Shown: positions 1 to 64,000 of the stretch, piece by piece
Layout of the letters: every line of letters starts with the position of its first letter
How positions within the stretch are numbered: position 1 is the first letter of the stretch
Assembly (NCBI RefSeq): GCF_024159085.1
Contig: NZ_JAMZDE010000008.1
Coordinates: 62,001-126,000 of the forward strand
Direction of reading: 5' to 3'
Origin: Idiomarina rhizosphaerae
GTDB lineage: Bacteria; Pseudomonadota; Gammaproteobacteria; Enterobacterales; Alteromonadaceae
Length of the DNA stretch: 64,000 nt
The notes under the pieces: model-generated
The model's database searches: none
Seen by the model: only the letters and a program-made list of their open reading frames with translations
Told to the model about the DNA's origin: nothing
Position numbers and translations under genes: made by a program

Positions 1-1580
1 TTCCAATGCGGGACAAAACCTTTCAGTAAACCGAATGCGATCACAGTCTTATATTCTTCCCCCTTTACCCCATGACAAGAGTTTATAACTATTCCAGTAG
101 ACCTCTTAAAAAAACTCTTAAGAGCTACTACCGTATCCTCATATTGACCGTCGTTGTTTTCTATATTTGAAGTGGCTTTCTCAAAGAACAGATCAAGTTG
201 TTCCTTTAGCAACAAATCATAAGCTAAATCTATGTCTAATTCGGACAGTATAAACTCAAAGCACTCTTTAAGGTATTTAGTGCCTACACCAGTATCACTG
301 TGAAAAGAGTTAATTACTTTAAGCAGTTTTTTAGCAGTTAAATCACGAGTGTGATGATGTTTCTCTACGAGATTATTTAACAACTCATTTGCCCATCTAA
401 CACGAGAGCTGAACAACTTTTCTGATGGTTCAGTCAATACCAACTTGGAAACTATCAACCAAAAATTGTCTTGTTGACCATGAAACGGCGACAAAGCTGG
501 GGCATCAAACTTCACATTCGGTAATAAAGTTATGAGCTTCTTTGTCATTGACCTTATTGGTGCCCATTGAGGAGCGATAACACATATATCATTTTCACTT
601 GTACCGCTATTGAGCTCTGTTTGAATTAACTCTGATATGGCTTCAGCAAGATGCTCTTTGTCAACTGATTGATTGAAAAAGCTTATGATCCCTTGCTCAT
701 TTCTATGCGCCGCTTTTGATACTCCTCCTTGAACGCCTCTAAAAGCCGAGAAATAGTCAACCAGTCTTTGCGTAGAGCGGTAATTGTCGCTAAACGTAAA
801 TTGGTTGATATTGCTACCCACAAATTCAGCGTTCAACTCTGCTAAGGTAAGAGATTTACCTCCAATGCCTCCATAAATTGCTTGATTTTCGTCGCCTACG
901 ATAAACAAGGAAGGTTTTATATGTGACTCGTTAAATATTTTGGCTAAAATTGCATACTGTAAATCTTGAGTATCTTGCACTTCATCAACACAAATATGAG
1001 TGAATATATTGCTTAAATTCTGGGCGATTTCTGGCCGCGTTTCCATTAACTGAAATGCAAAATAGAGTGACTGGTCAAAATCAATTTTCTTTCTTGAAGA
1101 TAGTATCTGACGGTATTCTTGCTCCACTGCTTCTGCTCGAGCATTTTGGTTTTCAACCACACCCTGCCTATTAAAGGTTGTATTTACGTCATCGAAAAAA
1201 CCTAAACCTTTATCAGATTTTAATTTGCTAAGTATTTTTCTTGTCTCAAACTCATCCGCAACGGAGTATCCCGAGTTAAGTGTTGCAGAGTATGAGGCAT
1301 AAGGCTTTATTAACCACTCAAGGGCAAAGGAGTGAATCGTCCCAGCCCAAACGCGACCATTTTCTATGGTGAAACTTTCAGCTAATCTAGCCTTTATTTC
1401 ATCAGCAGCTCGGTTTGTGAAGGTTACAGCGAGCACTTTGTTGTTTTTATGCTTTAACTCCTCAACAGCTTTCGCTATCCAGGCCGTAAGTGCTCTAGTT
1501 TTTCCGCTCCCGGGACAAGCCGCAACGTATGCATTACCATTGTAGTTTACAGCTGCATGCTGTTCATTGCTTAACTTCAT
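1..1580 (-). CDS. gajB: UvrD/Rep-type superfamily 1 helicase, GajB-like, 3' end outside the window
   Basis: About 526 residues are visible from the ATG at 1580 to the window edge with no stop, so the gene is truncated by the window only. Helicase motifs are clear: Walker A APGSGKT-like CPGSGKT near residues 22-28, Walker B VDEVQD near 199, GDENQAIYG near 226, NYRST near 264, and a motif V-like HGVKGEEY near 503. It follows the OLD-family nuclease gene with a gap of only 2 bases, so the two are almost surely co-transcribed and translated together. An OLD ATPase/TOPRIM nuclease plus a UvrD-like helicase is the Gabija defence architecture, in which GajB senses or processes DNA ends and stimulates GajA. 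The assignment rests on motifs and neighbour; a stand-alone repair helicase is the alternative. Confidence 0.85.
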   Translation of the reverse strand, partial: MKLSNEQHAAVNYNGNAYVAACPGSGKTRALTAWIAKAVEELKHKNNKVLAVTFTNRAADEIKARLAESFTIENGRVWAGTIHSFALEWLIKPYASYSATLNSGYSVADEFETRKILSKLKSDKGLGFFDDVNTTFNRQGVVENQNARAEAVEQEYRQILSSRKKIDFDQSLYFAFQLMETRPEIAQNLSNIFTHICVDEVQDTQDLQYAILAKIFNESHIKPSLFIVGDENQAIYGGIGGKSLTLAELNAEFVGSNINQFTFSDNYRSTQRLVDYFSAFRGVQGGVSKAAHRNEQGIISFFNQSVDKEHLAEAISELIQTELNSGTSENDICVIAPQWAPIRSMTKKLITLLPNVKFDAPALSPFHGQQDNFWLIVSKLVLTEPSEKLFSSRVRWANELLNNLVEKHHHTRDLTAKKLLKVINSFHSDTGVGTKYLKECFEFILSELDIDLAYDLLLKEQLDLFFEKATSNIENNDGQYEDTVVALKSFFKRSTGIVINSCHGVKGEEYKTVIAFGLLKGFVPHW

Positions 1581-1582
1581 AC

Positions 1583-3682
1583 CTACCTGTCCAGCAGCTC
1601 AATCAGGTAAGACAAATCGTCATCAGCACATCTTTCTTTAAACTCGTCAATGCACGCATTCATATCTGTTTGATTATTGCTAAAGAATTGTAGTGGCTTT
1701 TCATCATCTTCTAATGCTGGCATGGGCTTAGAAAGCCTGTGCCAGCACATCTTATAAAGAATTTTAGGTGCAAGTTTGTAGCCACATGAAAATGCAATTG
1801 CATCTAATATGTAACTTGGGATGTAAGTTTGAGAGGTCACTTTTTCCGACAACAAAAGAGCTAGCCATCCTTTGCCAACCTTCTCCGCAAGACGAAGTAT
1901 TTCTTTTCCAAATACTTCTACAGCATGATTTTCAAGCAAATTTGATGATTTAGTTATGTTGGCTTGCTGTTGATAAATAGAGGAAAGCACTTCTTTTGCT
2001 TCAATTGAATTATCAGCGCCTATAAAGTCGACTTCAAAAGTATGGTTGGCGTAAAAAGCGCTAATAAAGTCATTATCCTTAGTATGTTCGTCTAACTTTC
2101 CCTTTCTAATTAACCCTGACTTTTGAGAGTTTCGACATGACCTTTGATACTTGCTGTCATTGACCTCATCATCTGGTAAGGGAACGATGGATGTATCTAA
2201 GTCAGTAATAATCGCACAGTGTTTTCGTATTCTTTCGGGGTGAAATAAGTTTGAAATATGTTCAAAAAAAGCGCTATCCATACTTATTAGACTTATCCCA
2301 AGCTCGTCCAATGAAACACCGAGAACATTTCTAACTAAAGCCGGGATCAATATAAGCTCTGCTTCTCCCTCAACTAAAATTACTCCTTTGGCAAACAGGA
2401 GAGTTGAGCGTGTGGCGTTCAGGTACCTTTCTATACGATCACAATCCGTGGGAGTAAGTTGATTTGAGGGTTGAAAAACATCAACGTGATTTTCATTCAA
2501 CCCAAGTATATTAATATCGGCAATCTTTGCTACGGATGAAATGTGAGTTGAGTGTGTTGAGAGAAAGACTTGGGTTTTGTCAATTGAGTGACTTTCAAAC
2601 AGTGTTTTCTGAATGTGAGTATGAATGTGAGCTTCTGGCTCTTCTATGACTAAAAATTGTGCTGCCTTATCAGCTTCTTGCTTCCGTTCATATTCTAGCA
2701 GTTTCAGTGCGACATATATTAGGTTAGCACCGCCGAGACTAAGCTCATTAAGGTCGCCACTATAGCCATCAACATAGTTGTCACCAACAGTTAACGAAAG
2801 CTTTTGTAAAAGTTTGTCCAACTCACTTGGTAGAGACGACTCAATATCAATGACTGGCGAAAACGTATAGCCAACCGTTTTGTGCAGCGTATCTTGAATT
2901 CCACTGGAAACTTTTTTAATTTCATCTAATTCCGAAATTGAGTCGTTGACTTCAGAAATGAGAGTCGTAATGTTTTCGGCGTCTTGCTCGGATATTTCTG
3001 ACTCCAGGCCTTTTAATAAAGCTATTAATGGACTGTTTCTGTAATTTTTTAAATCGGAAACTACATCTCTAAGTGCTTTGACAAATGTAAAGGATACTTC
3101 TTCGTGTAATGGTGAGAGTTTTACTCCGTAAGCCATAAAATTCCTGTCGTCAGGGTCTGGGAATACGAAGTTGTGAAAGTCTCCTACCAGGTTTCGGTAT
3201 GTACCTTCGCATAGAAAATTGGCGTTAGCTCTGCCTGAAAATACTGGCTCGTAATCCTCTATGGTAATTTCATCAATGATTTGCTGAGCTAAAACTTGGT
3301 TGCCGCTGGCTTCAAACAGTGCTTTCCTTATTTTCAGGCAAGGTCGGAAATAATAAGTTAGAGTACCTTTTTCACTGCCGTCCACATGCCCAGCATCATG
3401 TTTTAGCATCTGGCAACCTTCATGAGATGACAGTTCATCAAAATCTACCGAAATGACAATCCAGTGACCTCTCCAGTCTCCAAGGTTACGGCAGAAGTCA
3501 CTATCCCGTAACTTTGTAATGTTTCTGGGGAGAGACTCGTCAAGAAGAAGACGTAGAGCGAAAAGAGCATTAGTCTTACCTGAACCATTTTCGCCAAGAA
3601 TGGTATTGACACCTTTCTTAAAGGAGAACTTTGCGGTTGAGAAATTCCTAAAATTGCGTATCCGTAATGAGCTTATGTACAT
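1583..3682 (-). CDS. gajA: OLD-family ATPase/TOPRIM endonuclease, GajA-like (Gabija)
   Basis: 699 residues. The N-terminal half is an SMC/ABC-like ATPase: Walker A GENGSGKT at residues 30-37, a signature-like LSLGG near 312-316, Walker B VIEEPEAH near 343-350 and a STHS switch near 373. The C-terminal half is a TOPRIM domain with the acidic residue of LVEGEAE near 437 and the DLD pair near 494-496. This is the class 2 OLD nuclease plan, which is paired with a UvrD helicase, as here. It is longer than the roughly 580-residue characterised GajA. The start is supported by a purine-rich AGGTGAAGGG run just upstream. Predicted to nick or cut invading DNA when nucleotide pools fall during phage replication; that role is taken from the family, not from this sequence. 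Confidence 0.85.
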   Translation of the reverse strand: MYISSLRIRNFRNFSTAKFSFKKGVNTILGENGSGKTNALFALRLLLDESLPRNITKLRDSDFCRNLGDWRGHWIVISVDFDELSSHEGCQMLKHDAGHVDGSEKGTLTYYFRPCLKIRKALFEASGNQVLAQQIIDEITIEDYEPVFSGRANANFLCEGTYRNLVGDFHNFVFPDPDDRNFMAYGVKLSPLHEEVSFTFVKALRDVVSDLKNYRNSPLIALLKGLESEISEQDAENITTLISEVNDSISELDEIKKVSSGIQDTLHKTVGYTFSPVIDIESSLPSELDKLLQKLSLTVGDNYVDGYSGDLNELSLGGANLIYVALKLLEYERKQEADKAAQFLVIEEPEAHIHTHIQKTLFESHSIDKTQVFLSTHSTHISSVAKIADINILGLNENHVDVFQPSNQLTPTDCDRIERYLNATRSTLLFAKGVILVEGEAELILIPALVRNVLGVSLDELGISLISMDSAFFEHISNLFHPERIRKHCAIITDLDTSIVPLPDDEVNDSKYQRSCRNSQKSGLIRKGKLDEHTKDNDFISAFYANHTFEVDFIGADNSIEAKEVLSSIYQQQANITKSSNLLENHAVEVFGKEILRLAEKVGKGWLALLLSEKVTSQTYIPSYILDAIAFSCGYKLAPKILYKMCWHRLSKPMPALEDDEKPLQFFSNNQTDMNACIDEFKERCADDDLSYLIELLDR

Positions 3683-4219
3683 CCCTTCACCTATTGACTT
3701 TTAACCCCCCTAATACTAAAAGAGTATCTTTCGAGCACTCCATAAGGCTCTTAATACAGTGCATGAGGGTTTATGAACCAGTCAAAATATACTCCCACCG
3801 TAAAACTCTCGGATAAGCCAATGCAGTCTAGGTATGCGCAGTTACCCTAAAATGGCGGTAATATACTGAACTTTAAGTTTTAGTTATGTTGTTGACACTA
3901 AACGACTTAAGTTAACAATACAATGTAATATAGATGATATTTTAGAGATAGGTTTACCTTGCACAGCTTGTGCCATAGGGGCTCTACCCAGATTTTGTGA
4001 AAGGAGCCTATTTATTGTTTATGTATTTTAGGCGAAAACTTAGGATACTCAGGGGTACGCCAGTTACCGCGCTTTAGTTTCGGTGCGGGAGATAAGTTAA
4101 TAGTTTTAACGTGATGACATTTTATCGTGTCGCTTTAAAAAAAGTAACGTGTGAAACCGGCCTTTGTGACCTATGGCGCGGGCTTTTTTAATGACAATGA
4201 CACGTGTGACCTACACTTT
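3683..4219. other. 537-base stretch without a gene between the defence pair and the LysR gene
   Basis: No convincing coding region is seen in any frame. It should hold the gajA promoter (reading left); near its start lies a small inverted repeat ATACT-AAAAG-AGTAT at 3713-3727. A second short inverted repeat, GCACA-GCT-TGTGC, sits at 3961-3973, and the 9-mer TGTGACCTA occurs twice near the right end (around 4165 and 4205). No tRNA or integrase gene is present, so no attachment site can be named. It may mark the edge of an acquired defence segment. Confidence 0.4.
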
Positions 4220-5131
4220 TTAAAACTGCTGCTGTGCAAGATGAGGAAGCTTTTCAGCGAGGAAATCGATGAGAACACGCACTGCCGGCAATATTCCCCG
4301 TCGGTGCGAGTACGTCATATGCATGATCCCGATGGGTAGATGCCAGTCGGTTAAAACGGGGACAAGTTCCCCACTATTCACTGCATCGTTACAGAGGTAA
4401 TTTGGTAAAGCGACAATGCCAAGTTTTTTTATTGCAGCTTCTCGTAAGACAATCATATCGTCGGTGATAAGCCGGGGTTTTATTCTGATATTTTTTTGCT
4501 GGCCTGAACTGTGGATCAATTCATAACCATATCGTCCGTTGGTGTAATGCATACTCAAATGCTCGAACGTTAATAAGTCCTCAGGCTCAGTTATCGAGTT
4601 ATGATTTATTAAGTCGGGAGCGATATAAAGGGTTTGAGGTGCCTGGCTTATGGGTCTGGCTATTAAACTTGAGTCTTCTATATTCTTTCGTACGCGCAGA
4701 GCTATGTCGATGCCCTCTTCTATTAAATTAACTGGTCGGTTTGTCACTACAAGCTGAATTTCAACTTCCGGATACAAACTCATAAATTCAGGTAACACCT
4801 GGACTAACAAGCTTTGGCTTAAAGCATAGGGCGCGCTAATTTCGACTTTACCCCGGGGTTTATCCAGTAAACGCTGTGTGACTTGTTGAGCCGATTCAGC
4901 TGCGCTGACAAGACGTTCGCAGTGCACCAAGAATTCACGTCCAACGTCAGTTAATTTGAGGCCTGACCGGCTTCTGTGAAACAGCCGGGTACCCTGCTCT
5001 TGCTCGAGTATAGCCATTTTTCGGCTTATGGTGGATTTGGGCAGCCCGAGCTCCCGTGAGGCTGCGCTGATACTGCCGCAGGCCATAACCTGAGCGAACA
5101 GGTAGTAGTTTGTGACGTCAGGAAATGACAT
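4220..5131 (-). CDS. LysR-family transcriptional regulator
   Basis: 303 residues, the normal length of the family. The N-terminal winged helix-turn-helix (about residues 5-62) carries the typical GSISAASRELGLPKSTISRK stretch followed by LEQEQGTRLFHRS; the rest is a periplasmic-binding-protein-like effector domain. It belongs to the large subgroup whose effector domain starts with a PRGKVEISAPYALSQ-type strand. It is divergent from the azoreductase gene 117 bases away, and the shared region has a palindrome and a spaced direct repeat, so it most likely controls that gene and itself. The effector is unknown; by analogy it may be a quinone or electrophile. Confidence 0.9.
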   Translation of the reverse strand: MSFPDVTNYYLFAQVMACGSISAASRELGLPKSTISRKMAILEQEQGTRLFHRSRSGLKLTDVGREFLVHCERLVSAAESAQQVTQRLLDKPRGKVEISAPYALSQSLLVQVLPEFMSLYPEVEIQLVVTNRPVNLIEEGIDIALRVRKNIEDSSLIARPISQAPQTLYIAPDLINHNSITEPEDLLTFEHLSMHYTNGRYGYELIHSSGQQKNIRIKPRLITDDMIVLREAAIKKLGIVALPNYLCNDAVNSGELVPVLTDWHLPIGIMHMTYSHRRGILPAVRVLIDFLAEKLPHLAQQQF

Positions 5132-5148
5132 TGTGAAAACCTCAAAGA

Positions 5149-5205
5149 TTCCAAATTTGGAACGATAGTTTCCATTTTAACCACTTATTAGATTGATTGG
5201 AACGA
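5149..5205. promoter_or_regulatory. candidate LysR operator pair in the lysR-azoR divergent region
   Basis: A perfect 14-bp palindrome TTCCAAATTTGGAA lies at 5149-5162. The 9-mer TTGGAACGA that includes its right arm (5157-5165) recurs exactly 40 bp downstream at 5197-5205, next to a TATACT -10-like element at 5208-5213. A high-affinity palindrome plus a second half-site near the promoter is the usual layout of LysR-type binding regions. Binding is inferred. Confidence 0.6.
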
Positions 5206-5248
5206 ATTATACTTCCTGCATCAATTAAAAAAACAAAGAGGTTTTTCT

Positions 5249-5809
5249 ATGAAAGTTTTACATTTGGATTCAGGTATTTTTCTAGAACAATCTGTTAGTC
5301 GTCAGGTTAGTCAGAACATTGTTAATAAACTTAAAGAAAAACAAGATATTACTCTTGTTCATCGAGACCTGGTTGCAAACCCTATTCCTCACCTGGCCGC
5401 TGATGAATTACTAGCTGAAGAGAAGCCGCTAATTAATGAATTGGTTCAGGAACTGCTCGATGCAGATACGCTTGTCATTGGCGCCCCAATGTATAACTTC
5501 ACCATTCCGACTCAGCTAAAAGCTTGGTTTGACCGTGTCTTGCAAGCTGGTGTCACTTTTAAATATACAGAACAAGGCCCTCAAGGCCTGGTGAATGGCA
5601 AAAAAGTTTATATCGCGTCTGGTCGGGGTGGTATCTATTCTCAAGGTGAAGCCCAGGCTATGGATCATCAGGAAAGTTATTTAAAACAGGCACTTGCTTT
5701 TATCGGTATTACTGACGTGACCATCATCCGCGCCGAGGGCATGAACATGGGTGACGAACCACGCCAACAAGGCTTCAAAGAAGCTGAACAGGAAATTGAA
5801 ACAATATAA
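5249..5809 (+). CDS. azoR: FMN-dependent NADH:quinone oxidoreductase / azoreductase
   Basis: 186 residues of flavodoxin-like fold, close to the usual 195-205. Seen in order: the N-terminal strand MKVLHLDSGIF followed by the phosphate-binding SVSRQVS stretch, the FMN-contact motif PMYNFTIPTQLKAWFDRV near residues 82-99, and GRGGIYS near 129. AzoR proteins use FMN and NADH to reduce quinones and azo compounds by two electrons in the cytoplasm, giving protection against thiol-reactive quinones. An AGAGG ribosome site precedes the ATG. The gene is alone on its strand, divergent from the LysR gene that probably regulates it. The C-terminal helix is slightly shorter than in E. coli AzoR. Confidence 0.93.
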   Translation: MKVLHLDSGIFLEQSVSRQVSQNIVNKLKEKQDITLVHRDLVANPIPHLAADELLAEEKPLINELVQELLDADTLVIGAPMYNFTIPTQLKAWFDRVLQAGVTFKYTEQGPQGLVNGKKVYIASGRGGIYSQGEAQAMDHQESYLKQALAFIGITDVTIIRAEGMNMGDEPRQQGFKEAEQEIETI

Positions 5810-5826
5810 CTTTTTAAAAGCGCACC

Positions 5827-6018
5827 TTATTCATCATCACGGAGCGCTTTGATCTGCACATCATCCCCTAGTTGCAGAATTTCTATCTCTATTGGCTGAC
5901 AACAGATTTGGCAATCGACAATCTGATGTTGGCCAATATCATTTAACCAATCAATTTCAATGTCATTTATTGCCATACAATAAGGACATTCGAATGTTTT
6001 CGGATCCGTTAAGCTCAT
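5827..6018 (-). CDS. small CPXCG-motif cysteine-rich protein
   Basis: 63 residues with CPYC at residues 11-14 and a second knuckle DCQICC near 33-38, which together should bind one zinc ion. This matches the Cys-rich CPXCG small-protein family found in many marine gammaproteobacteria; no function is known. It is convergent with azoR, with only 17 bases between stops, and an AAAGCGC/GCGCTTT inverted repeat (5817-5850) spans that junction and the last codons. The ATG at 6018 is preceded by an AAGGGGC ribosome site. Confidence 0.8.
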   Translation of the reverse strand: MSLTDPKTFECPYCMAINDIEIDWLNDIGQHQIVDCQICCQPIEIEILQLGDDVQIKALRDDE

Positions 6019-6120
6019 ACAAGCCCCTTAATTGTCTCTGTAATCTACAATAGTAATCGAATCTGACGAAGTTTGCGTAACATACAGAGAACTTCCTTTT
6101 AACAAAATAGCTGAGTACGA

Positions 6121-7200
6121 ATGATGGCATCATGGTTCAGGCAGTCTGTTTTCTTAATTCCGTTACTATTAATGCTGGCAGTATTTAGCAACGCGGCCTG
6201 GGCTCAGGCCCCCGTTGAGTACGTTAAAGCTAAAAAGCAGCCGATAATTAATAGCGTTAACTTACCGACCACCCTATCCGCTTTGAATGACTCGCAACTC
6301 AGCTTTGCTGTCGAAGGAAAGTTATTGAGCCTGAATAAGGATATTGGTGACAGAGTGAGTAAAGGAGACGTACTTGCTAGCTTAGATGCACGTCAAATTA
6401 ATTCAACAATAGAGTCTTTGCAGGCTCAGGTAGACAGCGCTAAAGCCAGCCTTGCCGACGAAAAACAGCAGCTAAGAGAACTGGAAGAGTTAGCTGAGAC
6501 CGATTTTGTTCCAGCTAGCGATTTAAGACGCTCTCGTACCCGGGTTCAGGTTGCACAGGCACAGCTTGCAGAAACAAAAGCATTGCTAAACGAAACCGAA
6601 GTTAACCAAAATTATCATCAACTTACAGCACCTTTCGACGGCATTATTGCTAGTCGCACTGCGGATTTAGGCGAATGGCTAAGTGCCGATCAGATCGTTT
6701 TTCAGTTGGTCGGCAGTGACAATCAGCATGCTGATGTGTTTCTTTCGCAGTCTTACTACTCCTCTATAAACTCTGATACTCAAGCTTCGCTTACCTACAA
6801 AGATACAACTATTGATGCTCGTTTAAGTCGCATAGTGCCCTTTGTTGACGGAAATGACCGCTCTTTTCAGGTTCGCCTGACGGGAGATTACCCGGAGAAC
6901 TGGGTTGTCGGAATACCTCTGAGTGCCTCGTTTGAGATAGATACCGGACGAATTCAGACTTCCGTACCTCAGGATGCGGTTGTTCGCTACAGCGATGGCA
7001 GAACCTCTGTCTGGATAGCTGTGAACGAAAATGGTGAATGGCAAGCGAGGGAACTGCCCGTTGAACTCGGCTTACGCTTTAATGGCTATGTCGAGGTGGA
7101 AAGCGGTGTAAGTGAAGGCGAGAGAGTCATAGTACGCGGTAATGAAGCTCTAACTGATGGTCAGGCACTAAAGCTTACGGAGTCTGCTGACTATGATTGA
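6121..7200 (+). CDS. RND efflux periplasmic adaptor (membrane fusion) subunit
   Basis: 359 residues. An N-terminal signal segment (about residues 1-29, ending AWAQA) suggests export to the periplasm, anchored in or attached to the inner membrane. A biotinyl-lipoyl-like half motif (VGD-like DIGDRVSKGDVLASLD) lies near residues 77-93, then a coiled-coil hairpin rich in Q, A and E near 95-160, then the second lipoyl half with APFDGIIASR near 175 and a beta-barrel. It links the RND pump to an outer membrane channel. Its stop overlaps the start of the permease gene by 8 bases, so the two are translationally coupled. No outer membrane channel or regulator gene adjoins them. ATGATG offers two starts; the first is taken because of GAG 5 bases upstream. 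Confidence 0.92.
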   Translation: MMASWFRQSVFLIPLLLMLAVFSNAAWAQAPVEYVKAKKQPIINSVNLPTTLSALNDSQLSFAVEGKLLSLNKDIGDRVSKGDVLASLDARQINSTIESLQAQVDSAKASLADEKQQLRELEELAETDFVPASDLRRSRTRVQVAQAQLAETKALLNETEVNQNYHQLTAPFDGIIASRTADLGEWLSADQIVFQLVGSDNQHADVFLSQSYYSSINSDTQASLTYKDTTIDARLSRIVPFVDGNDRSFQVRLTGDYPENWVVGIPLSASFEIDTGRIQTSVPQDAVVRYSDGRTSVWIAVNENGEWQARELPVELGLRFNGYVEVESGVSEGERVIVRGNEALTDGQALKLTESADYD

Positions 7201-10200
7201 AGCCGTAATAAAGCATAAACATGTCACCATCGTTGCCATTTTAATACTTTGTTTACTGGGTATAACGGCAGCATCGCGTATTCCGGTACAAATGATCCCT
7301 GACTTAGAAGTCAGAACGATTTCTGTACAGACTCAATGGCCTGGTGCCACACCGCAGGATATCGAAAAAGAGATACTAATTGAACAGGAAGAGTTTCTTC
7401 GCACTGTTCCCAACTTGCAACGTATGGAAAGCAGTGCCAGTAATGGCGAAGCAAGCATAGAACTGGACTTTCCTTTCGGGGTTGATGTTACCGAAACATT
7501 AATTCTGGTTAACAATGCGTTAAGTCAGGTTCCGGATTACCCCGAGAACGTCGATGAACCTCGCATTTTCTCCGCTTCCTTCTCAAGTAATGCGTTTATG
7601 TACTTTCGGGTAGCGCCAATTGAGGATAATCCTAAAAACATCAACATGATCATGATGCGCGATTACATAGAAGACAATGTTCGTCCAAGAATGTCTTCGG
7701 TCGCGGGCGTATCACAAGTGAATGTCAGTGGCGGTGCACAAAGACAAGTTCGTATTCTGATGGATAAAGACGCACTGATTCAGTACAACGTATCGGTTGC
7801 TGACGTAAGAACATCAATAAACGGCCGTAACAGAGATACCTCAGCCGGAGAGCTTGAACAAGGAAAACGCCGTTTCCTGCTGCGCACTGTAGGTCGTTTT
7901 GATTCGCTTGAGGAAATAGAAAATACCATTATTCGCAGAACCGGTGACAGTCTGGTTCGGTTAAAAGATGTCGCCGATATCGACTTTAATCACTTTGAAC
8001 TGAACAGTGAGTCCTGGTTTAAAGGCCAGCAGGTGCTAAGCCTTCAGGTTCAGCGTGAGCTGGGCTCTAATGTTATCGATATAAAATACGCCATGCTGGA
8101 AGAAGTTGAGCGCATTAACGAGGAGTTGCTGCGACCAGCCGGTATGGAAATTACACTAAACTCCGATGATGTTCGTTATGTGGAAAGCTCGGTTCAGAAT
8201 GTTTTAGTGAACTTACTGTTAGGCGCCCTCTTTGCAACTCTGGTTATGTATGGTTTGATGCGTTCCGCTCGCGCGACCTTAATTGCGGTTATCGGCATTC
8301 CAATTTGTACTCTGGCCGGATTCCTGGGACTGTTACTGTTGGACAGAACCATCAATGTCATTTCATTAGCTGGTATAGCATTTGCCATTGGCATGACGCT
8401 GGACAACACCATTGTGGTGTTAGAAAGTATTGAGCTGGAACGACAAAAAGGGCTAAACCCTAAAAACGCGGCGATTGAAGGGGTAAAACGAGTCTGGACC
8501 GCGGTGCTCACCTCTACCCTGACAACTGTCATGGTCTTTCTGCCAATTCTCTTTATTGTTCAGGAAGCCGGACAATTGTACTCCGATATCGCTATTGCCA
8601 TTTCGGCATCTATTATTGCTTCGATGTTTGTTTCCGTGACCTTAGTACCTTTACTCGCGGCTTACTTCCCTGCAGAGGCAAAAACAAAAGTAACAGACAA
8701 ACTGACCAATCGAATTGAAGCCGTCACTAGCCGGCTTTTACGCTCCAGAAAGTCAAAACTCAGTACCGTTGGAGTCACCTTTATTGCAGTGGTAGCTATT
8801 TGGTGGTTTTTGATGCCTCCCGCAGAATATTTGCCTGAGGGGGAAGAAGCTAAAACTTTTGCCACTATGAGTGCCCCACCCGGCTATAACTTGCAAACTA
8901 TGTCTGCGATTGGAGATGAAATACGTGACATTTTCGATCCAGCGTTAACGACAGAAAATACTGAGGTTACTCGCTCGGGAGTCACTATTCCTGCGCTTAA
9001 AACCATGAGTTTAAGTGTTGCCCCTTCGAATATTCGGATTATTGCCGAAACCCGGGATAAAAGCCGAATTGATGAGCTTATGGAAGTCATTACCCAAGTT
9101 TACGAACGCTACCCCGGCATGCGAGCCTTTGCAGCTAAAGGCTCCATTATCAGCAGCAATGATGGTGGTACCCGTAGCATTAATGTCGATGTTGGTGGAC
9201 AAGAGCTCAACGAAGTTTATGCAGCCGCGCGAGCCATTTATAATCGCTCACAAGAGGTTTTCAATGACCCCAGAATTCAATCCACTCCCAACTCTCTTAC
9301 TCTCGCTCAGCCTTTATTAGAGGTACGCCCTGACTGGGAACGGATGAGTGAATTAGGTCTGGATGCAGACAGTTTTGGTTATGCTGTTTCCGCATTAACT
9401 GACGGCGCCTTTGTCGGTGAGTATTTTCAGGGTGACGATAAAATTGATATGTACCTGTATAGCAATGAAGGCACGGAAGTAACACCGGAGATGTTGGATG
9501 ACTTACCATTACTTAATGTCAACGGCCGCCCTGTAGTACTGAATGCGATAAGCGATGTGCGGGAGATTGTTGATACTAGTACCGTGCGCCGGGTCGATAG
9601 TCGCCGTACAGTAACCTTAAATATTATACCTCCGGAGTCAGTTGCACTTGAATCCGGAGTTGAAATAGTTCGTTCAGAAGTTTTGCAGCACTTGCGAGAG
9701 CAAGGTGTTATAGCTGCCGATATTTCGACTCAGTTATCCGGTGCGGCTGACCAACTTGCGGAAACTCAGGCGGCCTTAAGTGAAAACTATGTTATTTCCA
9801 TCGCCATTATTTACCTGCTGATGGTCGCCATTTTTGCGCACTGGGGGTATCCGCTACTGATTATGGCAACCATACCAATGGGGATCAGTGCAGGTATTGC
9901 CGGGTTGGCTCTTATGAACGGTGTCGGCCAGCTTTTACCCGTTGTTGGGTTGCAGCCGCTGAGTCAGCCTTTCGACATGATTACCATGCTTGGCTTTCTT
10001 ATTCTTATGGGAACCGTCATTAACAATCCCATTCTGGTGGTTGAGAGGGCTATTTATCTTCGTGATAAAGAGAGCTACTCGCTTAAAGAAGCTGTTCAGG
10101 AAGGTTTGCTGTCGCGCGTGCGACCCATAACCATTACAACCTTAACCACGCTGTGCGGGATTGCGCCTCTGGTTTTTATACCCGGAGCCGGCACGGAATT

Positions 10201-10318
10201 GTACCGGGGTGTTGGTGCTATTGTGATGTTTGGTTTAATCGGCGCAGCATTAGTTACTGTATTTACCCTGCCAGCATTATCTGCGTTGGTACTTAAAGGG
10301 AGGAAGATCAATTCCTAG
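7193..10318 (+). CDS. RND efflux inner-membrane transporter (AcrB/MexF-like superfamily)
   Basis: 1041 residues, the full length of the family. The layout is the standard one: a first membrane helix at about residues 10-29, a large periplasmic loop beginning MIPDLEVRTISVQTQWPGATPQDIE, a bundle of membrane helices around 335-480 containing the GIAFAIGMTLDNTIVV stretch (proton relay region), a second periplasmic loop, and a final bundle around 865-1035 with GFLILMGTVINNPILVVE. Proton-driven export; substrate unknown. The sequence looks more like the broad, poorly defined HAE1 group than AcrB itself. It is co-transcribed with the adaptor gene. Confidence 0.93.
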   Translation: MIEAVIKHKHVTIVAILILCLLGITAASRIPVQMIPDLEVRTISVQTQWPGATPQDIEKEILIEQEEFLRTVPNLQRMESSASNGEASIELDFPFGVDVTETLILVNNALSQVPDYPENVDEPRIFSASFSSNAFMYFRVAPIEDNPKNINMIMMRDYIEDNVRPRMSSVAGVSQVNVSGGAQRQVRILMDKDALIQYNVSVADVRTSINGRNRDTSAGELEQGKRRFLLRTVGRFDSLEEIENTIIRRTGDSLVRLKDVADIDFNHFELNSESWFKGQQVLSLQVQRELGSNVIDIKYAMLEEVERINEELLRPAGMEITLNSDDVRYVESSVQNVLVNLLLGALFATLVMYGLMRSARATLIAVIGIPICTLAGFLGLLLLDRTINVISLAGIAFAIGMTLDNTIVVLESIELERQKGLNPKNAAIEGVKRVWTAVLTSTLTTVMVFLPILFIVQEAGQLYSDIAIAISASIIASMFVSVTLVPLLAAYFPAEAKTKVTDKLTNRIEAVTSRLLRSRKSKLSTVGVTFIAVVAIWWFLMPPAEYLPEGEEAKTFATMSAPPGYNLQTMSAIGDEIRDIFDPALTTENTEVTRSGVTIPALKTMSLSVAPSNIRIIAETRDKSRIDELMEVITQVYERYPGMRAFAAKGSIISSNDGGTRSINVDVGGQELNEVYAAARAIYNRSQEVFNDPRIQSTPNSLTLAQPLLEVRPDWERMSELGLDADSFGYAVSALTDGAFVGEYFQGDDKIDMYLYSNEGTEVTPEMLDDLPLLNVNGRPVVLNAISDVREIVDTSTVRRVDSRRTVTLNIIPPESVALESGVEIVRSEVLQHLREQGVIAADISTQLSGAADQLAETQAALSENYVISIAIIYLLMVAIFAHWGYPLLIMATIPMGISAGIAGLALMNGVGQLLPVVGLQPLSQPFDMITMLGFLILMGTVINNPILVVERAIYLRDKESYSLKEAVQEGLLSRVRPITITTLTTLCGIAPLVFIPGAGTELYRGVGAIVMFGLIGAALVTVFTLPALSALVLKGRKINS

Positions 10319-10351
10319 AAAAATAAGTGCCATTAAGCTACTTTTCTGCTG

Positions 10352-10376
10352 TAAAGATTTTGTAAACTGCCGATAG
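10352..10376 (+). promoter_or_regulatory. possible sigma-28 (FliA) promoter of the chemotaxis receptor
   Basis: TAAAG at 10352-10356 and GCCGATAG at 10369-10376 match the sigma-28 consensus elements (TAAAG and GCCGATAA, 7 of 8 in the latter). The spacing between TAAA and GCCG is 13 bases rather than the usual 15, which weakens the call. Position, 41 bases before the start of a chemoreceptor gene, fits flagellar regulon control. Confidence 0.5.
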
Positions 10377-10417
10377 CCTATTACGAAAGCTTTCCGACGG
10401 TTGAATAAGGAATATTA

Positions 10418-12058
10418 ATGAAAATCGTACAGCAGTTAAGTATCACACAGAGACTTATATCATTATTGGGTATCGCCGCTCTGGGAACCGCCCTGATGGT
10501 TGCCTTTATGATGTTCATCCTTAATAGCTTATTGATTGAAGAAGAAAAACGTAAACTAAACGCCGTACTTGATGCTGCCCACACCATAGTCGACCACTAC
10601 TATCAGGAATATCAGGATGGCAACTTAAGTGAGGCCGAAGCAAAGACTAAAGCGTATGAGCGGCTTGATAATATACGATACGAAGAAAGCGAGTACGTTT
10701 TTACATTGAGTCGTGCCGGCGTTCTGGTACAACACCCTTTTTCCAAGCAATTAGTCGGCAAAGACGTAACCAGCTATGAAGACCCGGAAGGCACAAGACT
10801 GTTTCAGGAGATGGTTCAAAAAGCACGTTCGTCTGATCGCGCAACGGTTGAGTACATCTGGCAAAAAGGCAGCAATGCCAACAACCTGGTGCCTAAGATT
10901 AGCCGAATTAGAGTATTTGAACCCTGGAATTTGATTATGGGTACAGGTCAGTACACTGACAATATTACCGACATGTTATGGCAGGAGTTCTTTAAACTCG
11001 CCGGATTAGCAGCCGTTCTGGCAATCCCTCTTCTATTAGTGTTTTTGCTTATTATACGCAGCATTACTCGTCCGTTAGCGACGATTAATAGTGCCATGTT
11101 TGATATCGCCGAGGGCGAAGGTGACTTAACCCGCAGACTAGACGATTCAGGTTCTGATGAGCTTGCCCGACTTGCAAAGTCATTCAACACCTTTGTCCAC
11201 AAAATTCAGCAACTTGTTCAAAGTGTGCAGGAAAGTGCAAGAAATGAGAGCGAAGCTGCGAGTCAGCTGACTGAGTTGTCGGGTACCAGCAGCCGTCAAA
11301 GTGATGAGCTTAGTTCGCAAACAAGTTCTGTAGCGACAGCCATTACTGAATTGTCTTCCTCAGCTTCAGAGGTTGCTGATCACGCCCGTCAGGCGGCCGA
11401 CTCGGCTAATACGGCAGACGAAGAAGCTGGGCGCTCAGCTATTATCGTACGAGAATCCGTTAATAATATTGAAGCACTGACCTCTGAGCTGGGTAAAGCC
11501 GGCGAAAAAGCGCGTCTGTTGCAAGACGGCTCGGACAAAATTGGAAACATACTCGGCGTTATTGTTGCAATAGCAGAGCAAACCAATTTACTGGCGTTAA
11601 ATGCCGCTATTGAGGCTGCTCGCGCCGGCGATGCCGGACGCGGGTTTGCGGTCGTTGCCGATGAAGTCAGAACGCTGGCAACCCGAACTCAGCATTCAAC
11701 TGATGAAATTTCTTCAATTGTGGAAAGTATCCAGGGTGCGATTAAAGACGTGAGCCAGATCATCAGCGATGTTGAACGTCGCTCGGCCTCGACAAATGAA
11801 GAAGCTCTGAAAGCCGAGCAAGCAATAAGTCAAATTCAGGAAGCCGTTGCGAATATATCGAGCATGAATATACAAATCGCTTCTGCGACCGACGAGCAGA
11901 GTCGGGTAACTAAAGATTTGAACGAGAATATCACTGGCATTTCTGACCTTTCTCAGGCCAATCAGGACGCTAATACACGCGTTGCTGAAGTCAGTCGGGA
12001 TCTGAGTAAAAACAGTATTGATTTGAGTCAACTTGTCAGTCGGTTTAAGACAAAATAA
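10418..12058 (+). CDS. methyl-accepting chemotaxis protein with periplasmic Cache sensor
   Basis: 546 residues. A membrane helix (about 13-36) is followed by a periplasmic sensor of about 150 residues with the single-Cache features seen in [16 protein letters not shown] and [15 protein letters not shown], then a second helix (about 190-212), a HAMP domain (about 213-266), and a long coiled-coil signalling domain. The conserved hairpin tip [20 protein letters not shown] lies near 393-412 and is the CheA/CheW contact site. Ligand unknown; sCache_2 sensors often bind small carboxylates. AAGGA lies 6 bases upstream of the ATG. A stem-loop follows the gene. Confidence 0.94.
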
Positions 12059-12067
12059 CCTTAAAAA

Positions 12068-12096
12068 TACAGGGGATACTGGTAATCTCCCCTGTA
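12068..12096 (+). terminator. stem-loop after the chemoreceptor gene
   Basis: TACAGGGGA at 12068-12076 pairs perfectly with TCCCCTGTA at 12088-12096 around an 11-base loop. The following bases (CCTTTC) are only weakly T-rich, so termination may be partial. Confidence 0.6.
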
Positions 12097-12123
12097 CCTT
12101 TCAACTCACAAGACGTAAAATAA

Positions 12124-12204
12124 ATGCACTTTTACATGGATTGTGTCTGTCTGGTAAAAGTCACCTTTTTCCTGATCTTACATCACTGCGGATTTAAAAG
12201 ATGA
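12124..12204 (+). CDS. candidate 26-codon leader ORF upstream of ccoN
   Basis: An ATG at 12124 opens a 26-codon frame, starting MHFYMDCVC and ending HHCGFKR, whose TGA (12202-12204) overlaps the ccoN ATG as ATGA. It has three cysteines and a run of hydrophobic residues. No good ribosome site is seen before it, so it may be chance. If translated it would couple to ccoN. Confidence 0.25.
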
Positions 12205-13637
12205 GTCAAACAATTCCACAACAACCGATCGAATATAATATGAAAGTCGTCCGGCAGTTTACTGTCATGACGATTATTTGGGGTATCGTCGGTATGTCTG
12301 TAGGCGTATTGATAGCTGCCCAGCTTGTCTGGCCAGAGCTTAACTTCAATACTCCCTGGCTAACCTACTCCCGTCTTCGCCCGCTGCATACAAATGCTGT
12401 TATTTTCGCGTTTGGTACCAGTGCTCTTTTTGCCACCTCTTATTATGTTGTTCAGAAAACGTGTAGAGTGAGCTTGTTCTCAGACAAGTTAGCAGCTTTC
12501 ACTTTCTGGGGGTGGCAGGCCGTTATAGTGGCAGCCGTTATTACTCTGCCTATGGGCCTTACCAGTACGAAAGAATACGCTGAACTTGAGTGGCCTATCG
12601 ACATTTTAATTACTGTCGTCTGGGTGGCTTACTTAATCGTCTTCTTCGGCACACTGGCTATTCGTAAAACATCACACATTTATGTGGCTAACTGGTTCTA
12701 CGGTGGTTTCATTATCGTTATCGCCATGCTGCATATTGTGAACAGCTTCGCTATACCAGTGTCGTTTACCAAGTCCTATTCAATCTATTCAGGTGCTGTC
12801 GATGCCATGGTTCAATGGTGGTACGGGCATAACGCGGTAGGTTTCCTACTGACCGCTGGCTTCCTGGGTATGATGTATTACTTTGTACCGAAGCAAGCTG
12901 AGCGCCCTGTTTACTCTTACCGCTTGTCGGTTGTTCACTTCTGGGCGTTAATTTCCCTTTATATTTGGGCCGGACCTCACCATTTACACTATACCGCGTT
13001 ACCAGACTGGACTCAGTCAGTTGGTATGGTCATGTCTGTTATCCTGTTCGTTCCTTCATGGGGCGGTATGATTAACGGTATTATGACGTTATCTGGTGCA
13101 TGGCATAAGCTGCGAACCGACCCAATTCTGCGTTTCTTAATTGTTTCTCTGTCATTCTACGGTATGTCGACTTTCGAAGGCCCGATGATGGCAATCAAAT
13201 CAGTGAACGCACTTTCTCACTACACTGACTGGACTGTGGGTCACGTACACTCTGGTGCTTTAGGCTGGGTTGCAATGATCACTATCGGCTCTATGTACTA
13301 CCTGGTACCACGCCTGTTCAACCAGAAAGAAATTCACAGCATTAAGCTGGTGAACGTTCATTTCTGGCTACACACTATTGGCGTTGTTTTCTACATCGTC
13401 TCAATGTGGATTTCAGGTGTGATGCAAGGTCTTATGTGGCGTGCGACAAACTCTGACGGAACCTTAACTTACAGTTTCGTAGAGAGTGTTCAAGCATCAT
13501 ACCCATTCTGGACAGGCCGTTTTATCGGTGGTGTTTTCATTGTAATTGGTATGTTGCTGATGGCTTATAACTGTTATCAGACAATTCGTGCCGGCCGTCG
13601 TGAGACAGCTGCAGGCAACGTCGTACAAACTGCCTGA
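12201..13637 (+). CDS. ccoN: cbb3-type cytochrome c oxidase subunit I
   Basis: 478 residues with about 12 membrane helices. This is the catalytic heme-copper subunit that reduces oxygen and pumps protons. The heme and copper ligands are recognisable: [10 protein letters not shown] near 53-62, [10 protein letters not shown] near 208, and [13 protein letters not shown] near 258. Length matches the CcoN family. It starts the ccoNOQP operon, with ccoO 11 bases after its stop. Promoter elements are not clear; a TGAT-N5-ATCA sequence upstream is one base too wide for a standard FNR box. Used for high-affinity respiration at low oxygen. Confidence 0.97.
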
Positions 13638-13648
13638 GGGAGAGAATA

Positions 13649-14269
13649 ATGAGTCGTTTTAAACACGAATTTGTTGAAAAGAACTTAGGTTGGTTGTCAA
13701 TTTTAATGATCATTGCGGTTTCTATCGGTGGGTTAGTAGAAATTACTCCCCTGCTGTTTCAAAACCAGACCAATGAACCCATAAAAGGTTTGCAGCCATA
13801 CACCGCGTTAGAGCTTGAAGGTCGCGACATTTATATGCGCGAAGGTTGTAACAACTGCCACAGCCAGATGATTCGTCCTTTCCGTGCAGAAACGGAGCGT
13901 TACGGACACTACTCATTAGCTGGTGAGCACGTTTGGGAATTCCCTCACCTTTGGGGTTCTAAACGTACAGGTCCTGATCTGGCTCGTGTGGGAGACCGTT
14001 ACAGCGATGAATGGCATCACGTGCATTTAATGAACCCTCGTAATGTGGTTCCTGAATCTAATATGCCAGCGTTCCCTTGGCTTGCAGAAAACAAGCTAAC
14101 GGGTGAGTACACTGCCAAGAAGATGGAAGTTATGCGGACATTGGGCGTTCCTTACGAAGATGAGGACATAGCCGGTGCAAAAGAAGCCGTTCAGGGTAAG
14201 ACTGAAATGGAGGCGCTTATCGCTTACTTACAATCTCTTGGCACAACGCTACAGCAGGCTGATAAGTAA
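13649..14269 (+). CDS. ccoO: cbb3-type cytochrome c oxidase subunit II (monoheme cytochrome c)
   Basis: 206 residues with one N-terminal membrane helix (about 15-35) and a single heme c motif GCNNCHSQM near residues 68-76, followed by the conserved [12 protein letters not shown] and [14 protein letters not shown] blocks. It takes electrons from CcoP and passes them to the CcoN active site. A GGGAGAGA ribosome site precedes the ATG. Its TAA overlaps the ccoQ ATG by one base (TAATG). Confidence 0.97.
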
Positions 14270-14451
14270 TGGATTACGGAACTTGGCGCGGCGTGTTCAG
14301 CCTGATCATACTGGCAATTTTCATTGCCATCGTGGCCTGGGCGTTCAGTCGCCGTACAAAAAAACAATTTGATGATGCGGCTAATTCTATATTTGAGGAC
14401 GAATCATCAATAGATAACAGCGACAAACCGGAGTCGAAGAAAGATGAGTAG
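14269..14451 (+). CDS. ccoQ: cbb3-type oxidase small subunit CcoQ
   Basis: 60 residues: one membrane helix near residues 8-28 (LIILAIFIAIVAWAF) followed by a charged cytoplasmic tail with many D, E and K. This is the expected plan for CcoQ, which stabilises the assembled oxidase. It overlaps ccoO by 1 base and ccoP by 8 bases, so translation is tightly coupled through the operon. Confidence 0.93.
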   Translation: MDYGTWRGVFSLIILAIFIAIVAWAFSRRTKKQFDDAANSIFEDESSIDNSDKPESKKDE

Positions 14452-15397
14452 CTTCTGGAGTGCATGGATAATTGTTTTAACGCTGGCCACCTTAGTGGTA
14501 TTAATTTGGCTACTGCGCTGGAACATGAAAAATTACACTCACATCGAAGAAGGTCAGGAAATGGACCACGAATTCGATGGGATTGTAGAATTAAACAACC
14601 CTCTTCCTAAATGGTGGACCTATTTGTTCTGGGCCTGCTTTGTATGGGGCTTTATATACTTGGCTCTATACCCTGGGCTTGGCAACTTCAACGGCTTGCT
14701 TGACTGGAAAAGCTCGAATCAGGATGTTCAGTCCTTAGCAGAGTCTCGTCAGGCAATGGAAGAAGCCCATGAGAAAGGGATGATTGTTGAGTATGACCGT
14801 GCCGTTCGTGCGGCGGAAGAAAAGTATGGCCCTATTTTTGCAGCATTTGCAGAGCAGCCAATTGAAGAGTTGGCTAAAAATGAAGATGCGCTAGATGTTG
14901 GTCAACGTTTGTTCCTGCAAAACTGCGCGCAGTGTCATGGCTCGAACGCGATGGGTGGTCAAGGCTTCCCTAACCTGACAGACGACGACTGGCTGTATGG
15001 TGGTGAACCAAGTAATATAAAAACCACCTTGCGTGAAGGTCGCCAGGGCAATATGCCAGCATTTGGTGAGCAGTTCAGCGATAAAGAAATTAATGAACTA
15101 GCCAACTATGTCGCCAGCTTAAGCGGTCGTGAACGTGATGCCGATTTAGTCGAAGCCGGCAAAGCAAACTTCGCGGTTTGTAGTGCGTGTCACGGAGCTG
15201 ATGGTAAAGGTAACCAGCAGCTTGGTGCGCCAAACTTAACTGACGATGTATGGCTTTATGGTGGTTCAATTAATAAAATTGAAGAAACGCTGACGCATGG
15301 TCGTAACGGTGTTATGCCCAAATGGAAAAACATTCTGGGTGAAGATAAAATTCACGTTATTTCAGCTTATGTCTACAGCTTATCTAACGACGAATAA
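14444..15397 (+). CDS. ccoP: cbb3-type cytochrome c oxidase subunit III (diheme cytochrome c)
   Basis: 317 residues. Two membrane helices lie near residues 8-24 and 55-77, flanking the conserved DGIVELNNPLPKWW stretch, then two cytochrome c domains with heme motifs CAQCH near 162-166 and CSACH near 246-250. The two domains look like a duplication: each is followed by a NLTDD-WLYGG block. CcoP accepts electrons from soluble cytochrome c. It ends the structural operon and is followed at once by a strong terminator. Confidence 0.97.
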   Translation: MSSFWSAWIIVLTLATLVVLIWLLRWNMKNYTHIEEGQEMDHEFDGIVELNNPLPKWWTYLFWACFVWGFIYLALYPGLGNFNGLLDWKSSNQDVQSLAESRQAMEEAHEKGMIVEYDRAVRAAEEKYGPIFAAFAEQPIEELAKNEDALDVGQRLFLQNCAQCHGSNAMGGQGFPNLTDDDWLYGGEPSNIKTTLREGRQGNMPAFGEQFSDKEINELANYVASLSGRERDADLVEAGKANFAVCSACHGADGKGNQQLGAPNLTDDVWLYGGSINKIEETLTHGRNGVMPKWKNILGEDKIHVISAYVYSLSNDE

Positions 15398-15411
15398 AAC
15401 CTAGTAAACAC

Positions 15412-15436
15412 AGCCCCGCTACGGCGGGGCTTTTTG
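15412..15436 (+). terminator. Rho-independent terminator of ccoNOQP
   Basis: AGCCCCGC (15412-15419) pairs with GCGGGGCT (15424-15431) around TACG, a UNCG-type tetraloop closed by C-G, followed by a run of T. This is a very stable terminator between ccoP and fixH. Confidence 0.93.
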
Positions 15437-15450
15437 TATGAGGTCTCATT

Positions 15451-15948
15451 ATGATTCAACCCTGGTATAAGCAGTTCTGGCCATGGTTTCTTATTTCCCT
15501 CCCCGTTACTGTTATGATCGTCTGTGGCGTTATTATTTATCTGTCCGTATCTCAGGGCGGCGTTTCCATGGTGGTTGATGACTACTACAAACGCGGCAAA
15601 ACCATCAACGCAATTATCGAGCATGTTGAGGAAGCACAGCGCCGTAATATCTCTTTTGAGTTTACCGCTAACAATGGCTTGTTTACTCTTAAATATGCAT
15701 CTGGACAGCCGGAAGAGTTGTCAGCCCTAAGAGTATATTTTATTCACGCGACGCAAGATGAAAAAGACTTTACCCGTATGTTGACGGTCGCTTCAGATGG
15801 TACCTATCGTGCAGATATTCCTGAAGAGATAGAAGGCAAGTGGACTATAACCGTTGAGCCTTTTAATGAGGTGTGGAAAGTAAGCGAAAAATATCAACTA
15901 CCAAAATCCGAGTTGACTAAACTTCGTCCGTTATTATACGGAGTTTGA
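15451..15948 (+). CDS. ccoH: FixH-family protein (cbb3 oxidase assembly)
   Basis: 165 residues with one N-terminal membrane helix (about 10-33) and a periplasmic domain. The DDYYKRGKTIN stretch just after the helix is typical of FixH. Its place between the oxidase operon and the copper ATPase gene supports a role in cbb3 assembly, probably linked to copper delivery to CcoN. It is separated from ccoP by a terminator and from ccoI by only 4 bases, so it heads the assembly operon. An ATGAGG sequence 12 bases before the ATG may serve as ribosome site. Confidence 0.9.
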   Translation: MIQPWYKQFWPWFLISLPVTVMIVCGVIIYLSVSQGGVSMVVDDYYKRGKTINAIIEHVEEAQRRNISFEFTANNGLFTLKYASGQPEELSALRVYFIHATQDEKDFTRMLTVASDGTYRADIPEEIEGKWTITVEPFNEVWKVSEKYQLPKSELTKLRPLLYGV

Positions 15949-15952
15949 TTGA

Positions 15953-18331
15953 ATGGAATGTTTTCATTGCCTGCAGCCGGTTCCCAAAGGGGTTAATCTT
16001 GCTGTTGAGTACAAAGGTTCTGAGAAACCGGTCTGTTGTGCTGGATGTCAAGCTGTGGCACAAACCATCATTCAGCACAACTTGCACGCTTATTACGAAC
16101 ACAGAGACACATCTCAATTACAGGAATCCCCTGTTCTTCCCGAAGAATTAAATGATTTAGATCTCTACGACAATCCTGATTTACAAAAAGAATTTGTAAG
16201 ACATGAAGGAGCCGACACCGAACTGGCAACTCTGACCGTAGAGAATATTACCTGTGGCGCCTGTGGCTGGCTAATTGAACGTGAGTTGCTGCGTCTTGAA
16301 GGTGTACAAAAAGCTGTGGTTAATGTTACCAGCCGCCGGGTGCAGGTTAGCTGGTCTCCTGGTCAATTAAAATTAAGCGATATTTTAAGAGTTTTAGCCA
16401 ATATTGGATACAAGGCTCTGCCCTTCCAGCCCAATGAAGCCGAGCAACAATATGCAAGGCAGCGAAAGAGTTATATCCGTCGATTAGGCGTAGCTGGCAT
16501 TGCCACTATGCAGGTTATGATGATTGCCTTTGGCCTGTATTTCGGCGTCGTCAGCGACTTATCACCTGACTTACAACGCTTTCTCTGGAGCGTCAGTCTG
16601 ATTTTCGCGACCCCGGTTATTCTTTATAGCGCACAACCTTTTTATGCAGGTGCCTTAAGAGCTTTACAGGCATCGCGTTTGAATATGGACATCCCCGTCA
16701 GTATCGCTTTATTAGGTGCCTACAGTGCCAGTGTGTACGCGACAATAACCAATACGGGCGAAGTTTACTTTGAATCTATATCCATGTTTACTTTCTTCTT
16801 GTTGACGGGCCGTTTTTTGGAGTTACTGGCAAAAGAACGGGCATTAAAATTTGCCACTAACCGTCTGACCTTACTGCCTAAGCTGGCTAACCGTGAAACT
16901 CCCGAGGGCTATGAATCCGTTGCTATTAAATTATTGGAAACCGGTGACATTATTCGTGTGAAAGCTGGCGAAACTATTCCTGCAGACGGAGAGTTACTGA
17001 ACAAGCAAGCTCAGGTTGATGAAAGCTTATTGACCGGAGAAAGCCTGCCCAGATCAAAAAAACTTGGCGACGCGGTTATTGCCGGCAGTATTAACCAACA
17101 CTCTCCAATACGGATAAAAGTAACAGCAACCGCTCAGCAAACGGTTTTGGCAGGTATTATTGCAATGCAGGATTCTGCTTTAGCGGTTAAACCCAAGGCA
17201 CAGCAAGTTATCGATAAACTGGCGGGCTATTTCATTGCTGCAATTTTAACCGTTGCCGTTATTACCTATTTTAGCTGGTGGTGGATCCAGCCCGATCACG
17301 CCCTGTGGGTTACTTTGGCTGTTTTAGTTGCCACCTGCCCTTGCGCTTTGTCTCTTGCCGCACCGACAGCATTAACCGGCATTATTCATAGACTAAACAG
17401 AGATGGTATTTTATTAAAAGGCTCGGATGTCCTTGAGTCAGTTAAACACCTGAATAAAGTGTGTCTGGATAAAACAGGCACCTTAACGGAGGGAAAGTTT
17501 CGGCTGGTTGAGCGAAAAGACTACATAGACTCCGAGACCGTTGATAAACTGGTTAGCGGACTGGAGCTTTTTTCTGAGCACCCTCTTTCGGTTCCGTTAA
17601 GCCAACTGTCGGAGACCCCGGCGTCATTTCAGGATGTCACTAACGAGATGGGGTTTGGTCTACAAGGCAAACTTGATGGTCAGTTATACCGTGCAGGTAG
17701 TGAAAGTTATATTCAGCAATGGCATCCGGAGTTTAAAGCGATTAATAAGCACCAGGTAGTCATTGCCAGTAAAGAACGCGTTTTGGCCGAGTTCAGGGTG
17801 GAAGATCAAATAAGAGAAGGTGCCGCTGAAACCATTAATTGGTTAAAAAATAACGGTTATCAACCCATTATTCTAAGCGGAGATAGCGAATCGAGAGTTC
17901 AGTCTCTTGCCCATGAACTCGGAATAACGGAATATCACAGCGCTCTAAAACCAGAAGATAAGCTCGCTTTTGTCACGGCTCAACAAGAAGCCGGGAATAC
18001 GGTCTGGATGGTCGGTGACGGCATCAACGACAGCCCGGTTCTGGCAAAAGCTGACCTTTCGATGACGTTTTCTCAGGCTTCTGATTTAGCGCAAACCGCG
18101 GCGGACGTGGTGTTAATGTCTGAATCTCTGAACCAAATTAGAGTTGTAATAGAAAGCGCACTCAAAACACGCCAGATCATGAAACAGAATTTCATTTGGG
18201 CATTGGTGTATAATGTTTCTGTATTACCTGTAGCTGCTATCGGAATGATTGCTCCCTGGGCAGCAGCACTTGGTATGTCGCTTAGTTCTCTTCTGGTAAT
18301 AGGAAACTCTCTAAGGTTGTATCGAAAATGA
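15953..18331 (+). CDS. ccoI: copper-translocating P-type ATPase for cbb3 oxidase assembly (CcoI/FixI)
   Basis: 792 residues. The N-terminus has a cysteine-rich module (CFHC at 3-6, CCAGC near 24-28) typical of CcoI, then a heavy-metal-associated domain with CGAC near 101-104. Eight membrane helices are expected; the sixth holds the ion-binding CPC in ATCPCALSLAAPTAL near 463-465. Catalytic parts are complete: DKTGTLTEG near 506 (phosphorylated Asp), SEHPLS near 542 and GDGINDSPVL near 690. It exports copper to the periplasm for insertion into CcoN rather than for resistance. It overlaps ccoS by 4 bases. Confidence 0.95.
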   Translation: MECFHCLQPVPKGVNLAVEYKGSEKPVCCAGCQAVAQTIIQHNLHAYYEHRDTSQLQESPVLPEELNDLDLYDNPDLQKEFVRHEGADTELATLTVENITCGACGWLIERELLRLEGVQKAVVNVTSRRVQVSWSPGQLKLSDILRVLANIGYKALPFQPNEAEQQYARQRKSYIRRLGVAGIATMQVMMIAFGLYFGVVSDLSPDLQRFLWSVSLIFATPVILYSAQPFYAGALRALQASRLNMDIPVSIALLGAYSASVYATITNTGEVYFESISMFTFFLLTGRFLELLAKERALKFATNRLTLLPKLANRETPEGYESVAIKLLETGDIIRVKAGETIPADGELLNKQAQVDESLLTGESLPRSKKLGDAVIAGSINQHSPIRIKVTATAQQTVLAGIIAMQDSALAVKPKAQQVIDKLAGYFIAAILTVAVITYFSWWWIQPDHALWVTLAVLVATCPCALSLAAPTALTGIIHRLNRDGILLKGSDVLESVKHLNKVCLDKTGTLTEGKFRLVERKDYIDSETVDKLVSGLELFSEHPLSVPLSQLSETPASFQDVTNEMGFGLQGKLDGQLYRAGSESYIQQWHPEFKAINKHQVVIASKERVLAEFRVEDQIREGAAETINWLKNNGYQPIILSGDSESRVQSLAHELGITEYHSALKPEDKLAFVTAQQEAGNTVWMVGDGINDSPVLAKADLSMTFSQASDLAQTAADVVLMSESLNQIRVVIESALKTRQIMKQNFIWALVYNVSVLPVAAIGMIAPWAAALGMSLSSLLVIGNSLRLYRK

Positions 18332-18513
18332 GTGTAATTTACGCATTAATTCCCATCGCTATAATTTTCGTTATTATCGCTGTTGCGGTCTTTTTCTGGG
18401 CGGTACGTTCCGACCAGTTTGAGGACATCGAACGTCAGGGACTCAATATTCTGATGGACGACGAAGATAACACCAATAAAGCTGATGATGAGTCCGATAA
18501 ACCCAAGCGCTGA
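18328..18513 (+). CDS. ccoS: cbb3 oxidase maturation protein CcoS
   Basis: 61 residues: one membrane helix at about 5-27 and the family hallmark FFWAVRSDQFEDIERQG, followed by an acidic tail. CcoS is needed for heme and copper insertion into the oxidase. It overlaps ccoI at its start (ATGA) and the SafE-like gene at its end by 29 bases. Confidence 0.94.
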   Translation: MSVIYALIPIAIIFVIIAVAVFFWAVRSDQFEDIERQGLNILMDDEDNTNKADDESDKPKR

Positions 18514-19153
18514 TCTCGTCACGGCGTTCCTTATGGGGCTGGCCGGCGCCGGGCATTGCTTAATGATGTGCGGCGGTATTGCCAGCGCTATGGGTATTAA
18601 TACCCGACCCTACCATGTCTGGCTGTATAACTTAGGTCGAGTGTGTTCTTACATGCTTATTGGAGCCTTGGTTGGCGGCGCTATTGGCTTGTTTGCTCCG
18701 GAAGGTGGTTATACAACAATCATTCTTCGCTGGTTAGCCGTTGCTTTTCTCCTCTTGCTCGGGCTGTATTTTACCGGATGGTTTTCAGGACTGGTGTATC
18801 TGGAGAAGTCAGCCCGCCCAATTTGGCAGAAAATACAGCCTCTGGCCGCAAAACTCAGAAATAAACCGGGTATTTTTGCCACCTTCTTTGCTGGGGCTTT
18901 ATGGGGCTGGTTGCCCTGCGGTATGGTCTATAGTGCCCTCAGCTGGGCAGCTTTAAGCGGTTCAGCTAGCGGCGGTGCTCTAACAATGGCTGCGTTTGGT
19001 CTGGGAACCTTGCCGGCAATGATAGCCGCCGGACATTTCAGTCAATTCCTGCACCGCTTTTTACGCGCCCAGGGCGTGCGTACAGCTATGGGTGTTTTGC
19101 TCATAATCTATGCTTTATGGAGCATGTTGACCTTAATCAAACCTTTTTTCTAA
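18485..19153 (+). CDS. SafE/TauE-like membrane protein of the cbb3 cluster
   Basis: 222 residues and about six membrane helices. The GLAGAGHCLMMCGGIASAMG stretch near residues 15-34, with a Cys-containing MCGG, and WGWLPCGMVYSAL near 140 are typical of the 'sulfite exporter TauE/SafE' type proteins that lie in cco assembly clusters, sometimes labelled CcoH-like; copper handling has been suggested because of the His-Cys-Met residues. The first ATG overlaps ccoS by 29 bases in another frame; the ATGATG pair makes the exact start uncertain by one codon. It is the last gene of the assembly operon. Confidence 0.85.
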   Translation: MMSPINPSADLVTAFLMGLAGAGHCLMMCGGIASAMGINTRPYHVWLYNLGRVCSYMLIGALVGGAIGLFAPEGGYTTIILRWLAVAFLLLLGLYFTGWFSGLVYLEKSARPIWQKIQPLAAKLRNKPGIFATFFAGALWGWLPCGMVYSALSWAALSGSASGGALTMAAFGLGTLPAMIAAGHFSQFLHRFLRAQGVRTAMGVLLIIYALWSMLTLIKPFF

Positions 19154-19221
19154 TAAAGCCTGCAAAGCGTTTTGCTTTCGTCTAATCTTAAGAATGAACA
19201 TAGATTAATTACGAGGTCAGT

Positions 19222-20148
19222 ATGGACGCATTCCGTCACGTTTTAGTTGTTATAGACGCTGCAGATGAGCAGCACAAAGCATTGAAACGCGCTTTACATA
19301 TGGCTAGGCTGAGCGATGCCAGATTAACGCTGTTTTTGTCTATTTATGACTTTTCTTACGAAATGACAACCATGCTATCCAGTGAGGAACGCGATGTTAT
19401 GCGTTCAAACCTTATAGCAGACAGAAGAGCCTGGTTAACCGACGTATTGAGCGAATTCGATACCGATTCGGTTCGCATTGATATCGATGTGGTCTGGCAT
19501 AACCGACCTTTTGAAGCCATTATTAAAGAAGCGATAAAGCACAAGCACGACCTTATAATAAAAGGCACTCAGGTCAGTGCCAGCTTCCAGAATCTAATTT
19601 TCACCCCAACTGACTGGCACCTGCTACGAAAAGCCCCCTGTCCGGTATTATTGGTTAAAGAACATGAATGGCCAAGCCACGGGCAGATCATTGCTGCCGT
19701 TCATACCGGTTCAGAAGAAGAACACCATCAAAACCTGAATAAACGCATTATTGAACATGCTCAATCAATGAGTAAGGTGTTGAGTGCCAGTGTGCACCTG
19801 GTTAACGCGTACCCTACCGCTCCCGTTAACGTAGCGGTAGAAATTCCTGAATTTGATGTTAGTGAATACACCGATGCACTTGAACAACACCACGTTAATC
19901 GCATAGCTGCTCTTGGTCGTGAGTATGGCATTCCTAAGAACTATCAATACCTTTCACAGGGGTTACCTGAACAGGTGATTCCCGAGGCCGCAAAACAGTT
20001 GGATGCTGAACTGGTGGTGTTAGGCACTATTGGCCGCACGGGATTGAGCGCAGCCTTGTTAGGTAACACGGCTGAACACGTACTGGACCAGTTAAATTGT
20101 GATGTGCTGGCAATTAAGCCAGAAGACTTTGTCAGCCCCCTCGCTTGA
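19222..20148 (+). CDS. uspE: tandem universal stress protein, UspE-like
   Basis: 308 residues with two Usp domains (about 1-150 and 155-305), the layout of UspE. The second domain keeps a nucleotide-binding GTIGRTGLSAALLGNTAEHVL motif near residues 271-291; the first has a degenerate loop (GTQVSASFQNLIFTPTDWHLL). It sits between the cbb3 assembly genes and ttcA. In many relatives fnr lies directly upstream of uspE; here it does not. Cytoplasmic; linked to stress survival, motility and adhesion in E. coli. AGGTCAG may serve as a weak ribosome site. Confidence 0.9.
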   Translation: MDAFRHVLVVIDAADEQHKALKRALHMARLSDARLTLFLSIYDFSYEMTTMLSSEERDVMRSNLIADRRAWLTDVLSEFDTDSVRIDIDVVWHNRPFEAIIKEAIKHKHDLIIKGTQVSASFQNLIFTPTDWHLLRKAPCPVLLVKEHEWPSHGQIIAAVHTGSEEEHHQNLNKRIIEHAQSMSKVLSASVHLVNAYPTAPVNVAVEIPEFDVSEYTDALEQHHVNRIAALGREYGIPKNYQYLSQGLPEQVIPEAAKQLDAELVVLGTIGRTGLSAALLGNTAEHVLDQLNCDVLAIKPEDFVSPLA

Positions 20149-20163
20149 GTTTAACTGCTCAGG

Positions 20164-20169
20164 TATAAT
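20164..20169 (+). promoter_or_regulatory. -10 element of a ttcA promoter
   Basis: A perfect TATAAT at 20164-20169 lies just after the uspE stop and about 45 bases before ttcA. No matching -35 is seen at 17 bases, so only the -10 is claimed. Confidence 0.5.
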
Positions 20170-20214
20170 CCGGCTCCTCAGAACTTCCAGATGACAAAGG
20201 TTGCAGGAGCCATT

Positions 20215-21117
20215 ATGGCCAGTGAAAATAAATACAGTTTCAACAAGCTACAGAAACGTATTCGCCGCGATGCGGGAAAAGCCATACAAGATTTCGGAAT
20301 GATTGAAGACGGCGACCATATTATGGTGTGTCTGTCCGGCGGCAAAGACAGTTACACTTTGTTGGACACTCTTCTTTATCTGCAAAAAGTTGCTCCTGTT
20401 CGCTTTTCTCTGGTTGCGGTCAACCTGGATCAAAAGCAACCCGGGTTTCCGGAGCATGTGCTTCCGGCTTACCTGGAAAAGCTGGACGTTGAATACAAAA
20501 TTGTTGAAGAAGATACCTACAGCATCGTAAAAGATAAAATCCCCGAAGGAAAAACAACCTGTTCTTTGTGTTCACGCCTTAGACGCGGCATTTTGTATCG
20601 CACAGCCAAAGAATTAAAAGCTACGAAAATTGCGTTGGGTCACCACCGCGACGACATGATAGAAACCCTTTTTCTGAATATGTTTCACGGTGGCAAGTTG
20701 AAATCTATGCCGCCTAAATTGGCAAGCGATAACGGCGAGCATGTTGTTATTCGCCCTTTGGCTTATGCCCGTGAAAAGGATATAGAACAATACTCAACGG
20801 CAATGGACTTCCCTATTATCCCTTGTAACTTATGTGGCTCTCAGGAAAACCTGCAAAGAAAACAAATAAAGCAAATGCTTAACGGATGGGACAAACAATT
20901 TCCGGGCAGAATTGAAAGCTTATTTACGGCAATGCAAAACGTTGTTCCCTCACATTTAGCCGACAGCGCTCTGTTTGATTTTAAGGCCGTTACCGCAGAC
21001 GGTGTTGCTGATGAAAATGGCGATAAAGCCTTTGATACTGACAGCTTTACTTCAAACTTTGAAACTGAAGAGAGTCCCGTTTTTGCCGGCAATATTCCCA
21101 TCAAACATTTGGCCTAG
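20215..21117 (+). CDS. ttcA: tRNA 2-thiocytidine(32) synthetase TtcA
   Basis: About 300 residues from the ATG at 20215, chosen over an in-frame ATG at 20191 because AGGAG lies 5 bases before it. The PP-loop [10 protein letters not shown] (near residue 41) activates the tRNA base with [13 protein letters not shown] near 115 and CNLCGSQ near 205 give the two CxxC pairs that hold the iron-sulfur cluster. It thiolates C32 of several tRNAs. A bidirectional terminator follows, shared with the opposite bax-like gene. Confidence 0.95.
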
Positions 21118-21130
21118 ACCAGATACAAAA

Positions 21131-21152
21131 AGAGGCTCTGAATTGAGCCTCT
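21131..21152. terminator. bidirectional terminator between ttcA and the bax-like gene
   Basis: AGAGGCTC (21131-21138) pairs with GAGCCTCT (21145-21152) around TGAATT. An A run on the left gives a U tract for minus-strand transcripts; the right side (CTTATGTTTATG) is less U-rich for the plus strand. Confidence 0.8.
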
Positions 21153-21186
21153 CTTATGTTTATGAGAATATAGTTTCGCTTAAACC

Positions 21187-22032
21187 TTACTCTGGTTGCG
21201 GAACTTCCGGCGTATTCAATTCCTCGCTGACTCGTTTCACAATGGGTCGATTGATACGAATCATTGCGCGTAGTTCATCAATATATTCTTCTCCTCGTTC
21301 AGAGTAGCTTGATAAGCCGGTAATTAGATCTCTTGCCAGTATGTCCTCGTTATCCAGGCGTTTTTGCTCTCGCAACAAACGTAAATCGAGATAAGCGCCA
21401 TGAGTATTAATATTGCGCATATAGCTTTTTACGGAAGCGTTAACAGAATCAAACTGCGCAACTTCATGGCGCCCATCGTCATCTCTTTGGTTAGGAACTA
21501 AGCCGCAACCTTTGGAATAACACCACTGGCCAAATAAGTTCAGACCTTGACGTGAGAATCTGGAAGTTCCCCAGCCTGACTCATTTGCAGCCTGAACCAG
21601 CACCATCATTTCTGGAATAATATCAATACGACGTTTTAACAAACCAAATAAATTTTCATCAATCGCAATATCATCTTCCAGTCGATAATACTCTATCCAA
21701 TCTGCTATTCGTTTTTTATCCGCTTCTGTCAGTTCATTGCTTTTAAATCGTTCGTGAATTGCCTTGAGGTATGCTCTGTCATGCAATATTCGTATGTTTT
21801 CGGCCTCCACCAAAGGCAGTAAAAAGCGAAAGAATTCTTCTTTCTTTTCTGTAACATCGGTCATCGACATAAAGTCCGGTAAGTCTCTTTGAACAGGCAC
21901 TTCAGGAATTGCCGGTAAATGAGCCGTGACCGATTGTTCAGGGGCTTCTAACTCTGTATCTTTAATGATCCACGGTAAAAGTAACGCCGCTACACTCAAT
22001 ACAATAAATAGTAATATGGTTAATAATCGCAT
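21187..22032 (-). CDS. Bax-like glucosaminidase-domain protein
   Basis: About 281 residues from the ATG at 22032, which has GAGGAA 6 bases upstream and removes an overlap with the preceding gene that a longer reading would create. A membrane or signal-anchor helix covers about residues 1-22, then a proline-rich linker, then a C-terminal glucosaminidase fold with the conserved AANESGWGTSRFSRQGLNLFGQW near residues 155-177 (Glu in NESGWG as likely catalytic residue) and a RDD/DGRHEVAQFDS block. It resembles E. coli Bax. Probably cuts peptidoglycan from the periplasmic face. It follows the membrane-protein gene by 7 bases. Confidence 0.88.
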   Translation of the reverse strand: MRLLTILLFIVLSVAALLLPWIIKDTELEAPEQSVTAHLPAIPEVPVQRDLPDFMSMTDVTEKKEEFFRFLLPLVEAENIRILHDRAYLKAIHERFKSNELTEADKKRIADWIEYYRLEDDIAIDENLFGLLKRRIDIIPEMMVLVQAANESGWGTSRFSRQGLNLFGQWCYSKGCGLVPNQRDDDGRHEVAQFDSVNASVKSYMRNINTHGAYLDLRLLREQKRLDNEDILARDLITGLSSYSERGEEYIDELRAMIRINRPIVKRVSEELNTPEVPQPE

Positions 22033-22039
22033 GTATTCC

Positions 22040-22900
22040 TCAAGCTGAAATATTATCAGACGAACTGTTTTTGGGTTTCTCAATAACTGTTACGCCAATG
22101 ACTTCCCGATAGACCACTCCAATAAGGTTATAAATCATTGGTAACATCCAGATAAGTCCTAGCCCAAACGGGATAATGGCCAGAAGTAACAAGCCCGCAA
22201 GAATCAAAAATAACAGGATAAATTTAGGCAGTTTAAAATGGATAATTTTTATTGAATAGTACAAGGCGTTTAGCGGGCCAACTCCTCTCTCAATAACTAA
22301 AGGCATAGCGAGTATCAAAATAACCGTAATGTAAAGTTGTGCCAAAATAGAAACGTTTGGATGAATCAATCCAAATAATTGACTGGCTACAATGCTTAAC
22401 AAAGTACTTATTAGAGCGACAGCAATTAAAGGGAACATGACATTGAAGCCATTAAAAACATCTGCGCTTTTTGTGCCGATACCGACGCTATGTTTGATGC
22501 CCATTAACATCAAGCCACCTAATAAAGGAGCACTGATGACAGCTTGCAAAATGCTGGAGAAGTACTGAAGTTTTATTGATGTTTGCAGGCTCTCAATCGA
22601 AAACACGTTCATCAAAATGAGTACCATCACCACATTAATACTCAATAAAACCAAAAAGCCACCAATTAACGGGGTCAGATTTGATTTGGTAATGTTAAAT
22701 GCCTGCTCAAAAACTTGCCGCAACGACAGCTGATAGTTTCCTTTAAGCGATTCAACTAATGAACCACCAATTATTACTTTGTTATCATCCACAGAAATTC
22801 CCACACTTTTTTGATCAGTAAGATAAACTAGCGCCCGATATACTAGAGTATCCTCTGGTACGATCCAATTTAAATCGACAGAACAAGCTGAGGCACTCAT
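22040..22900 (-). CDS. multi-pass inner membrane protein of unknown function (BPSS1780-like)
   Basis: Up to 286 residues from an ATG at 22900. After a soluble N-terminal part of about 80 residues come about six hydrophobic helices, including [20 protein letters not shown] and a C-terminal [20 protein letters not shown] stretch. The repeated bundle and the [12 protein letters not shown] segment resemble BPSS1780/DUF2189-type membrane proteins; function unknown. The start is uncertain: the ATG at 22900 overlaps the ATG of the divergent rluE in the tetramer CATG and has no ribosome site, while an in-frame GTG further inside, in [10 protein letters not shown], has a GGGAA before it. Confidence 0.7.
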
Positions 22901-23474
22901 GAAATCGCAGACAAAACGACCGGCAAACCCCAAGTTGGTTTTACTGAACAAGCCTTACGGCGTTTTATCTCAGTTCACTGGGGAGGACGGCGATCAAACT
23001 TTAAAACAGTTCATTCCCCATAACGACGTATACCCTGCCGGACGTCTTGATAAAGACAGCGAAGGGTTGCTGTTGCTAACCAATGACGGCGTTTATCAGG
23101 CTCGCCTTGCTAATCCTAAATACAAAGTCTGGAAAACCTATTGGGTGCAGGTAGAAGGTGACCCAAGCGAAGAACAGTTAGAGCAGTTAAGAAACGGTGT
23201 CGAGCTAAATGATGGAATGACTCGCCCTGCTGAAGCCTTCGTGATGCCTGAGCCAATGAACTTGTGGCCGCGAACCCCTCCCGTTCGTGAGCGCAAAAGC
23301 GTTCCGGACAGCTGGCTCTGCCTTAAAATTCGCGAGGGTAAAAACCGTCAGGTTCGTCGCATGACAGCTCATGTTGGCCTGCCAACTTTACGTTTGATAC
23401 GAGCCGCCGTTGGCCCTTTTCAGTTAAAAACAATGCAGCCCGGCGAATGGCGTTCAGAGCCACCAGTTTGGTAA
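22899..23474 (+). CDS. rluE: 23S rRNA pseudouridine(2457) synthase RluE
   Basis: 191 residues, RsuA/RluB/E/F family without an N-terminal S4 domain, as in RluE. The catalytic motif [18 protein letters not shown] lies near residues 46-63 with the essential Asp in [14 protein letters not shown] near 18-26 and [10 protein letters not shown] near 146-155 are the other family signatures. It isomerises one uridine of 23S rRNA. Its ATG shares bases with the start of the divergent membrane-protein gene. Confidence 0.93.
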
Positions 23475-23505
23475 CTTCCTGAGCTACCCTCACGCGCGCT
23501 AAAAT

Positions 23506-23514
23506 GATAGAATG
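23506..23514 (+). promoter_or_regulatory. extended -10 promoter element before mnmA
   Basis: TGATAGAAT fits an extended -10 (TG, one base, TAGAAT) about 41 bases before the mnmA ATG; no good -35 is seen, which is usual for this class. Confidence 0.45.
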
Positions 23515-23554
23515 CGCAGCCAATTCAGGAGCGATAGTCAGTTAGGGTTAACCT

Positions 23555-24670
23555 ATGTCAAATGCCAGTAAAAAAGTCATTGTCGGAATGTCCGGGGGCG
23601 TCGACTCCTCCGTTTCAGCTTACCTTCTTATGCAGCAGGGCTACCAGGTAGAAGGTCTGTTTATGAAGAACTGGGAAGAAGACGATACTGACGAATACTG
23701 CGCGGCTTCCGATGACTTAGCTGACGCTGAAAAAGTTTGTGAAACGCTTGGTATAGAGCTGCACACAATCAATTTCGCCGCAGAATATTGGGACAATGTA
23801 TTCGAGTATTTTCTGGAAGAATACAAGGCGGGTCGCACGCCAAATCCCGACATTATGTGCAACAAAGAAATTAAATTTAAGGCCTTTCTTGAGTTTGCCG
23901 CCGAAGCATTAGATGCCGATTATATTGCAACCGGACACTATGTGCGCCGCCAGCAACGTGACGGAAAGTGGGAAATGCTGCGTGGCTTAGACAGTAATAA
24001 AGATCAAAGTTACTTTTTGTATACCTTGAGCCATGAACACATTGCACAGACTCTGTTCCCGGTCGGAGAACTGGAGAAACCAGAAGTTCGCCGCATTGCG
24101 GAAGAGCAAGGCCTGGTCACTGCTGATAAAAAAGACTCAACCGGCATTTGCTTTATTGGCGAGCGCAAGTTTAAGGACTTTTTGCAGCAGTACCTTCCCG
24201 CCAAACCCGGCCCCATTGAGTCCGTTGAAGGTGAGAGCTTAGGCGAACACGAAGGCCTGATGTACCACACGCTGGGTCAGCGTAAAGGCCTGCATATAGG
24301 TGGCATGGCAGATACTTCCGGCGAACCCTGGTATGTTGTCGACAAAGATGTCGAACGTAACGTTTTAATTGTGGCGCAGGGGAAAAACCATCCGCGTCTA
24401 TACTCTCAGGGCCTTATTGCCGGACAACTGCATTGGGTTAGTCGAAACGCCCCATCGGAGGCTTTCGATTGCACGGTGAAAACGCGCTATCGCCAGCAAG
24501 ATATTCCCTGCCGGGTTACGCCGCTTAGTAACGGTGATTTTCAGGTTCAATTTAAAGAACCGGTTGCAGCGGTTACTCCAGGCCAGTCTGCGGTATTTTA
24601 CAGTGATGATGTTTGTTTAGGCGGCGGCATTATTGAACAACGCATTACTGATTTTGAGGTTAAGCTATGA
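23555..24670 (+). CDS. mnmA: tRNA-specific 2-thiouridylase MnmA
   Basis: 371 residues, full length. The PP-loop [15 protein letters not shown] lies near residues 12-26, the first catalytic cysteine in [12 protein letters not shown] near 102 and the second in [12 protein letters not shown] near 199. It adds sulfur to U34 of Lys, Glu and Gln tRNAs, a step needed for accurate decoding. The gene order mnmA-hflD-purB is the standard gammaproteobacterial one. It overlaps hflD by 4 bases (ATGA). Confidence 0.97.
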
Positions 24671-25287
24671 ACGAATGGCAGCAACGGGTAATTGCCTTAG
24701 CTGGTATGTCGTTAAGTGCTATGGCTGTGCAGAAGCTGGCTCGCAGCGGAGAGCTTTACCCGGAGTCTATTACAAACACTTTGGTTCACAGCCTCCTGCA
24801 ACAAAACCCTGACAACATAGAAGATATTTATGGCGGGTTGGAAAATATTCAACCCGGCATTCAGGCGTTTATTCGTCAGGCCGGAAATAATAAGAATAAA
24901 GATCTTGAGGTCACCCGCTATTTGGTTGGTTTGATCCACCTTTCCCGGCGTTTACTTAAACAGCCCGACGTACTCAATTTACTGGGCGAGCGTATTACCC
25001 AGGTAAAACGTCAAAAAGAAGAGTTTGAGTTTGAAAACTACCGCATTCAGCAAAGTTTGGCTGGAATTTATCGCGAACTGATAAGCCCCCTGGGACAACC
25101 TATTCGCATTAATGGTAACCCGGAGTTTTTAAAACGAGACTCAAATCAACACCATATTAGAACCTTGCTGCTAGCTGGCATTCGCAGTTCCGTGCTTTGG
25201 CAGCAAGTAGGCGGCAAGCGTCGTCATTTCGTGTTTTCTAGAAAGAAAATGTTAGATACAGCGCAGCAACTGCTGCATGTCGCATAA
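24667..25287 (+). CDS. hflD: high-frequency lysogenization protein HflD homologue
   Basis: 206 residues, all-helical, with the family start [22 protein letters not shown] and the C-terminal [31 protein letters not shown]. HflD is a membrane-associated protein that in E. coli binds phage lambda CII; its ordinary role is unclear. It is coupled to mnmA by a 4-base overlap and followed 51 bases later by purB. The spacer contains AGTAACA twice in tandem. Confidence 0.93.
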
Positions 25288-25320
25288 CCAGTAACAAGTA
25301 ACAATTAACGATTCAATTAA

Positions 25321-27851
<2,531 letters not shown>

Positions 27852-27920
27852 GTGATTCTGTGTAAACAAGAGTTGATAAACGCCTGTTTAAATACCTAAA
27901 TTTATTCGCATCTTAAAGTA

Positions 27921-27960
27921 GCGCGAGCCTTATCTAAATGGTAATGTTCGCGCAATTTTT
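27921..27960 (+). promoter_or_regulatory. hairpin with T run in the leader of the amino-acid dehydrogenase gene
   Basis: GCGCGA (27921-27926) can pair with TCGCGC (27948-27953), and AATTTTT follows, ending 9 bases before the ribosome site. It may terminate roxA transcripts or act as an attenuator. The stem is short and the loop long (21 bases). Confidence 0.4.
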
Positions 27961-27983
27961 GAAGCAATGAGGAAGTGAAACTC

Positions 27984-29021
27984 ATGTCTCTATACGAGCA
28001 TCCCGAATTTGATCACCACGAGCAAGTGGTGTTTTGTCATGATCAGGAATCAGGCTTAAAAGCCATTATTGCCATCCACGATACAACTTTAGGTCCAAGC
28101 CTTGGTGGTACTCGTTTATGGAACTACGCTTCTTCTGCCGAAGCGGTTACCGATGTACTGCGTCTGTCTCGTGGTATGACTTATAAAAGTGCAATGGCCG
28201 GTCTGCCTTTAGGTGGCGGTAAAGCCGTTATCATCGGCGACGCGAAGAAAATCAAAAGCGAAGAGCTCTTCCGCGCTTATGGTCGCTTCATCGAGTCTTT
28301 AAGTGGTCGTTACATTACCGCTGAAGACGTCAACATTCGTACTGAAGATATCGGTATGGTCGCAAAAGAGACCAGCTACGTTGCAGGTACCGCTGATAAA
28401 GCAGGCGACCCTTCACCGCATACGGCACTCGGTACTTACCTTGGTCTTAAAGCTGCTGCAAAACACAAATTAGGTAGCGAAGATCTTAAAGGCGTTAAAA
28501 TTGCCGTTCAGGGTTTGGGTGCTGTTGGCTACGATTTTGCCAAGTACTGCGCAGAAGACGGTGCTGAGCTCATTGTTACCGATATAAACGAAGAAGCCGT
28601 TGAGCGTGCTGTTAAAGAACTGGGCGCGAAAGCCGTTGGTCTGGATGAAATCTATGGCGTAGAGGCTGACGTGTATGCACCATGTGCTTTAGGTGCCACT
28701 ATCAATGACGAGACTTTAAAACAACTTAAAGTCAAAATTATTGCCGGCAGCGCGAATAACCAGTTAGCTAACCCTAAACACGATAAAGCGGTTAAAGATA
28801 TGGGTATTTTATACGCTCCTGACTACGTGATTAATGCCGGTGGCGTTATTCATATTTGTTCAGAAGCTGCCAACTTTACTGTGGAAGAAACAGAAAAACG
28901 TGTGCGCGGTATATACGATACCTTAGATCAGCTTTTTGCCCGGGCACAGGACGAAGACCGCCCTACCGGAACAGTAGCTGATGAGATGGCACGCGAAATT
29001 ATCGCCAAAGGTAAGCAGTAA
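27984..29021 (+). CDS. Leu/Phe/Val/Glu-type amino acid dehydrogenase (leucine dehydrogenase-like)
   Basis: 345 residues from the ATG at 27984, chosen because GAGGAAG lies at the right distance and an in-frame GTG at 27975 directly abuts that site. The catalytic lysines fall in SAMAGLPLGGGKAVIIGD (near residues 71-88) and the Rossmann motif in VQGLGAVGYDFA (near 175-186). Length and the LGGTRLW start fit leucine dehydrogenase, which deaminates branched-chain amino acids to 2-oxo acids with NAD. Monocistronic: a perfect palindromic terminator follows. Confidence 0.9.
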   Translation: MSLYEHPEFDHHEQVVFCHDQESGLKAIIAIHDTTLGPSLGGTRLWNYASSAEAVTDVLRLSRGMTYKSAMAGLPLGGGKAVIIGDAKKIKSEELFRAYGRFIESLSGRYITAEDVNIRTEDIGMVAKETSYVAGTADKAGDPSPHTALGTYLGLKAAAKHKLGSEDLKGVKIAVQGLGAVGYDFAKYCAEDGAELIVTDINEEAVERAVKELGAKAVGLDEIYGVEADVYAPCALGATINDETLKQLKVKIIAGSANNQLANPKHDKAVKDMGILYAPDYVINAGGVIHICSEAANFTVEETEKRVRGIYDTLDQLFARAQDEDRPTGTVADEMAREIIAKGKQ

Positions 29022-29037
29022 ACGTCACTGCAAATAA

Positions 29038-29061
29038 AAAGCCTGAGTTAACTCAGGCTTT
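29038..29061. terminator. perfect 24-bp palindromic bidirectional terminator
   Basis: Two 12-base arms, AAAGCCTGAGTT and its exact complement, meet without a spacer; the ydiJ stop codon (29048-29050) lies in the centre. A runs on the left and TTTG on the right let it serve both the dehydrogenase gene and the opposite ydiJ. Confidence 0.9.
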
Positions 29062-32000
29062 GTAAGATTATCTCAAGCGGGTGTCTCACCCGCTTTTTTT
29101 CTATCCGCTTTATTTGTGAGCGACAAGAAAATCCAGTGACTAGTATTCCGCTGGCGCCGTATTCCTGGACAGCCTGTTGCCAGCCCATTTGATAAAGTCC
29201 CCGGCTGTCTTCCTGGTTCTGTTTCTCATGCCCAAATGTACCAGCCATGCCGCAACAGCCGACATTAACAATATTCAGCTTTAGACCCAGGCTTTGAAAT
29301 AAAGCTTGCCATTGTTTAGCTGACTCAGGTACGAAACTCTGTTCGGTACAGTGCAGCATTAAACCGTAGCGACTAGTACTGAATGAACTGATGTCATCAA
29401 AGTTTAAGGTATTAAGCCATTCTACAACCGTCATTACATTAACTTCGGGCAATTGCCCGTCGCTAGCCTTGCGGTATTCGTCCCGGAATATCAGCGCTGT
29501 AGAACTGTCGGGGCCAATTAATGGAATATTAGCATCAGAAACAGGCTTTAACTGTTCAGTCACTTTTTCGGCTGTTTTCTCGAAGTCGCTGATAAATCCT
29601 TTCACGTGCTGAGCTTTACCATGTCCTATAAACGGCAGTAAAACCGGTGTGTAACCTAACTTTTTGATTAGCAGACCCAGCTTCAGAACCAGATCGGCCT
29701 CGTAGAAGGTTGTGAACGGATCCTGCGCAATAACCACCGCCTTTGACTTTTCATCCTCAGTCAGACTCATTATCTGCTCTGTGGTTAACTCAATAAGCCC
29801 GTTCCGGCGCCAGGCCGTTCTTAAGTTGGGCGTTGAGAATAACGGCGTATCGACATAGCCAATACCGTATTTGAGTACAAATCGGCTTAACGGATTATTA
29901 ATCAGTACATTACTCAACCTGGGAAACTTACTCGCTATCGGCGCGGTCTTTTCAATACCTTTAACCAGATAGTCTTTTAACGGACGAGCGTATTTACTGT
30001 AATAATGATCATAAAAACGAGCGCGGAACGTCGGCACATCGACACTGACTGGGCATTGGTTGGTACACGCCTTACAAGCCAGGCATTTGTCCATGGACTC
30101 TTTCACTTCGTGGCTGAAATCATTTTTTCCAGTAAACCGGTTAAGCTGGCGTTTCGCAAAGCCCAATGATTCTGGCTTTTCAGCCGCGTTATAGCCGGCG
30201 TTGTGCGTAAGCCGTAACCATTCACGTAAAAGCCCTGCCCGCCCTTTGGGCGAATAACGACGGTCCCGCGTTACCTTATAAGAAGGACACATTGCGGATT
30301 TAGGATCGTAATTAAAACACAAGCCATTACCGTTACAGTCCATCGCGTTTTTATAGCTGTCGCGTGTAGCCACCGGTATTTGACGATCAAAGAAGCCGCG
30401 CTTAACGGCATCGACAGAAACAAGTTCGGCATCGGTGTTAAACGGTGTGCAGATTTTTCCCGGGTTTAGCTGGTTAAAAGGGTCAAAGCTGGCCTTAATT
30501 TTTCGCAACTCGGTATAGAGATGCTCACCAAAAAATGCCGGTACGTACTCTGAGCGATACCCTTTACCGTGTTCGCCCCACATGAGTCCGCCATATTTTT
30601 GTGTTAGCTCGGCAACTTTATCACTGATTTGCCTGAGCATGACTTCATCTTCCGGCTCACACAAATCCAGTGCAGGCCGCACATGTAAAACTCCGGCATC
30701 AGCGTGCCCAAACATGCCGTAATGCAGCCCATTAGCATCTAAAAGAGCACGAAACTCATTAATAAAATCAGCCAGTTTCTCCGGAGGAACTGCGGTGTCT
30801 TCAGCAAAAGCAACGGGTTTACGACGCCCTTTTGTAGCGCCCAGCAAGCCCACCGATTTTTTCCGCATAGCATAAATAAGCTGGATACTGGGCAAATCGT
30901 CACAGACTTGATAGCCAATAACCCCTTTGCTGTCTTTGCTTTTAATCAGCTTGTCCAGACGTTGGGTTAAAGAATTAACTTTACTGTCTATTTCTTCCTG
31001 ATTTAACCCGGTGAACTCAACCATGTTGATGCCATCCATGCGCTGACCTTCAACATCAGACAACAACGGCTCAACTGACTTCCAGATTATATCCTGACGT
31101 GCAAGATTCAGTACGGTACTGTCAACCGTCTCTACAGAGGTTGCTTTGGCATCAACTAAGAAAGGAGAGTTTTCTAAAGCAGCCTGGAAATTTGAATATT
31201 TTACGTTCACCAATACCCGATGCTTGGGAATAGGAGTAATATTCAGCCGGGCTTCACTGACAAAGCCTAAGGTTCCTTCTGAGCCAGCAATGATTCGCGA
31301 AACATCTATCTTTTGCTGCTCGGCGTTATAGGCATGTTTCAAGTCATAACCGGTTAAAAAACGATTCAGCGGCGGAAATTTATCACGAATACTCTCAGCT
31401 TCCCCCACGCAGGTATCAATAACCTGCCTGTAAATTCGGGCAATGCGATTATCCCGCCGCGCGACGGTTTCGGCCTGTTCAAGCGAAACCGATCCGCTAT
31501 CAAGTACAGAACCGTCAAGCAGCACAGTTTTTAAACCAAGAATGTGATCGCTGGTTTTACCATAAACCAACGAGCCCTGACCCGACGCGTCAGTATTGAT
31601 CATTCCGCCAAGAGTCGCACGATTACTGGTCGATAAGTCAGGTGAAAAGAAATAGCCATGAGGGCGTAAAATATCGTTGAGCTGATCCTTTACCACCCCG
31701 GCCTGCACTCGCACCCAGCCTTCTTTCGGGTTAACTTCCAGCACTTTATTCATATGGCGGCTTAAATCCACCACAATACCGGAAGTTAAAGACTGGCCAT
31801 TGGTGCCGGTGCCACCTCCACGGGGAGAGAACTGCACACTGCTGTTGCTTTCCTGACCAGCCAGCTTCATCAGCAACACAAGGTCGGCTTGATTCAGAGG
31901 ATACAAAACCGCCTGAGGCAGGTTTTGGTAAACGCTGTTATCCGTGGCCGCGATTAAACGGCCCGAATAACTCACGTCAATTTCACCTGCAAACTCTGAG

Positions 32001-32077
32001 CTTCTTACCTGCTCAATAAAGTGCCGGTAGTCATCTGGTAACGCATTCTCAGCAGCAATCTCAGGTAATACAGTCAT
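29048..32077 (-). CDS. ydiJ: FAD-linked oxidase with Fe-S domain, D-2-hydroxyglutarate dehydrogenase YdiJ
   Basis: 1009 residues, close to E. coli YdiJ. The N-terminal half is a PCMH-type FAD-binding domain (QFSPRGGGTGTNGQS near residues 104-118) with the GlcD-like C-terminal part; then an iron-sulfur segment with CLACKACTNQCPVSVDVP near 665-682 and a C-terminal Cys-rich domain ending NVGCCGMAGTFGHE. It oxidises D-2-hydroxyglutarate to 2-oxoglutarate, feeding electrons onward. It starts 2 bases after the ppsA stop, so the two form an operon. Lactate or other 2-hydroxy acids are alternative substrates. Confidence 0.9.
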   Translation of the reverse strand: MTVLPEIAAENALPDDYRHFIEQVRSSEFAGEIDVSYSGRLIAATDNSVYQNLPQAVLYPLNQADLVLLMKLAGQESNSSVQFSPRGGGTGTNGQSLTSGIVVDLSRHMNKVLEVNPKEGWVRVQAGVVKDQLNDILRPHGYFFSPDLSTSNRATLGGMINTDASGQGSLVYGKTSDHILGLKTVLLDGSVLDSGSVSLEQAETVARRDNRIARIYRQVIDTCVGEAESIRDKFPPLNRFLTGYDLKHAYNAEQQKIDVSRIIAGSEGTLGFVSEARLNITPIPKHRVLVNVKYSNFQAALENSPFLVDAKATSVETVDSTVLNLARQDIIWKSVEPLLSDVEGQRMDGINMVEFTGLNQEEIDSKVNSLTQRLDKLIKSKDSKGVIGYQVCDDLPSIQLIYAMRKKSVGLLGATKGRRKPVAFAEDTAVPPEKLADFINEFRALLDANGLHYGMFGHADAGVLHVRPALDLCEPEDEVMLRQISDKVAELTQKYGGLMWGEHGKGYRSEYVPAFFGEHLYTELRKIKASFDPFNQLNPGKICTPFNTDAELVSVDAVKRGFFDRQIPVATRDSYKNAMDCNGNGLCFNYDPKSAMCPSYKVTRDRRYSPKGRAGLLREWLRLTHNAGYNAAEKPESLGFAKRQLNRFTGKNDFSHEVKESMDKCLACKACTNQCPVSVDVPTFRARFYDHYYSKYARPLKDYLVKGIEKTAPIASKFPRLSNVLINNPLSRFVLKYGIGYVDTPLFSTPNLRTAWRRNGLIELTTEQIMSLTEDEKSKAVVIAQDPFTTFYEADLVLKLGLLIKKLGYTPVLLPFIGHGKAQHVKGFISDFEKTAEKVTEQLKPVSDANIPLIGPDSSTALIFRDEYRKASDGQLPEVNVMTVVEWLNTLNFDDISSFSTSRYGLMLHCTEQSFVPESAKQWQALFQSLGLKLNIVNVGCCGMAGTFGHEKQNQEDSRGLYQMGWQQAVQEYGASGILVTGFSCRSQIKRIEKKRVRHPLEIILQSLS

Positions 32078-32079
32078 AC

Positions 32080-34446
32080 TTACAGATTTTCCGCCAGATA
32101 CATCCAGGTCTCAATAACAGTGTCCGGGTTCAGCGATACCGAATCAATGCCCTGATCAACCAACCAGGCTGCAAAGTCAGGATGATCCGACGGTCCCTGA
32201 CCACAAATGCCAACGTACTTGCCGCGTTTCTTCGCCGTTTGAATGGCCATGGCTAGCAGTTTCTTCACAGCTTCGTCACGTTCGTCAAATAAGTGCGCGA
32301 TAACGCCGGAATCACGATCCAGGCCTAAAGTTAACTGGGTTAAATCGTTAGACCCAATAGAAAAACCGTCGAAGATATCGAGGAATTCGTCAGCCAGCAG
32401 AGCATTAGAAGGCAGCTCACACATCATAATAACGCGTAAACCATTTTCGCCCTGAACCAGTCCCTGCTCGGCCAGAAGTTCAATAACCTTACGGCCTTCT
32501 TCAAGAGTTCTGACAAACGGGATCATGATTTCGATATTGGTCAGACCCATATCGTTACGAACGCGTTTAATAGCTTCACACTCTAGTGCAAAGCAGTCAC
32601 GGAATTCTTCAGAGATATAACGTGAAGCGCCACGAAAACCCAACATTGGGTTTTCTTCGCCAGGTTCATACTGCTTTCCGCCAATAAGGTTGGCGTATTC
32701 GTTCGACTTAAAGTCAGACATACGCACAATCACGCGTTCTGGTGAGAATGCGGCTCCTAAGGTAGAAATACCTTCGGCTAAACGCGCTACGTAGTATTCA
32801 CGTGGGCTACTGTAACCAGCCATCATACTATCAATTGTTTTTTTCAGCTCATCGCTTTGCTGGTCGTAATTAAGCAAGGCTTTAGGGTGAACACCTATCA
32901 TGCGGTTAATAATAAACTCGAGGCGAGCCAGGCCAATACCAGCATGAGGCAAGCCGGCAAAATCGAAGGCTCTGTCCGGGTTCCCCACGTTCATCATAAT
33001 TTTTAATGGCAGATCCGGCATGGCATCAATTTGTGATTCGGTAATATCAAAGTCCAGTTCGCCCTGGTAGATATAACCCGTGTCGCCTTCGGCACAAGAA
33101 ACCGTAACGGCCTGACCATTACTGATATGGTCAGTTGCGTCACCGCAACCAACAACCGCCGGAATGCCCAGTTCGCGTGCAATAATCGCTGCGTGGCAAG
33201 TACGACCACCACGGTTAGTCACAATGGCCGCCGCTCGTTTCATAATGGGTTCCCAGTCAGGGTCGGTCATATCAGTAACTAATACATCGCCCGGCTGCAC
33301 TTTATCCATTTCGCTAATGTCATTCAGAACACGAGCAACACCTCGACCAATACGCTGGCCAATAGCGCGACCTGTGCAGACAACGTCACTTTTTGCTTTT
33401 AACGCAAAACGCTCAATGGCTTGCCCTTTTTGGTTTGACTGAACTGTTTCCGGGCGCGCCTGAACAATATACAGCTTGCCGTCGACGCCATCTTTTGCCC
33501 ACTCAATGTCCATTGGGCGACCATAATGCTCTTCAATGATCAGAGCTTGCTTCGCCAGTGTTTCGACTTCCTCGTCGGTTACCGAGAAGGTCAGGCTCTT
33601 CGACTTTTCTATATCTTCAATTAGTGTCTGTTTTCCATGCTCTCTGTCGTCAGAGAAAATCATCTGGATTTTTTTGCTGCCCAGCGTTCTGCGCAGTACT
33701 GAAGGACGCCCTGCTTTTAACGTTGGCTTATGTACGTAGAACTCGTCAGGGTTAACCGCGCCCTGCACGACCATCTCGCCTAAACCGTAAGACGATGTAA
33801 TGAAAACCACATCATCAAAGCCTGACTCTGTGTCAATGCTGAACATTACCCCGGACGAGGCAATGTCACTGCGCACCATGCGCTGTATACCAGCCGACAA
33901 CGCAACACCGCGGTGGTCGTAGCCCTGGTGAACGCGATAGGAAATAGCACGGTCGTTAAATAGCGAAGCGAATACGTGCTTGATGGCTTCCATTACATGG
34001 GACAAACCACGTACATTCAGGAAGGTTTCCTGCTGGCCGGCAAATGAAGCATCTGGCATATCTTCTGCCGTCGCAGAACTGCGTACGGCAAAGCTAAATT
34101 CGTCGTTGTTCTCACTTAACTCAGCAAAAGCGTCTTTAATAGCCGCTTCAAATTCCGGCTGAAAAGGCGTATCGATAATCCATTGGCGGATTTCTTTGCC
34201 AGCCTGAGCCAAGGCTTGCACGTCGTCAACATCAAGCGTGTCGAGCAAATCGTGAATACGATCGTTTAAACCACTTTGCTCCAGAAACTGGTTATAGGCA
34301 TCAGCCGTTGTTGCAAAACCACCGGGCACTTCAACTCCTGCTCCGGCTAAGTTACTGATCATCTCACCCAGCGAGGCATTTTTGCCTCCTACTCGGTTTA
34401 CGTCCTGCATTCCCAGATGTTGGTACCAAACTACGTATTCTTGCAC
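32080..34446 (-). CDS. ppsA: phosphoenolpyruvate synthase
   Basis: 788 residues. The N-terminal ATP-binding domain has [11 protein letters not shown] near residues 20-30, the swivelling domain has the phosphorylated His in [21 protein letters not shown] (near 419), and the C-terminal PEP domain has the catalytic Cys in [15 protein letters not shown]. It makes PEP from pyruvate and ATP for gluconeogenesis, which suits an organism living on amino acids. Its regulator ppsR is divergent 107 bases away. Confidence 0.97.
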
Positions 34447-34553
34447 GTCACAATCCTTAATTGATTTTTCGGCATGGAAGTGGCATCTATTTTACACGCT
34501 GTGGCCCAACAAGTTAATATCGAACCTACAATCGCTTAAAAAGAGATTAGCCA

Positions 34554-35363
34554 GTGCGCTATGCATTTTACATTTCAGACGGTACAGCATTAACCGCCGA
34601 GGCCTTTGGCCACGCGCTTTTGTCCATGTTTCCGGTCAATTTTGAACACAAGACATTGCCTTTTATCGATAGTCAGGAAAAAGCAAATGAAGTGTGTAAA
34701 ACAATAAAAAAAGCCGTTTCCGACAGTGGTGAGCCGCCTTTAATCTTCCATACTTTCGTTAACGAGAAGCTAAAAGCAAAAATTACCAACTGTGGAGGCA
34801 TCTGCTACGACTTTTTAGACCACTTTGTTGCGCCGGTGGAAAAAGAGCTCGGCGTTAAAGCGGAACCGAAAACACATCGTACCCATGGTGTACATAAAAA
34901 CTACAATTTCAGAATAGATGCCATTAATTACGCGCTGGATAACGACGATGGCAAACGCTTAAACCAACTGGATAAAGCTGACCTGATTTTAATTGGGGTG
35001 TCGCGTACAGGGAAAACACCGACCAGCTTATACCTGGCCATGCAATACGGAATTAAGGTTGCAAACTACCCTTTAACTGACGATGACGACTTTGAACGAC
35101 TGCAATTGCCTAAAGAACTTAAGCAGTATCGTCATAAGCTGTTTGGCCTGACCTTGTCGTCACAGCGTTTACATGAAATTAGAAGTCAGAGACGGGAAGG
35201 CAGTCAGTACGCCTCTATGGCGCAGTGTCGATTTGAGCTCGCCGAAGTTGAAAGGCTCTACAGCCGGGAGGCCGTACCTTTTATCAACTCCACTCATTAT
35301 TCGGTAGAAGAGATAGCCGCAAAAATTCTGGCTAAAACAAACTTAGAGCGGCACCGTTATTAA
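34554..35363 (+). CDS. ppsR: PEP synthase regulatory kinase/pyrophosphorylase (DUF299)
   Basis: 269 residues from a GTG start at 34554, preceded by AGAG. The N-terminal [17 protein letters not shown] stretch and the P-loop-like [16 protein letters not shown] near residues 148-163 define the family. It switches PpsA off and on by ADP-dependent phosphorylation and Pi-dependent dephosphorylation of a threonine near the catalytic His. Divergent from its target gene, as is usual. Confidence 0.95.
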
Positions 35364-35373
35364 TGCCGCTCTA
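35344..35373 (+). terminator. stem-loop over the ppsR stop codon
   Basis: TAGAGCGGCA (35344-35353) pairs fully with TGCCGCTCTA (35364-35373) around a 10-base loop that holds the TAA. No T run follows directly, so termination is uncertain. Confidence 0.5.
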
Positions 35374-35393
35374 GCATTCTTAAAAGCTACACT

Positions 35394-36191
35394 TTATTTA
35401 GCGTTGGTGCTTTCAAAAATTTTGTCCGCCGACGCTGCAACAAAGCCGGTATACAGTTTGCCGTCTTCAATCTCGTAGCGCTTAGCAAACTCGTAGAAGC
35501 AACTGGGGATCTCGACAGTCTTATCAGAAAACTCAACCGGATGACGGTCAGCCATAGTTGATGATTGTTCCAGATAAACCTCCGGAGAACCTTTGATTTC
35601 ACCGCCAGACGCATTCAGTTTGAAGCCATTGTCTTTTAACTTCTGGTTTACCTGCTCAAGCGTTTTATAGCCCGGTAACTGGTTAACGCTCACCGTAAAG
35701 TGGTTAGCGCAATAGCCAAATGCAGCCATCCACGCAGCATACTCACTTTCTTCCAGCAGTGACTGGTAATCGGCATAACTGACTTTCCAGTGCGTACCCG
35801 AATAAAGAAAGTCCGACTTTTTGGTGTCTTCAACCGAAACCTGAGCCACCATATCTTTGACTTTGCTCTGCAGTTCATCAGAAAATTCAGCAGTCATTAG
35901 TTCGCTGATGAATACTTTTGGTAACTCAGGATCTTCATGTTCAAAATGTTTTGCGCGCAGTTTTTTCGCTTCAAAGTGGTAGTCACCACCCTCTTTGTAA
36001 CCTAAGTCCAGAAAATGTTGTGCCAGTACTTCCAGACCAACCGGACTGATATCAAAGGTACGAAAAGCTACGTGATCGTTAACGATCGGATGCCCTTCGC
36101 CTAAGATTTGATGCACTCTCTTTGCGGAAGGCGTACGCGATAAATAATCTTGCCACAAGTTTTCAAATAACACTTCTACCTGTTGCGACAT
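35394..36191 (-). CDS. DUF1338 family protein (2-oxoadipate dioxygenase/decarboxylase-like)
   Basis: 265 residues. The NDHVAFRTFD motif (His40 and Arg44) has the same H-x3-R spacing as the metal and substrate residues of HglS/YdcJ, which converts 2-oxoadipate to D-2-hydroxyglutarate; a later NHFTVSVN histidine and a CFYEFAKRYE glutamate could complete the iron site. It is much shorter than HglS (about 460), so it belongs to the short branch of the family and its substrate is uncertain. It lies 40 bases downstream of the DAHP synthase gene on the same strand. Confidence 0.75.
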   Translation of the reverse strand: MSQQVEVLFENLWQDYLSRTPSAKRVHQILGEGHPIVNDHVAFRTFDISPVGLEVLAQHFLDLGYKEGGDYHFEAKKLRAKHFEHEDPELPKVFISELMTAEFSDELQSKVKDMVAQVSVEDTKKSDFLYSGTHWKVSYADYQSLLEESEYAAWMAAFGYCANHFTVSVNQLPGYKTLEQVNQKLKDNGFKLNASGGEIKGSPEVYLEQSSTMADRHPVEFSDKTVEIPSCFYEFAKRYEIEDGKLYTGFVAASADKIFESTNAK

Positions 36192-36231
36192 ATAAAAATA
36201 TACCTCTTAAATATCCGGTTAAAGGGGATGA

Positions 36232-37590
36232 TCAACCCGCGCCGTTGCGGGCTGCTTTTAATGATTCTGCAACTAAAAACGCCAATTCTAGCACTTGATC
36301 GGCGTTCAGTCGTGGATCGCATTGAGTGCGATAACGACTGGACAAATCTGCTTCACTTATACGGTAGGCACCGCCGGTACATTCTGTAACATCTTCACCG
36401 GTCATTTCCAGATGGATACCCCCTGGGTAAGTGCCTTCAGCTTGATGAATCGCAAAGAAATGCCTCAACTCTTTATGTATGGCGTCAAAATTCCGGGTTT
36501 TCAAGCCATTATCAGCCTTAATCGTATTGCCATGCATCGGGTCGCTCGACCAGACCACATTGCGACCTTCCTGTTTCACACGACGCACCAATTCAGGCAA
36601 TTTATTCGCAAGATTGTCTGCACCCATACGAGTAATAAGCGTTAAACGACCAGGTTCGTTGTCAGGGTTCAGTGCATCAATTAATTGAATGAGCTCGTCG
36701 CCTGGCATAGTTGGACCTACTTTTACCCCAACGGGGTTATGAATGCCGCGCATAAACTCGACATGAGCCTGGTCCAACTTACGAGTGCGCTCTCCAATCC
36801 AGACCATATGTGCAGAACAGTCATACGGTAAGCCGGTTAATGTGTCGGTACGAGTCAATGCCTGTTCATAAGGCAATAACAGAGCTTCATGCGAGGTAAA
36901 TAACGAGGTCTCGTGAATAGCGGCGTTATTTTCCGAGTTAATCCCCAACACTTCCATAAAGCGCAGCGCTGACTGAATTTCTTCGGCTATTTTCTGGTAA
37001 CGCTCTTTTAACGGATTTGAAGCTATAAAGCTTAAGTTCCACTTATGCACTTTGTGTAAGTTTGCCAGACCGCCCTGCGCAAACGCTCGCAACAAGTTCA
37101 TGGTCGCTGCGGAGTGATGATAAGCCTTAATCATACGTTCGGGGTCAGGTTGACGAGCCATTTCATCAAATTCTGAACCATTAATGATGTCACCACGATA
37201 ACTGGGCAGACTGAGGTCTCCGATGGTTTCAAAGTCACTGGAGCGCGGCTTCGCATACTGCCCTGCCATGCGTGCGACTTTTGTTACCGGACATGAGCCT
37301 GCAAACGTCATGACAATGGCCATTTGCAGAATGACCTTAAAAGTGTCACGAATTTTCGGTGCATTAAAGTCACTAAAGGATTCAGCACAATCGCCGCCCT
37401 GCAGCAGGAAACCCTCTCCTACACAGACATTCTTTAACTGGTTTCTTAATGCTCGTATCTCTTCTGCGAACACCAGAGGCGGGAACTGACTCAGTTGCTG
37501 TTCTACAGCCTGCAACTGCGACGGATCTGAATACTTCGGTTGTTGTTCTATTGGCTTATCGCGCCAACTGCGCGCACTCCATTGGGCCAT
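36232..37590 (-). CDS. class II 3-deoxy-7-phosphoheptulonate (DAHP) synthase
   Basis: 452 residues of the plant-like class II type: [17 protein letters not shown] at the N-terminus, GGDCAESF near residues 64-71 (metal-binding Cys), [14 protein letters not shown] near 269, VKVGPTM near 293 and [10 protein letters not shown] near 348. It condenses PEP and erythrose 4-phosphate, the first step to aromatic amino acids. The sequence before the htpX-side neighbour shows no attenuator I could recognise. Class II enzymes are less common in gammaproteobacteria than the AroFGH class. Confidence 0.95.
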
Positions 37591-37662
37591 AACAAAAATT
37601 TATCCGCTTTATCGGTGAGTAAGAGTTAAGAATGTACCTCTGTATCCCTTGAAAAGCAACGA

Positions 37663-38526
37663 CTAACGCCGTTGCTCAAGAGCATGAATTCGTTCATCTA
37701 AAGGCGGGTGACTCATAAACAACTTAGACATAGTTGAGCGCTTTCCTTTAATACCAAACGCCAGCATAGTGCCATCAAGTTCAGACTCTTTGCCCTGCTG
37801 TAAGCGGCGTAAAGCAGCAATCATTTTTTGTTTACCGACTAAATCAGCAGACCCGGCATCCGCTCTGAATTCCCGCTGACGAGAGAACCACATAACAATG
37901 GTGCTGGCTAACACGCCAAATACGATTTCCAGCAACATTACGACACCATAATAAGCGAATCCGCCGCCCCGCTGATTATCACCGCCCCGCATTATCGCGC
38001 TGGCAATGATCCGTGCAAAAAACATCACAAAAGTATTTATCACACCCTGGATTAGCGTCAGTGTCACCATATCGCCATTAGCAATGTGACTAATTTCATG
38101 TGCAAGAACCGCCTCAACTTCATCGGCATTCATGCTTTGCAGTAGCCCGGTACTGACCGCAACCAATGAAGCATTTTTACTGCGACCGGTAGCAAAGGCG
38201 TTAGGCTCCGGCGACTGATAAACCGCGACCTGAGGCATAGGCAACCCTGCTTTTTGCGCCTGTTGCTGAACGGTGCGTAACAACCATTCTTCAGATTGGT
38301 TCTGCGGTTTTTCTATAACTCTGGCCCCGGTTGACCGAATAGCCATCCAGCGTGATATCCAGAGCGATACAAACGCACCACCAAAACCAAACAGCGCACA
38401 GAACACCAGTAAACCCACTGACCCTTGTGCATCAATGCCGGTTACCGCCATCACAATATTAAAGACCACGCTAACAACCAGCAAAATAGCCATGTTAGTC
38501 GCTAAAAACAGCAAAATTCTCTTCAT
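37663..38526 (-). CDS. htpX: membrane zinc metalloprotease HtpX
   Basis: 287 residues. Two N-terminal membrane helices (about 5-27 and 38-58), the zinc site HEISH near residues 142-146 in [13 protein letters not shown], two further helices near 155-215 and the third ligand Glu in [12 protein letters not shown]. It degrades damaged membrane proteins together with FtsH, usually under envelope-stress control. C-terminal [12 protein letters not shown] is the family ending. Confidence 0.96.
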
Positions 38527-38589
38527 TGCTCGTACTCCGGGGAACTTAATCTGCTAAGTTATGTGGGGGTATTTGGTCGTATTTCAATC

Positions 38590-39258
38590 TTACTTATGGA
38601 AATAAATGTTCAAATCTTTTTCTTCCCAACCTGGCGTGTAAGGAATATTAGCGAGCTCTTTCTCGCCCAGCAACTCGCGTAACGACACAAGATTCTCGGC
38701 CTGTCGCGGCATAGGTTCCGGCCCGGTTTGCACGGCTATCCAACCTGCAACCTCGCAACCTTCCTGTTTTATTGATTTCAGGCTGAGCAACGCATGGTTC
38801 AGGCAACCCAGTTTTAATCCAACCACCAGCACAACTTTCGCATTAATGTTTTTTACAACCTGTGGCATACGTAACCCCGGAGCCAGAGGTAACTGCCAGC
38901 CACCGGCACCTTCTATCACTAAACTGTCTATTGACTGCTCATGAAACCAGTCCACCGCTTTCAACAAGCGTTGTTTGTCTATGACCACGCCACTGTCTGC
39001 TGCCGCAATATGAGGCGCAATTGCGGCTTCAAAGGTATAGGGATTAACTCTCTCGTAATCAAAGGAAGTATTAGATTGACGCATTAAATTCAGAGCATCT
39101 TCATTCATCAACTGACCATTTTGCCAATAACAACCGGATGCCACTGGCTTCATAACCGCAACTTGTTGCGACTGCTTCACTAGATATTGAATAAAGGCAC
39201 ATGCCGCAACGGTTTTTCCTGCATCAGTGTCTGTTCCGGTAATAAAATAAGTGTTCAT
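38590..39258 (-). CDS. bioD: dethiobiotin synthetase
   Basis: 222 residues. P-loop FITGTDTDAGKTVAAC near residues 4-19, KPVASGC near 40 and EGAGGWQLPL near 115-124. It closes the ureido ring of dethiobiotin from DAPA, CO2 and ATP. Last gene of the bioBFCD run, 18 bases after bioC. Confidence 0.95.
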   Translation of the reverse strand: MNTYFITGTDTDAGKTVAACAFIQYLVKQSQQVAVMKPVASGCYWQNGQLMNEDALNLMRQSNTSFDYERVNPYTFEAAIAPHIAAADSGVVIDKQRLLKAVDWFHEQSIDSLVIEGAGGWQLPLAPGLRMPQVVKNINAKVVLVVGLKLGCLNHALLSLKSIKQEGCEVAGWIAVQTGPEPMPRQAENLVSLRELLGEKELANIPYTPGWEEKDLNIYFHK

Positions 39259-39276
39259 ATCAACTTAAACTCAATG

Positions 39277-40044
39277 CTACTTAACTAATTTAATATTAAG
39301 AACTGACCATTCAAGTGGCAATCCCTGTAAGGTTCGATGATTCTCAAACGCATTTTCCAGTTGCTGTAGGCGGTTGCGCGTCATCAGTCCGGCGTTATCA
39401 GTTCGCCTCACATAGTTGGCACCAACCCCCTTAATACTGCCTATAAGTTCACGGACATTGGCAAAGTATTGAGTGTGTTCTTCTAACACGAATTCTGAGC
39501 GATGCCAGTTAACTGAACCGATTGCTCTCTGCACCCTCTCTGCGGACTTAAAGCGATGTGTGTGTTGCAAGTCATCCACTGCATTCCAGCTTTTTATGAA
39601 AGAATTGAAAGTGCCCTCGACAACAGTATTAATGGTTACAATTCCGCCTGGCTTTAAAACGCGATGAGCTTCCCTCATCGCTTGTTGTAACTTATCGACC
39701 CACTGCAAAGACAAATTAGCGAAAAGCCAGTCGACCGAATTGTCAGCTACAGGCAAAGCTTCCCATTCACCATTAAGCCAGCTCAGTTCAGGATAGTCAG
39801 CGGCAGCTTTAAGCAACATAGCAGGAGCAATATCAACACCAAGATAATGACTCGCACGGCGTAAGAGTTCTGCCGTCGTTGACGCAGGACCACAGCCTAC
39901 ATCCAGTACCTGACTTGCCTCGCGCGGCCCTAAACTTAATAGCCGGTTTGCTGTTAGTCGCTGGATACTCGCGTGCTGGTGATAGTCCTTTGCCGCCTTA
40001 TTGAACTGCCGCGCAACAGCCTGTTGAAAATTCATTGGTTTCAT
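39277..40044 (-). CDS. bioC: malonyl-ACP O-methyltransferase BioC
   Basis: 255 residues, class I SAM methyltransferase: QVLDVGCGPASTTAELL near residues 40-56 binds SAM, and HRVLKPGGIVTINT near 130. It starts pimelate synthesis by masking malonyl-ACP as a methyl ester. No bioH is seen here. The ATG at 40044 sits in the last copy of a 14-bp tandem repeat and overlaps the TGA of a five-codon mini-ORF; an in-frame ATG at 40035 is an alternative start. Confidence 0.93.
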   Translation of the reverse strand: MKPMNFQQAVARQFNKAAKDYHQHASIQRLTANRLLSLGPREASQVLDVGCGPASTTAELLRRASHYLGVDIAPAMLLKAAADYPELSWLNGEWEALPVADNSVDWLFANLSLQWVDKLQQAMREAHRVLKPGGIVTINTVVEGTFNSFIKSWNAVDDLQHTHRFKSAERVQRAIGSVNWHRSEFVLEEHTQYFANVRELIGSIKGVGANYVRRTDNAGLMTRNRLQQLENAFENHRTLQGLPLEWSVLNIKLVK

Positions 40045-40075
40045 AACTTAGATTTCATAACGGGGATTTCATAAC
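40039..40075 (-). repeat. triple 14-bp tandem repeat making two five-codon mini-ORFs between bioF and bioC
   Basis: GTTATGAAA occurs three times on the minus strand, at exact 14-base steps. Each TTATGA holds a stop and a start overlapping as ATGA: bioF stop with mini-ORF MKSPL (40072-40055), its stop with mini-ORF MKSKL (40058-40041), and its stop with the bioC ATG (40044). Confidence 0.85.
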
Positions 40076-41199
40076 TGGCTAAGAACCTCATCTACCCGGC
40101 TCCAGAATTGAGCGAGTTCGGGCGTCGACATTTCCGACGTTAAGCTAAAACGAATACGGGAGCTTCCCGCAGGTACTGTTGGCGGACGAATAACACTGCA
40201 TAAATAGCCATGAGTCTGCAGTTGTGTTGCCATGTTTAGCGCGTCTTCATCGGACTTAAATAACCAGGTTTGTATGGCGGAATCTGAATCAATGGTTTTT
40301 AAACCGCGCTGTTTCAGCTGTTCCCGAAAATACTGGATGCGCTCAGCAAGTCTTCCGCGACGGTCATCGCCTTCTGCGCTGCGTACAATTTCTACAGAAG
40401 CTTTTATTGCAGCGGCCTGAGCTGGCGGCATCGCAGTGGAATAAATGTAATCACGACAAAACTGGATCAGACTTTCAATTTCGTCATCATCGGCACAAAC
40501 AAAGGCTCCGCCGACACCTATGGCTTTCCCAAAAGTTCCGGTTATGACATCAGCAACAGAGGAGTCCACAGCTAATGAACCTCGACCCTCAGCGCCATAC
40601 GCGGCTATTCCATGCGCATCGTCAAGCATAATTTTCAGATCATACTTGTGCTTTAAAGACGCCAGCTGGTTTAAATCACAGGAGTCGCCGTCCATGCTAA
40701 AAACGCCTTCAGTCACAAACCAGTCGCCGGGCGATGCTTTAGCAACCAAAGGCTCTGGTTGGTTATGCGGGTATCGCTTAAAACGCCCTTCGCCGTGCTG
40801 CATACCGTCAATAATTGAGGCATGAACCAATTTGTCGGCAAACAGCTTTTCTTGCTTATCGACTAGGGTTGTCAACACACCATGGTTTGCCGCGAAACCT
40901 GAGTTAAACAGCAAAGCCCTGGGTTTACCCAGCCATTCAGCCAGCAGCTCTTCCAGTTCCCAATGAGCCGCGCTGTAGCCGCTGAGTAAAGGAGAACCGG
41001 TACTGCCAACACCCCAGATATCAATAGCTTGCTTAAATGCACGCTTTATATCCGGGTGCTGGCTTAAGCCGAGATAATCATTGGTACTGAAATCCAATTG
41101 CCAATGAGTGTCGGAGCTACGTACCTTTCGCGAGCGAAACAGCGAAGAGCCTTTACGCTCATTAAGCCGCTGTTGATACCCCAACACGATTTTATCCAC
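40069..41199 (-). CDS. bioF: 8-amino-7-oxononanoate synthase
   Basis: 376 residues, PLP-dependent alpha-oxoamine synthase. DFSTNDYLGLSQHP near residues 35-48, MLDDAHGIAAYG near 190 and the PLP lysine in TGTFGKAIGVGGAF near 225. It joins pimeloyl-ACP and alanine. The start is a GTG at 41199; the 24-base gap after bioB contains AGAGAATAG twice in tandem, with an AGAG next to the start. Its TGA begins the ATGA overlap chain leading to bioC. Confidence 0.95.
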   Translation of the reverse strand: MDKIVLGYQQRLNERKGSSLFRSRKVRSSDTHWQLDFSTNDYLGLSQHPDIKRAFKQAIDIWGVGSTGSPLLSGYSAAHWELEELLAEWLGKPRALLFNSGFAANHGVLTTLVDKQEKLFADKLVHASIIDGMQHGEGRFKRYPHNQPEPLVAKASPGDWFVTEGVFSMDGDSCDLNQLASLKHKYDLKIMLDDAHGIAAYGAEGRGSLAVDSSVADVITGTFGKAIGVGGAFVCADDDEIESLIQFCRDYIYSTAMPPAQAAAIKASVEIVRSAEGDDRRGRLAERIQYFREQLKQRGLKTIDSDSAIQTWLFKSDEDALNMATQLQTHGYLCSVIRPPTVPAGSSRIRFSLTSEMSTPELAQFWSRVDEVLSQL

Positions 41200-41223
41200 T
41201 CTCTATTCTCTGCCTATTCTCTA

Positions 41224-42261
41224 CTAAGACGCGTCGTAGTATCGAACAGGATTTTGCTGTTCTTTAATCGCGTCTTCAATAACCGCGGTGTGAACTTCAT
41301 CATCATAGCCATCACGCTGTTCAGGCTTTATACCCAGACGCTCGAACAAACGTAAATCGGCATCTGCTTCAGGGTTTGCGGTGGTCAGCAGCTTTTCGCC
41401 ATAAAAAATAGAGTTAGCACCGGCCAGAAAACACAACGCCTGCATTTCATCGTTCATGTCCTCACGGCCAGCGGACAAACGCACGTGCGAAGCCGGCATT
41501 AGAATACGAGCTACGGCAACTGTGCGTACAAATTCAAAGTTATCTAAGTCTTCCAGCTTGGCAAAAGGTGTGCCTTCCACTTTAACCAGCATATTAATGG
41601 GGACACTTTCCGGGTGCTTAGGTAAGTTAGCCAGCTGCACTAATAAAGAGGCCCGGTCGGTTACGCTCTCGCCCATACCAACAATGCCTCCGGCACAGAC
41701 TTTCATACCCGCATCACGCACATTATTCAGCGTATTCAGGCGATCCTGATAAGTTCGGGTTGTAATAATATCGCCGTAAAATTCAGGTGAGGTATCCAGA
41801 TTGTGATTGTAATAATCAAGCCCTGCCTGCTGCAGCATTTTGGCCTGTTCATTACTTAACATGCCAAGTGTCATACAGCTTTCCAAACCTAAAGCTTTGA
41901 CGCCTTTGATCATTTCAATAACGTAAGGCATATCGCGGTCTTTCGGATTACGCCAGGCGGCACCCATGCAAAAACGGCTCGCACCCTTCTCTTTCGCAGC
42001 CTGCGCTTCAGCCAGCACACTTTCTACAGCCATCAAACGCTCGCGATCCAGCCCGGTGTGATAATGCGCGCTTTGTGGGCAATATTTACAGTCTTCTGGG
42101 CAGGCACCGGTTTTAATCGACAACAAAGTGCTGACCTGAACTTCGTTCGGGTTAAAGTGCTGGCGATGCACGGTTTGCGCTTCAAAAACTAAGTCATTCA
42201 ACGGCATCTGCAAAAGATTCTGAACTTCTTCAATGGTCCAGTCGTTACGAATTTGTGGCAT
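41224..42261 (-). CDS. bioB: biotin synthase (radical SAM)
   Basis: 345 residues. The radical-SAM cluster motif [10 protein letters not shown] lies near residues 54-63, followed by [13 protein letters not shown] near 98 and [10 protein letters not shown] near 153; the second-cluster ligand Arg is in RLSAGRED near 260. It inserts sulfur into dethiobiotin. First gene of the minus-strand operon, divergent from bioA across a candidate BirA operator. Confidence 0.97.
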
Positions 42262-42318
42262 GGTAAATCTCGTGTGCTTGGCAAATTATGGTCGACTAGA
42301 ATAATCCAGCTCGATACA

Positions 42319-42351
42319 CTGTCAATATACTTTCAGTTTAATACTTTACAA
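42319..42351. promoter_or_regulatory. candidate BirA operator between bioB and bioA
   Basis: CTGTCAATA-N15-ACTTTACAA agrees with the BirA pattern TTGTAAACC-N15-GGTTTACAA at about 12 of 18 positions, and it lies in the only divergent bio control region. The left half is weak. Confidence 0.45.
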
Positions 42352-42362
42352 TAGATTACTTT

Positions 42363-43703
42363 ATGAGCAAAAGCGATATCGAATTTGATCGACAGCACAT
42401 TTGGCACCCATACACCTCCATGCTGAACCCTCTACCCGCTTATAAAGTCGAGTCTGCGAAAGATTGCACATTGACCCTGGACACCGGGCATCAGGTTATT
42501 GACGGCATGTCTTCCTGGTGGGCTGTTATTCACGGATACCGTAATCCACGCTTAGATGCCGTTGCTCATAGTCAGATAGATAAAATGAGCCACGTTATGT
42601 TTGGCGGTATCACGCATCAACCCGCTATTGATCTTGCCCGACGTCTTATTGAAATGACTCCGGAGCCTCTGCAACGAGTATTTATTGCCGATTCAGGCTC
42701 TGTCAGCGTTGAAGTAGCCATAAAAATGGCCTTGCAGTACTGGTTGGCGCAGGAACGTCCGGAGAAGCACCGACTGCTAACCATCAAAGGCGGTTACCAC
42801 GGCGACACCTTTAAAGCGATGTCGGTTTGCGATCCGGTCAACGGCATGCACCATCTTTTTAATAAGGCTATTAACTCTCAGCTCTTTGCCGATGCCCCAT
42901 CGCTAACCCCGGACGAGGACTGGGCAGAGACCGCGGGTGACGAGCTCAGACACTGGTTCGAGCGACATCACGGCGAGTTGGCGGCTATTATTCTCGAACC
43001 TATTGTTCAGGGAGCCGGTGGCATGCGTTTTTATCACCCTGAATATCTAAAGCTAATACGCCAGCTTTGTGACGATTTTGATGTACTACTGATAGCGGAT
43101 GAAATTGCGACAGGCTTTGGTCGTACCGGCAAGTTATTCGCCTGCGAACACGCAGGAATTACACCTGACATTCTCTGCGTTGGTAAAGCTCTGACCGGTG
43201 GTTACATGACGCTGGCGGCCGCGTTGACCACGAAAAAGGTAGCAGAAACCATTGGTCACGGCCCCGGCGGCGGAGCATTAATGCACGGCCCCACATTTAT
43301 GGGCAACCCTTTAGCTTGTGCCGTTGCGGCTGAGTCGCTGGCGATTATTGCAGAAGGCAAATGGCAACAACAAGTAGCCGAAATAGAAGCCCAGTTAAAG
43401 CAGGAGCTTCTTCCTCTGGCTAAGTATAGTGCGGTTAAAGACGCGCGGGTTTTCGGGGCTATTGGCGTACTAGAAATGCATCATCCCATTGATGTCGCAG
43501 TTGCGCAGAAACGTTTTATTGAATTAGGGGTGTGGATACGCCCGTTCGGACGCTTACTTTATATTATGCCGCCCTATGTTATTTCTACGAACGAGCTCAA
43601 CCGTTTAACCGTTGCAATGAAAGACTATGCTGAAACTCAGAGCTCTATTAAAAGGTTTAATAACCAAAGAAGTAAAGAGACAAGCCGCCTAAACAGCTCA
43701 TGA
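42363..43703 (+). CDS. bioA: adenosylmethionine-8-amino-7-oxononanoate aminotransferase
   Basis: 446 residues, PLP class III aminotransferase: WHPYTSM near residues 14-20, SSWWAVIHGYRNP near 50, ADEIATGFGRTGKLFACEHA near 243 and the PLP lysine in CVGKALTGGYMTLA near 276. It makes DAPA with SAM as amino donor. A C-terminal tail of about 20 polar residues exceeds the usual length and overlaps the convergent membrane-protein gene by 47 bases. Confidence 0.96.
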   Translation: MSKSDIEFDRQHIWHPYTSMLNPLPAYKVESAKDCTLTLDTGHQVIDGMSSWWAVIHGYRNPRLDAVAHSQIDKMSHVMFGGITHQPAIDLARRLIEMTPEPLQRVFIADSGSVSVEVAIKMALQYWLAQERPEKHRLLTIKGGYHGDTFKAMSVCDPVNGMHHLFNKAINSQLFADAPSLTPDEDWAETAGDELRHWFERHHGELAAIILEPIVQGAGGMRFYHPEYLKLIRQLCDDFDVLLIADEIATGFGRTGKLFACEHAGITPDILCVGKALTGGYMTLAAALTTKKVAETIGHGPGGGALMHGPTFMGNPLACAVAAESLAIIAEGKWQQQVAEIEAQLKQELLPLAKYSAVKDARVFGAIGVLEMHHPIDVAVAQKRFIELGVWIRPFGRLLYIMPPYVISTNELNRLTVAMKDYAETQSSIKRFNNQRSKETSRLNSS

Positions 43704-44016
43704 TCAGTATCAGGATATTGATCCACAGGTGCTGCTTGTCCTGACGGAAAAGAATATAATTTAGTGCAAGGCTGAGCAAACTCACGCAGAGCCCAATAAC
43801 CAAAAGGATGACAAATAAGTCACCTAATGTGATCTGCCAGTAGTCACGGACAGATATCCCGAAAATTTCAGTTAAAATGGTGTTACGTTCGGGTTTTGCA
43901 TAATTAAAGACAACGGCGGCAATAACAAAAATAAGCCAGCCAAAAATAGACAGCCATCCCAGAACGCGTGACCAAAATGGTACTTGCTTTAAATCCGCTA
44001 AGGATCCCCTTTTCAT
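43657..44016 (-). CDS. small hypothetical membrane protein
   Basis: 119 residues with three clear membrane helices (about 17-40, 62-87 and 94-116) joined by short polar loops. The N-terminus is positively charged (MKRGSLADLK). I do not recognise a family. It converges on bioA, overlapping its last 47 bases, and lies before asnS on the opposite strand. ATG at 44016 has an AGAGAG run upstream, supporting translation. Confidence 0.7.
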   Translation of the reverse strand: MKRGSLADLKQVPFWSRVLGWLSIFGWLIFVIAAVVFNYAKPERNTILTEIFGISVRDYWQITLGDLFVILLVIGLCVSLLSLALNYILFRQDKQHLWINILILIMSCLGGLSLYFFGY

Positions 44017-44046
44017 AATTTTTCTCTCTGTTCTCAGGGGTTATAC

Positions 44047-44074
44047 TTGAGTCTGCGCCAAAGCGCGGTAACAT
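44047..44074 (+). promoter_or_regulatory. candidate sigma-70 promoter of asnS
   Basis: TTGAGT (44047-44052) and TAACAT (44069-44074) are 16 bases apart, about 50 bases before the asnS ATG. GCGCCAAAGCGC forms a small inverted repeat in the spacer. Confidence 0.4.
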
Positions 44075-44123
44075 AGCAACCTTTCTATAGCAAAATAGTG
44101 CAAATTTCGGAGAAAACCAACTC

Positions 44124-45524
44124 ATGTCGTATGCTTCTGTAGTGGATGTTCTGACGGGAAAAGTCGCTGTCGATGAAACCGTCACAGTCCGGGGCTGGGT
44201 GCGCACCCGCCGTGATTCTAAAGCCGGTATTTCCTTTATTAACCTGCACGATGGTTCGTGTTTTGATGCCATTCAGGCCGTGGTTCCGGCAGAACTTCCC
44301 AATTACAGTAATGAAGTGCAGAAGCTGACGACCGGTTGTTCTGTTGCTATTACCGGTGTGGTGGTTCCATCTCAGGGCAAAGGTCAGTCTTTCGAGCTAC
44401 AGGCAACCAAAGTTCATGTATATGGCTGGGTGGAAGATCCCGATACCTACCCTATGGCTCCTAAACGTCATAGCATGGAATACTTACGTGAATACGCGCA
44501 TTTGCGTCCGCGTACCAACATTACCGGTGCGGTCATGCGTGTGCGTAATGCGTTATCTCAGGCTATTCATCGCTTCTTCCATGAGGAAGGTTATTTGTGG
44601 GTGAGTACACCAATCATCACGACTTCCGATTGTGAAGGTGCCGGTGAGATGTTCCGTGTTTCAACACTGGACATGCTGAATATCCCGAAAACAGATAAAG
44701 GCGAAGTCGACTACTCTGAAGACTTTTTCGGCAAAGAAGCGTTTTTAACGGTGTCGGGTCAGCTGAACGTAGAGTCTTACGCTTGCTCTTTATCTAAAGT
44801 TTATACATTCGGCCCAACCTTCCGTGCTGAAAACTCGAACACCAGCCGTCACTTGTCTGAATTCTGGATGGTAGAACCCGAGCTGGCGTTTGCCACTTTA
44901 GATGATGTTGCCGGCTTAGCCGAAGCCATGCTTAAGTATGTGTTTAAAGCCGTTCTGGAAGAGCGCCCGGACGACATGGCGTTCTTTGCCGAGCGCATTA
45001 ACTCTGACGCCATCAGCCGTTTAGAAGCCATTGTTAATAATGACTTTGTGCATATGGATTACACCGATGCCATTGAGATACTGAAAAACTGCGATAAAAA
45101 GTTTGAGTATCCGGTTGAATGGGGTGTGGATTTACAATCAGAGCACGAGCGCTACTTAGCTGAAGAACATGTCGGCGCACCAATTATTCTGAAAAACTAT
45201 CCGCGCGATATTAAAGCGTTTTACATGCGTCAGAACGAAGACGGCAAAACCGTTGCCGCTATGGACGTTTTAGCGCCAGGTATTGGTGAGATTATTGGTG
45301 GTTCCGCCCGTGAAGAACGTTTAGACATTCTTGACCAGCGCATTGAAGAAATGAACCTGCCAAAAGAAGAGTACGGCTTCTACCGCGATTTACGTCGTTA
45401 CGGTACTGTTCCTCACGCCGGTTTTGGCCTGGGTTTTGAGCGCTTAGTGGCTTATGTTACCGGCGTACAAAATATTCGTGACGTTATACCTTTCCCTCGG
45501 GCTCCGAGAAGTGCTGAATTTTAA
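44124..45524 (+). CDS. asnS: asparaginyl-tRNA synthetase
   Basis: 466 residues, class IIb. The anticodon-binding OB fold covers about 15-100 ([17 protein letters not shown]). Motif 2 is [21 protein letters not shown] near residues 233-253 and motif 3 [15 protein letters not shown] near 435-449. It charges tRNA-Asn. The gene ends with a 4-base overlap with the convergent nitroreductase gene. Confidence 0.97.
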
Positions 45525-46087
45525 TCCAGCACTAAGTCATTACCGTTCATGAAAAATGGTGATGAATCTTTCTGAGGCTTTATTGGCGTAGGGACTGCAG
45601 GTGTCCCTACGTATAAAAAGCCGACAATGGCGTCGTCCACAGATAATCCCAACTGCTCCTTGATAAAGTCGTCCTCAGCCATCCATCCGGTACGCCAAAT
45701 AGCACCTATACCTTGTGCAAAAGCCGCTTGCTGCATGCCGTGAGTTGCACAGGCAACCGTACATAGTTGCTCATCACGGGGGACTTTCGGATGTTCCTGA
45801 AAACATAGACAAGAAACAATTATCATTGGTGCCCGGAAAGGCAGCTGCCCAGCCTGCTCTATGACCGTTTCCGAAAAGTCATTAAGGCGGGCAGCCTGCT
45901 GGTAGATATCCGCCAGAATCTGCCTATCTTTTCCCTGAAACTGAATAAACTGATATGGCGTTAGTCCCATATGATCAGGCGCACGAACAGCTGCGGCCTT
46001 AATTAACTCCAGTTGCTCTATAGTAGGACCGGGTTCACTCAAACGCGGCATGGAGGAACGGCTGGTTAATAACTCTTCGGCATTCAT
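45521..46087 (-). CDS. ydjA: nitroreductase family flavoprotein, YdjA-like
   Basis: 188 residues, the short form of the nitroreductase family. [13 protein letters not shown] at the start, [14 protein letters not shown] near residues 35-48 and [11 protein letters not shown] near 126-136 match YdjA. It should bind FMN and use NAD(P)H; the natural substrate is not known. Convergent with asnS, overlapping by 4 bases. Confidence 0.9.
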
Positions 46088-46195
46088 ACTTCACCTTATT
46101 CAATGTGTAATGGTTAGTTACATTCTCTGACTGGTCTGTCACTCAGACATTCGATATGCTAAGGCCTGATTTTATTAGATAATGAGAATTCAACT

Positions 46196-48046
46196 ATGCG
46201 CTCAATCTTCAGTTATTTGTGGAAAATAATCAACGGTACACGCAAGGTCATTTTGAACCTTGTGTTCTTTTTAATACTTGCTGTTCTTCTCGTTAGCTTA
46301 TTTAGCGGAGAAGATCCTATTGAAGTGCCTGAAAATGGCATTCTGGTTCTGAATCCTAATGGCATGTTGGTTGAAGAAAAAACCTGGGTTGATCCTTTTA
46401 GCCAATTCCTGAGCGAAGCGATGGGAAGCAGCGATGAAATTCCTGAGGTTCTGTTATCTGATGTGGTCGACTCAATTGAAAAAGCCAAAACAGATGAGCG
46501 TATAGGCGCACTGTATTTAAACTTACAAAACTTGTATCCAAGCGGACTCAATAAGTTACAGGCAGTTGCCGAGGCTCTTGACGATTTCCGTACCTCTGGT
46601 AAACCCATTATCAGTAATGCTGATTACTATGATCAGCATCAGTATTATCTTGCAGCGCATGCAGATCAGCTTTACCTAAACCCAATGGGCGGAGTCGTAT
46701 TTGAAGGACTTGATTACACTCAACTCTACTTTAAAGATTTACTCGACAAGCTTAAAGTTCAGCCTCAGGTCTTTAAAGTCGGTAAATTTAAAGCTGCGGT
46801 TGAACCTTTCATTCGTAACGACATGTCTGATGAAGCACGTGAAGCCAATGAGTTTCTTTATTCAGCGTTATGGGATAACTTCCGCACCGATGTCACAGCA
46901 GCCCGTAACATTAATCCGTTAGTTACCAGCGGTAAGATTGACGATTACATGTCTGCATTTAACAGTGCAAACGGCGACATGGCCAAAATGGCGTTAGAGA
47001 CGAATCTGGTAGATGCTCTACGCACGCGTACTGAAGTTCGGAACGAACTGATTAACTTAGCAGGCCATGACAAAGAAGAAGATACCTTTCGACATATCAC
47101 TTACGACAATTACCTGGCTTCCGAAATGGAAGTTCCGGAGAGCCTGCAACCCACCGATCGAAACCAGATTGCTGTCGTCGTTGCCCGCGGGCAAATCGTT
47201 AATGGCTCGCAAAAAGCTGGCATGATCGGAGGTGATAGCACAGCGAAACTCATCCGCGAAGCACGTAATAACGAACAGACCAAAGCTATTGTATTGCGTA
47301 TAGACAGCCCCGGCGGTAGCGCCTTTGCTTCTGAAATTATTCGTCAGGAAATTTTGCAGGCAAAAGAAGCCGGCATTCCGGTGGTAGCTTCAATGAGCAC
47401 GGTTGCAGCATCTGGTGGTTACTGGATTGCGGCAGATGCCGATAGAATTGTCGCTGCCCCAACCACCATTACCGGTTCAATTGGTGTCTTTGGCCTATTA
47501 ATGACTTTAGAAGATAGTTTGGCCGCTATTGGCGTTCATAGCGATACCGTCAGTACTACAGAGATATCGAGGTTAAACCCACTGGAAGAAATGACTGAGT
47601 ACCAAAAGAATTTGGTGCAAAGTTCGGTTGAAGCCACCTATGAAGACTTTTTGACTATTGTCAGCAACGCTCGAAACATGTCCCGCGACGACGTGCATGA
47701 AGTTGCTCAGGGCCGCATCTGGACAGGTAAGCAGGCAATGGAACGTGGATTAGTTGATCAACTGGGTGATTTTGATGATTCAGTAGCCGCGGCCGCTGAG
47801 CTCGCTGCCATTGATGATTACGACGTAAAAATTATTCAGCAAGAATTGTCATCGAAAGAGCAATTTTTTGCCAACATGTTTAACAGCTCTTCAGAGTACC
47901 TCCCTGTTTCCACTGTCGGTGGCGATGCTCAACATTGGTTAATGGGTACACTTAATAAAGTAAAATCTGAAACGGCGGTTTTACAAAACTTTAATGATCC
48001 TAAAAATGTTTACTCTTACTGTGCACTCTGCGTTCAACCGCGATAG
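46196..48046 (+). CDS. sppA: signal peptide peptidase SppA, long (67 kDa) form
   Basis: 616 residues with one N-terminal membrane helix (about 20-42) and two tandem protease-fold halves. The catalytic Lys is in VFKVGKFKAAVEPF near residues 196-209 and the nucleophile Ser in STVAASGGYWIAADADRI near 399-416. It degrades leftover signal peptides at the periplasmic face. A long hairpin covers the end of the gene and the gap before ansA. Confidence 0.95.
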   Translation: MRSIFSYLWKIINGTRKVILNLVFFLILAVLLVSLFSGEDPIEVPENGILVLNPNGMLVEEKTWVDPFSQFLSEAMGSSDEIPEVLLSDVVDSIEKAKTDERIGALYLNLQNLYPSGLNKLQAVAEALDDFRTSGKPIISNADYYDQHQYYLAAHADQLYLNPMGGVVFEGLDYTQLYFKDLLDKLKVQPQVFKVGKFKAAVEPFIRNDMSDEAREANEFLYSALWDNFRTDVTAARNINPLVTSGKIDDYMSAFNSANGDMAKMALETNLVDALRTRTEVRNELINLAGHDKEEDTFRHITYDNYLASEMEVPESLQPTDRNQIAVVVARGQIVNGSQKAGMIGGDSTAKLIREARNNEQTKAIVLRIDSPGGSAFASEIIRQEILQAKEAGIPVVASMSTVAASGGYWIAADADRIVAAPTTITGSIGVFGLLMTLEDSLAAIGVHSDTVSTTEISRLNPLEEMTEYQKNLVQSSVEATYEDFLTIVSNARNMSRDDVHEVAQGRIWTGKQAMERGLVDQLGDFDDSVAAAAELAAIDDYDVKIIQQELSSKEQFFANMFNSSSEYLPVSTVGGDAQHWLMGTLNKVKSETAVLQNFNDPKNVYSYCALCVQPR

Positions 48047-48073
48047 AATTATCGCGGTTATTTCGCAGAGCAC
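48021..48073 (+). promoter_or_regulatory. long two-part hairpin between sppA and ansA
   Basis: Outer stem: GTGC+TCTGCG (48021-48032, with a 2-base bulge) pairs with CGCAGAGCAC (48064-48073). Inner stem: AACCGCGATA (48036-48045) pairs with TATCGCGGTT (48050-48059) around GAAT. It covers the sppA stop and ends directly at the AGGAG of ansA. Confidence 0.75.
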
Positions 48074-48084
48074 AGGAGTGAACT

Positions 48085-49098
48085 TTGCCTCGTAAAAAGA
48101 TTTATGTCGCATACACTGGCGGCACTATAGGTATGAAAAAATCAGCTCAGGGTTATGTTCCGGTTGCGGGACACCTGAGCTGGTGCGTTGAAAACATGCC
48201 CGAATTCTTCCGTGATGAGATGCCTGAATTCACCATTAATGAATATTCACCATTAATGGACTCATCAAATATGACGCCGTCTGACTGGGTGACCATTGCT
48301 CGTGATATAGAGCAGAACTACGACGATTACGATGGTTTTGTCATTTTGCATGGTACCGATACTATGGCCTATACGGCCTCGGCTCTCTCCTTTATGCTAC
48401 AAAATTTGAGTAAACCCGTTATTGTAACTGGTTCCCAGATACCTTTAGCCGCTCTGCGCTCTGATGGCCAGACTAACCTGCTCAATTCGCTTTATGTGGC
48501 TGCGAACTACCCTATTCCTGAAGTTGGTTTGTTCTTTAATAATACGCTTTACCGGGGGAATCGCTCCACCAAAGCAGACGCTAACGGATTTAATGCCTTT
48601 GCCTCCCCTAACTACCCGTCACTACTTGAAGCTGGAATCCAGATTCAACTAAACGCTGGAGAGCTCTCAGAACCCTCAAACCAGCCATTAAAAGTCATTG
48701 AAATGACACCTCAGCCAATCGGCGTGGTCATGCTTTATCCAGGGATCTCCGCTGAAATTATAAGAAACCAGCTTCAGCAACCGGTAAAAGCCATGATTTT
48801 ACAAAGTTACGGAGTAGGTAATGCGCCGCAAGATGAGGCATTGCTAAGTAGCCTGAAAGCAGGAATAGATCAGGGCATCACCATTCTTAACTGTACTCAA
48901 TGTTTTCGCGGACGGGTCAATATGGACGGCTACGCGACCGGCAATGCTCTTGCTGAAATTGGTATTGTGTCCGGCTCAGATATGACCATTGAGGCGGCAC
49001 TGACTAAATTGCATTATCTGCTGTCACAAGATTTAAGCCTGAGTAAAATGCAGAAATTGTTACAGAAGAATTTACGTGGCGAATTAACTTCGCCATAA
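48085..49098 (+). CDS. ansA: L-asparaginase, type I (cytoplasmic)
   Basis: 337 residues from a TTG start with AGGAG 6 bases upstream. Active-site motifs: YTGGTIGMKKS near residues 9-19 and HGTDTMAYTASALSFML near 89-105, plus GSQIPL near 116. No signal peptide, so the low-affinity cytoplasmic type I enzyme. It hydrolyses asparagine to aspartate. sppA-ansA adjacency is common in related bacteria. Expression is probably affected by the hairpin that abuts its ribosome site. Confidence 0.94.
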   Translation: MPRKKIYVAYTGGTIGMKKSAQGYVPVAGHLSWCVENMPEFFRDEMPEFTINEYSPLMDSSNMTPSDWVTIARDIEQNYDDYDGFVILHGTDTMAYTASALSFMLQNLSKPVIVTGSQIPLAALRSDGQTNLLNSLYVAANYPIPEVGLFFNNTLYRGNRSTKADANGFNAFASPNYPSLLEAGIQIQLNAGELSEPSNQPLKVIEMTPQPIGVVMLYPGISAEIIRNQLQQPVKAMILQSYGVGNAPQDEALLSSLKAGIDQGITILNCTQCFRGRVNMDGYATGNALAEIGIVSGSDMTIEAALTKLHYLLSQDLSLSKMQKLLQKNLRGELTSP

Positions 49099-49131
49099 TT
49101 TGACGCAGCTTAAATAATAATAAGAAAAATT

Positions 49132-50475
49132 ATGGCAAATTCATCACCCGCGTTCTCAACCCGATTAGGGTTTATATTAGCCGCCGCAGGCTCAGCCGTT
49201 GGCGTTGGTAATATTTGGGGCTTCCCTACCCAGGCCGCCAGTAATGGTGGTGGTGCTTTTCTATTAGTCTATCTGATTATGATTATTTTACTGGCATATC
49301 CTATGCTGGTAGCAGAAATAACCATTGGCCGTATACGTCGTCAGAATCCAATAGAAGCATTACGTAACTTATCCGATAAACCCTTTTTAAGAGGCTCAGG
49401 TGCTATCGCCGGGGTCACTGGCCTTATTGTCTTAAGCTTAATATTGAGTTTTTACGCCATTGTATCGGGGTGGCTTGTTTCTTATATGCTGGCACCACTG
49501 ATGGTTGTAATGGGTCAACCTGAAACCGCTCTGTGGTTTACTGAGTTTTCAGTATCACGAAACATAACCACCATGATATTTTTTATGCTGCTAACCGTTT
49601 ACGTTGTACGTTCTGGTGTAAACAACGGCATAGAACGCTGGTCCAGACGGTTGATGCCATTATTGTTCATATTGTTGATTGGCATGTCCGCTTACATTTT
49701 AACGCAGGACGGTGCGATACAGGGCCTGAAAATGTATCTGCTTCCCGACTTCTCAACAATTACCGATCCGAACCTGATTATTCGAGCCATGGGGCAGGCG
49801 TTCTTCTCTTTGTCGCTCGGTGTTTGTGTCATGATGACTTACGGTGCGTACCTTTCAAACTCTGAGAACATACCTAAAACAGCGGCCTGGGTAGCGGGTA
49901 TTGATACCAGCGTTGCGTTTTTAGCTGGCCTGCTCATTCTACCAGCGATGTTCGTAGCGCAATCTAATGGCGTCACCATTTATGCAGACGATGGTACCCT
50001 GCTCTCAGCGGATACTTTGGTTTTCACCGTATTACCTGCGATGTTCGATGCACTAGGTTACGCTGGACTATTTATGTCTTTTGGCTTTTTCCTGCTAATG
50101 GTTATTGCCGCTATTACCTCATCGATTTCTATGCTGGAAGCACCGGTCAATGCATTACGCGAAGAAGCAAACTGCGACCGTAGTAGTGGCGTCTGGATCA
50201 TTGCGCTTATCGTAACCGCCATTTCCACGACGATAATCTATAACTTTGAACTACTTTTTGGCGCTGTTATTACCTTTAGCACCGTTTATATGCAGCCGAT
50301 AATGGCGCTGGTGTTCGGTATTATGCTGACCTGGGTATTACGTCAAAATTATTTATTAAAAGCGTTAAAACAAGGCTCACCAGACATTGAGAAAAGCTTG
50401 TTCTGGAAGATATGGCCGTGGTACGTAAAGTTCATTTGCCCGATACTTATTCTATTGGTTATTTGGCGCGGTTAA
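49132..50475 (+). CDS. sodium-dependent transporter, NSS (SNF) family
   Basis: 447 residues, about 11 membrane helices. The sodium and substrate site of helix 1 is seen as AAAGSAVGVGNIWGFPTQAASNGGGAF near residues 17-43, and helix 6 as AFFSLSLGVCVMMTYGAYLS near 224. Family members take up amino acids such as tryptophan, leucine or tyrosine with Na+. It lies 33 bases after ansA, so both may share a transcript; a strong terminator follows. Substrate cannot be told from sequence. Confidence 0.93.
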   Translation: MANSSPAFSTRLGFILAAAGSAVGVGNIWGFPTQAASNGGGAFLLVYLIMIILLAYPMLVAEITIGRIRRQNPIEALRNLSDKPFLRGSGAIAGVTGLIVLSLILSFYAIVSGWLVSYMLAPLMVVMGQPETALWFTEFSVSRNITTMIFFMLLTVYVVRSGVNNGIERWSRRLMPLLFILLIGMSAYILTQDGAIQGLKMYLLPDFSTITDPNLIIRAMGQAFFSLSLGVCVMMTYGAYLSNSENIPKTAAWVAGIDTSVAFLAGLLILPAMFVAQSNGVTIYADDGTLLSADTLVFTVLPAMFDALGYAGLFMSFGFFLLMVIAAITSSISMLEAPVNALREEANCDRSSGVWIIALIVTAISTTIIYNFELLFGAVITFSTVYMQPIMALVFGIMLTWVLRQNYLLKALKQGSPDIEKSLFWKIWPWYVKFICPILILLVIWRG

Positions 50476-50484
50476 TAACCGTTG

Positions 50485-50519
50485 AAAGGCTCTTCAACTG
50501 AATGAAGAGCCTTTTTTTA
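50485..50519 (+). terminator. Rho-independent terminator after the NSS transporter
   Basis: AAAGGCTCTTCA (50485-50496) pairs perfectly with TGAAGAGCCTTT (50503-50514) around ACTGAA, then a T run. A 12-bp stem; it also lies just downstream of the convergent prpD. Confidence 0.93.
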
Positions 50520-50525
50520 AGCGAA

Positions 50526-52010
50526 TTAAATAACAAACATATCCATAAATTCGTTAACCGCGATATTCTCAAAAGACCGCTGCTGACTGCATTGATCAAA
50601 AATAGATTTAACCCGAAGCTCAGGAAAACGAGTGGCTAAATTTGCTTTAAACTTGCTTTCAAGAACGGGAAAGCCCTCTTCTCGACGTCTTCTGTGCCCT
50701 ATCGGATATTCCACCACAACCTTTTCAGTATGAGTTCCGTCTTTGAAAAACACCTGCAACGCATTGGCTATAGAACGCTTTTCCGGATCGTGATAATCCT
50801 GGCTATATTGCTTGTTCTCAATCACTTCCATTTTTTCACGTATGGTATCAATAACAGAGTTATTTTCATGAAAGCTGTTCTCGTAATGATCCGCTGTTAG
50901 CTCGCCGAAAATTAGCGGTACCGCAGTCATGTATTGCAAACAATGATCTCTGTCCGCCGGGTTAGCCAGTTTCCCCTGTTTTGAAATAATTCGAATAGCC
51001 GACTCATGAGTCGTTATTTCAACTTTTTCAATTTCATCAATTCTATTTTTAACTTCCGAGTGCAATGTCACGGCAGCTTCACAGGCAGTCTGAGCATGAA
51101 ACTCAGCCGGAAAAGACAATTTAAATAAAATATTCTCCATAACGTAACTGCCGTAGTCACGCTGAAACTTAAATTTCCAATCTTCTTTCGGTTTCAACTG
51201 CTGATCTTTATTGGTTTTATTAAACAGTACATCATAGAAACCCCATTGCGGAGCAGTTAGTGCCCCGGGAATTCCCATTTCACCGCGCATCGTTATGTCG
51301 GCCAAACGTACAGCTCTTGAAGTGGCATCGCCCGCAGCCCAGGATTTACGTGAGCCGGCATTAGGCGCGTGCCGATAGGTTCTTAATGATTGACCATCAA
51401 CCCAGGCTTGCGAGACAGCAGCCATAATCTGTTCTCTGGAACCACCCATTAACCAGGTAACCACGGCGGTAGAGGCCACCTTCACCAACACAACATGGTC
51501 CAGACCAACCCGGTTAAAACTGTTTTCTATGGCCAAATTTCCCTGAATTTCATGAGCTTTAATCATCGCTTCTAAAACGCTTTTCATAGTTAAAGGCTTT
51601 TCGCCTTTTGATACTCGTTTTTGCGAAATATAGTCAGCGGTTGCCAGTATGCCGCCTAAATTATCGGAGGGGTGCCCCCACTCGGCTGCCAGCCAGGTAT
51701 CATTGAAATCCAGCCAACGAATAATACAACCTATATCCCAGGCTGCTTTAGCCGGATCCATTCGAAACTGAGTCCCCGGAACCCGGGCGCCATTTGGAAC
51801 CATAGTTCCTTCAACCAGGGGACCTAAATGTTTACTGCATTCAGGAAAGCGCAGCGCTAGTAAGCCACACCCCAGGGTATCCATCAGGCAGTTACGAGCG
51901 GTATTCCAGGCTTCCTCACTGTCTACTTTGTAATCGGTAACGTAGTCTGCAATGGTTTGAATGACTTCGTCGTAGTCGGGACGTTCATTACTTTCAACGG
52001 TTGTACTCAT
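50526..52010 (-). CDS. prpD: 2-methylcitrate dehydratase, MmgE/PrpD family
   Basis: 494 residues from the ATG at 52010, which has AGGAG 6 bases upstream (an in-frame GTG at 52013 is too close). Family signatures include [30 protein letters not shown] near residues 91-120 and [18 protein letters not shown] near 223. It dehydrates 2-methylcitrate in propionate breakdown. No prpB, prpC, acnD or prpR lies next to it, so it is a solitary copy here. A promoter, short ORF and terminator lie in its upstream region. Confidence 0.92.
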
Positions 52011-52121
52011 CACTGACTCCTTAGTTAATTTTATTATCAGAACGGGCTATCCGTTTGTCTATATGTACCCTGAAAAGTGCCTTTTTGATCGCCACAAATT
52101 GTTAAGAAACAGGAAGAAAAG

Positions 52122-52242
52122 GATAAAAAAAACCCGGAACCAATCCAAATTGTTCCGGGTATAGGGGAATGGCTCAAAGGTTGAGCCGTGCGCTAACTCA
52201 TGACAAAAACACTGCATTAGGTCGCATAAAATTCATTCGGTA
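52122..52242 (-). ncRNA. candidate attenuator or small RNA in the prpD leader
   Basis: A predicted transcript of about 120 bases starts near 52242 and ends at a terminator: ACCCGGAAC (52132-52140) pairs with GTTCCGGGT (52152-52160), with an A run at 52125-52132 that reads as U on the minus strand. A second hairpin, GGCTCAA-AGG-TTGAGCC, lies at 52171-52187. A 12-codon frame MNFMRPNAVFLS ends at a TGA just before the hairpins. No known riboswitch class recognised. Confidence 0.5.
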
Positions 52243-52248
52243 AACTTC

Positions 52249-52276
52249 AGTGTAGACAATATCAAAGGGATGTCTA
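52249..52276 (-). promoter_or_regulatory. sigma-70 promoter for the prpD leader RNA
   Basis: On the minus strand TAGACA (-35, 52276-52271) and TACACT (-10, 52254-52249) are 16 bases apart, matching 5 and 4 of 6 consensus bases. The same region carries a short inverted repeat AGACA/TGTCT. Confidence 0.5.
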
Positions 52277-52352
52277 ATATTTTTAAGGATTTTTTTATCT
52301 TACTGTTTTTGAAAAACTTTAACTAAAAAAGCCACAAGTTATACACAGCTAA

Positions 52353-53141
52353 TTAAGAGTTAGTAAACAGCTTATAATAGTTAGCTGTCGTGGTCTTAGC
52401 GACCTCTTCTAAGCTAATGCCTTTTACGTCAGCTACGCATTTTGCAACGTCGACAACGTAGGCTGGCTGGTTCTCTTTACCACGATGAGGAACCGGCGCT
52501 AACCAGGGACTGTCGGTTTCAATTAAGAGTTTCTCCAATGGCAATGCTTTGATTGTGTCACGCAGCTCCTGAGCATTGCGGAACGAGGCTATACCGGAAA
52601 TAGAAATAAAGAAATCGAGGTCGTCAATGGCTTTTTTTGCCATCTCAAGAGACTCGGTAAAACAATGCAAGACACCACCAGGCTTTTCAGCATGGCCATT
52701 TCTTAATAAAGACAAAGTGTCCTGCTGAGCGTCGCGCGTATGGATAATCAGTGGTTTGTTGACGTCGTTGGCTATTTCAATATGTTGCTCGAAATTTTCC
52801 CGCTGTAGTACTTTTGATTCAGGGTGGTAAAAGTAATCGAGCCCCGTCTCTCCTATCGCAACAACGCTATTCAGTGCTGTTAGCTCACGTAATTTTGCGC
52901 CTAATTCAGCTATTGGAGTCTGACTGTCTTTCACATACAGAGGGTGCACACCACAAGAAATCGAAACATCATCGAATTCGGCCACAGCCGCCTGCATGGC
53001 TGGAAAGTCTTCGAGGGTAACGCAAACACACAGCATGTGTTCAACCTTATTCGCACGTGCCGCTGCAACAATTTCTTTTAAATCGGCACCCGCTTTTTCA
53101 GGGTTGATTTTATCCAGATGACAGTGTGAGTCGACGAACAT
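52353..53141 (-). CDS. tatD: TatD-family metal-dependent DNase
   Basis: 262 residues from the ATG at 53141, which has GGAG 7 bases upstream; an in-frame GTG at 53153 is less likely. TIM-barrel metal site: DSHCHLDKI at residues 4-12, GETGLDYFYH near 93-102, HTRDA near 132-136 and ETDSPWLAP near 207-215. 3'-5' exonuclease linked to DNA repair. The holB-(pilZ)-tatD order is standard; this gene is the last of the run and is followed by a 212-base gap before the prpD leader promoter and terminator. Confidence 0.94.
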   Translation of the reverse strand: MFVDSHCHLDKINPEKAGADLKEIVAAARANKVEHMLCVCVTLEDFPAMQAAVAEFDDVSISCGVHPLYVKDSQTPIAELGAKLRELTALNSVVAIGETGLDYFYHPESKVLQRENFEQHIEIANDVNKPLIIHTRDAQQDTLSLLRNGHAEKPGGVLHCFTESLEMAKKAIDDLDFFISISGIASFRNAQELRDTIKALPLEKLLIETDSPWLAPVPHRGKENQPAYVVDVAKCVADVKGISLEEVAKTTTANYYKLFTNS

Positions 53142-53153
53142 AGATAGCTCCAC

Positions 53154-53510
53154 TTAGCGTTGATTTGAGTGACAAAAGTCGTTAACCAGTTGGTGGAAGA
53201 GTTTACCATATTCGTTTGTATGATGGCGGCAAAGGTAACGAAGATAATGAATCAAGGCTTGCTGTGAGGGCGAAACAGCGACTGCCAACCAGTTCTTTAG
53301 CTCTCCGGCCTCAAAACGGAACACCACGCTCACCTCTAAACATAGAGCTTTACCTTCTAAGCCCGGGCATTGAAACTCTAATCTGGCCCTGTCATCCAGC
53401 GCGATATCGGTCGTTTCGCTGTTGACCAGAAAAGTGAGGGACTGAAACTCGGGAACAACATGAGCAGCGAGCTCTGTTGCGGATTGTGGACTTAATTTTA
53501 GCGTCAACAT
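53154..53510 (-). CDS. PilZ-position protein, highly divergent
   Basis: 118 residues, the length of type IV pilus PilZ and in its usual place between holB and tatD. The c-di-GMP motifs of PilZ domains (RxxxR and D/NxSxxG) are absent. The predicted strand-rich middle and the NWLAVAVSPSQQALIHYL segment resemble the shape of PilZ's C-terminal half (a strand, then a helix), but similarity is low. It may act in pilus control without binding c-di-GMP, as PilZ itself does. Its stop is 12 bases before the tatD start. Confidence 0.65.
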   Translation of the reverse strand: MLTLKLSPQSATELAAHVVPEFQSLTFLVNSETTDIALDDRARLEFQCPGLEGKALCLEVSVVFRFEAGELKNWLAVAVSPSQQALIHYLRYLCRHHTNEYGKLFHQLVNDFCHSNQR

Positions 53511-53533
53511 GACAACTCCGTTTTACGGAGTCG

Positions 53534-54394
53534 CTATGCTGAAAGAGTATTTGACCAGCGACTCCAGGCAAAACTTAATAATAACGGCAAATTGATCCCC
53601 GTTGAGCCCTGATATCGCTGACGTAGCTGTCGGCATTCGGATACCCATTCACTTAACTGCGCGACATTGACCCACTCATAATTGCTGATTTGTTGTAATT
53701 CGCCCGCTAGTTGCTCATAACGCAAACGCGTAGCCGCAGCTCGTTGGCTAATCAGCAACCAATCCATTAGTAAGTTCTCGGAAATATCCAGCCAGCTTAA
53801 TGCACCGTCTTTATCTTTCAATAAAGGTAATTCCTGTTGCCCACGCAACCCCGCCAGAAGTTGTCCGGCAAAACTCACTTGCTCATCACTTTGTATGCTT
53901 GCCGGGTACGCAATGCTTACCCATTGCATGCGGCTTCTTAAGGTGGGGAGTAAGCGCTCGACGTCCTTGGTTGAAACCAGCCAATGTGTATCGGCTGGAG
54001 GTTCTTCCAGAACTTTCAGCAGTGCGTTGCCAGCCTGTTCTGTCATTTTCTCAGCTTCGAGTATAACAGCGACTTTTAATCCGTTCTGGTTCGCTGTCTG
54101 CGTTACATTTTGTTGCAGTTCACGTACCGTATCAACACCTATTCGATTAACTTGTGCACCATCAATAGTCCAGGTGTCCGGATGATTACCCGATAGGTAA
54201 AGTAAACAGGATTTACATTTGCCGCAGGCACTTTTGCCCGGTTGCTTGCACAACAAAAACTGATTCAGGCGCTGAATAAACTCGGTCGAACCGCCCTCGA
54301 CGTTATGCTGTAAATAGTAAGCATGAGCCAGGCGTCCGGCTTCAGCGCTCGCTACTAATCTTAACCAGGGTTCTCGCAGCCACGGAAAAGCCAT
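53534..54394 (-). CDS. holB: DNA polymerase III delta' subunit
   Basis: 286 residues. Zinc module FLLCKQPGKSACGKCKSC near residues 46-63, and the sensor-like LLKVLEEPPADTHWLVS near 123-139. As usual for delta', the P-loop is degenerate (HNVEGG-type). Part of the clamp loader. It overlaps the tmk stop by 1 base (TAATG). Confidence 0.94.
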   Translation of the reverse strand: MAFPWLREPWLRLVASAEAGRLAHAYYLQHNVEGGSTEFIQRLNQFLLCKQPGKSACGKCKSCLLYLSGNHPDTWTIDGAQVNRIGVDTVRELQQNVTQTANQNGLKVAVILEAEKMTEQAGNALLKVLEEPPADTHWLVSTKDVERLLPTLRSRMQWVSIAYPASIQSDEQVSFAGQLLAGLRGQQELPLLKDKDGALSWLDISENLLMDWLLISQRAAATRLRYEQLAGELQQISNYEWVNVAQLSEWVSECRQLRQRYQGSTGINLPLLLSFAWSRWSNTLSA

Positions 54395-55017
54395 TAAAAC
54401 AGATACTCCTCAATTGCTCTCAATATTGACTGATGCACGTCCAGCATCGACTGATTCGCATCAATGACAATAATGCTCGGATCTTTAGCTGCAATATTCA
54501 AATAGCGTTGCCGGGTTCGTTGAAAAAAAGCTAGATCTTCTTCCTCAATACGATCCAGTTCGCCTCGCTCGCGCGCACGCTCAAGACCTTTCTTTTCTTC
54601 AACATCAAGTAGTAGGGTTAAATCGGGGGTAAAATTTCCTAAAGTGATTTTCCGTATCTTTTGCAATAACTCATCGCCAAGCTCACGGCCGCCTCCCTGA
54701 TAAGCTCTTGAAGATAAATCATGTCGGTCACCAATAACCCAGCGGTTCTGGGCTAAAGCTGGTTTTATAACATTATCAACCAGCTGAACCCGGCTGGCGT
54801 ACATAAGTAAGAGTTCGGTGGTGGGGCTTACTTTTTCATCCCACTTCTTTTTTACCAGGTCCCGCAGCGATTCGGCTAACGGTGTGCCACCAGGTTCACG
54901 AACCGTTTCAGCCTGAATTCCTTTCGCCTGAAGATGCGTAACAACACTTGCGATGGCCGAACTTTTACCGGCTCCTTCGAGTCCTTCAATAACAATAAAT
55001 TTTCCTGACATAATCAC
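54394..55017 (-). CDS. tmk: thymidylate kinase
   Basis: 207 residues. P-loop [13 protein letters not shown] near residues 9-21, the DR(X) motif [15 protein letters not shown] near 97-111 and a lid region with [15 protein letters not shown] near 148. It makes dTDP from dTMP. It overlaps mltG by 4 bases; ATGATTATG gives two starts two codons apart. Confidence 0.96.
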
Positions 55018-56024
55018 TCTTGATTCAGTTGGTATCGGCGCACAGCCCGTTGATGCTCTTCCAGTGTTTCCGAGAAAACATGGCCACCCGATTTATCCGC
55101 AACAAAATAGTAAAACGGAGAACGTTCAGGGTTCGCTGCTGCTTTAATTGAGGCTTTGCCGGGCATAGCGATTGGTGTTGGCGGTAATCCGTTAATTCGA
55201 TAAGTATTGTATTCTGTTTTCTCGCGCAAATGAGTACGAGTCAGATTGCCGTCAAAATTTTCAATACCATAAATTGTCGTCGGATCAGACTGCAACCGCA
55301 TGCCGACTGCCAATCGGTTTGCAAATACGCTAGCCACCAACGGACGTTCATCAGCCAAACCGGTCTCTTTTTCAATAATAGAAGCCAGTATCAACAATTC
55401 GTAAGGTGAGTTTACAGGACATCTGTCTGAACGTTCTTGCCAGGTATTTTCCAGCACCTGCTGCATCGACTGGTACGCTTGTTTCAGGATAGCAAGATCC
55501 GTTGTGTAAGCTCTGTAACTGTAGGTTTCAGGTAATAAAACGCCTTCGAGAGAGGCTTCTGTAACGCCCAGCTTTTGTCTCAGTTCCGCCGGACTCAATT
55601 CAGAAGACTCATCTTTTAAGTAAGGAAGCTGTTTTAGTTGAGCTCTCCACTGCTCGAGAGTCAATCCTTCAACCAGAGTCACAGTAAAGGTTTTTTCCCG
55701 CCCATGACTCAACATACTCCAGATATCAAACCAGCTTTGTTGTCCGTTAATTTCATAAAGGCCGGCTTGCAAATGATCGACATCGTCAAAAACCTGGCTC
55801 AGGCGATAAATTAATGCCGAGCTCCCCTTCTCAAAGTGCTCTGTTACTTTAGAGGTTACGCTACGGGCAGTGGCTCCTCCTCTAAAATCTAACAATAGAG
55901 TCGTACTAGCGTCACTTTCACTTTGTATCGGCTGCGCTAAATACCAGCGCCCGGACACAAAGACAACCGCCACCGAAACCGCAAAAACTGCAACAAGCAG
56001 CGCTAAAATAAGACGTATTTTCAT
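55014..56024 (-). CDS. mltG: endolytic murein transglycosylase MltG (YceG)
   Basis: 336 residues with one N-terminal membrane helix (about 5-26), a LysM-like subdomain and the YceG domain. The catalytic Glu is in [17 protein letters not shown] near residues 213-229; [10 protein letters not shown] and [14 protein letters not shown] follow. It cuts nascent glycan strands and so sets their length. 4-base overlaps on both sides with pabC and tmk. Confidence 0.95.
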
Positions 56025-56809
56025 AATATAAGCTGCTCTAACACCGCTGGCAATTTACTCTTATCCAATACTTTACCATTAAACTGAGTAACCGTAACAG
56101 CGCCTCTGACACTGTTGCTGAGGATAATCTGCTCAACATCCGCTAACTCTTTTAATGAATAATGGCCAATATGCAAAGGAGTCAGCATGCCTTCATCAAT
56201 AATCAACTGACGCATAATGCCTTGTACTCCGGAAAAACTCAGCTCGGGGGTGTACCATTGCCCTTGTTTGTACCAAAAAACATTTCCCTGTATGGCTTCG
56301 ACAACATTACCTTCCGAATCGCAGACCAGTAAATCGTCGTATGCAGAAACACTGCGCTCTTGAGTCAACAGAACCTGTTCCAGCCTATTTAATGTTTTTA
56401 AACCAGCCAGCTTAGGCTGTCTCGCTAAGTTCAATTCAGCAACGCCAAGACTAACCGAGTTAAGTTTAGCCGGGGCATCACTTACCTGAATGTACTCATT
56501 GGCCTCTGTGTTGTCTGAAAAGCCATAGCCCCGGCCTCCATACCCACGCGTGACAATTACCTTGCAGACACCGTTTTTAATACCATTACAAGCGTTAAGG
56601 ATACGTTCATGTAAAGAATCAAAGTCTGGATGGTTTATAAATAAACGAGTATTAGCTTCAGACAGCCGGCTCAGATGTCTCTCAACATACAGAGGCACAC
56701 CTTGAACAACTCGGATGGTTGTAAAGTGCCCGTCACCGAACTGCAGCCCTCTGTCTATTTCCGAACAATGGAAAGGCGTATTATTAAGTAGTATTTTTCT
56801 TATTGTCAT
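56021..56809 (-). CDS. pabC: 4-amino-4-deoxychorismate lyase
   Basis: 262 residues, PLP fold type IV. DRGLQFGDGHFTTIRV near residues 19-34, the PLP lysine in CKVIVTRGYGGRGYG near 99 and the Glu/Asn region FSGVQGIMRQLI near 198. It releases p-aminobenzoate for folate. It follows acpP directly: fabF, which normally lies between, is absent. A terminator separates it from acpP. Confidence 0.92.
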   Translation of the reverse strand: MTIRKILLNNTPFHCSEIDRGLQFGDGHFTTIRVVQGVPLYVERHLSRLSEANTRLFINHPDFDSLHERILNACNGIKNGVCKVIVTRGYGGRGYGFSDNTEANEYIQVSDAPAKLNSVSLGVAELNLARQPKLAGLKTLNRLEQVLLTQERSVSAYDDLLVCDSEGNVVEAIQGNVFWYKQGQWYTPELSFSGVQGIMRQLIIDEGMLTPLHIGHYSLKELADVEQIILSNSVRGAVTVTQFNGKVLDKSKLPAVLEQLIL

Positions 56810-56812
56810 AAC

Positions 56813-56843
56813 AAAAAAGGCGGAACCAATGGCTCCGCCTTTT
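56813..56843 (-). terminator. Rho-independent terminator between acpP and pabC
   Basis: AAAAGGCGGA (56815-56824) pairs with TCCGCCTTTT (56834-56843); CC and GG extend the stem inside, leaving an AAT loop. The A run at 56813-56818 reads as U on the minus strand. Confidence 0.9.
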
Positions 56844-56863
56844 ATATCACGTTCTACGACAAA

Positions 56864-57103
56864 TTAGTCGTTAGAATGATTATTTACGTAATCGATAGCT
56901 GATTGAACTGTTTTAATTTTTTCAGCTTCTTCGTCTGGAATTTCAGTTTCAAATTCTTCTTCCAAAGCCATTACCAGTTCAACTGTGTCCAAAGAATCAG
57001 CACCAAGGTCATTTTCAAATGACGCTTCAGGCTTAACTTCTTCTTCTTTAACACCTAATTGTTCAACAATGATTTTTTTAACGCGTTCTTCAATAGTACT
57101 CAT
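56864..57103 (-). CDS. acpP: acyl carrier protein
   Basis: 79 residues starting [10 protein letters not shown], with the phosphopantetheine serine in [12 protein letters not shown] near residue 37. The short acidic helical bundle is typical. The ATG at 57103 is chosen by family length; a GAGGGA lies about 10 bases upstream. A possible -10 (TACACT on the minus strand, 57156-57151) may give it its own promoter, in keeping with its high expression. It carries fatty-acyl intermediates. Confidence 0.97.
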
Positions 57104-57221
57104 GATTATAAAATCCCTCAATAGTCATCGCGAGAGTGAAAATTGGCTGTAGTGTAGTGAAACCAGCCTCATTAATAAAGTAAAAAATAGCATAAAGTTA
57201 AGAGGTCGTACCGCTAACCTC

Positions 57222-57959
57222 TTAAACCATCGCCATACCACCATTAACGTGAATGGTTTCACCAGTGATATAAGCTGCACCTTCTGATGCTAAAAATGCT
57301 ACCGCAGCAGCAATTTCCTTTGGCTCGCCTAAACGTGCTGCCGGAATATTATCAAAAATAGCTTGTTTTTGCTCATCATTCAGAGCTTTTGTCATATCTG
57401 TATCAATAAAGCCAGGCGCAACACAGTTTACGGTAATTCCGCGCGCTGCAACTTCTTTAGCCATTGCCTTGCTAAAACCAACCAGTCCGGCTTTCGCGGC
57501 ACAATAGTTAACCTGCCCGGGGTTTCCTGTTGTGCCAACAACTGAACTGATATTAATAATACGACCGTTACGGCGCTTCATCATGCCGCGTACAACCGCT
57601 TTACAAACTTTAAATACGGCTGACAAATTCGTGTTTAACACAGCATCCCACTCGTCGTCTTTCATTCTCATCATGAGGTTATCGCGGGTGATGCCGGCGT
57701 TATTCACCAGAATATCAATAGAACCATACTCTGATTCAATCTCTTTAATAACCTGCTGCAGACTATCAGAATCGGTTACATCCAATGCCAGGCCCTTGCC
57801 TTTTGAACCGAGATATTCGGAGATTGCAGCGGCACCTTTATCAGAGGTAGCTGTACCAATAACTTTCGCTCCCTGGCTAGCAAGCAATTCAGCTATTGCT
57901 TTTCCTATTCCCCGGCTTGCGCCTGTAACTAATGCGACTTTATTTTCAAAGTTTTGCAC
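57222..57959 (-). CDS. fabG: 3-oxoacyl-ACP reductase
   Basis: 245 residues, short-chain dehydrogenase: GASRGIGKAIAELLAS near residues 14-29 (NADPH), NNAGITRDN near 87, the catalytic Ser in ISSVVGTTG near 139 and the YxxxK as YCAAKAG near 152. C-terminal GETIHVNGGMAM is typical. An inverted repeat TTAAGAGGT/ACCTCTTAA (57198-57225) spans its stop codon and may be a weak terminator before acpP. Confidence 0.96.
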   Translation of the reverse strand: MQNFENKVALVTGASRGIGKAIAELLASQGAKVIGTATSDKGAAAISEYLGSKGKGLALDVTDSDSLQQVIKEIESEYGSIDILVNNAGITRDNLMMRMKDDEWDAVLNTNLSAVFKVCKAVVRGMMKRRNGRIINISSVVGTTGNPGQVNYCAAKAGLVGFSKAMAKEVAARGITVNCVAPGFIDTDMTKALNDEQKQAIFDNIPAARLGEPKEIAAAVAFLASEGAAYITGETIHVNGGMAMV

Positions 57960-57975
57960 GTAAATAACCTTTTTA

Positions 57976-58896
57976 TTAAAGTGAGTTCAAAGAGTCTAGC
58001 GTATTCAACGCACTACAACCAAAAGCCTTGGTAATACGTTTGTTTAATCCAGTCAGTACTTTTCCCGGACCAACTTCGTAGGCTGTTTCGACATCCAATT
58101 TCGCAATCTGTTCAATTGTCTCAGTCCAGCGGACAGGACGATAGAGCTGACGCACCAAAGCATCTTTAATGGCATCTTCGCTGTCTGCTGTTGCAACATC
58201 GACATTATTAATGACCGGTGTGTGAGGCTGTTTCAACTTTATCGACTTTAACGCATCGGCCAATTGGCTGGCTGCTGGCTGCATCAAAGCACAGTGTGAT
58301 GGCACGCTAACAGGTAACGGCAAAACACGTTTTGCTCCAGCTTCTTTTAATGCTTCTGCGGCGCGAGCTACAGCGTCTGCATGTCCAGCTATAACCACCT
58401 GACCCGGTGAATTATAATTAACCGGAGTCACTATTTGTTCCCCGGCCTGTTCTAAACAAATTTTTTCAATTTCGGCATCTTCAAGGCCAATAACTGCGGC
58501 CATAGCACCTTCACCTTCAGCCACCGCTTGCTGCATAAACTCGCCGCGTAGGGCTACAAGTTTAACCGCGTCAGTAAATTCTAATGCTCCGGCACATACT
58601 AGCGCTGAATACTCACCCAGACTATGCCCTGCCATAACGGTAACGTCCGTCAGGCCTTTTTCTTTGGCTACACGGTAAAGTGCAACACTGGCAGTTAATA
58701 ATGCCGGTTGCGTCCGTTGCGTTTCATTCAATTGCTGCTCAGGTCCCTGTTGCACCAACTGCCAAAGATCATAACCCAGAACAGCGCTGGCCTCAGCAAA
58801 GGTTTCTTTCACTAACGCGAAATCATTCGACAACTCACTTAACATGCCAACGCTTTGTGAGCCTTGTCCCGGAAATAACAGTGCCGTTTTAGTCAT
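57976..58896 (-). CDS. fabD: malonyl-CoA:ACP transacylase
   Basis: 306 residues from the ATG at 58896, which has AGAGGA at 6 bases; longer readings run into fabH. FPGQGSQSVG near residues 7-16, the nucleophile Ser in AGHSLGEYSA near 90, and PVSVPSHCALM near 197 with the catalytic His. It loads malonate onto ACP. Confidence 0.96.
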   Translation of the reverse strand: MTKTALLFPGQGSQSVGMLSELSNDFALVKETFAEASAVLGYDLWQLVQQGPEQQLNETQRTQPALLTASVALYRVAKEKGLTDVTVMAGHSLGEYSALVCAGALEFTDAVKLVALRGEFMQQAVAEGEGAMAAVIGLEDAEIEKICLEQAGEQIVTPVNYNSPGQVVIAGHADAVARAAEALKEAGAKRVLPLPVSVPSHCALMQPAASQLADALKSIKLKQPHTPVINNVDVATADSEDAIKDALVRQLYRPVRWTETIEQIAKLDVETAYEVGPGKVLTGLNKRITKAFGCSALNTLDSLNSL

Positions 58897-58906
58897 AATC
58901 ATCCTC

Positions 58907-59869
58907 TTAATATTGAACGAGCGCCGAACCCCACGCAAAACCGCCACCAAAAGCCTCTAGCAAGAGTTTTTGACCGCGTTTAATGCGTCCGTCCTTAACC
59001 GCCCAGTCAAGTGCAATTGGTACCGATGCCGCAGAAGTGTTCCCGGTTTTATCCAAAGTAATAACCACCCGCTCCATCGGCATTTGTAATTTTTTTGCTG
59101 TGGCTTGAATAATACGCAAATTTGCCTGATGCGGAATTAACCAGTCCAGATCATGCGCCTGTAATTGATTTTCCGCTAAAGTTTCGGTCACTAAACTACT
59201 GAGTTTTGAAACCGCAACTTTAAAAACTTCGTTACCTTTCATGTACATCCAGGCGTTCTCTGTGCCGCGGTCTGTCCCTCTGGAGGCTTGTTTGGCTCCT
59301 AATAAGTGACTGTACTCGCCGGCACTGAATAGATGAGTAGAGATAATTCCGGGAGTACCACTTTGTTCCAGAACAACCGCCCCGCCACCATCACCAAAAA
59401 GCACCACAGTGTTACGATCATTAGGGTCACATAAACGCGCCAATACATCAGTACCAATGACCAGAATACGTTGATGTTGTCCACTTTTAATAAATTGGTC
59501 AGCTACAGAAAGCGCATAAATAAAGCCGGAGCATGCTGCTCCAACGTCGAAAGCCGGAACTGACGTAATGCCCAGCATTCGTTGAATTTCACAGGCAGCA
59601 CTAGGAAAGGCATGCTCGGCCGATGTGGTCGCCACCACAATCATATCGATATCGCGGGGGCTCAAACCGGCGGCAGCCAGTGCTTCTTTTGCCGCTTCAT
59701 AACCTACAGTCGCTGCGGTTTCATTAGGTGCCGCAATGCGCCGTTCTTTAATGCCGGTTCTTTCTGTTATCCATTCGTCAGACGTATCAACCCGCTGGGA
59801 AAGTTCTTCATTAGTAAGCCGTTGTTCGGGCAGATAGTGCCCGGTACCAACAATTTTTGCATAAGTCAT
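58907..59869 (-). CDS. fabH: 3-oxoacyl-ACP synthase III
   Basis: 320 residues from the ATG at 59869 ([14 protein letters not shown]), which fits family length; the in-frame extension upstream runs into plsX. The catalytic Cys is in [14 protein letters not shown] near 111, His in [11 protein letters not shown] near 246 and Asn in [13 protein letters not shown] near 273. It starts fatty-acid synthesis by joining acetyl-CoA to malonyl-ACP. Confidence 0.96.
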
Positions 59870-59885
59870 AGCGCTACTTAACTGA

Positions 59886-60911
59886 TTACAGCTGTTCTGA
59901 TAAGACTGCTTCGACACGATGTTTAATTCGCTCGGGAAGCTGTTCATGCGCTTCTGCGACGGCTTGTTGAATTGCACTATAAAAAGCGCCGGCGCTAGCG
60001 CTACCGTGACTTTTTATCACGACATGGCGCAATCCTATCAGACTCGCACCATTGTAGTGGTCGGGCTTCAGCCTATCCCAGGATTTATGCGTCCGTTTTT
60101 GTAAAAAACGAAAGAAAAACCGATAAAGCCAATGCGAGTTCAGTGTGTCCCGCATTTGATCAATAATGAATGTTGCCAGACCTTCACAGCTTTTAAGCGC
60201 AACATTACCGACGAAACCATCACAAACCACAACATCAGCTCTACCACTAAATAAATGGTTACCTTCAATAAAACCAATGTAGTTTAACTGCTCGCATTGA
60301 GCGAGTCTGGCCGCCGCATTGCGTACAACATCATTACCTTTGATGTCTTCTTCACCCATATTTAACAGGCTAATTTTAGGGGCTGGCACACCCGATAAAT
60401 ATTCAGCCGCCACAGCACCCATAACACCAAACTGAAACAAAGTTTCTGAATCGCAACTGGCATTAGCGCCGAGATCAAGCAGGTAAGATTTTCCGCCGGT
60501 TTGATTCGGCAAAGCCGTCATCAATGCCGGGCGCAACACGCCAGGAAGCGTTTTAAGTGTAAAGTAAGCATTAGTCATTAACGCGCCAGTATTGCCACCG
60601 CTTACCATTGCCTGACAATTACCGTCGGTTAGAGTTTGCAGCGCAACGCGCATGGAGGACTCAGGCTTACTACGCAGAGACTGGCCCGGTTTATCATCCA
60701 TTTCAATAACTTGTTCTGCATGAACAAGATTTACAGAAGGATGCGAGCTTAAATTGAATTTATCGAGTAACGGGGTGAGTTCTTGCTCGTGCCCGACAAC
60801 GGTGAATTTAACATCGGGATACCGATGAACCGCTTTTTCCAGGGCTTCTATAACAATAGAGGGGCCATTATCGCCCCCCATTGCATCAATCGCTATGTTC
60901 AGTTCAGGCAT
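59886..60911 (-). CDS. plsX: phosphate acyltransferase PlsX
   Basis: 341 residues. [18 protein letters not shown] at the N-terminus, SGGNTGALM near 104 and [13 protein letters not shown] near 231 are family signatures. It makes acyl-phosphate from acyl-ACP for phospholipid synthesis. 8 bases after rpmF. Confidence 0.96.
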
Positions 60912-60919
60912 GGCCTGTC

Positions 60920-61090
60920 TTACTTGTTAACGACCTTACGACCCTTGTAATAACCGTCGGCTGTTACGTGGTGACGACGATGCGTTTCACCCGTAGTTGA
61001 GTCAACCGACAGTGTTGGGCCGTCTATTGCATCGTGTGAACGACGCATGTCGCGTCTTGAACGACTTTTCTTACTTTTTTGAACAGCCAT
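60920..61090 (-). CDS. rpmF: 50S ribosomal protein L32
   Basis: 56 residues starting [20 protein letters not shown] and ending [11 protein letters not shown], the full L32 sequence. The four zinc cysteines found in some L32 proteins are absent, so this is the zinc-free form. It follows yceD by 16 bases and leads into plsX, as in E. coli. Confidence 0.97.
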
Positions 61091-61106
61091 TTACGCTATC
61101 TCCTGA

Positions 61107-61634
61107 TTATTTACGCTTCAATTCTTGCAATACGGCAAACGGGTTCTCAGACTCTTCAGCAGCTGATTCGTCAATTTCGCCCCACGTCATCGCATCACGA
61201 TCCACCTGACATGCCTTAGCGTCGTGCTTAGGAACTATTGGCATAGCCAGAATTAATTCGTCTTCAACAAGCCCATGCAGGTTAACTTCTCCAAAATCGT
61301 TTACCTCAATAGCTTCGTAGCTATCGGGAAAGTCATCTGCCACCTGTCGCTTAGTGACAGGAGCATACGCAAATTGCGCGAGAATATCAACATCCAGGGG
61401 CGTATTACAGCGTTCACAAAGTACTTTTACAGCAACTTTTGCTTTCCCTGTAAAATAACTAATGCCCTGCTCATCAATTCCAAACTCAACACTGGCCTCA
61501 GGATCGGGGCAAGGTTCTACCAAACTTTCCTGAAGTCTTGTCAATGTTTTACCAGGCACAACCCCATCATATGCCACTTTCTTGTTGGCACTTTTGACTG
61601 GGTCTACTGTTACGGGAATACGAACTTTTTGCAT
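61107..61634 (-). CDS. yceD: YceD (DUF177), rRNA accumulation protein
   Basis: 175 residues. VLCERCNTPLDVDI near residues 94-107 supplies a CxxC pair; the LEDELILAMP-like VEDELILAMPIVP near 135-147 and the C-terminal ENPFAVLQELK are hallmarks of the family. In bacteria and plastids it affects 23S rRNA accumulation. Always directly before rpmF in this phylum. Confidence 0.94.
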   Translation of the reverse strand: MQKVRIPVTVDPVKSANKKVAYDGVVPGKTLTRLQESLVEPCPDPEASVEFGIDEQGISYFTGKAKVAVKVLCERCNTPLDVDILAQFAYAPVTKRQVADDFPDSYEAIEVNDFGEVNLHGLVEDELILAMPIVPKHDAKACQVDRDAMTWGEIDESAAEESENPFAVLQELKRK

Positions 61635-61685
61635 AGCGCGCGAATGTTAACGAAGTTCCGCTTTACTGACAAGGGAAATCTGCCG

Positions 61686-62282
61686 TTAATCCTTATTTAG
61701 AGGGTTAATTCCGTGAGTTCTCAACATATCCAGTAAAGCGATAGCTGGTAACCCGATGAGTGTATTGGGGTCGTTGCCTTTTAAACCACTGAACAAACTG
61801 ATTCCCAGCCCTTCGCTTTTGAAGCTGCCGGCACAATCAAAGGGGTTTTCAAGTTCAACGTAACGTTCTATTTCTTCGGTACTCAGTTGACGAAACTCGA
61901 CTTCAAACGGCTCTACTCTGACTTCGCATTGTTGAGCCTTTGTATTAAGAACGGCCAACCCAGTATAAAAGGTTACCGTTTTGCCCACAAAACTGGACAA
62001 TTGTTGCACCGCATTTTCATGGTTGCCGGGTTTACCTAAAATATTGCCATCACAAACAGCAACCTGGTCGGAACCAATAATAATGGCGTCATCGTAGGTC
62101 ATTCTTTTTTCAACTGCCCGGGCTTTTGCTTCCGCTAACCGGCCAACTAATTGTTGTGGGCTTTCTGAGTTAATAGCACTCTCGTCTATATCCGGCTTCA
62201 CAACATCGTAGTTCAAATGCAATCTATCTAGAATTTCGCGACGGTACTTAGAACCTGATCCCAGAATTAGTGGCAACGTCAT
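61686..62282 (-). CDS. yceF: Maf-family nucleotide pyrophosphatase, YceF type
   Basis: 198 residues. LILGSGSKYRREIL near residues 4-17, the catalytic SDQVA near 70 and the CAGSFKSEGLGISLF region near 150-164 are Maf signatures. The YceF subgroup hydrolyses 7-methyl-GTP. It overlaps the HAD gene by 4 bases. Confidence 0.93.
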   Translation of the reverse strand: MTLPLILGSGSKYRREILDRLHLNYDVVKPDIDESAINSESPQQLVGRLAEAKARAVEKRMTYDDAIIIGSDQVAVCDGNILGKPGNHENAVQQLSSFVGKTVTFYTGLAVLNTKAQQCEVRVEPFEVEFRQLSTEEIERYVELENPFDCAGSFKSEGLGISLFSGLKGNDPNTLIGLPAIALLDMLRTHGINPLNKD

Positions 62283-62941
62283 AATGTCTCCCTGACAAGT
62301 TTATTACTGAGTTCTGAAAGCGAATCGACCACGATTGTAGCACCGGCTTCGCGCAAACGTTCAGCGTCATGTACGCCGAAGCTTACGCCAACTGCCTGTA
62401 CACCGGCTGCAACCGCCATTTTCATATCGTGAACAGAGTCTCCAACCATTACGGTGTGTTCAGGCTGGGTTTTAAGTTCACTCATAATTTCATAAAGCAT
62501 CTGGGGGTCAGGCTTGCCTTTAGTTTCACTGGCACACCGCGAAGTATCAAAGTAATGCTCAGTTTCACTTTCTGCCCAGACCCGTTCTAGCCCCCGTCGG
62601 GCCTTGCCTGTAGCAACGGCTAAACGATAGCCAGCACTGGATAACTGAGAAAGCACCGCTTTTGCATCGTGAAATAATGGCGACGGAGTTGTATTCAAGT
62701 CGACATATTCATCACGATACTGAGTTAAAAAGTTATTCATTTGTGTCGCGTTAAGCACGCCGAACAGTTTCTCTATTGCGGGTTCAAGGCTTAAACCGAT
62801 AATATCTCTGACTGAAACCTCGGTCGGAACGGGTAACCCCGTGTGCTGCGCTGTATTTTGCATAGATGACACAATTCGGCCAATGGAGTCCATTAAAGTG
62901 CCGTCCCAGTCAAACACCACAAGTCGCTTATCGTACATCAT
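62279..62941 (-). CDS. HAD-IA family phosphatase, Gph-like
   Basis: 220 residues. Motif I FDWDGTLMDS near residues 10-19 (nucleophile Asp), motif II Thr in LAVATGKARRGLERV near 105 and motif IV MVGDSVHDMKMAVAAG near 165. Resembles phosphoglycolate phosphatases; the substrate is not certain. It is wedged between rluC and yceF, where E. coli has no gene. Confidence 0.9.
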   Translation of the reverse strand: MMYDKRLVVFDWDGTLMDSIGRIVSSMQNTAQHTGLPVPTEVSVRDIIGLSLEPAIEKLFGVLNATQMNNFLTQYRDEYVDLNTTPSPLFHDAKAVLSQLSSAGYRLAVATGKARRGLERVWAESETEHYFDTSRCASETKGKPDPQMLYEIMSELKTQPEHTVMVGDSVHDMKMAVAAGVQAVGVSFGVHDAERLREAGATIVVDSLSELSNKLVRETL

Positions 62942-62956
62942 TATAAGCTGTCCTTA

Positions 62957-63904
62957 TTATTGTGCCGTCAGTTGCTTTAACGTTTGCTGTAAGTTGTCAT
63001 CCAGAGGGGCCTCAAAAGCCACTTCTTTTCCCGTAACAGGATGCAGAAAACGCAGCTGCCAGGCGTGTAAAAACAGTCTGCTTAACCCAAGCCCGGACAT
63101 CGTGTTATCGAAATCGGCATCACCATACTTAGGATCTTTCGCTATAGGATGACCGGCATGTAACGCGTGAACGCGAATTTGATGGGTGCGGCCAGTAACC
63201 GGCGACGCTTCAACTAATGTCCCTTCCTTATACCTTTGCTGAATTCTGAAACGAGTCAAAGAGGCTTTCCCTTCTGCATCAACCCGTACAATTCTCTCGC
63301 CTGATTTTAAGGTGTTCTTTTTTAACGGCGCTTCAACGCTGCGAACCCGCTTTTGCCATTGACCACGAACCAACGCCAGGTATTGCTTATTCATTTCTTT
63401 GTTACGCAGCTGTTCATGCAGGTTTCTCAGCACTGAACGTTTTTTAGCAACCAGCAACAAGCCACTGGTGTCCCGGTCTATTCGGTGAACCAGCTCTAAG
63501 CTTTTCTCTTTTGGGCGCAACGCTCTTAAGCCTTCAATAAGACCGAACTGCAGCCCGGAGCCGCCATGTACGGCGACTCCTGATGGTTTATTAATTAACA
63601 TCAACGCATCGTCTTCATAGAGGATCGCGTGCTCCAGAGCCGCAACCTGCTCTAAATTAGCAGACGGAAGGTCAGGCCTCTCACTCACTTTCACCGGAGG
63701 AATGCGAATGAGATCCCCTTCCTTCAACTTATAGTCCGGTTTTATCCGTTTTTTATTCGCCCGCACTTCACCTTTACGGACAATTCGGTACACCAAAGAC
63801 TTAGGTACACCGCGTAATTGCGCAATGAGAAAGTTATCTATTCGCTGCCCTGACTCTTCTGCAGAGACAGTATGCCAGCGTACTTCTTGTTGAATTGTTT
63901 TCAT
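62957..63904 (-). CDS. rluC: 23S rRNA pseudouridine(955/2504/2580) synthase RluC
   Basis: 315 residues. N-terminal S4 RNA-binding domain (about 18-75, RIDNFLIAQLRGVPKSLVYR) and the catalytic HRIDRDTSGLLLVAK near 139-153; TGRTHQIRVHALHAGHPI near 237-254. The rluC-yceF-yceD-rpmF order is conserved. Its promoter probably lies in the short region at the right edge, where rne would be divergent. Confidence 0.95.
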   Translation of the reverse strand: MKTIQQEVRWHTVSAEESGQRIDNFLIAQLRGVPKSLVYRIVRKGEVRANKKRIKPDYKLKEGDLIRIPPVKVSERPDLPSANLEQVAALEHAILYEDDALMLINKPSGVAVHGGSGLQFGLIEGLRALRPKEKSLELVHRIDRDTSGLLLVAKKRSVLRNLHEQLRNKEMNKQYLALVRGQWQKRVRSVEAPLKKNTLKSGERIVRVDAEGKASLTRFRIQQRYKEGTLVEASPVTGRTHQIRVHALHAGHPIAKDPKYGDADFDNTMSGLGLSRLFLHAWQLRFLHPVTGKEVAFEAPLDDNLQQTLKQLTAQ

Positions 63905-64000
63905 GCCGCTATTTTACCATCATCTACAAGATTCAACAGCGAAATTGTTGCTTGTATTTTCAGTGGTTTTCATGGAATAATTAAGTGTCAAAGTCCATCG
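63905..64000. other. upstream region of rluC at the window edge
   Basis: 96 bases without a gene. In related genomes the long rne leader starts here on the plus strand; this fragment is too short to confirm it. Confidence 0.3.

What the first reader, a model, noticed from the sequence alone, without database searches (positions are those of the whole stretch)
1..3682. Gabija-type defence pair at the window edge
An OLD ATPase/TOPRIM nuclease gene is followed after 2 bases by a UvrD-like helicase gene, both with intact motifs. GajA is about 120 residues longer than the studied enzyme, so it may be a distinct variant. More defence genes could lie to the left of the window.
Basis: partly seen in the sequence, partly recalled or inferred. 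Interest (0 to 1): 0.6.

Follow-up and report, generated by a model that had tools for sequence, protein, structure and literature searches.

The report
Gabija defence on dif-targeting transposon
The two genes are an ordinary, intact Gabija anti-phage defence system, but they ride on a Tn7-like transposon that has landed at a fixed spot beside dif, the site where bacteria separate joined chromosomes, in several related species.

Summary
The Gabija pair is real. GajA (window 1583-3682, minus strand, 699 aa) and GajB (586 aa, 526 inside the window) match PADLOC GajA and GajB models end to end (896 and 666 bits), with catalytic residues conserved. The long GajA is a described branch (best model 709 positions), found at 80-87% in Leucothrix, Marinomonas and Pseudoalteromonas. 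It is neither a new variant nor housekeeping: 0 of 18 held congeners have a full-length copy.

The new part is the carrier: a 6,822-bp transposase-less transposon (window -2606 to 4215) with inverted ends and a 4-5 bp target duplication, 38 bp from dif. Two congeners have elements with the same ends at the same base and orientation; one carries tnsA-tnsB-tnsC-tniQ-type genes with Thoeris and type I restriction. Each duplication copies that host's own empty site, so the insertions are independent. A fourth copy, in another genus, lies 39 bp from a dif-like site, with an unrelated spacer. All four copies of this end found in 395 family genomes are dif-adjacent. I infer a Tn7-like family that homes to dif; eight library searches found none described. 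Recognition of dif itself is not shown experimentally.

The parts
1583..3682 (-). gajA: OLD-family ABC ATPase/TOPRIM nuclease, 699 aa. Walker A GENGSGKT (30-37); TOPRIM residues E438, E442, D494, D496, T548, E550, K604
   Evidence: PADLOC PDLC00072 896 bits over 1-696; Pfam AAA_15 and OLD-like_TOPRIM; residues mapped through PDB GajA/OLD alignments and invariant in 5 homologues
1..1580 (-). gajB: UvrD-like SF1 helicase, 586 aa in full (continues left of the window to -179); 526 aa lie in the window
   Evidence: PADLOC PDLC00127 666 bits over 2-586; Pfam UvrD-helicase and UvrD_C; full gene read from the contig
1..4215 (.). right-hand part of the Gabija-carrying transposon (whole element: window -2606 to 4215, contig C8:59394-66215, 6,822 bp, 41.3% GC against 45.7-45.9% in the flanks)
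   Evidence: ends, length and GC; absent from the matching place in close relatives G016 and G005
4188..4215 (.). right terminal inverted repeat TTAATGACAATGACACGTGTGACCTACA; its partner starts at window -2606 (TGTAGTTCGCACATGTCATTGTCATTTT...)
   Evidence: 23 of 28 positions match the reverse complement of the left end; 28/28 and 27/28 identical to the right ends in G017 and G014
4216..4219 (.). target-site duplication CTTT (5 bp ACTTT if the terminal A is counted with the duplication); the other copy precedes the left end
   Evidence: single copy at the same place in G016 and G005
4220..5131 (-). host gene beside the insertion: LysR-type regulator (named by eye); its stop codon is 4 bp from the transposon end
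   Evidence: 17 of 19 held genomes of the genus, own included, have it at E 1e-80; distance

Best explanation
An intact Gabija anti-phage system, carried as cargo by a transposase-less member of a Tn7-like transposon family that homes to the chromosome-dimer-resolution site dif. Steps shown by sequence: intact gajA and gajB with catalytic residues; element ends as inverted repeats; short target duplication; insertion 38 bp beyond the XerD arm of the only dif site found in this genome; the same ends at the same base and orientation in two congeners, one with tnsA-, tnsB-, tnsC- and tniQ-type genes; the same left end near a dif-like site in another genus. Steps inferred: that TniQ (543 aa) or TnsC recognises dif, or XerCD on dif, and directs TnsAB to insert about 40 bp away; that this copy was mobilised in trans or lost its tns genes; that GajA and GajB form the known 4:4 complex and cut or block linear phage DNA when activated.
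For: Gabija: full-length PADLOC hits; BcGajA E379 and E383 align to E438 and E442, and the OLD TOPRIM chains put the DxD, T/E and K positions on D494, D496, T548, E550, K604, all invariant in 5 homologues (residue roles from PMC10781630 and PMC10822852, passages). Same 699/586-aa, 2-bp layout in Leucothrix and Marinomonas with no shared neighbours. Transposon: inverted ends, duplication and empty sites. dif: one copy in the genome at up to 3 mismatches, exact in 14 and one mismatch in 2 of 16 hotspot loci, at 0.488-0.510 of the circle from a recF-like gene in the 4 single-contig congeners. Fixed place: 38 bp to the duplication and 42 bp to the transposon end in G000, G017 and G014; 39 bp to the end in G968. 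Distance to the LysR stop is not fixed: 4, 2 and 34 bp. Independence: each spacer is closest to that of relatives empty at this place (G000-G005 37/38, G017-G002 34/38, G014-G018 35/38) and the duplication follows it, CTTT/CTTT/CATT. The G968 spacer has 8-16 of 38 matches to the others, so between dif and the transposon end no DNA is seen shared. Specificity: the left end, at up to 3 mismatches, occurs in 4 of 395 family genomes, once each, all beside dif; reversed-pattern control 0 in the rows. tnsA, tnsC and tniQ by Pfam above cut-off; tnsB by a weak rve hit and position.
Against: The element here has no transposase, and no relative of the G017 TniQ (E 1e-10) or TnsB (E 1e-3) was found in this genome, so its mobility is inferred. 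Only one autonomous copy is known. Its TnsB has no match at E 1e-60 in 369 class genomes and one 29% relative in 394 order genomes; neither the stretch around that relative nor that around a 26% TniQ relative (G028) holds a dif-like site at 19 of 28 or better. The cases are four, three in one genus where the spacer is homologous. The G968 site differs from dif in the XerC arm; its place in the chromosome and uniqueness were not tested, and the far side of that element is off the contig, so a LysR gene there is not excluded. The duplication reads as 4 or 5 bp; Tn7 makes 5 (recalled). G000 and G017 share two cargo genes. No experiment shows defence or homing; the AlphaFold model of GajA was unusable (pLDDT 30.5).
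Confidence: 0.78

Rival explanations
1. The transposon recognises the 3' end of the LysR gene next to dif, as Tn7 recognises glmS, and dif is a bystander.
For: In three genomes the element lies just beyond the LysR stop codon, the classical Tn7 arrangement. In G968 the side where such a gene would lie is off the contig, so it cannot be excluded there.
Against: The distance to the LysR stop varies (4, 2 and 34 bp) while the distance to dif is the same to the base. In G968 the genes on the readable side differ (no Lon-like gene seen; pyrF-like and transporter-like by eye), yet the dif-like site is 39 bp away.
Confidence: 0.13
2. One ancestral insertion near dif, kept or lost in different lineages, or moved between species by homologous recombination across the dif region.
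For: G000 and G017 share the 273/190-aa cargo genes at 90% DNA identity.
Against: Relatives of each have empty sites with one copy of the target sequence; spacer and duplication match each host's own group (CTTT or CATT), so recombination junctions would have to fall at the transposon ends on both sides. No tree was built.
Confidence: 0.1
3. Gabija only, in a random genomic island; the dif neighbourhood is merely a neutral landing zone near the terminus.
For: The other side of dif also collects elements: 5 of 16 loci have half-dif junctions with filamentous-phage-like or Xer-type elements.
Against: Those junctions lie in dif itself; this family sits at one base with one orientation and shared ends.
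Confidence: 0.03
4. An OLD nuclease-helicase pair that is a different defence or repair system, not Gabija.
For: Only weak sequence similarity to BcGajA as a whole (57 bits by profile).
Against: Both genes hit GajA and GajB models first and end to end; AriA and Old models score far lower (109 and 99 against 896 bits).
Confidence: 0.03

Closest known systems
Gabija system (GajA-GajB), e.g. Bacillus cereus VD045
   Same: OLD ABC ATPase-TOPRIM nuclease next to a UvrD-like helicase; same catalytic residues
   Different: GajA 121 residues longer, in the ATPase domain and at the C terminus; a branch already modelled by PADLOC (PDLC00072)
Tn7-like transposons with defence cargo (Benler et al. 2021, PMC8649781, passages read: 6,549 transposons; its table gives 338 for Gabija OLD nuclease and 61 for Thoeris ThsB, unit of count not seen)
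   Same: tnsA-tnsB-tnsC-tniQ-type core in the G017 copy; Gabija, Thoeris and restriction systems as cargo; inverted ends
   Different: attachment site is dif; the copy in this genome has no tns genes
IS1202-family insertion sequences such as ISAjo2 (PMC10132070, start of abstract and passages)
   Same: insert at a fixed distance and orientation beside dif or pdif; transposase sharing motifs with TnsB; TGT...ACA ends
   Different: 1.5 kb, one transposase, no other Tn7 proteins, 5 bp from the XerC site; here 38 bp from the XerD arm
Tn5053-family res-site hunters (PMC11406308, passages)
   Same: TniQ-dependent targeting of a site-specific recombination site
   Different: target is the resolution site of Tn1721 and related Tn3-family transposons, not chromosomal dif

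Membership tests
Gabija (GajA) | ABC ATPase plus TOPRIM domains of the OLD family | tested here: met
   Pfam AAA_15 112 bits and OLD-like_TOPRIM 59 bits, both above cut-off
Gabija (GajA) | TOPRIM active-site residues (BcGajA E379, E383, D432, D434; OLD_Bp T506, E508, K562) | tested here: met
   E438, E442 by direct alignment to GajA chains; D494, D496, T548, E550, K604 by the class 2 OLD TOPRIM chains; invariant in 5 of 5 aligned
Gabija (GajB) | Adjacent UvrD-like helicase with Walker A and DExQD motifs | tested here: met
   UvrD-helicase 156 bits; CPGSGKT and DEVQDTQD in the translation
Gabija | Both genes closest to GajA and GajB models | tested here: met
   first hits PDLC00072 and PDLC00127, full length
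Gabija | 4:4 complex and anti-phage activity | not testable with these tools
   needs expression, structure and plaque assays; the structure model failed
Tn7-like transposon (copy in this genome) | Encodes TnsA, TnsB, TnsC and TniQ | tested here: not met
   the element's ORFs of 90 aa or more are gajA, gajB and the 273-, 190- and 178-aa genes; no TniQ or TnsB match in the genome. It is a transposase-less element with ends shared by one that has them
Tn7-like transposon (G017 copy with the same ends) | Encodes TnsA, TnsB, TnsC and TniQ | tested here: met
   Tn7_TnsA-like_N, TniB and TniQ above Pfam cut-off; TnsB rests on a sub-cut-off rve hit (22.5 bits, E 1.4e-4), its size and place, and 22-26% plasmid relatives mostly annotated as Mu transposase C-terminal
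Tn7-like transposon | TGT...ACA ends and 5-bp target duplication | tested here: inconclusive
   ends TGTAG...CTACA in G000 and G017, TGCAG...CTACA in G014; duplication 4 or 5 bp depending on one base
dif-homing element | Fixed distance and orientation to dif in independent insertions | tested here: met
   42, 42, 42 and 39 bp in the 4 copies found; the fourth at a dif-like site whose status as chromosomal dif is untested
dif-homing element | dif or XerCD is required for targeting | not testable with these tools
   needs transposition assays
IS1202 family | single transposase, insertion 5 bp from the XerC site | tested here: not met
   38 bp from the XerD arm; G017 copy has four tns-type genes

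The most novel reading that the evidence does not exclude
A family of Tn7-like transposons whose target selector reads dif, perhaps XerCD bound to it, and uses the chromosome terminus as a standing landing site for exchangeable defence cargo. Because dif is found in many bacterial chromosomes, this attachment site would not depend on any neighbouring gene, and copies without transposase could be moved in trans.
Probability: 0.6. Interest if true: 0.68.

Novelty: new variant of a known kind. Interest (0 to 1): 0.52.

Why it matters
Tn7-like elements are the source of CRISPR-guided transposases, and how their TniQ/TnsD proteins choose sites is an active question. A member that homes to dif would link transposition to chromosome dimer resolution, could be tested directly, and would explain how Gabija and Thoeris come and go at one locus. 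The Gabija pair by itself adds one more member to a common system.

Tried and rejected
GajA as a new variant: rejected, since a PADLOC model of 709 positions already covers the branch and 205 plasmid records hold relatives at E 1e-20, 165 of them over 80% of the query. A larger conserved Gabija operon with the left-hand genes: rejected; Leucothrix and Marinomonas copies share no neighbours, and the 273/190-aa pair occurs in the G017 element, where I saw no Gabija. Phage-borne origin: 10 phage records matched, none over 80% of the query; viral contigs gave no confirmed relative. Plasmid copies of the transposon ends: none by blastn. dif near the Leucothrix, Marinomonas and Pseudoalteromonas copies: no site at 19 of 28 or better in the stretches held. 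Structure prediction of GajA from three sequences gave pLDDT 30.5 and was not used. In one search the tally '36 of 60 with a match' was not used for presence or absence: apart from the own genome and G057 (46% over 1-633), these are short or weak matches, many at the ATPase N terminus. G014 has a weak TnsB relative elsewhere (24%, E 5.5e-7), which I did not follow. In the hotspot count 4 of 19 genomes of the genus (G009, G011, G013, G015) were left out because the two flanking genes were not both found on one contig; G011 was still fetched.

Literature, library searches only, most with capped lists: Tn7-like + 'dif site' + TniQ, 0 papers; Tn7-like + XerC + TnsD, 2 by listing, neither on dif targeting by title; three of transposon/dif site/Tn5053/XerCD, 34 papers, 15 listed; three of Tn7-like/dif/terminus/TnsD, 18, 15 listed; Tn7-like attachment sites, 33, 15 listed; two of Tn7-like/dif/chromosome dimer resolution, 112, 12 listed, two followed up by passages; TnsABC + dif site, 1 paper on genetic tools, listing only; one search returned only the IS1202 paper. 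Most subscription papers are not in this library.

Full report
What was claimed and what is there. Both are there on the minus strand: GajA at window 1583-3682 (699 aa) and GajB from 1580 leftwards, cut by the window edge at 526 aa. The window is contig C8:62001-126000 of a 2.87-Mb genome; on the contig GajB is a complete 586-aa gene.

Is it Gabija? PADLOC gives GajA PDLC00072 at 896 bits over residues 1-696 and GajB PDLC00127 at 666 bits over 2-586; AriA (109 bits) and Old (99 bits) are far behind for GajA. Pfam finds AAA_15, OLD-like_TOPRIM and UvrD-helicase above their cut-offs. Solved GajA and OLD chains align: B. cereus E379 and E383 fall on E438 and E442, and the class 2 OLD TOPRIM chains put the DxD, T/E and K positions on D494, D496, T548, E550 and K604; all are invariant in five homologues (the query and four at 43-87% identity). 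The roles of these residues come from PMC10781630 and PMC10822852 (passages). The 121 extra residues are about 55 between the Walker A and Walker B regions and about 58 after the TOPRIM lysine (my arithmetic). This length is normal for the branch: the PADLOC model has 709 positions.

Distribution. Of 60 genomes of relatives (own included), the strong matches were the own gene and one at 46% over residues 1-633 in another family (G057); none of 18 congeners has a full-length copy, the best being a 29% partial match. In a class sample, 2 of 369 at E 1e-100, own included. Leucothrix pacifica (87%) and Marinomonas colpomeniae (80%) carry the same 699/586-aa pair with the same 2-bp gap and no shared neighbours. 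Plasmids hold relatives in 205 records, one at 86% in a Pseudoalteromonas megaplasmid, where TnsA- and TniB-annotated genes lie 5-9 kb away and the helicase is annotated as a gene of only about 300 aa. So the pair itself travels widely.

The carrier. A Lon-like gene and a LysR gene (both named by eye) flank the region. Of 19 genomes of the genus, own included, 15 have both genes at one place: in 8 the gap is about 150-540 bp, in 7 it is 1.4-18.5 kb with different contents. I fetched 16 regions, these 15 and G011. A 28-bp sequence, ATTGCGTATAATGTATATTATGTTAAAT, is exact in 14 and one mismatch away in 2 of 16. It matches the gammaproteobacterial dif consensus (recalled), occurs once in this genome at up to three mismatches, and lies at 0.488, 0.502, 0.503 and 0.510 of the circle from a recF-like gene (354-aa frame; name by me) in the four single-contig congeners. 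I take it as the chromosome dimer resolution site.

In this genome DNA from window -2606 to 4215 is absent from the matching place in G016 and G005, the closest relatives (Lon-like protein 97-98%, LysR 99%). Its ends are inverted repeats (23 of 28) with a duplicated CTTT, or ACTTT if the last A is counted with it. Inside are gajA, gajB and genes of 273, 190 and 178 aa without family matches above cut-off. No transposase gene was seen among the ORFs of 90 aa or more.

The same ends in other species. G017 has an 18,303-bp element between the same ends at the same base: tnsA-, tnsC- and tniQ-type genes by Pfam, a tnsB-type gene by a weak integrase-core hit, Thoeris ThsA and ThsB, a TIR-TM gene and type I restriction genes, and the same 273/190-aa genes at 90% DNA identity. 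G014 has a 2,407-bp element with two ORFs of 331 and 285 aa (a membrane protein and a LysR-type regulator by eye). In all three, 38 bp separate dif from the duplication, in one orientation. The duplications are CTTT, CTTT and CATT, each as at the same place in that lineage's relatives, and each spacer is closest to relatives empty there: G005 37/38, G002 34/38, G018 35/38. I read these as independent insertions; no tree was built.

Is dif the target? Distance to the LysR stop is 4, 2 and 34 bp, so LysR is a poor ruler. A search for the left end with up to three mismatches found 4 of 395 family genomes: these three, once each, and G968 from another genus; the reversed-pattern control gave none. 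In G968 a dif-like site (24 of 28, differing in the XerC arm) lies 39 bp from the transposon end in the same orientation. Its spacer matches the others at only 8-16 of 38 positions, and the genes on the readable side are unrelated by eye. The G968 contig ends before a right end is found, so the far side, where LysR would lie, cannot be read, and I could not check whether that genome has another dif. A sample of 295 order genomes found only the own copy. Distant relatives of the G017 TnsB (29%, G534) and TniQ (26%, G028) are not beside a dif-like site in the stretches fetched, so the habit, if real, may belong to this close family only.

Mechanism. Most likely TniQ, which at 543 aa is in the size range of TnsD-type selectors (recalled), or TnsC binds near dif, or senses XerCD there, and TnsAB inserts about 40 bp from the XerD side. 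The Gabija copy, lacking tns genes, would have moved in trans or lost them. For Gabija, published work gives an octamer of four GajA and four GajB (PMC10822852, start of abstract and passages), a nucleotide-sensing nicking endonuclease (PMC8136825, title and start of abstract) and, in P. aeruginosa, a block on circularisation of linear phage DNA devoid of RecBCD (PMC12407980, abstract and Discussion read; it argues against the earlier nucleotide-depletion model). That this pair does either is inference.

What is known. Gabija and Thoeris as Tn7-like cargo are known (PMC8649781, passages). Fixed insertion beside dif is known for the single-transposase IS1202 family, 5 bp from the XerC site (PMC10132070, passages). 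Tn5053 uses TniQ to find res sites (PMC11406308, passages). In the Tn7 target-selector survey PMC10293859 I saw 12 of 18 passages; there Xer appears as a structural relative of TnsF, and no passage shown speaks of dif as a target. I found no paper on a tnsABC-tniQ element at chromosomal dif in eight library searches, several with capped lists; the library lacks most subscription papers.

Verdict. The finding is a true Gabija system of ordinary kind. Its carrier, a transposase-less member of a Tn7-like family that repeatedly lands at a fixed base beside dif, is a new variant of a known kind, well supported as an anatomical pattern in three congeners plus one partial copy in another genus, and untested as a mechanism.

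Noticed in passing
L002:14855-15676 (window -1146 to -325), and L031:3027-3848: A 273-aa gene without a Pfam, NCBIfam, PADLOC or PHROGs match above noise, shared with the G017 transposon together with a 190-aa partner. Five plasmid records hold 28-31% relatives; four of these (two Cupriavidus, one Pseudomonas, one uncultured) aligned with the two chromosomal copies keep R226 and DVHG, an R-x6-H pattern like HEPN RNases (motif recalled); two lie beside trb genes. Possible defence or plasmid-competition gene.
   Followed up: partly
L002:12831-13229 and L026, L021, L024, L030, L032: On the XerC side of dif, 5 of 16 loci have a half-dif junction. Elements there include a filamentous-phage-like insert with II/X replication protein and Zot-family gene (G006) and a small element with a rolling-circle replication-like gene (G003); 132-137-aa genes weakly match the VC1465 family of Xer activation factors, below cut-off.
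   Followed up: partly
L019:529-1082: G005 carries a small gene pair between the Lon-like gene and dif that looks like a RelE/ParE-type toxin with antitoxin (by eye, no family search).
   Followed up: no
L049 (CP076682.1:172000-216000): The closest plasmid GajA (86%) lies 5-9 kb from TnsA- and TniB-annotated genes of a different, distant Tn7-like element (TnsB-like 23% to G017) without a dif-like site in the 44 kb held; its helicase is annotated as a gene of about 300 aa, perhaps split.
   Followed up: partly
L046:6923-7798 and L047:1486-2895: Gabija relatives on Priestia and Citrobacter plasmids sit directly beside Shedu-annotated genes.
   Followed up: no
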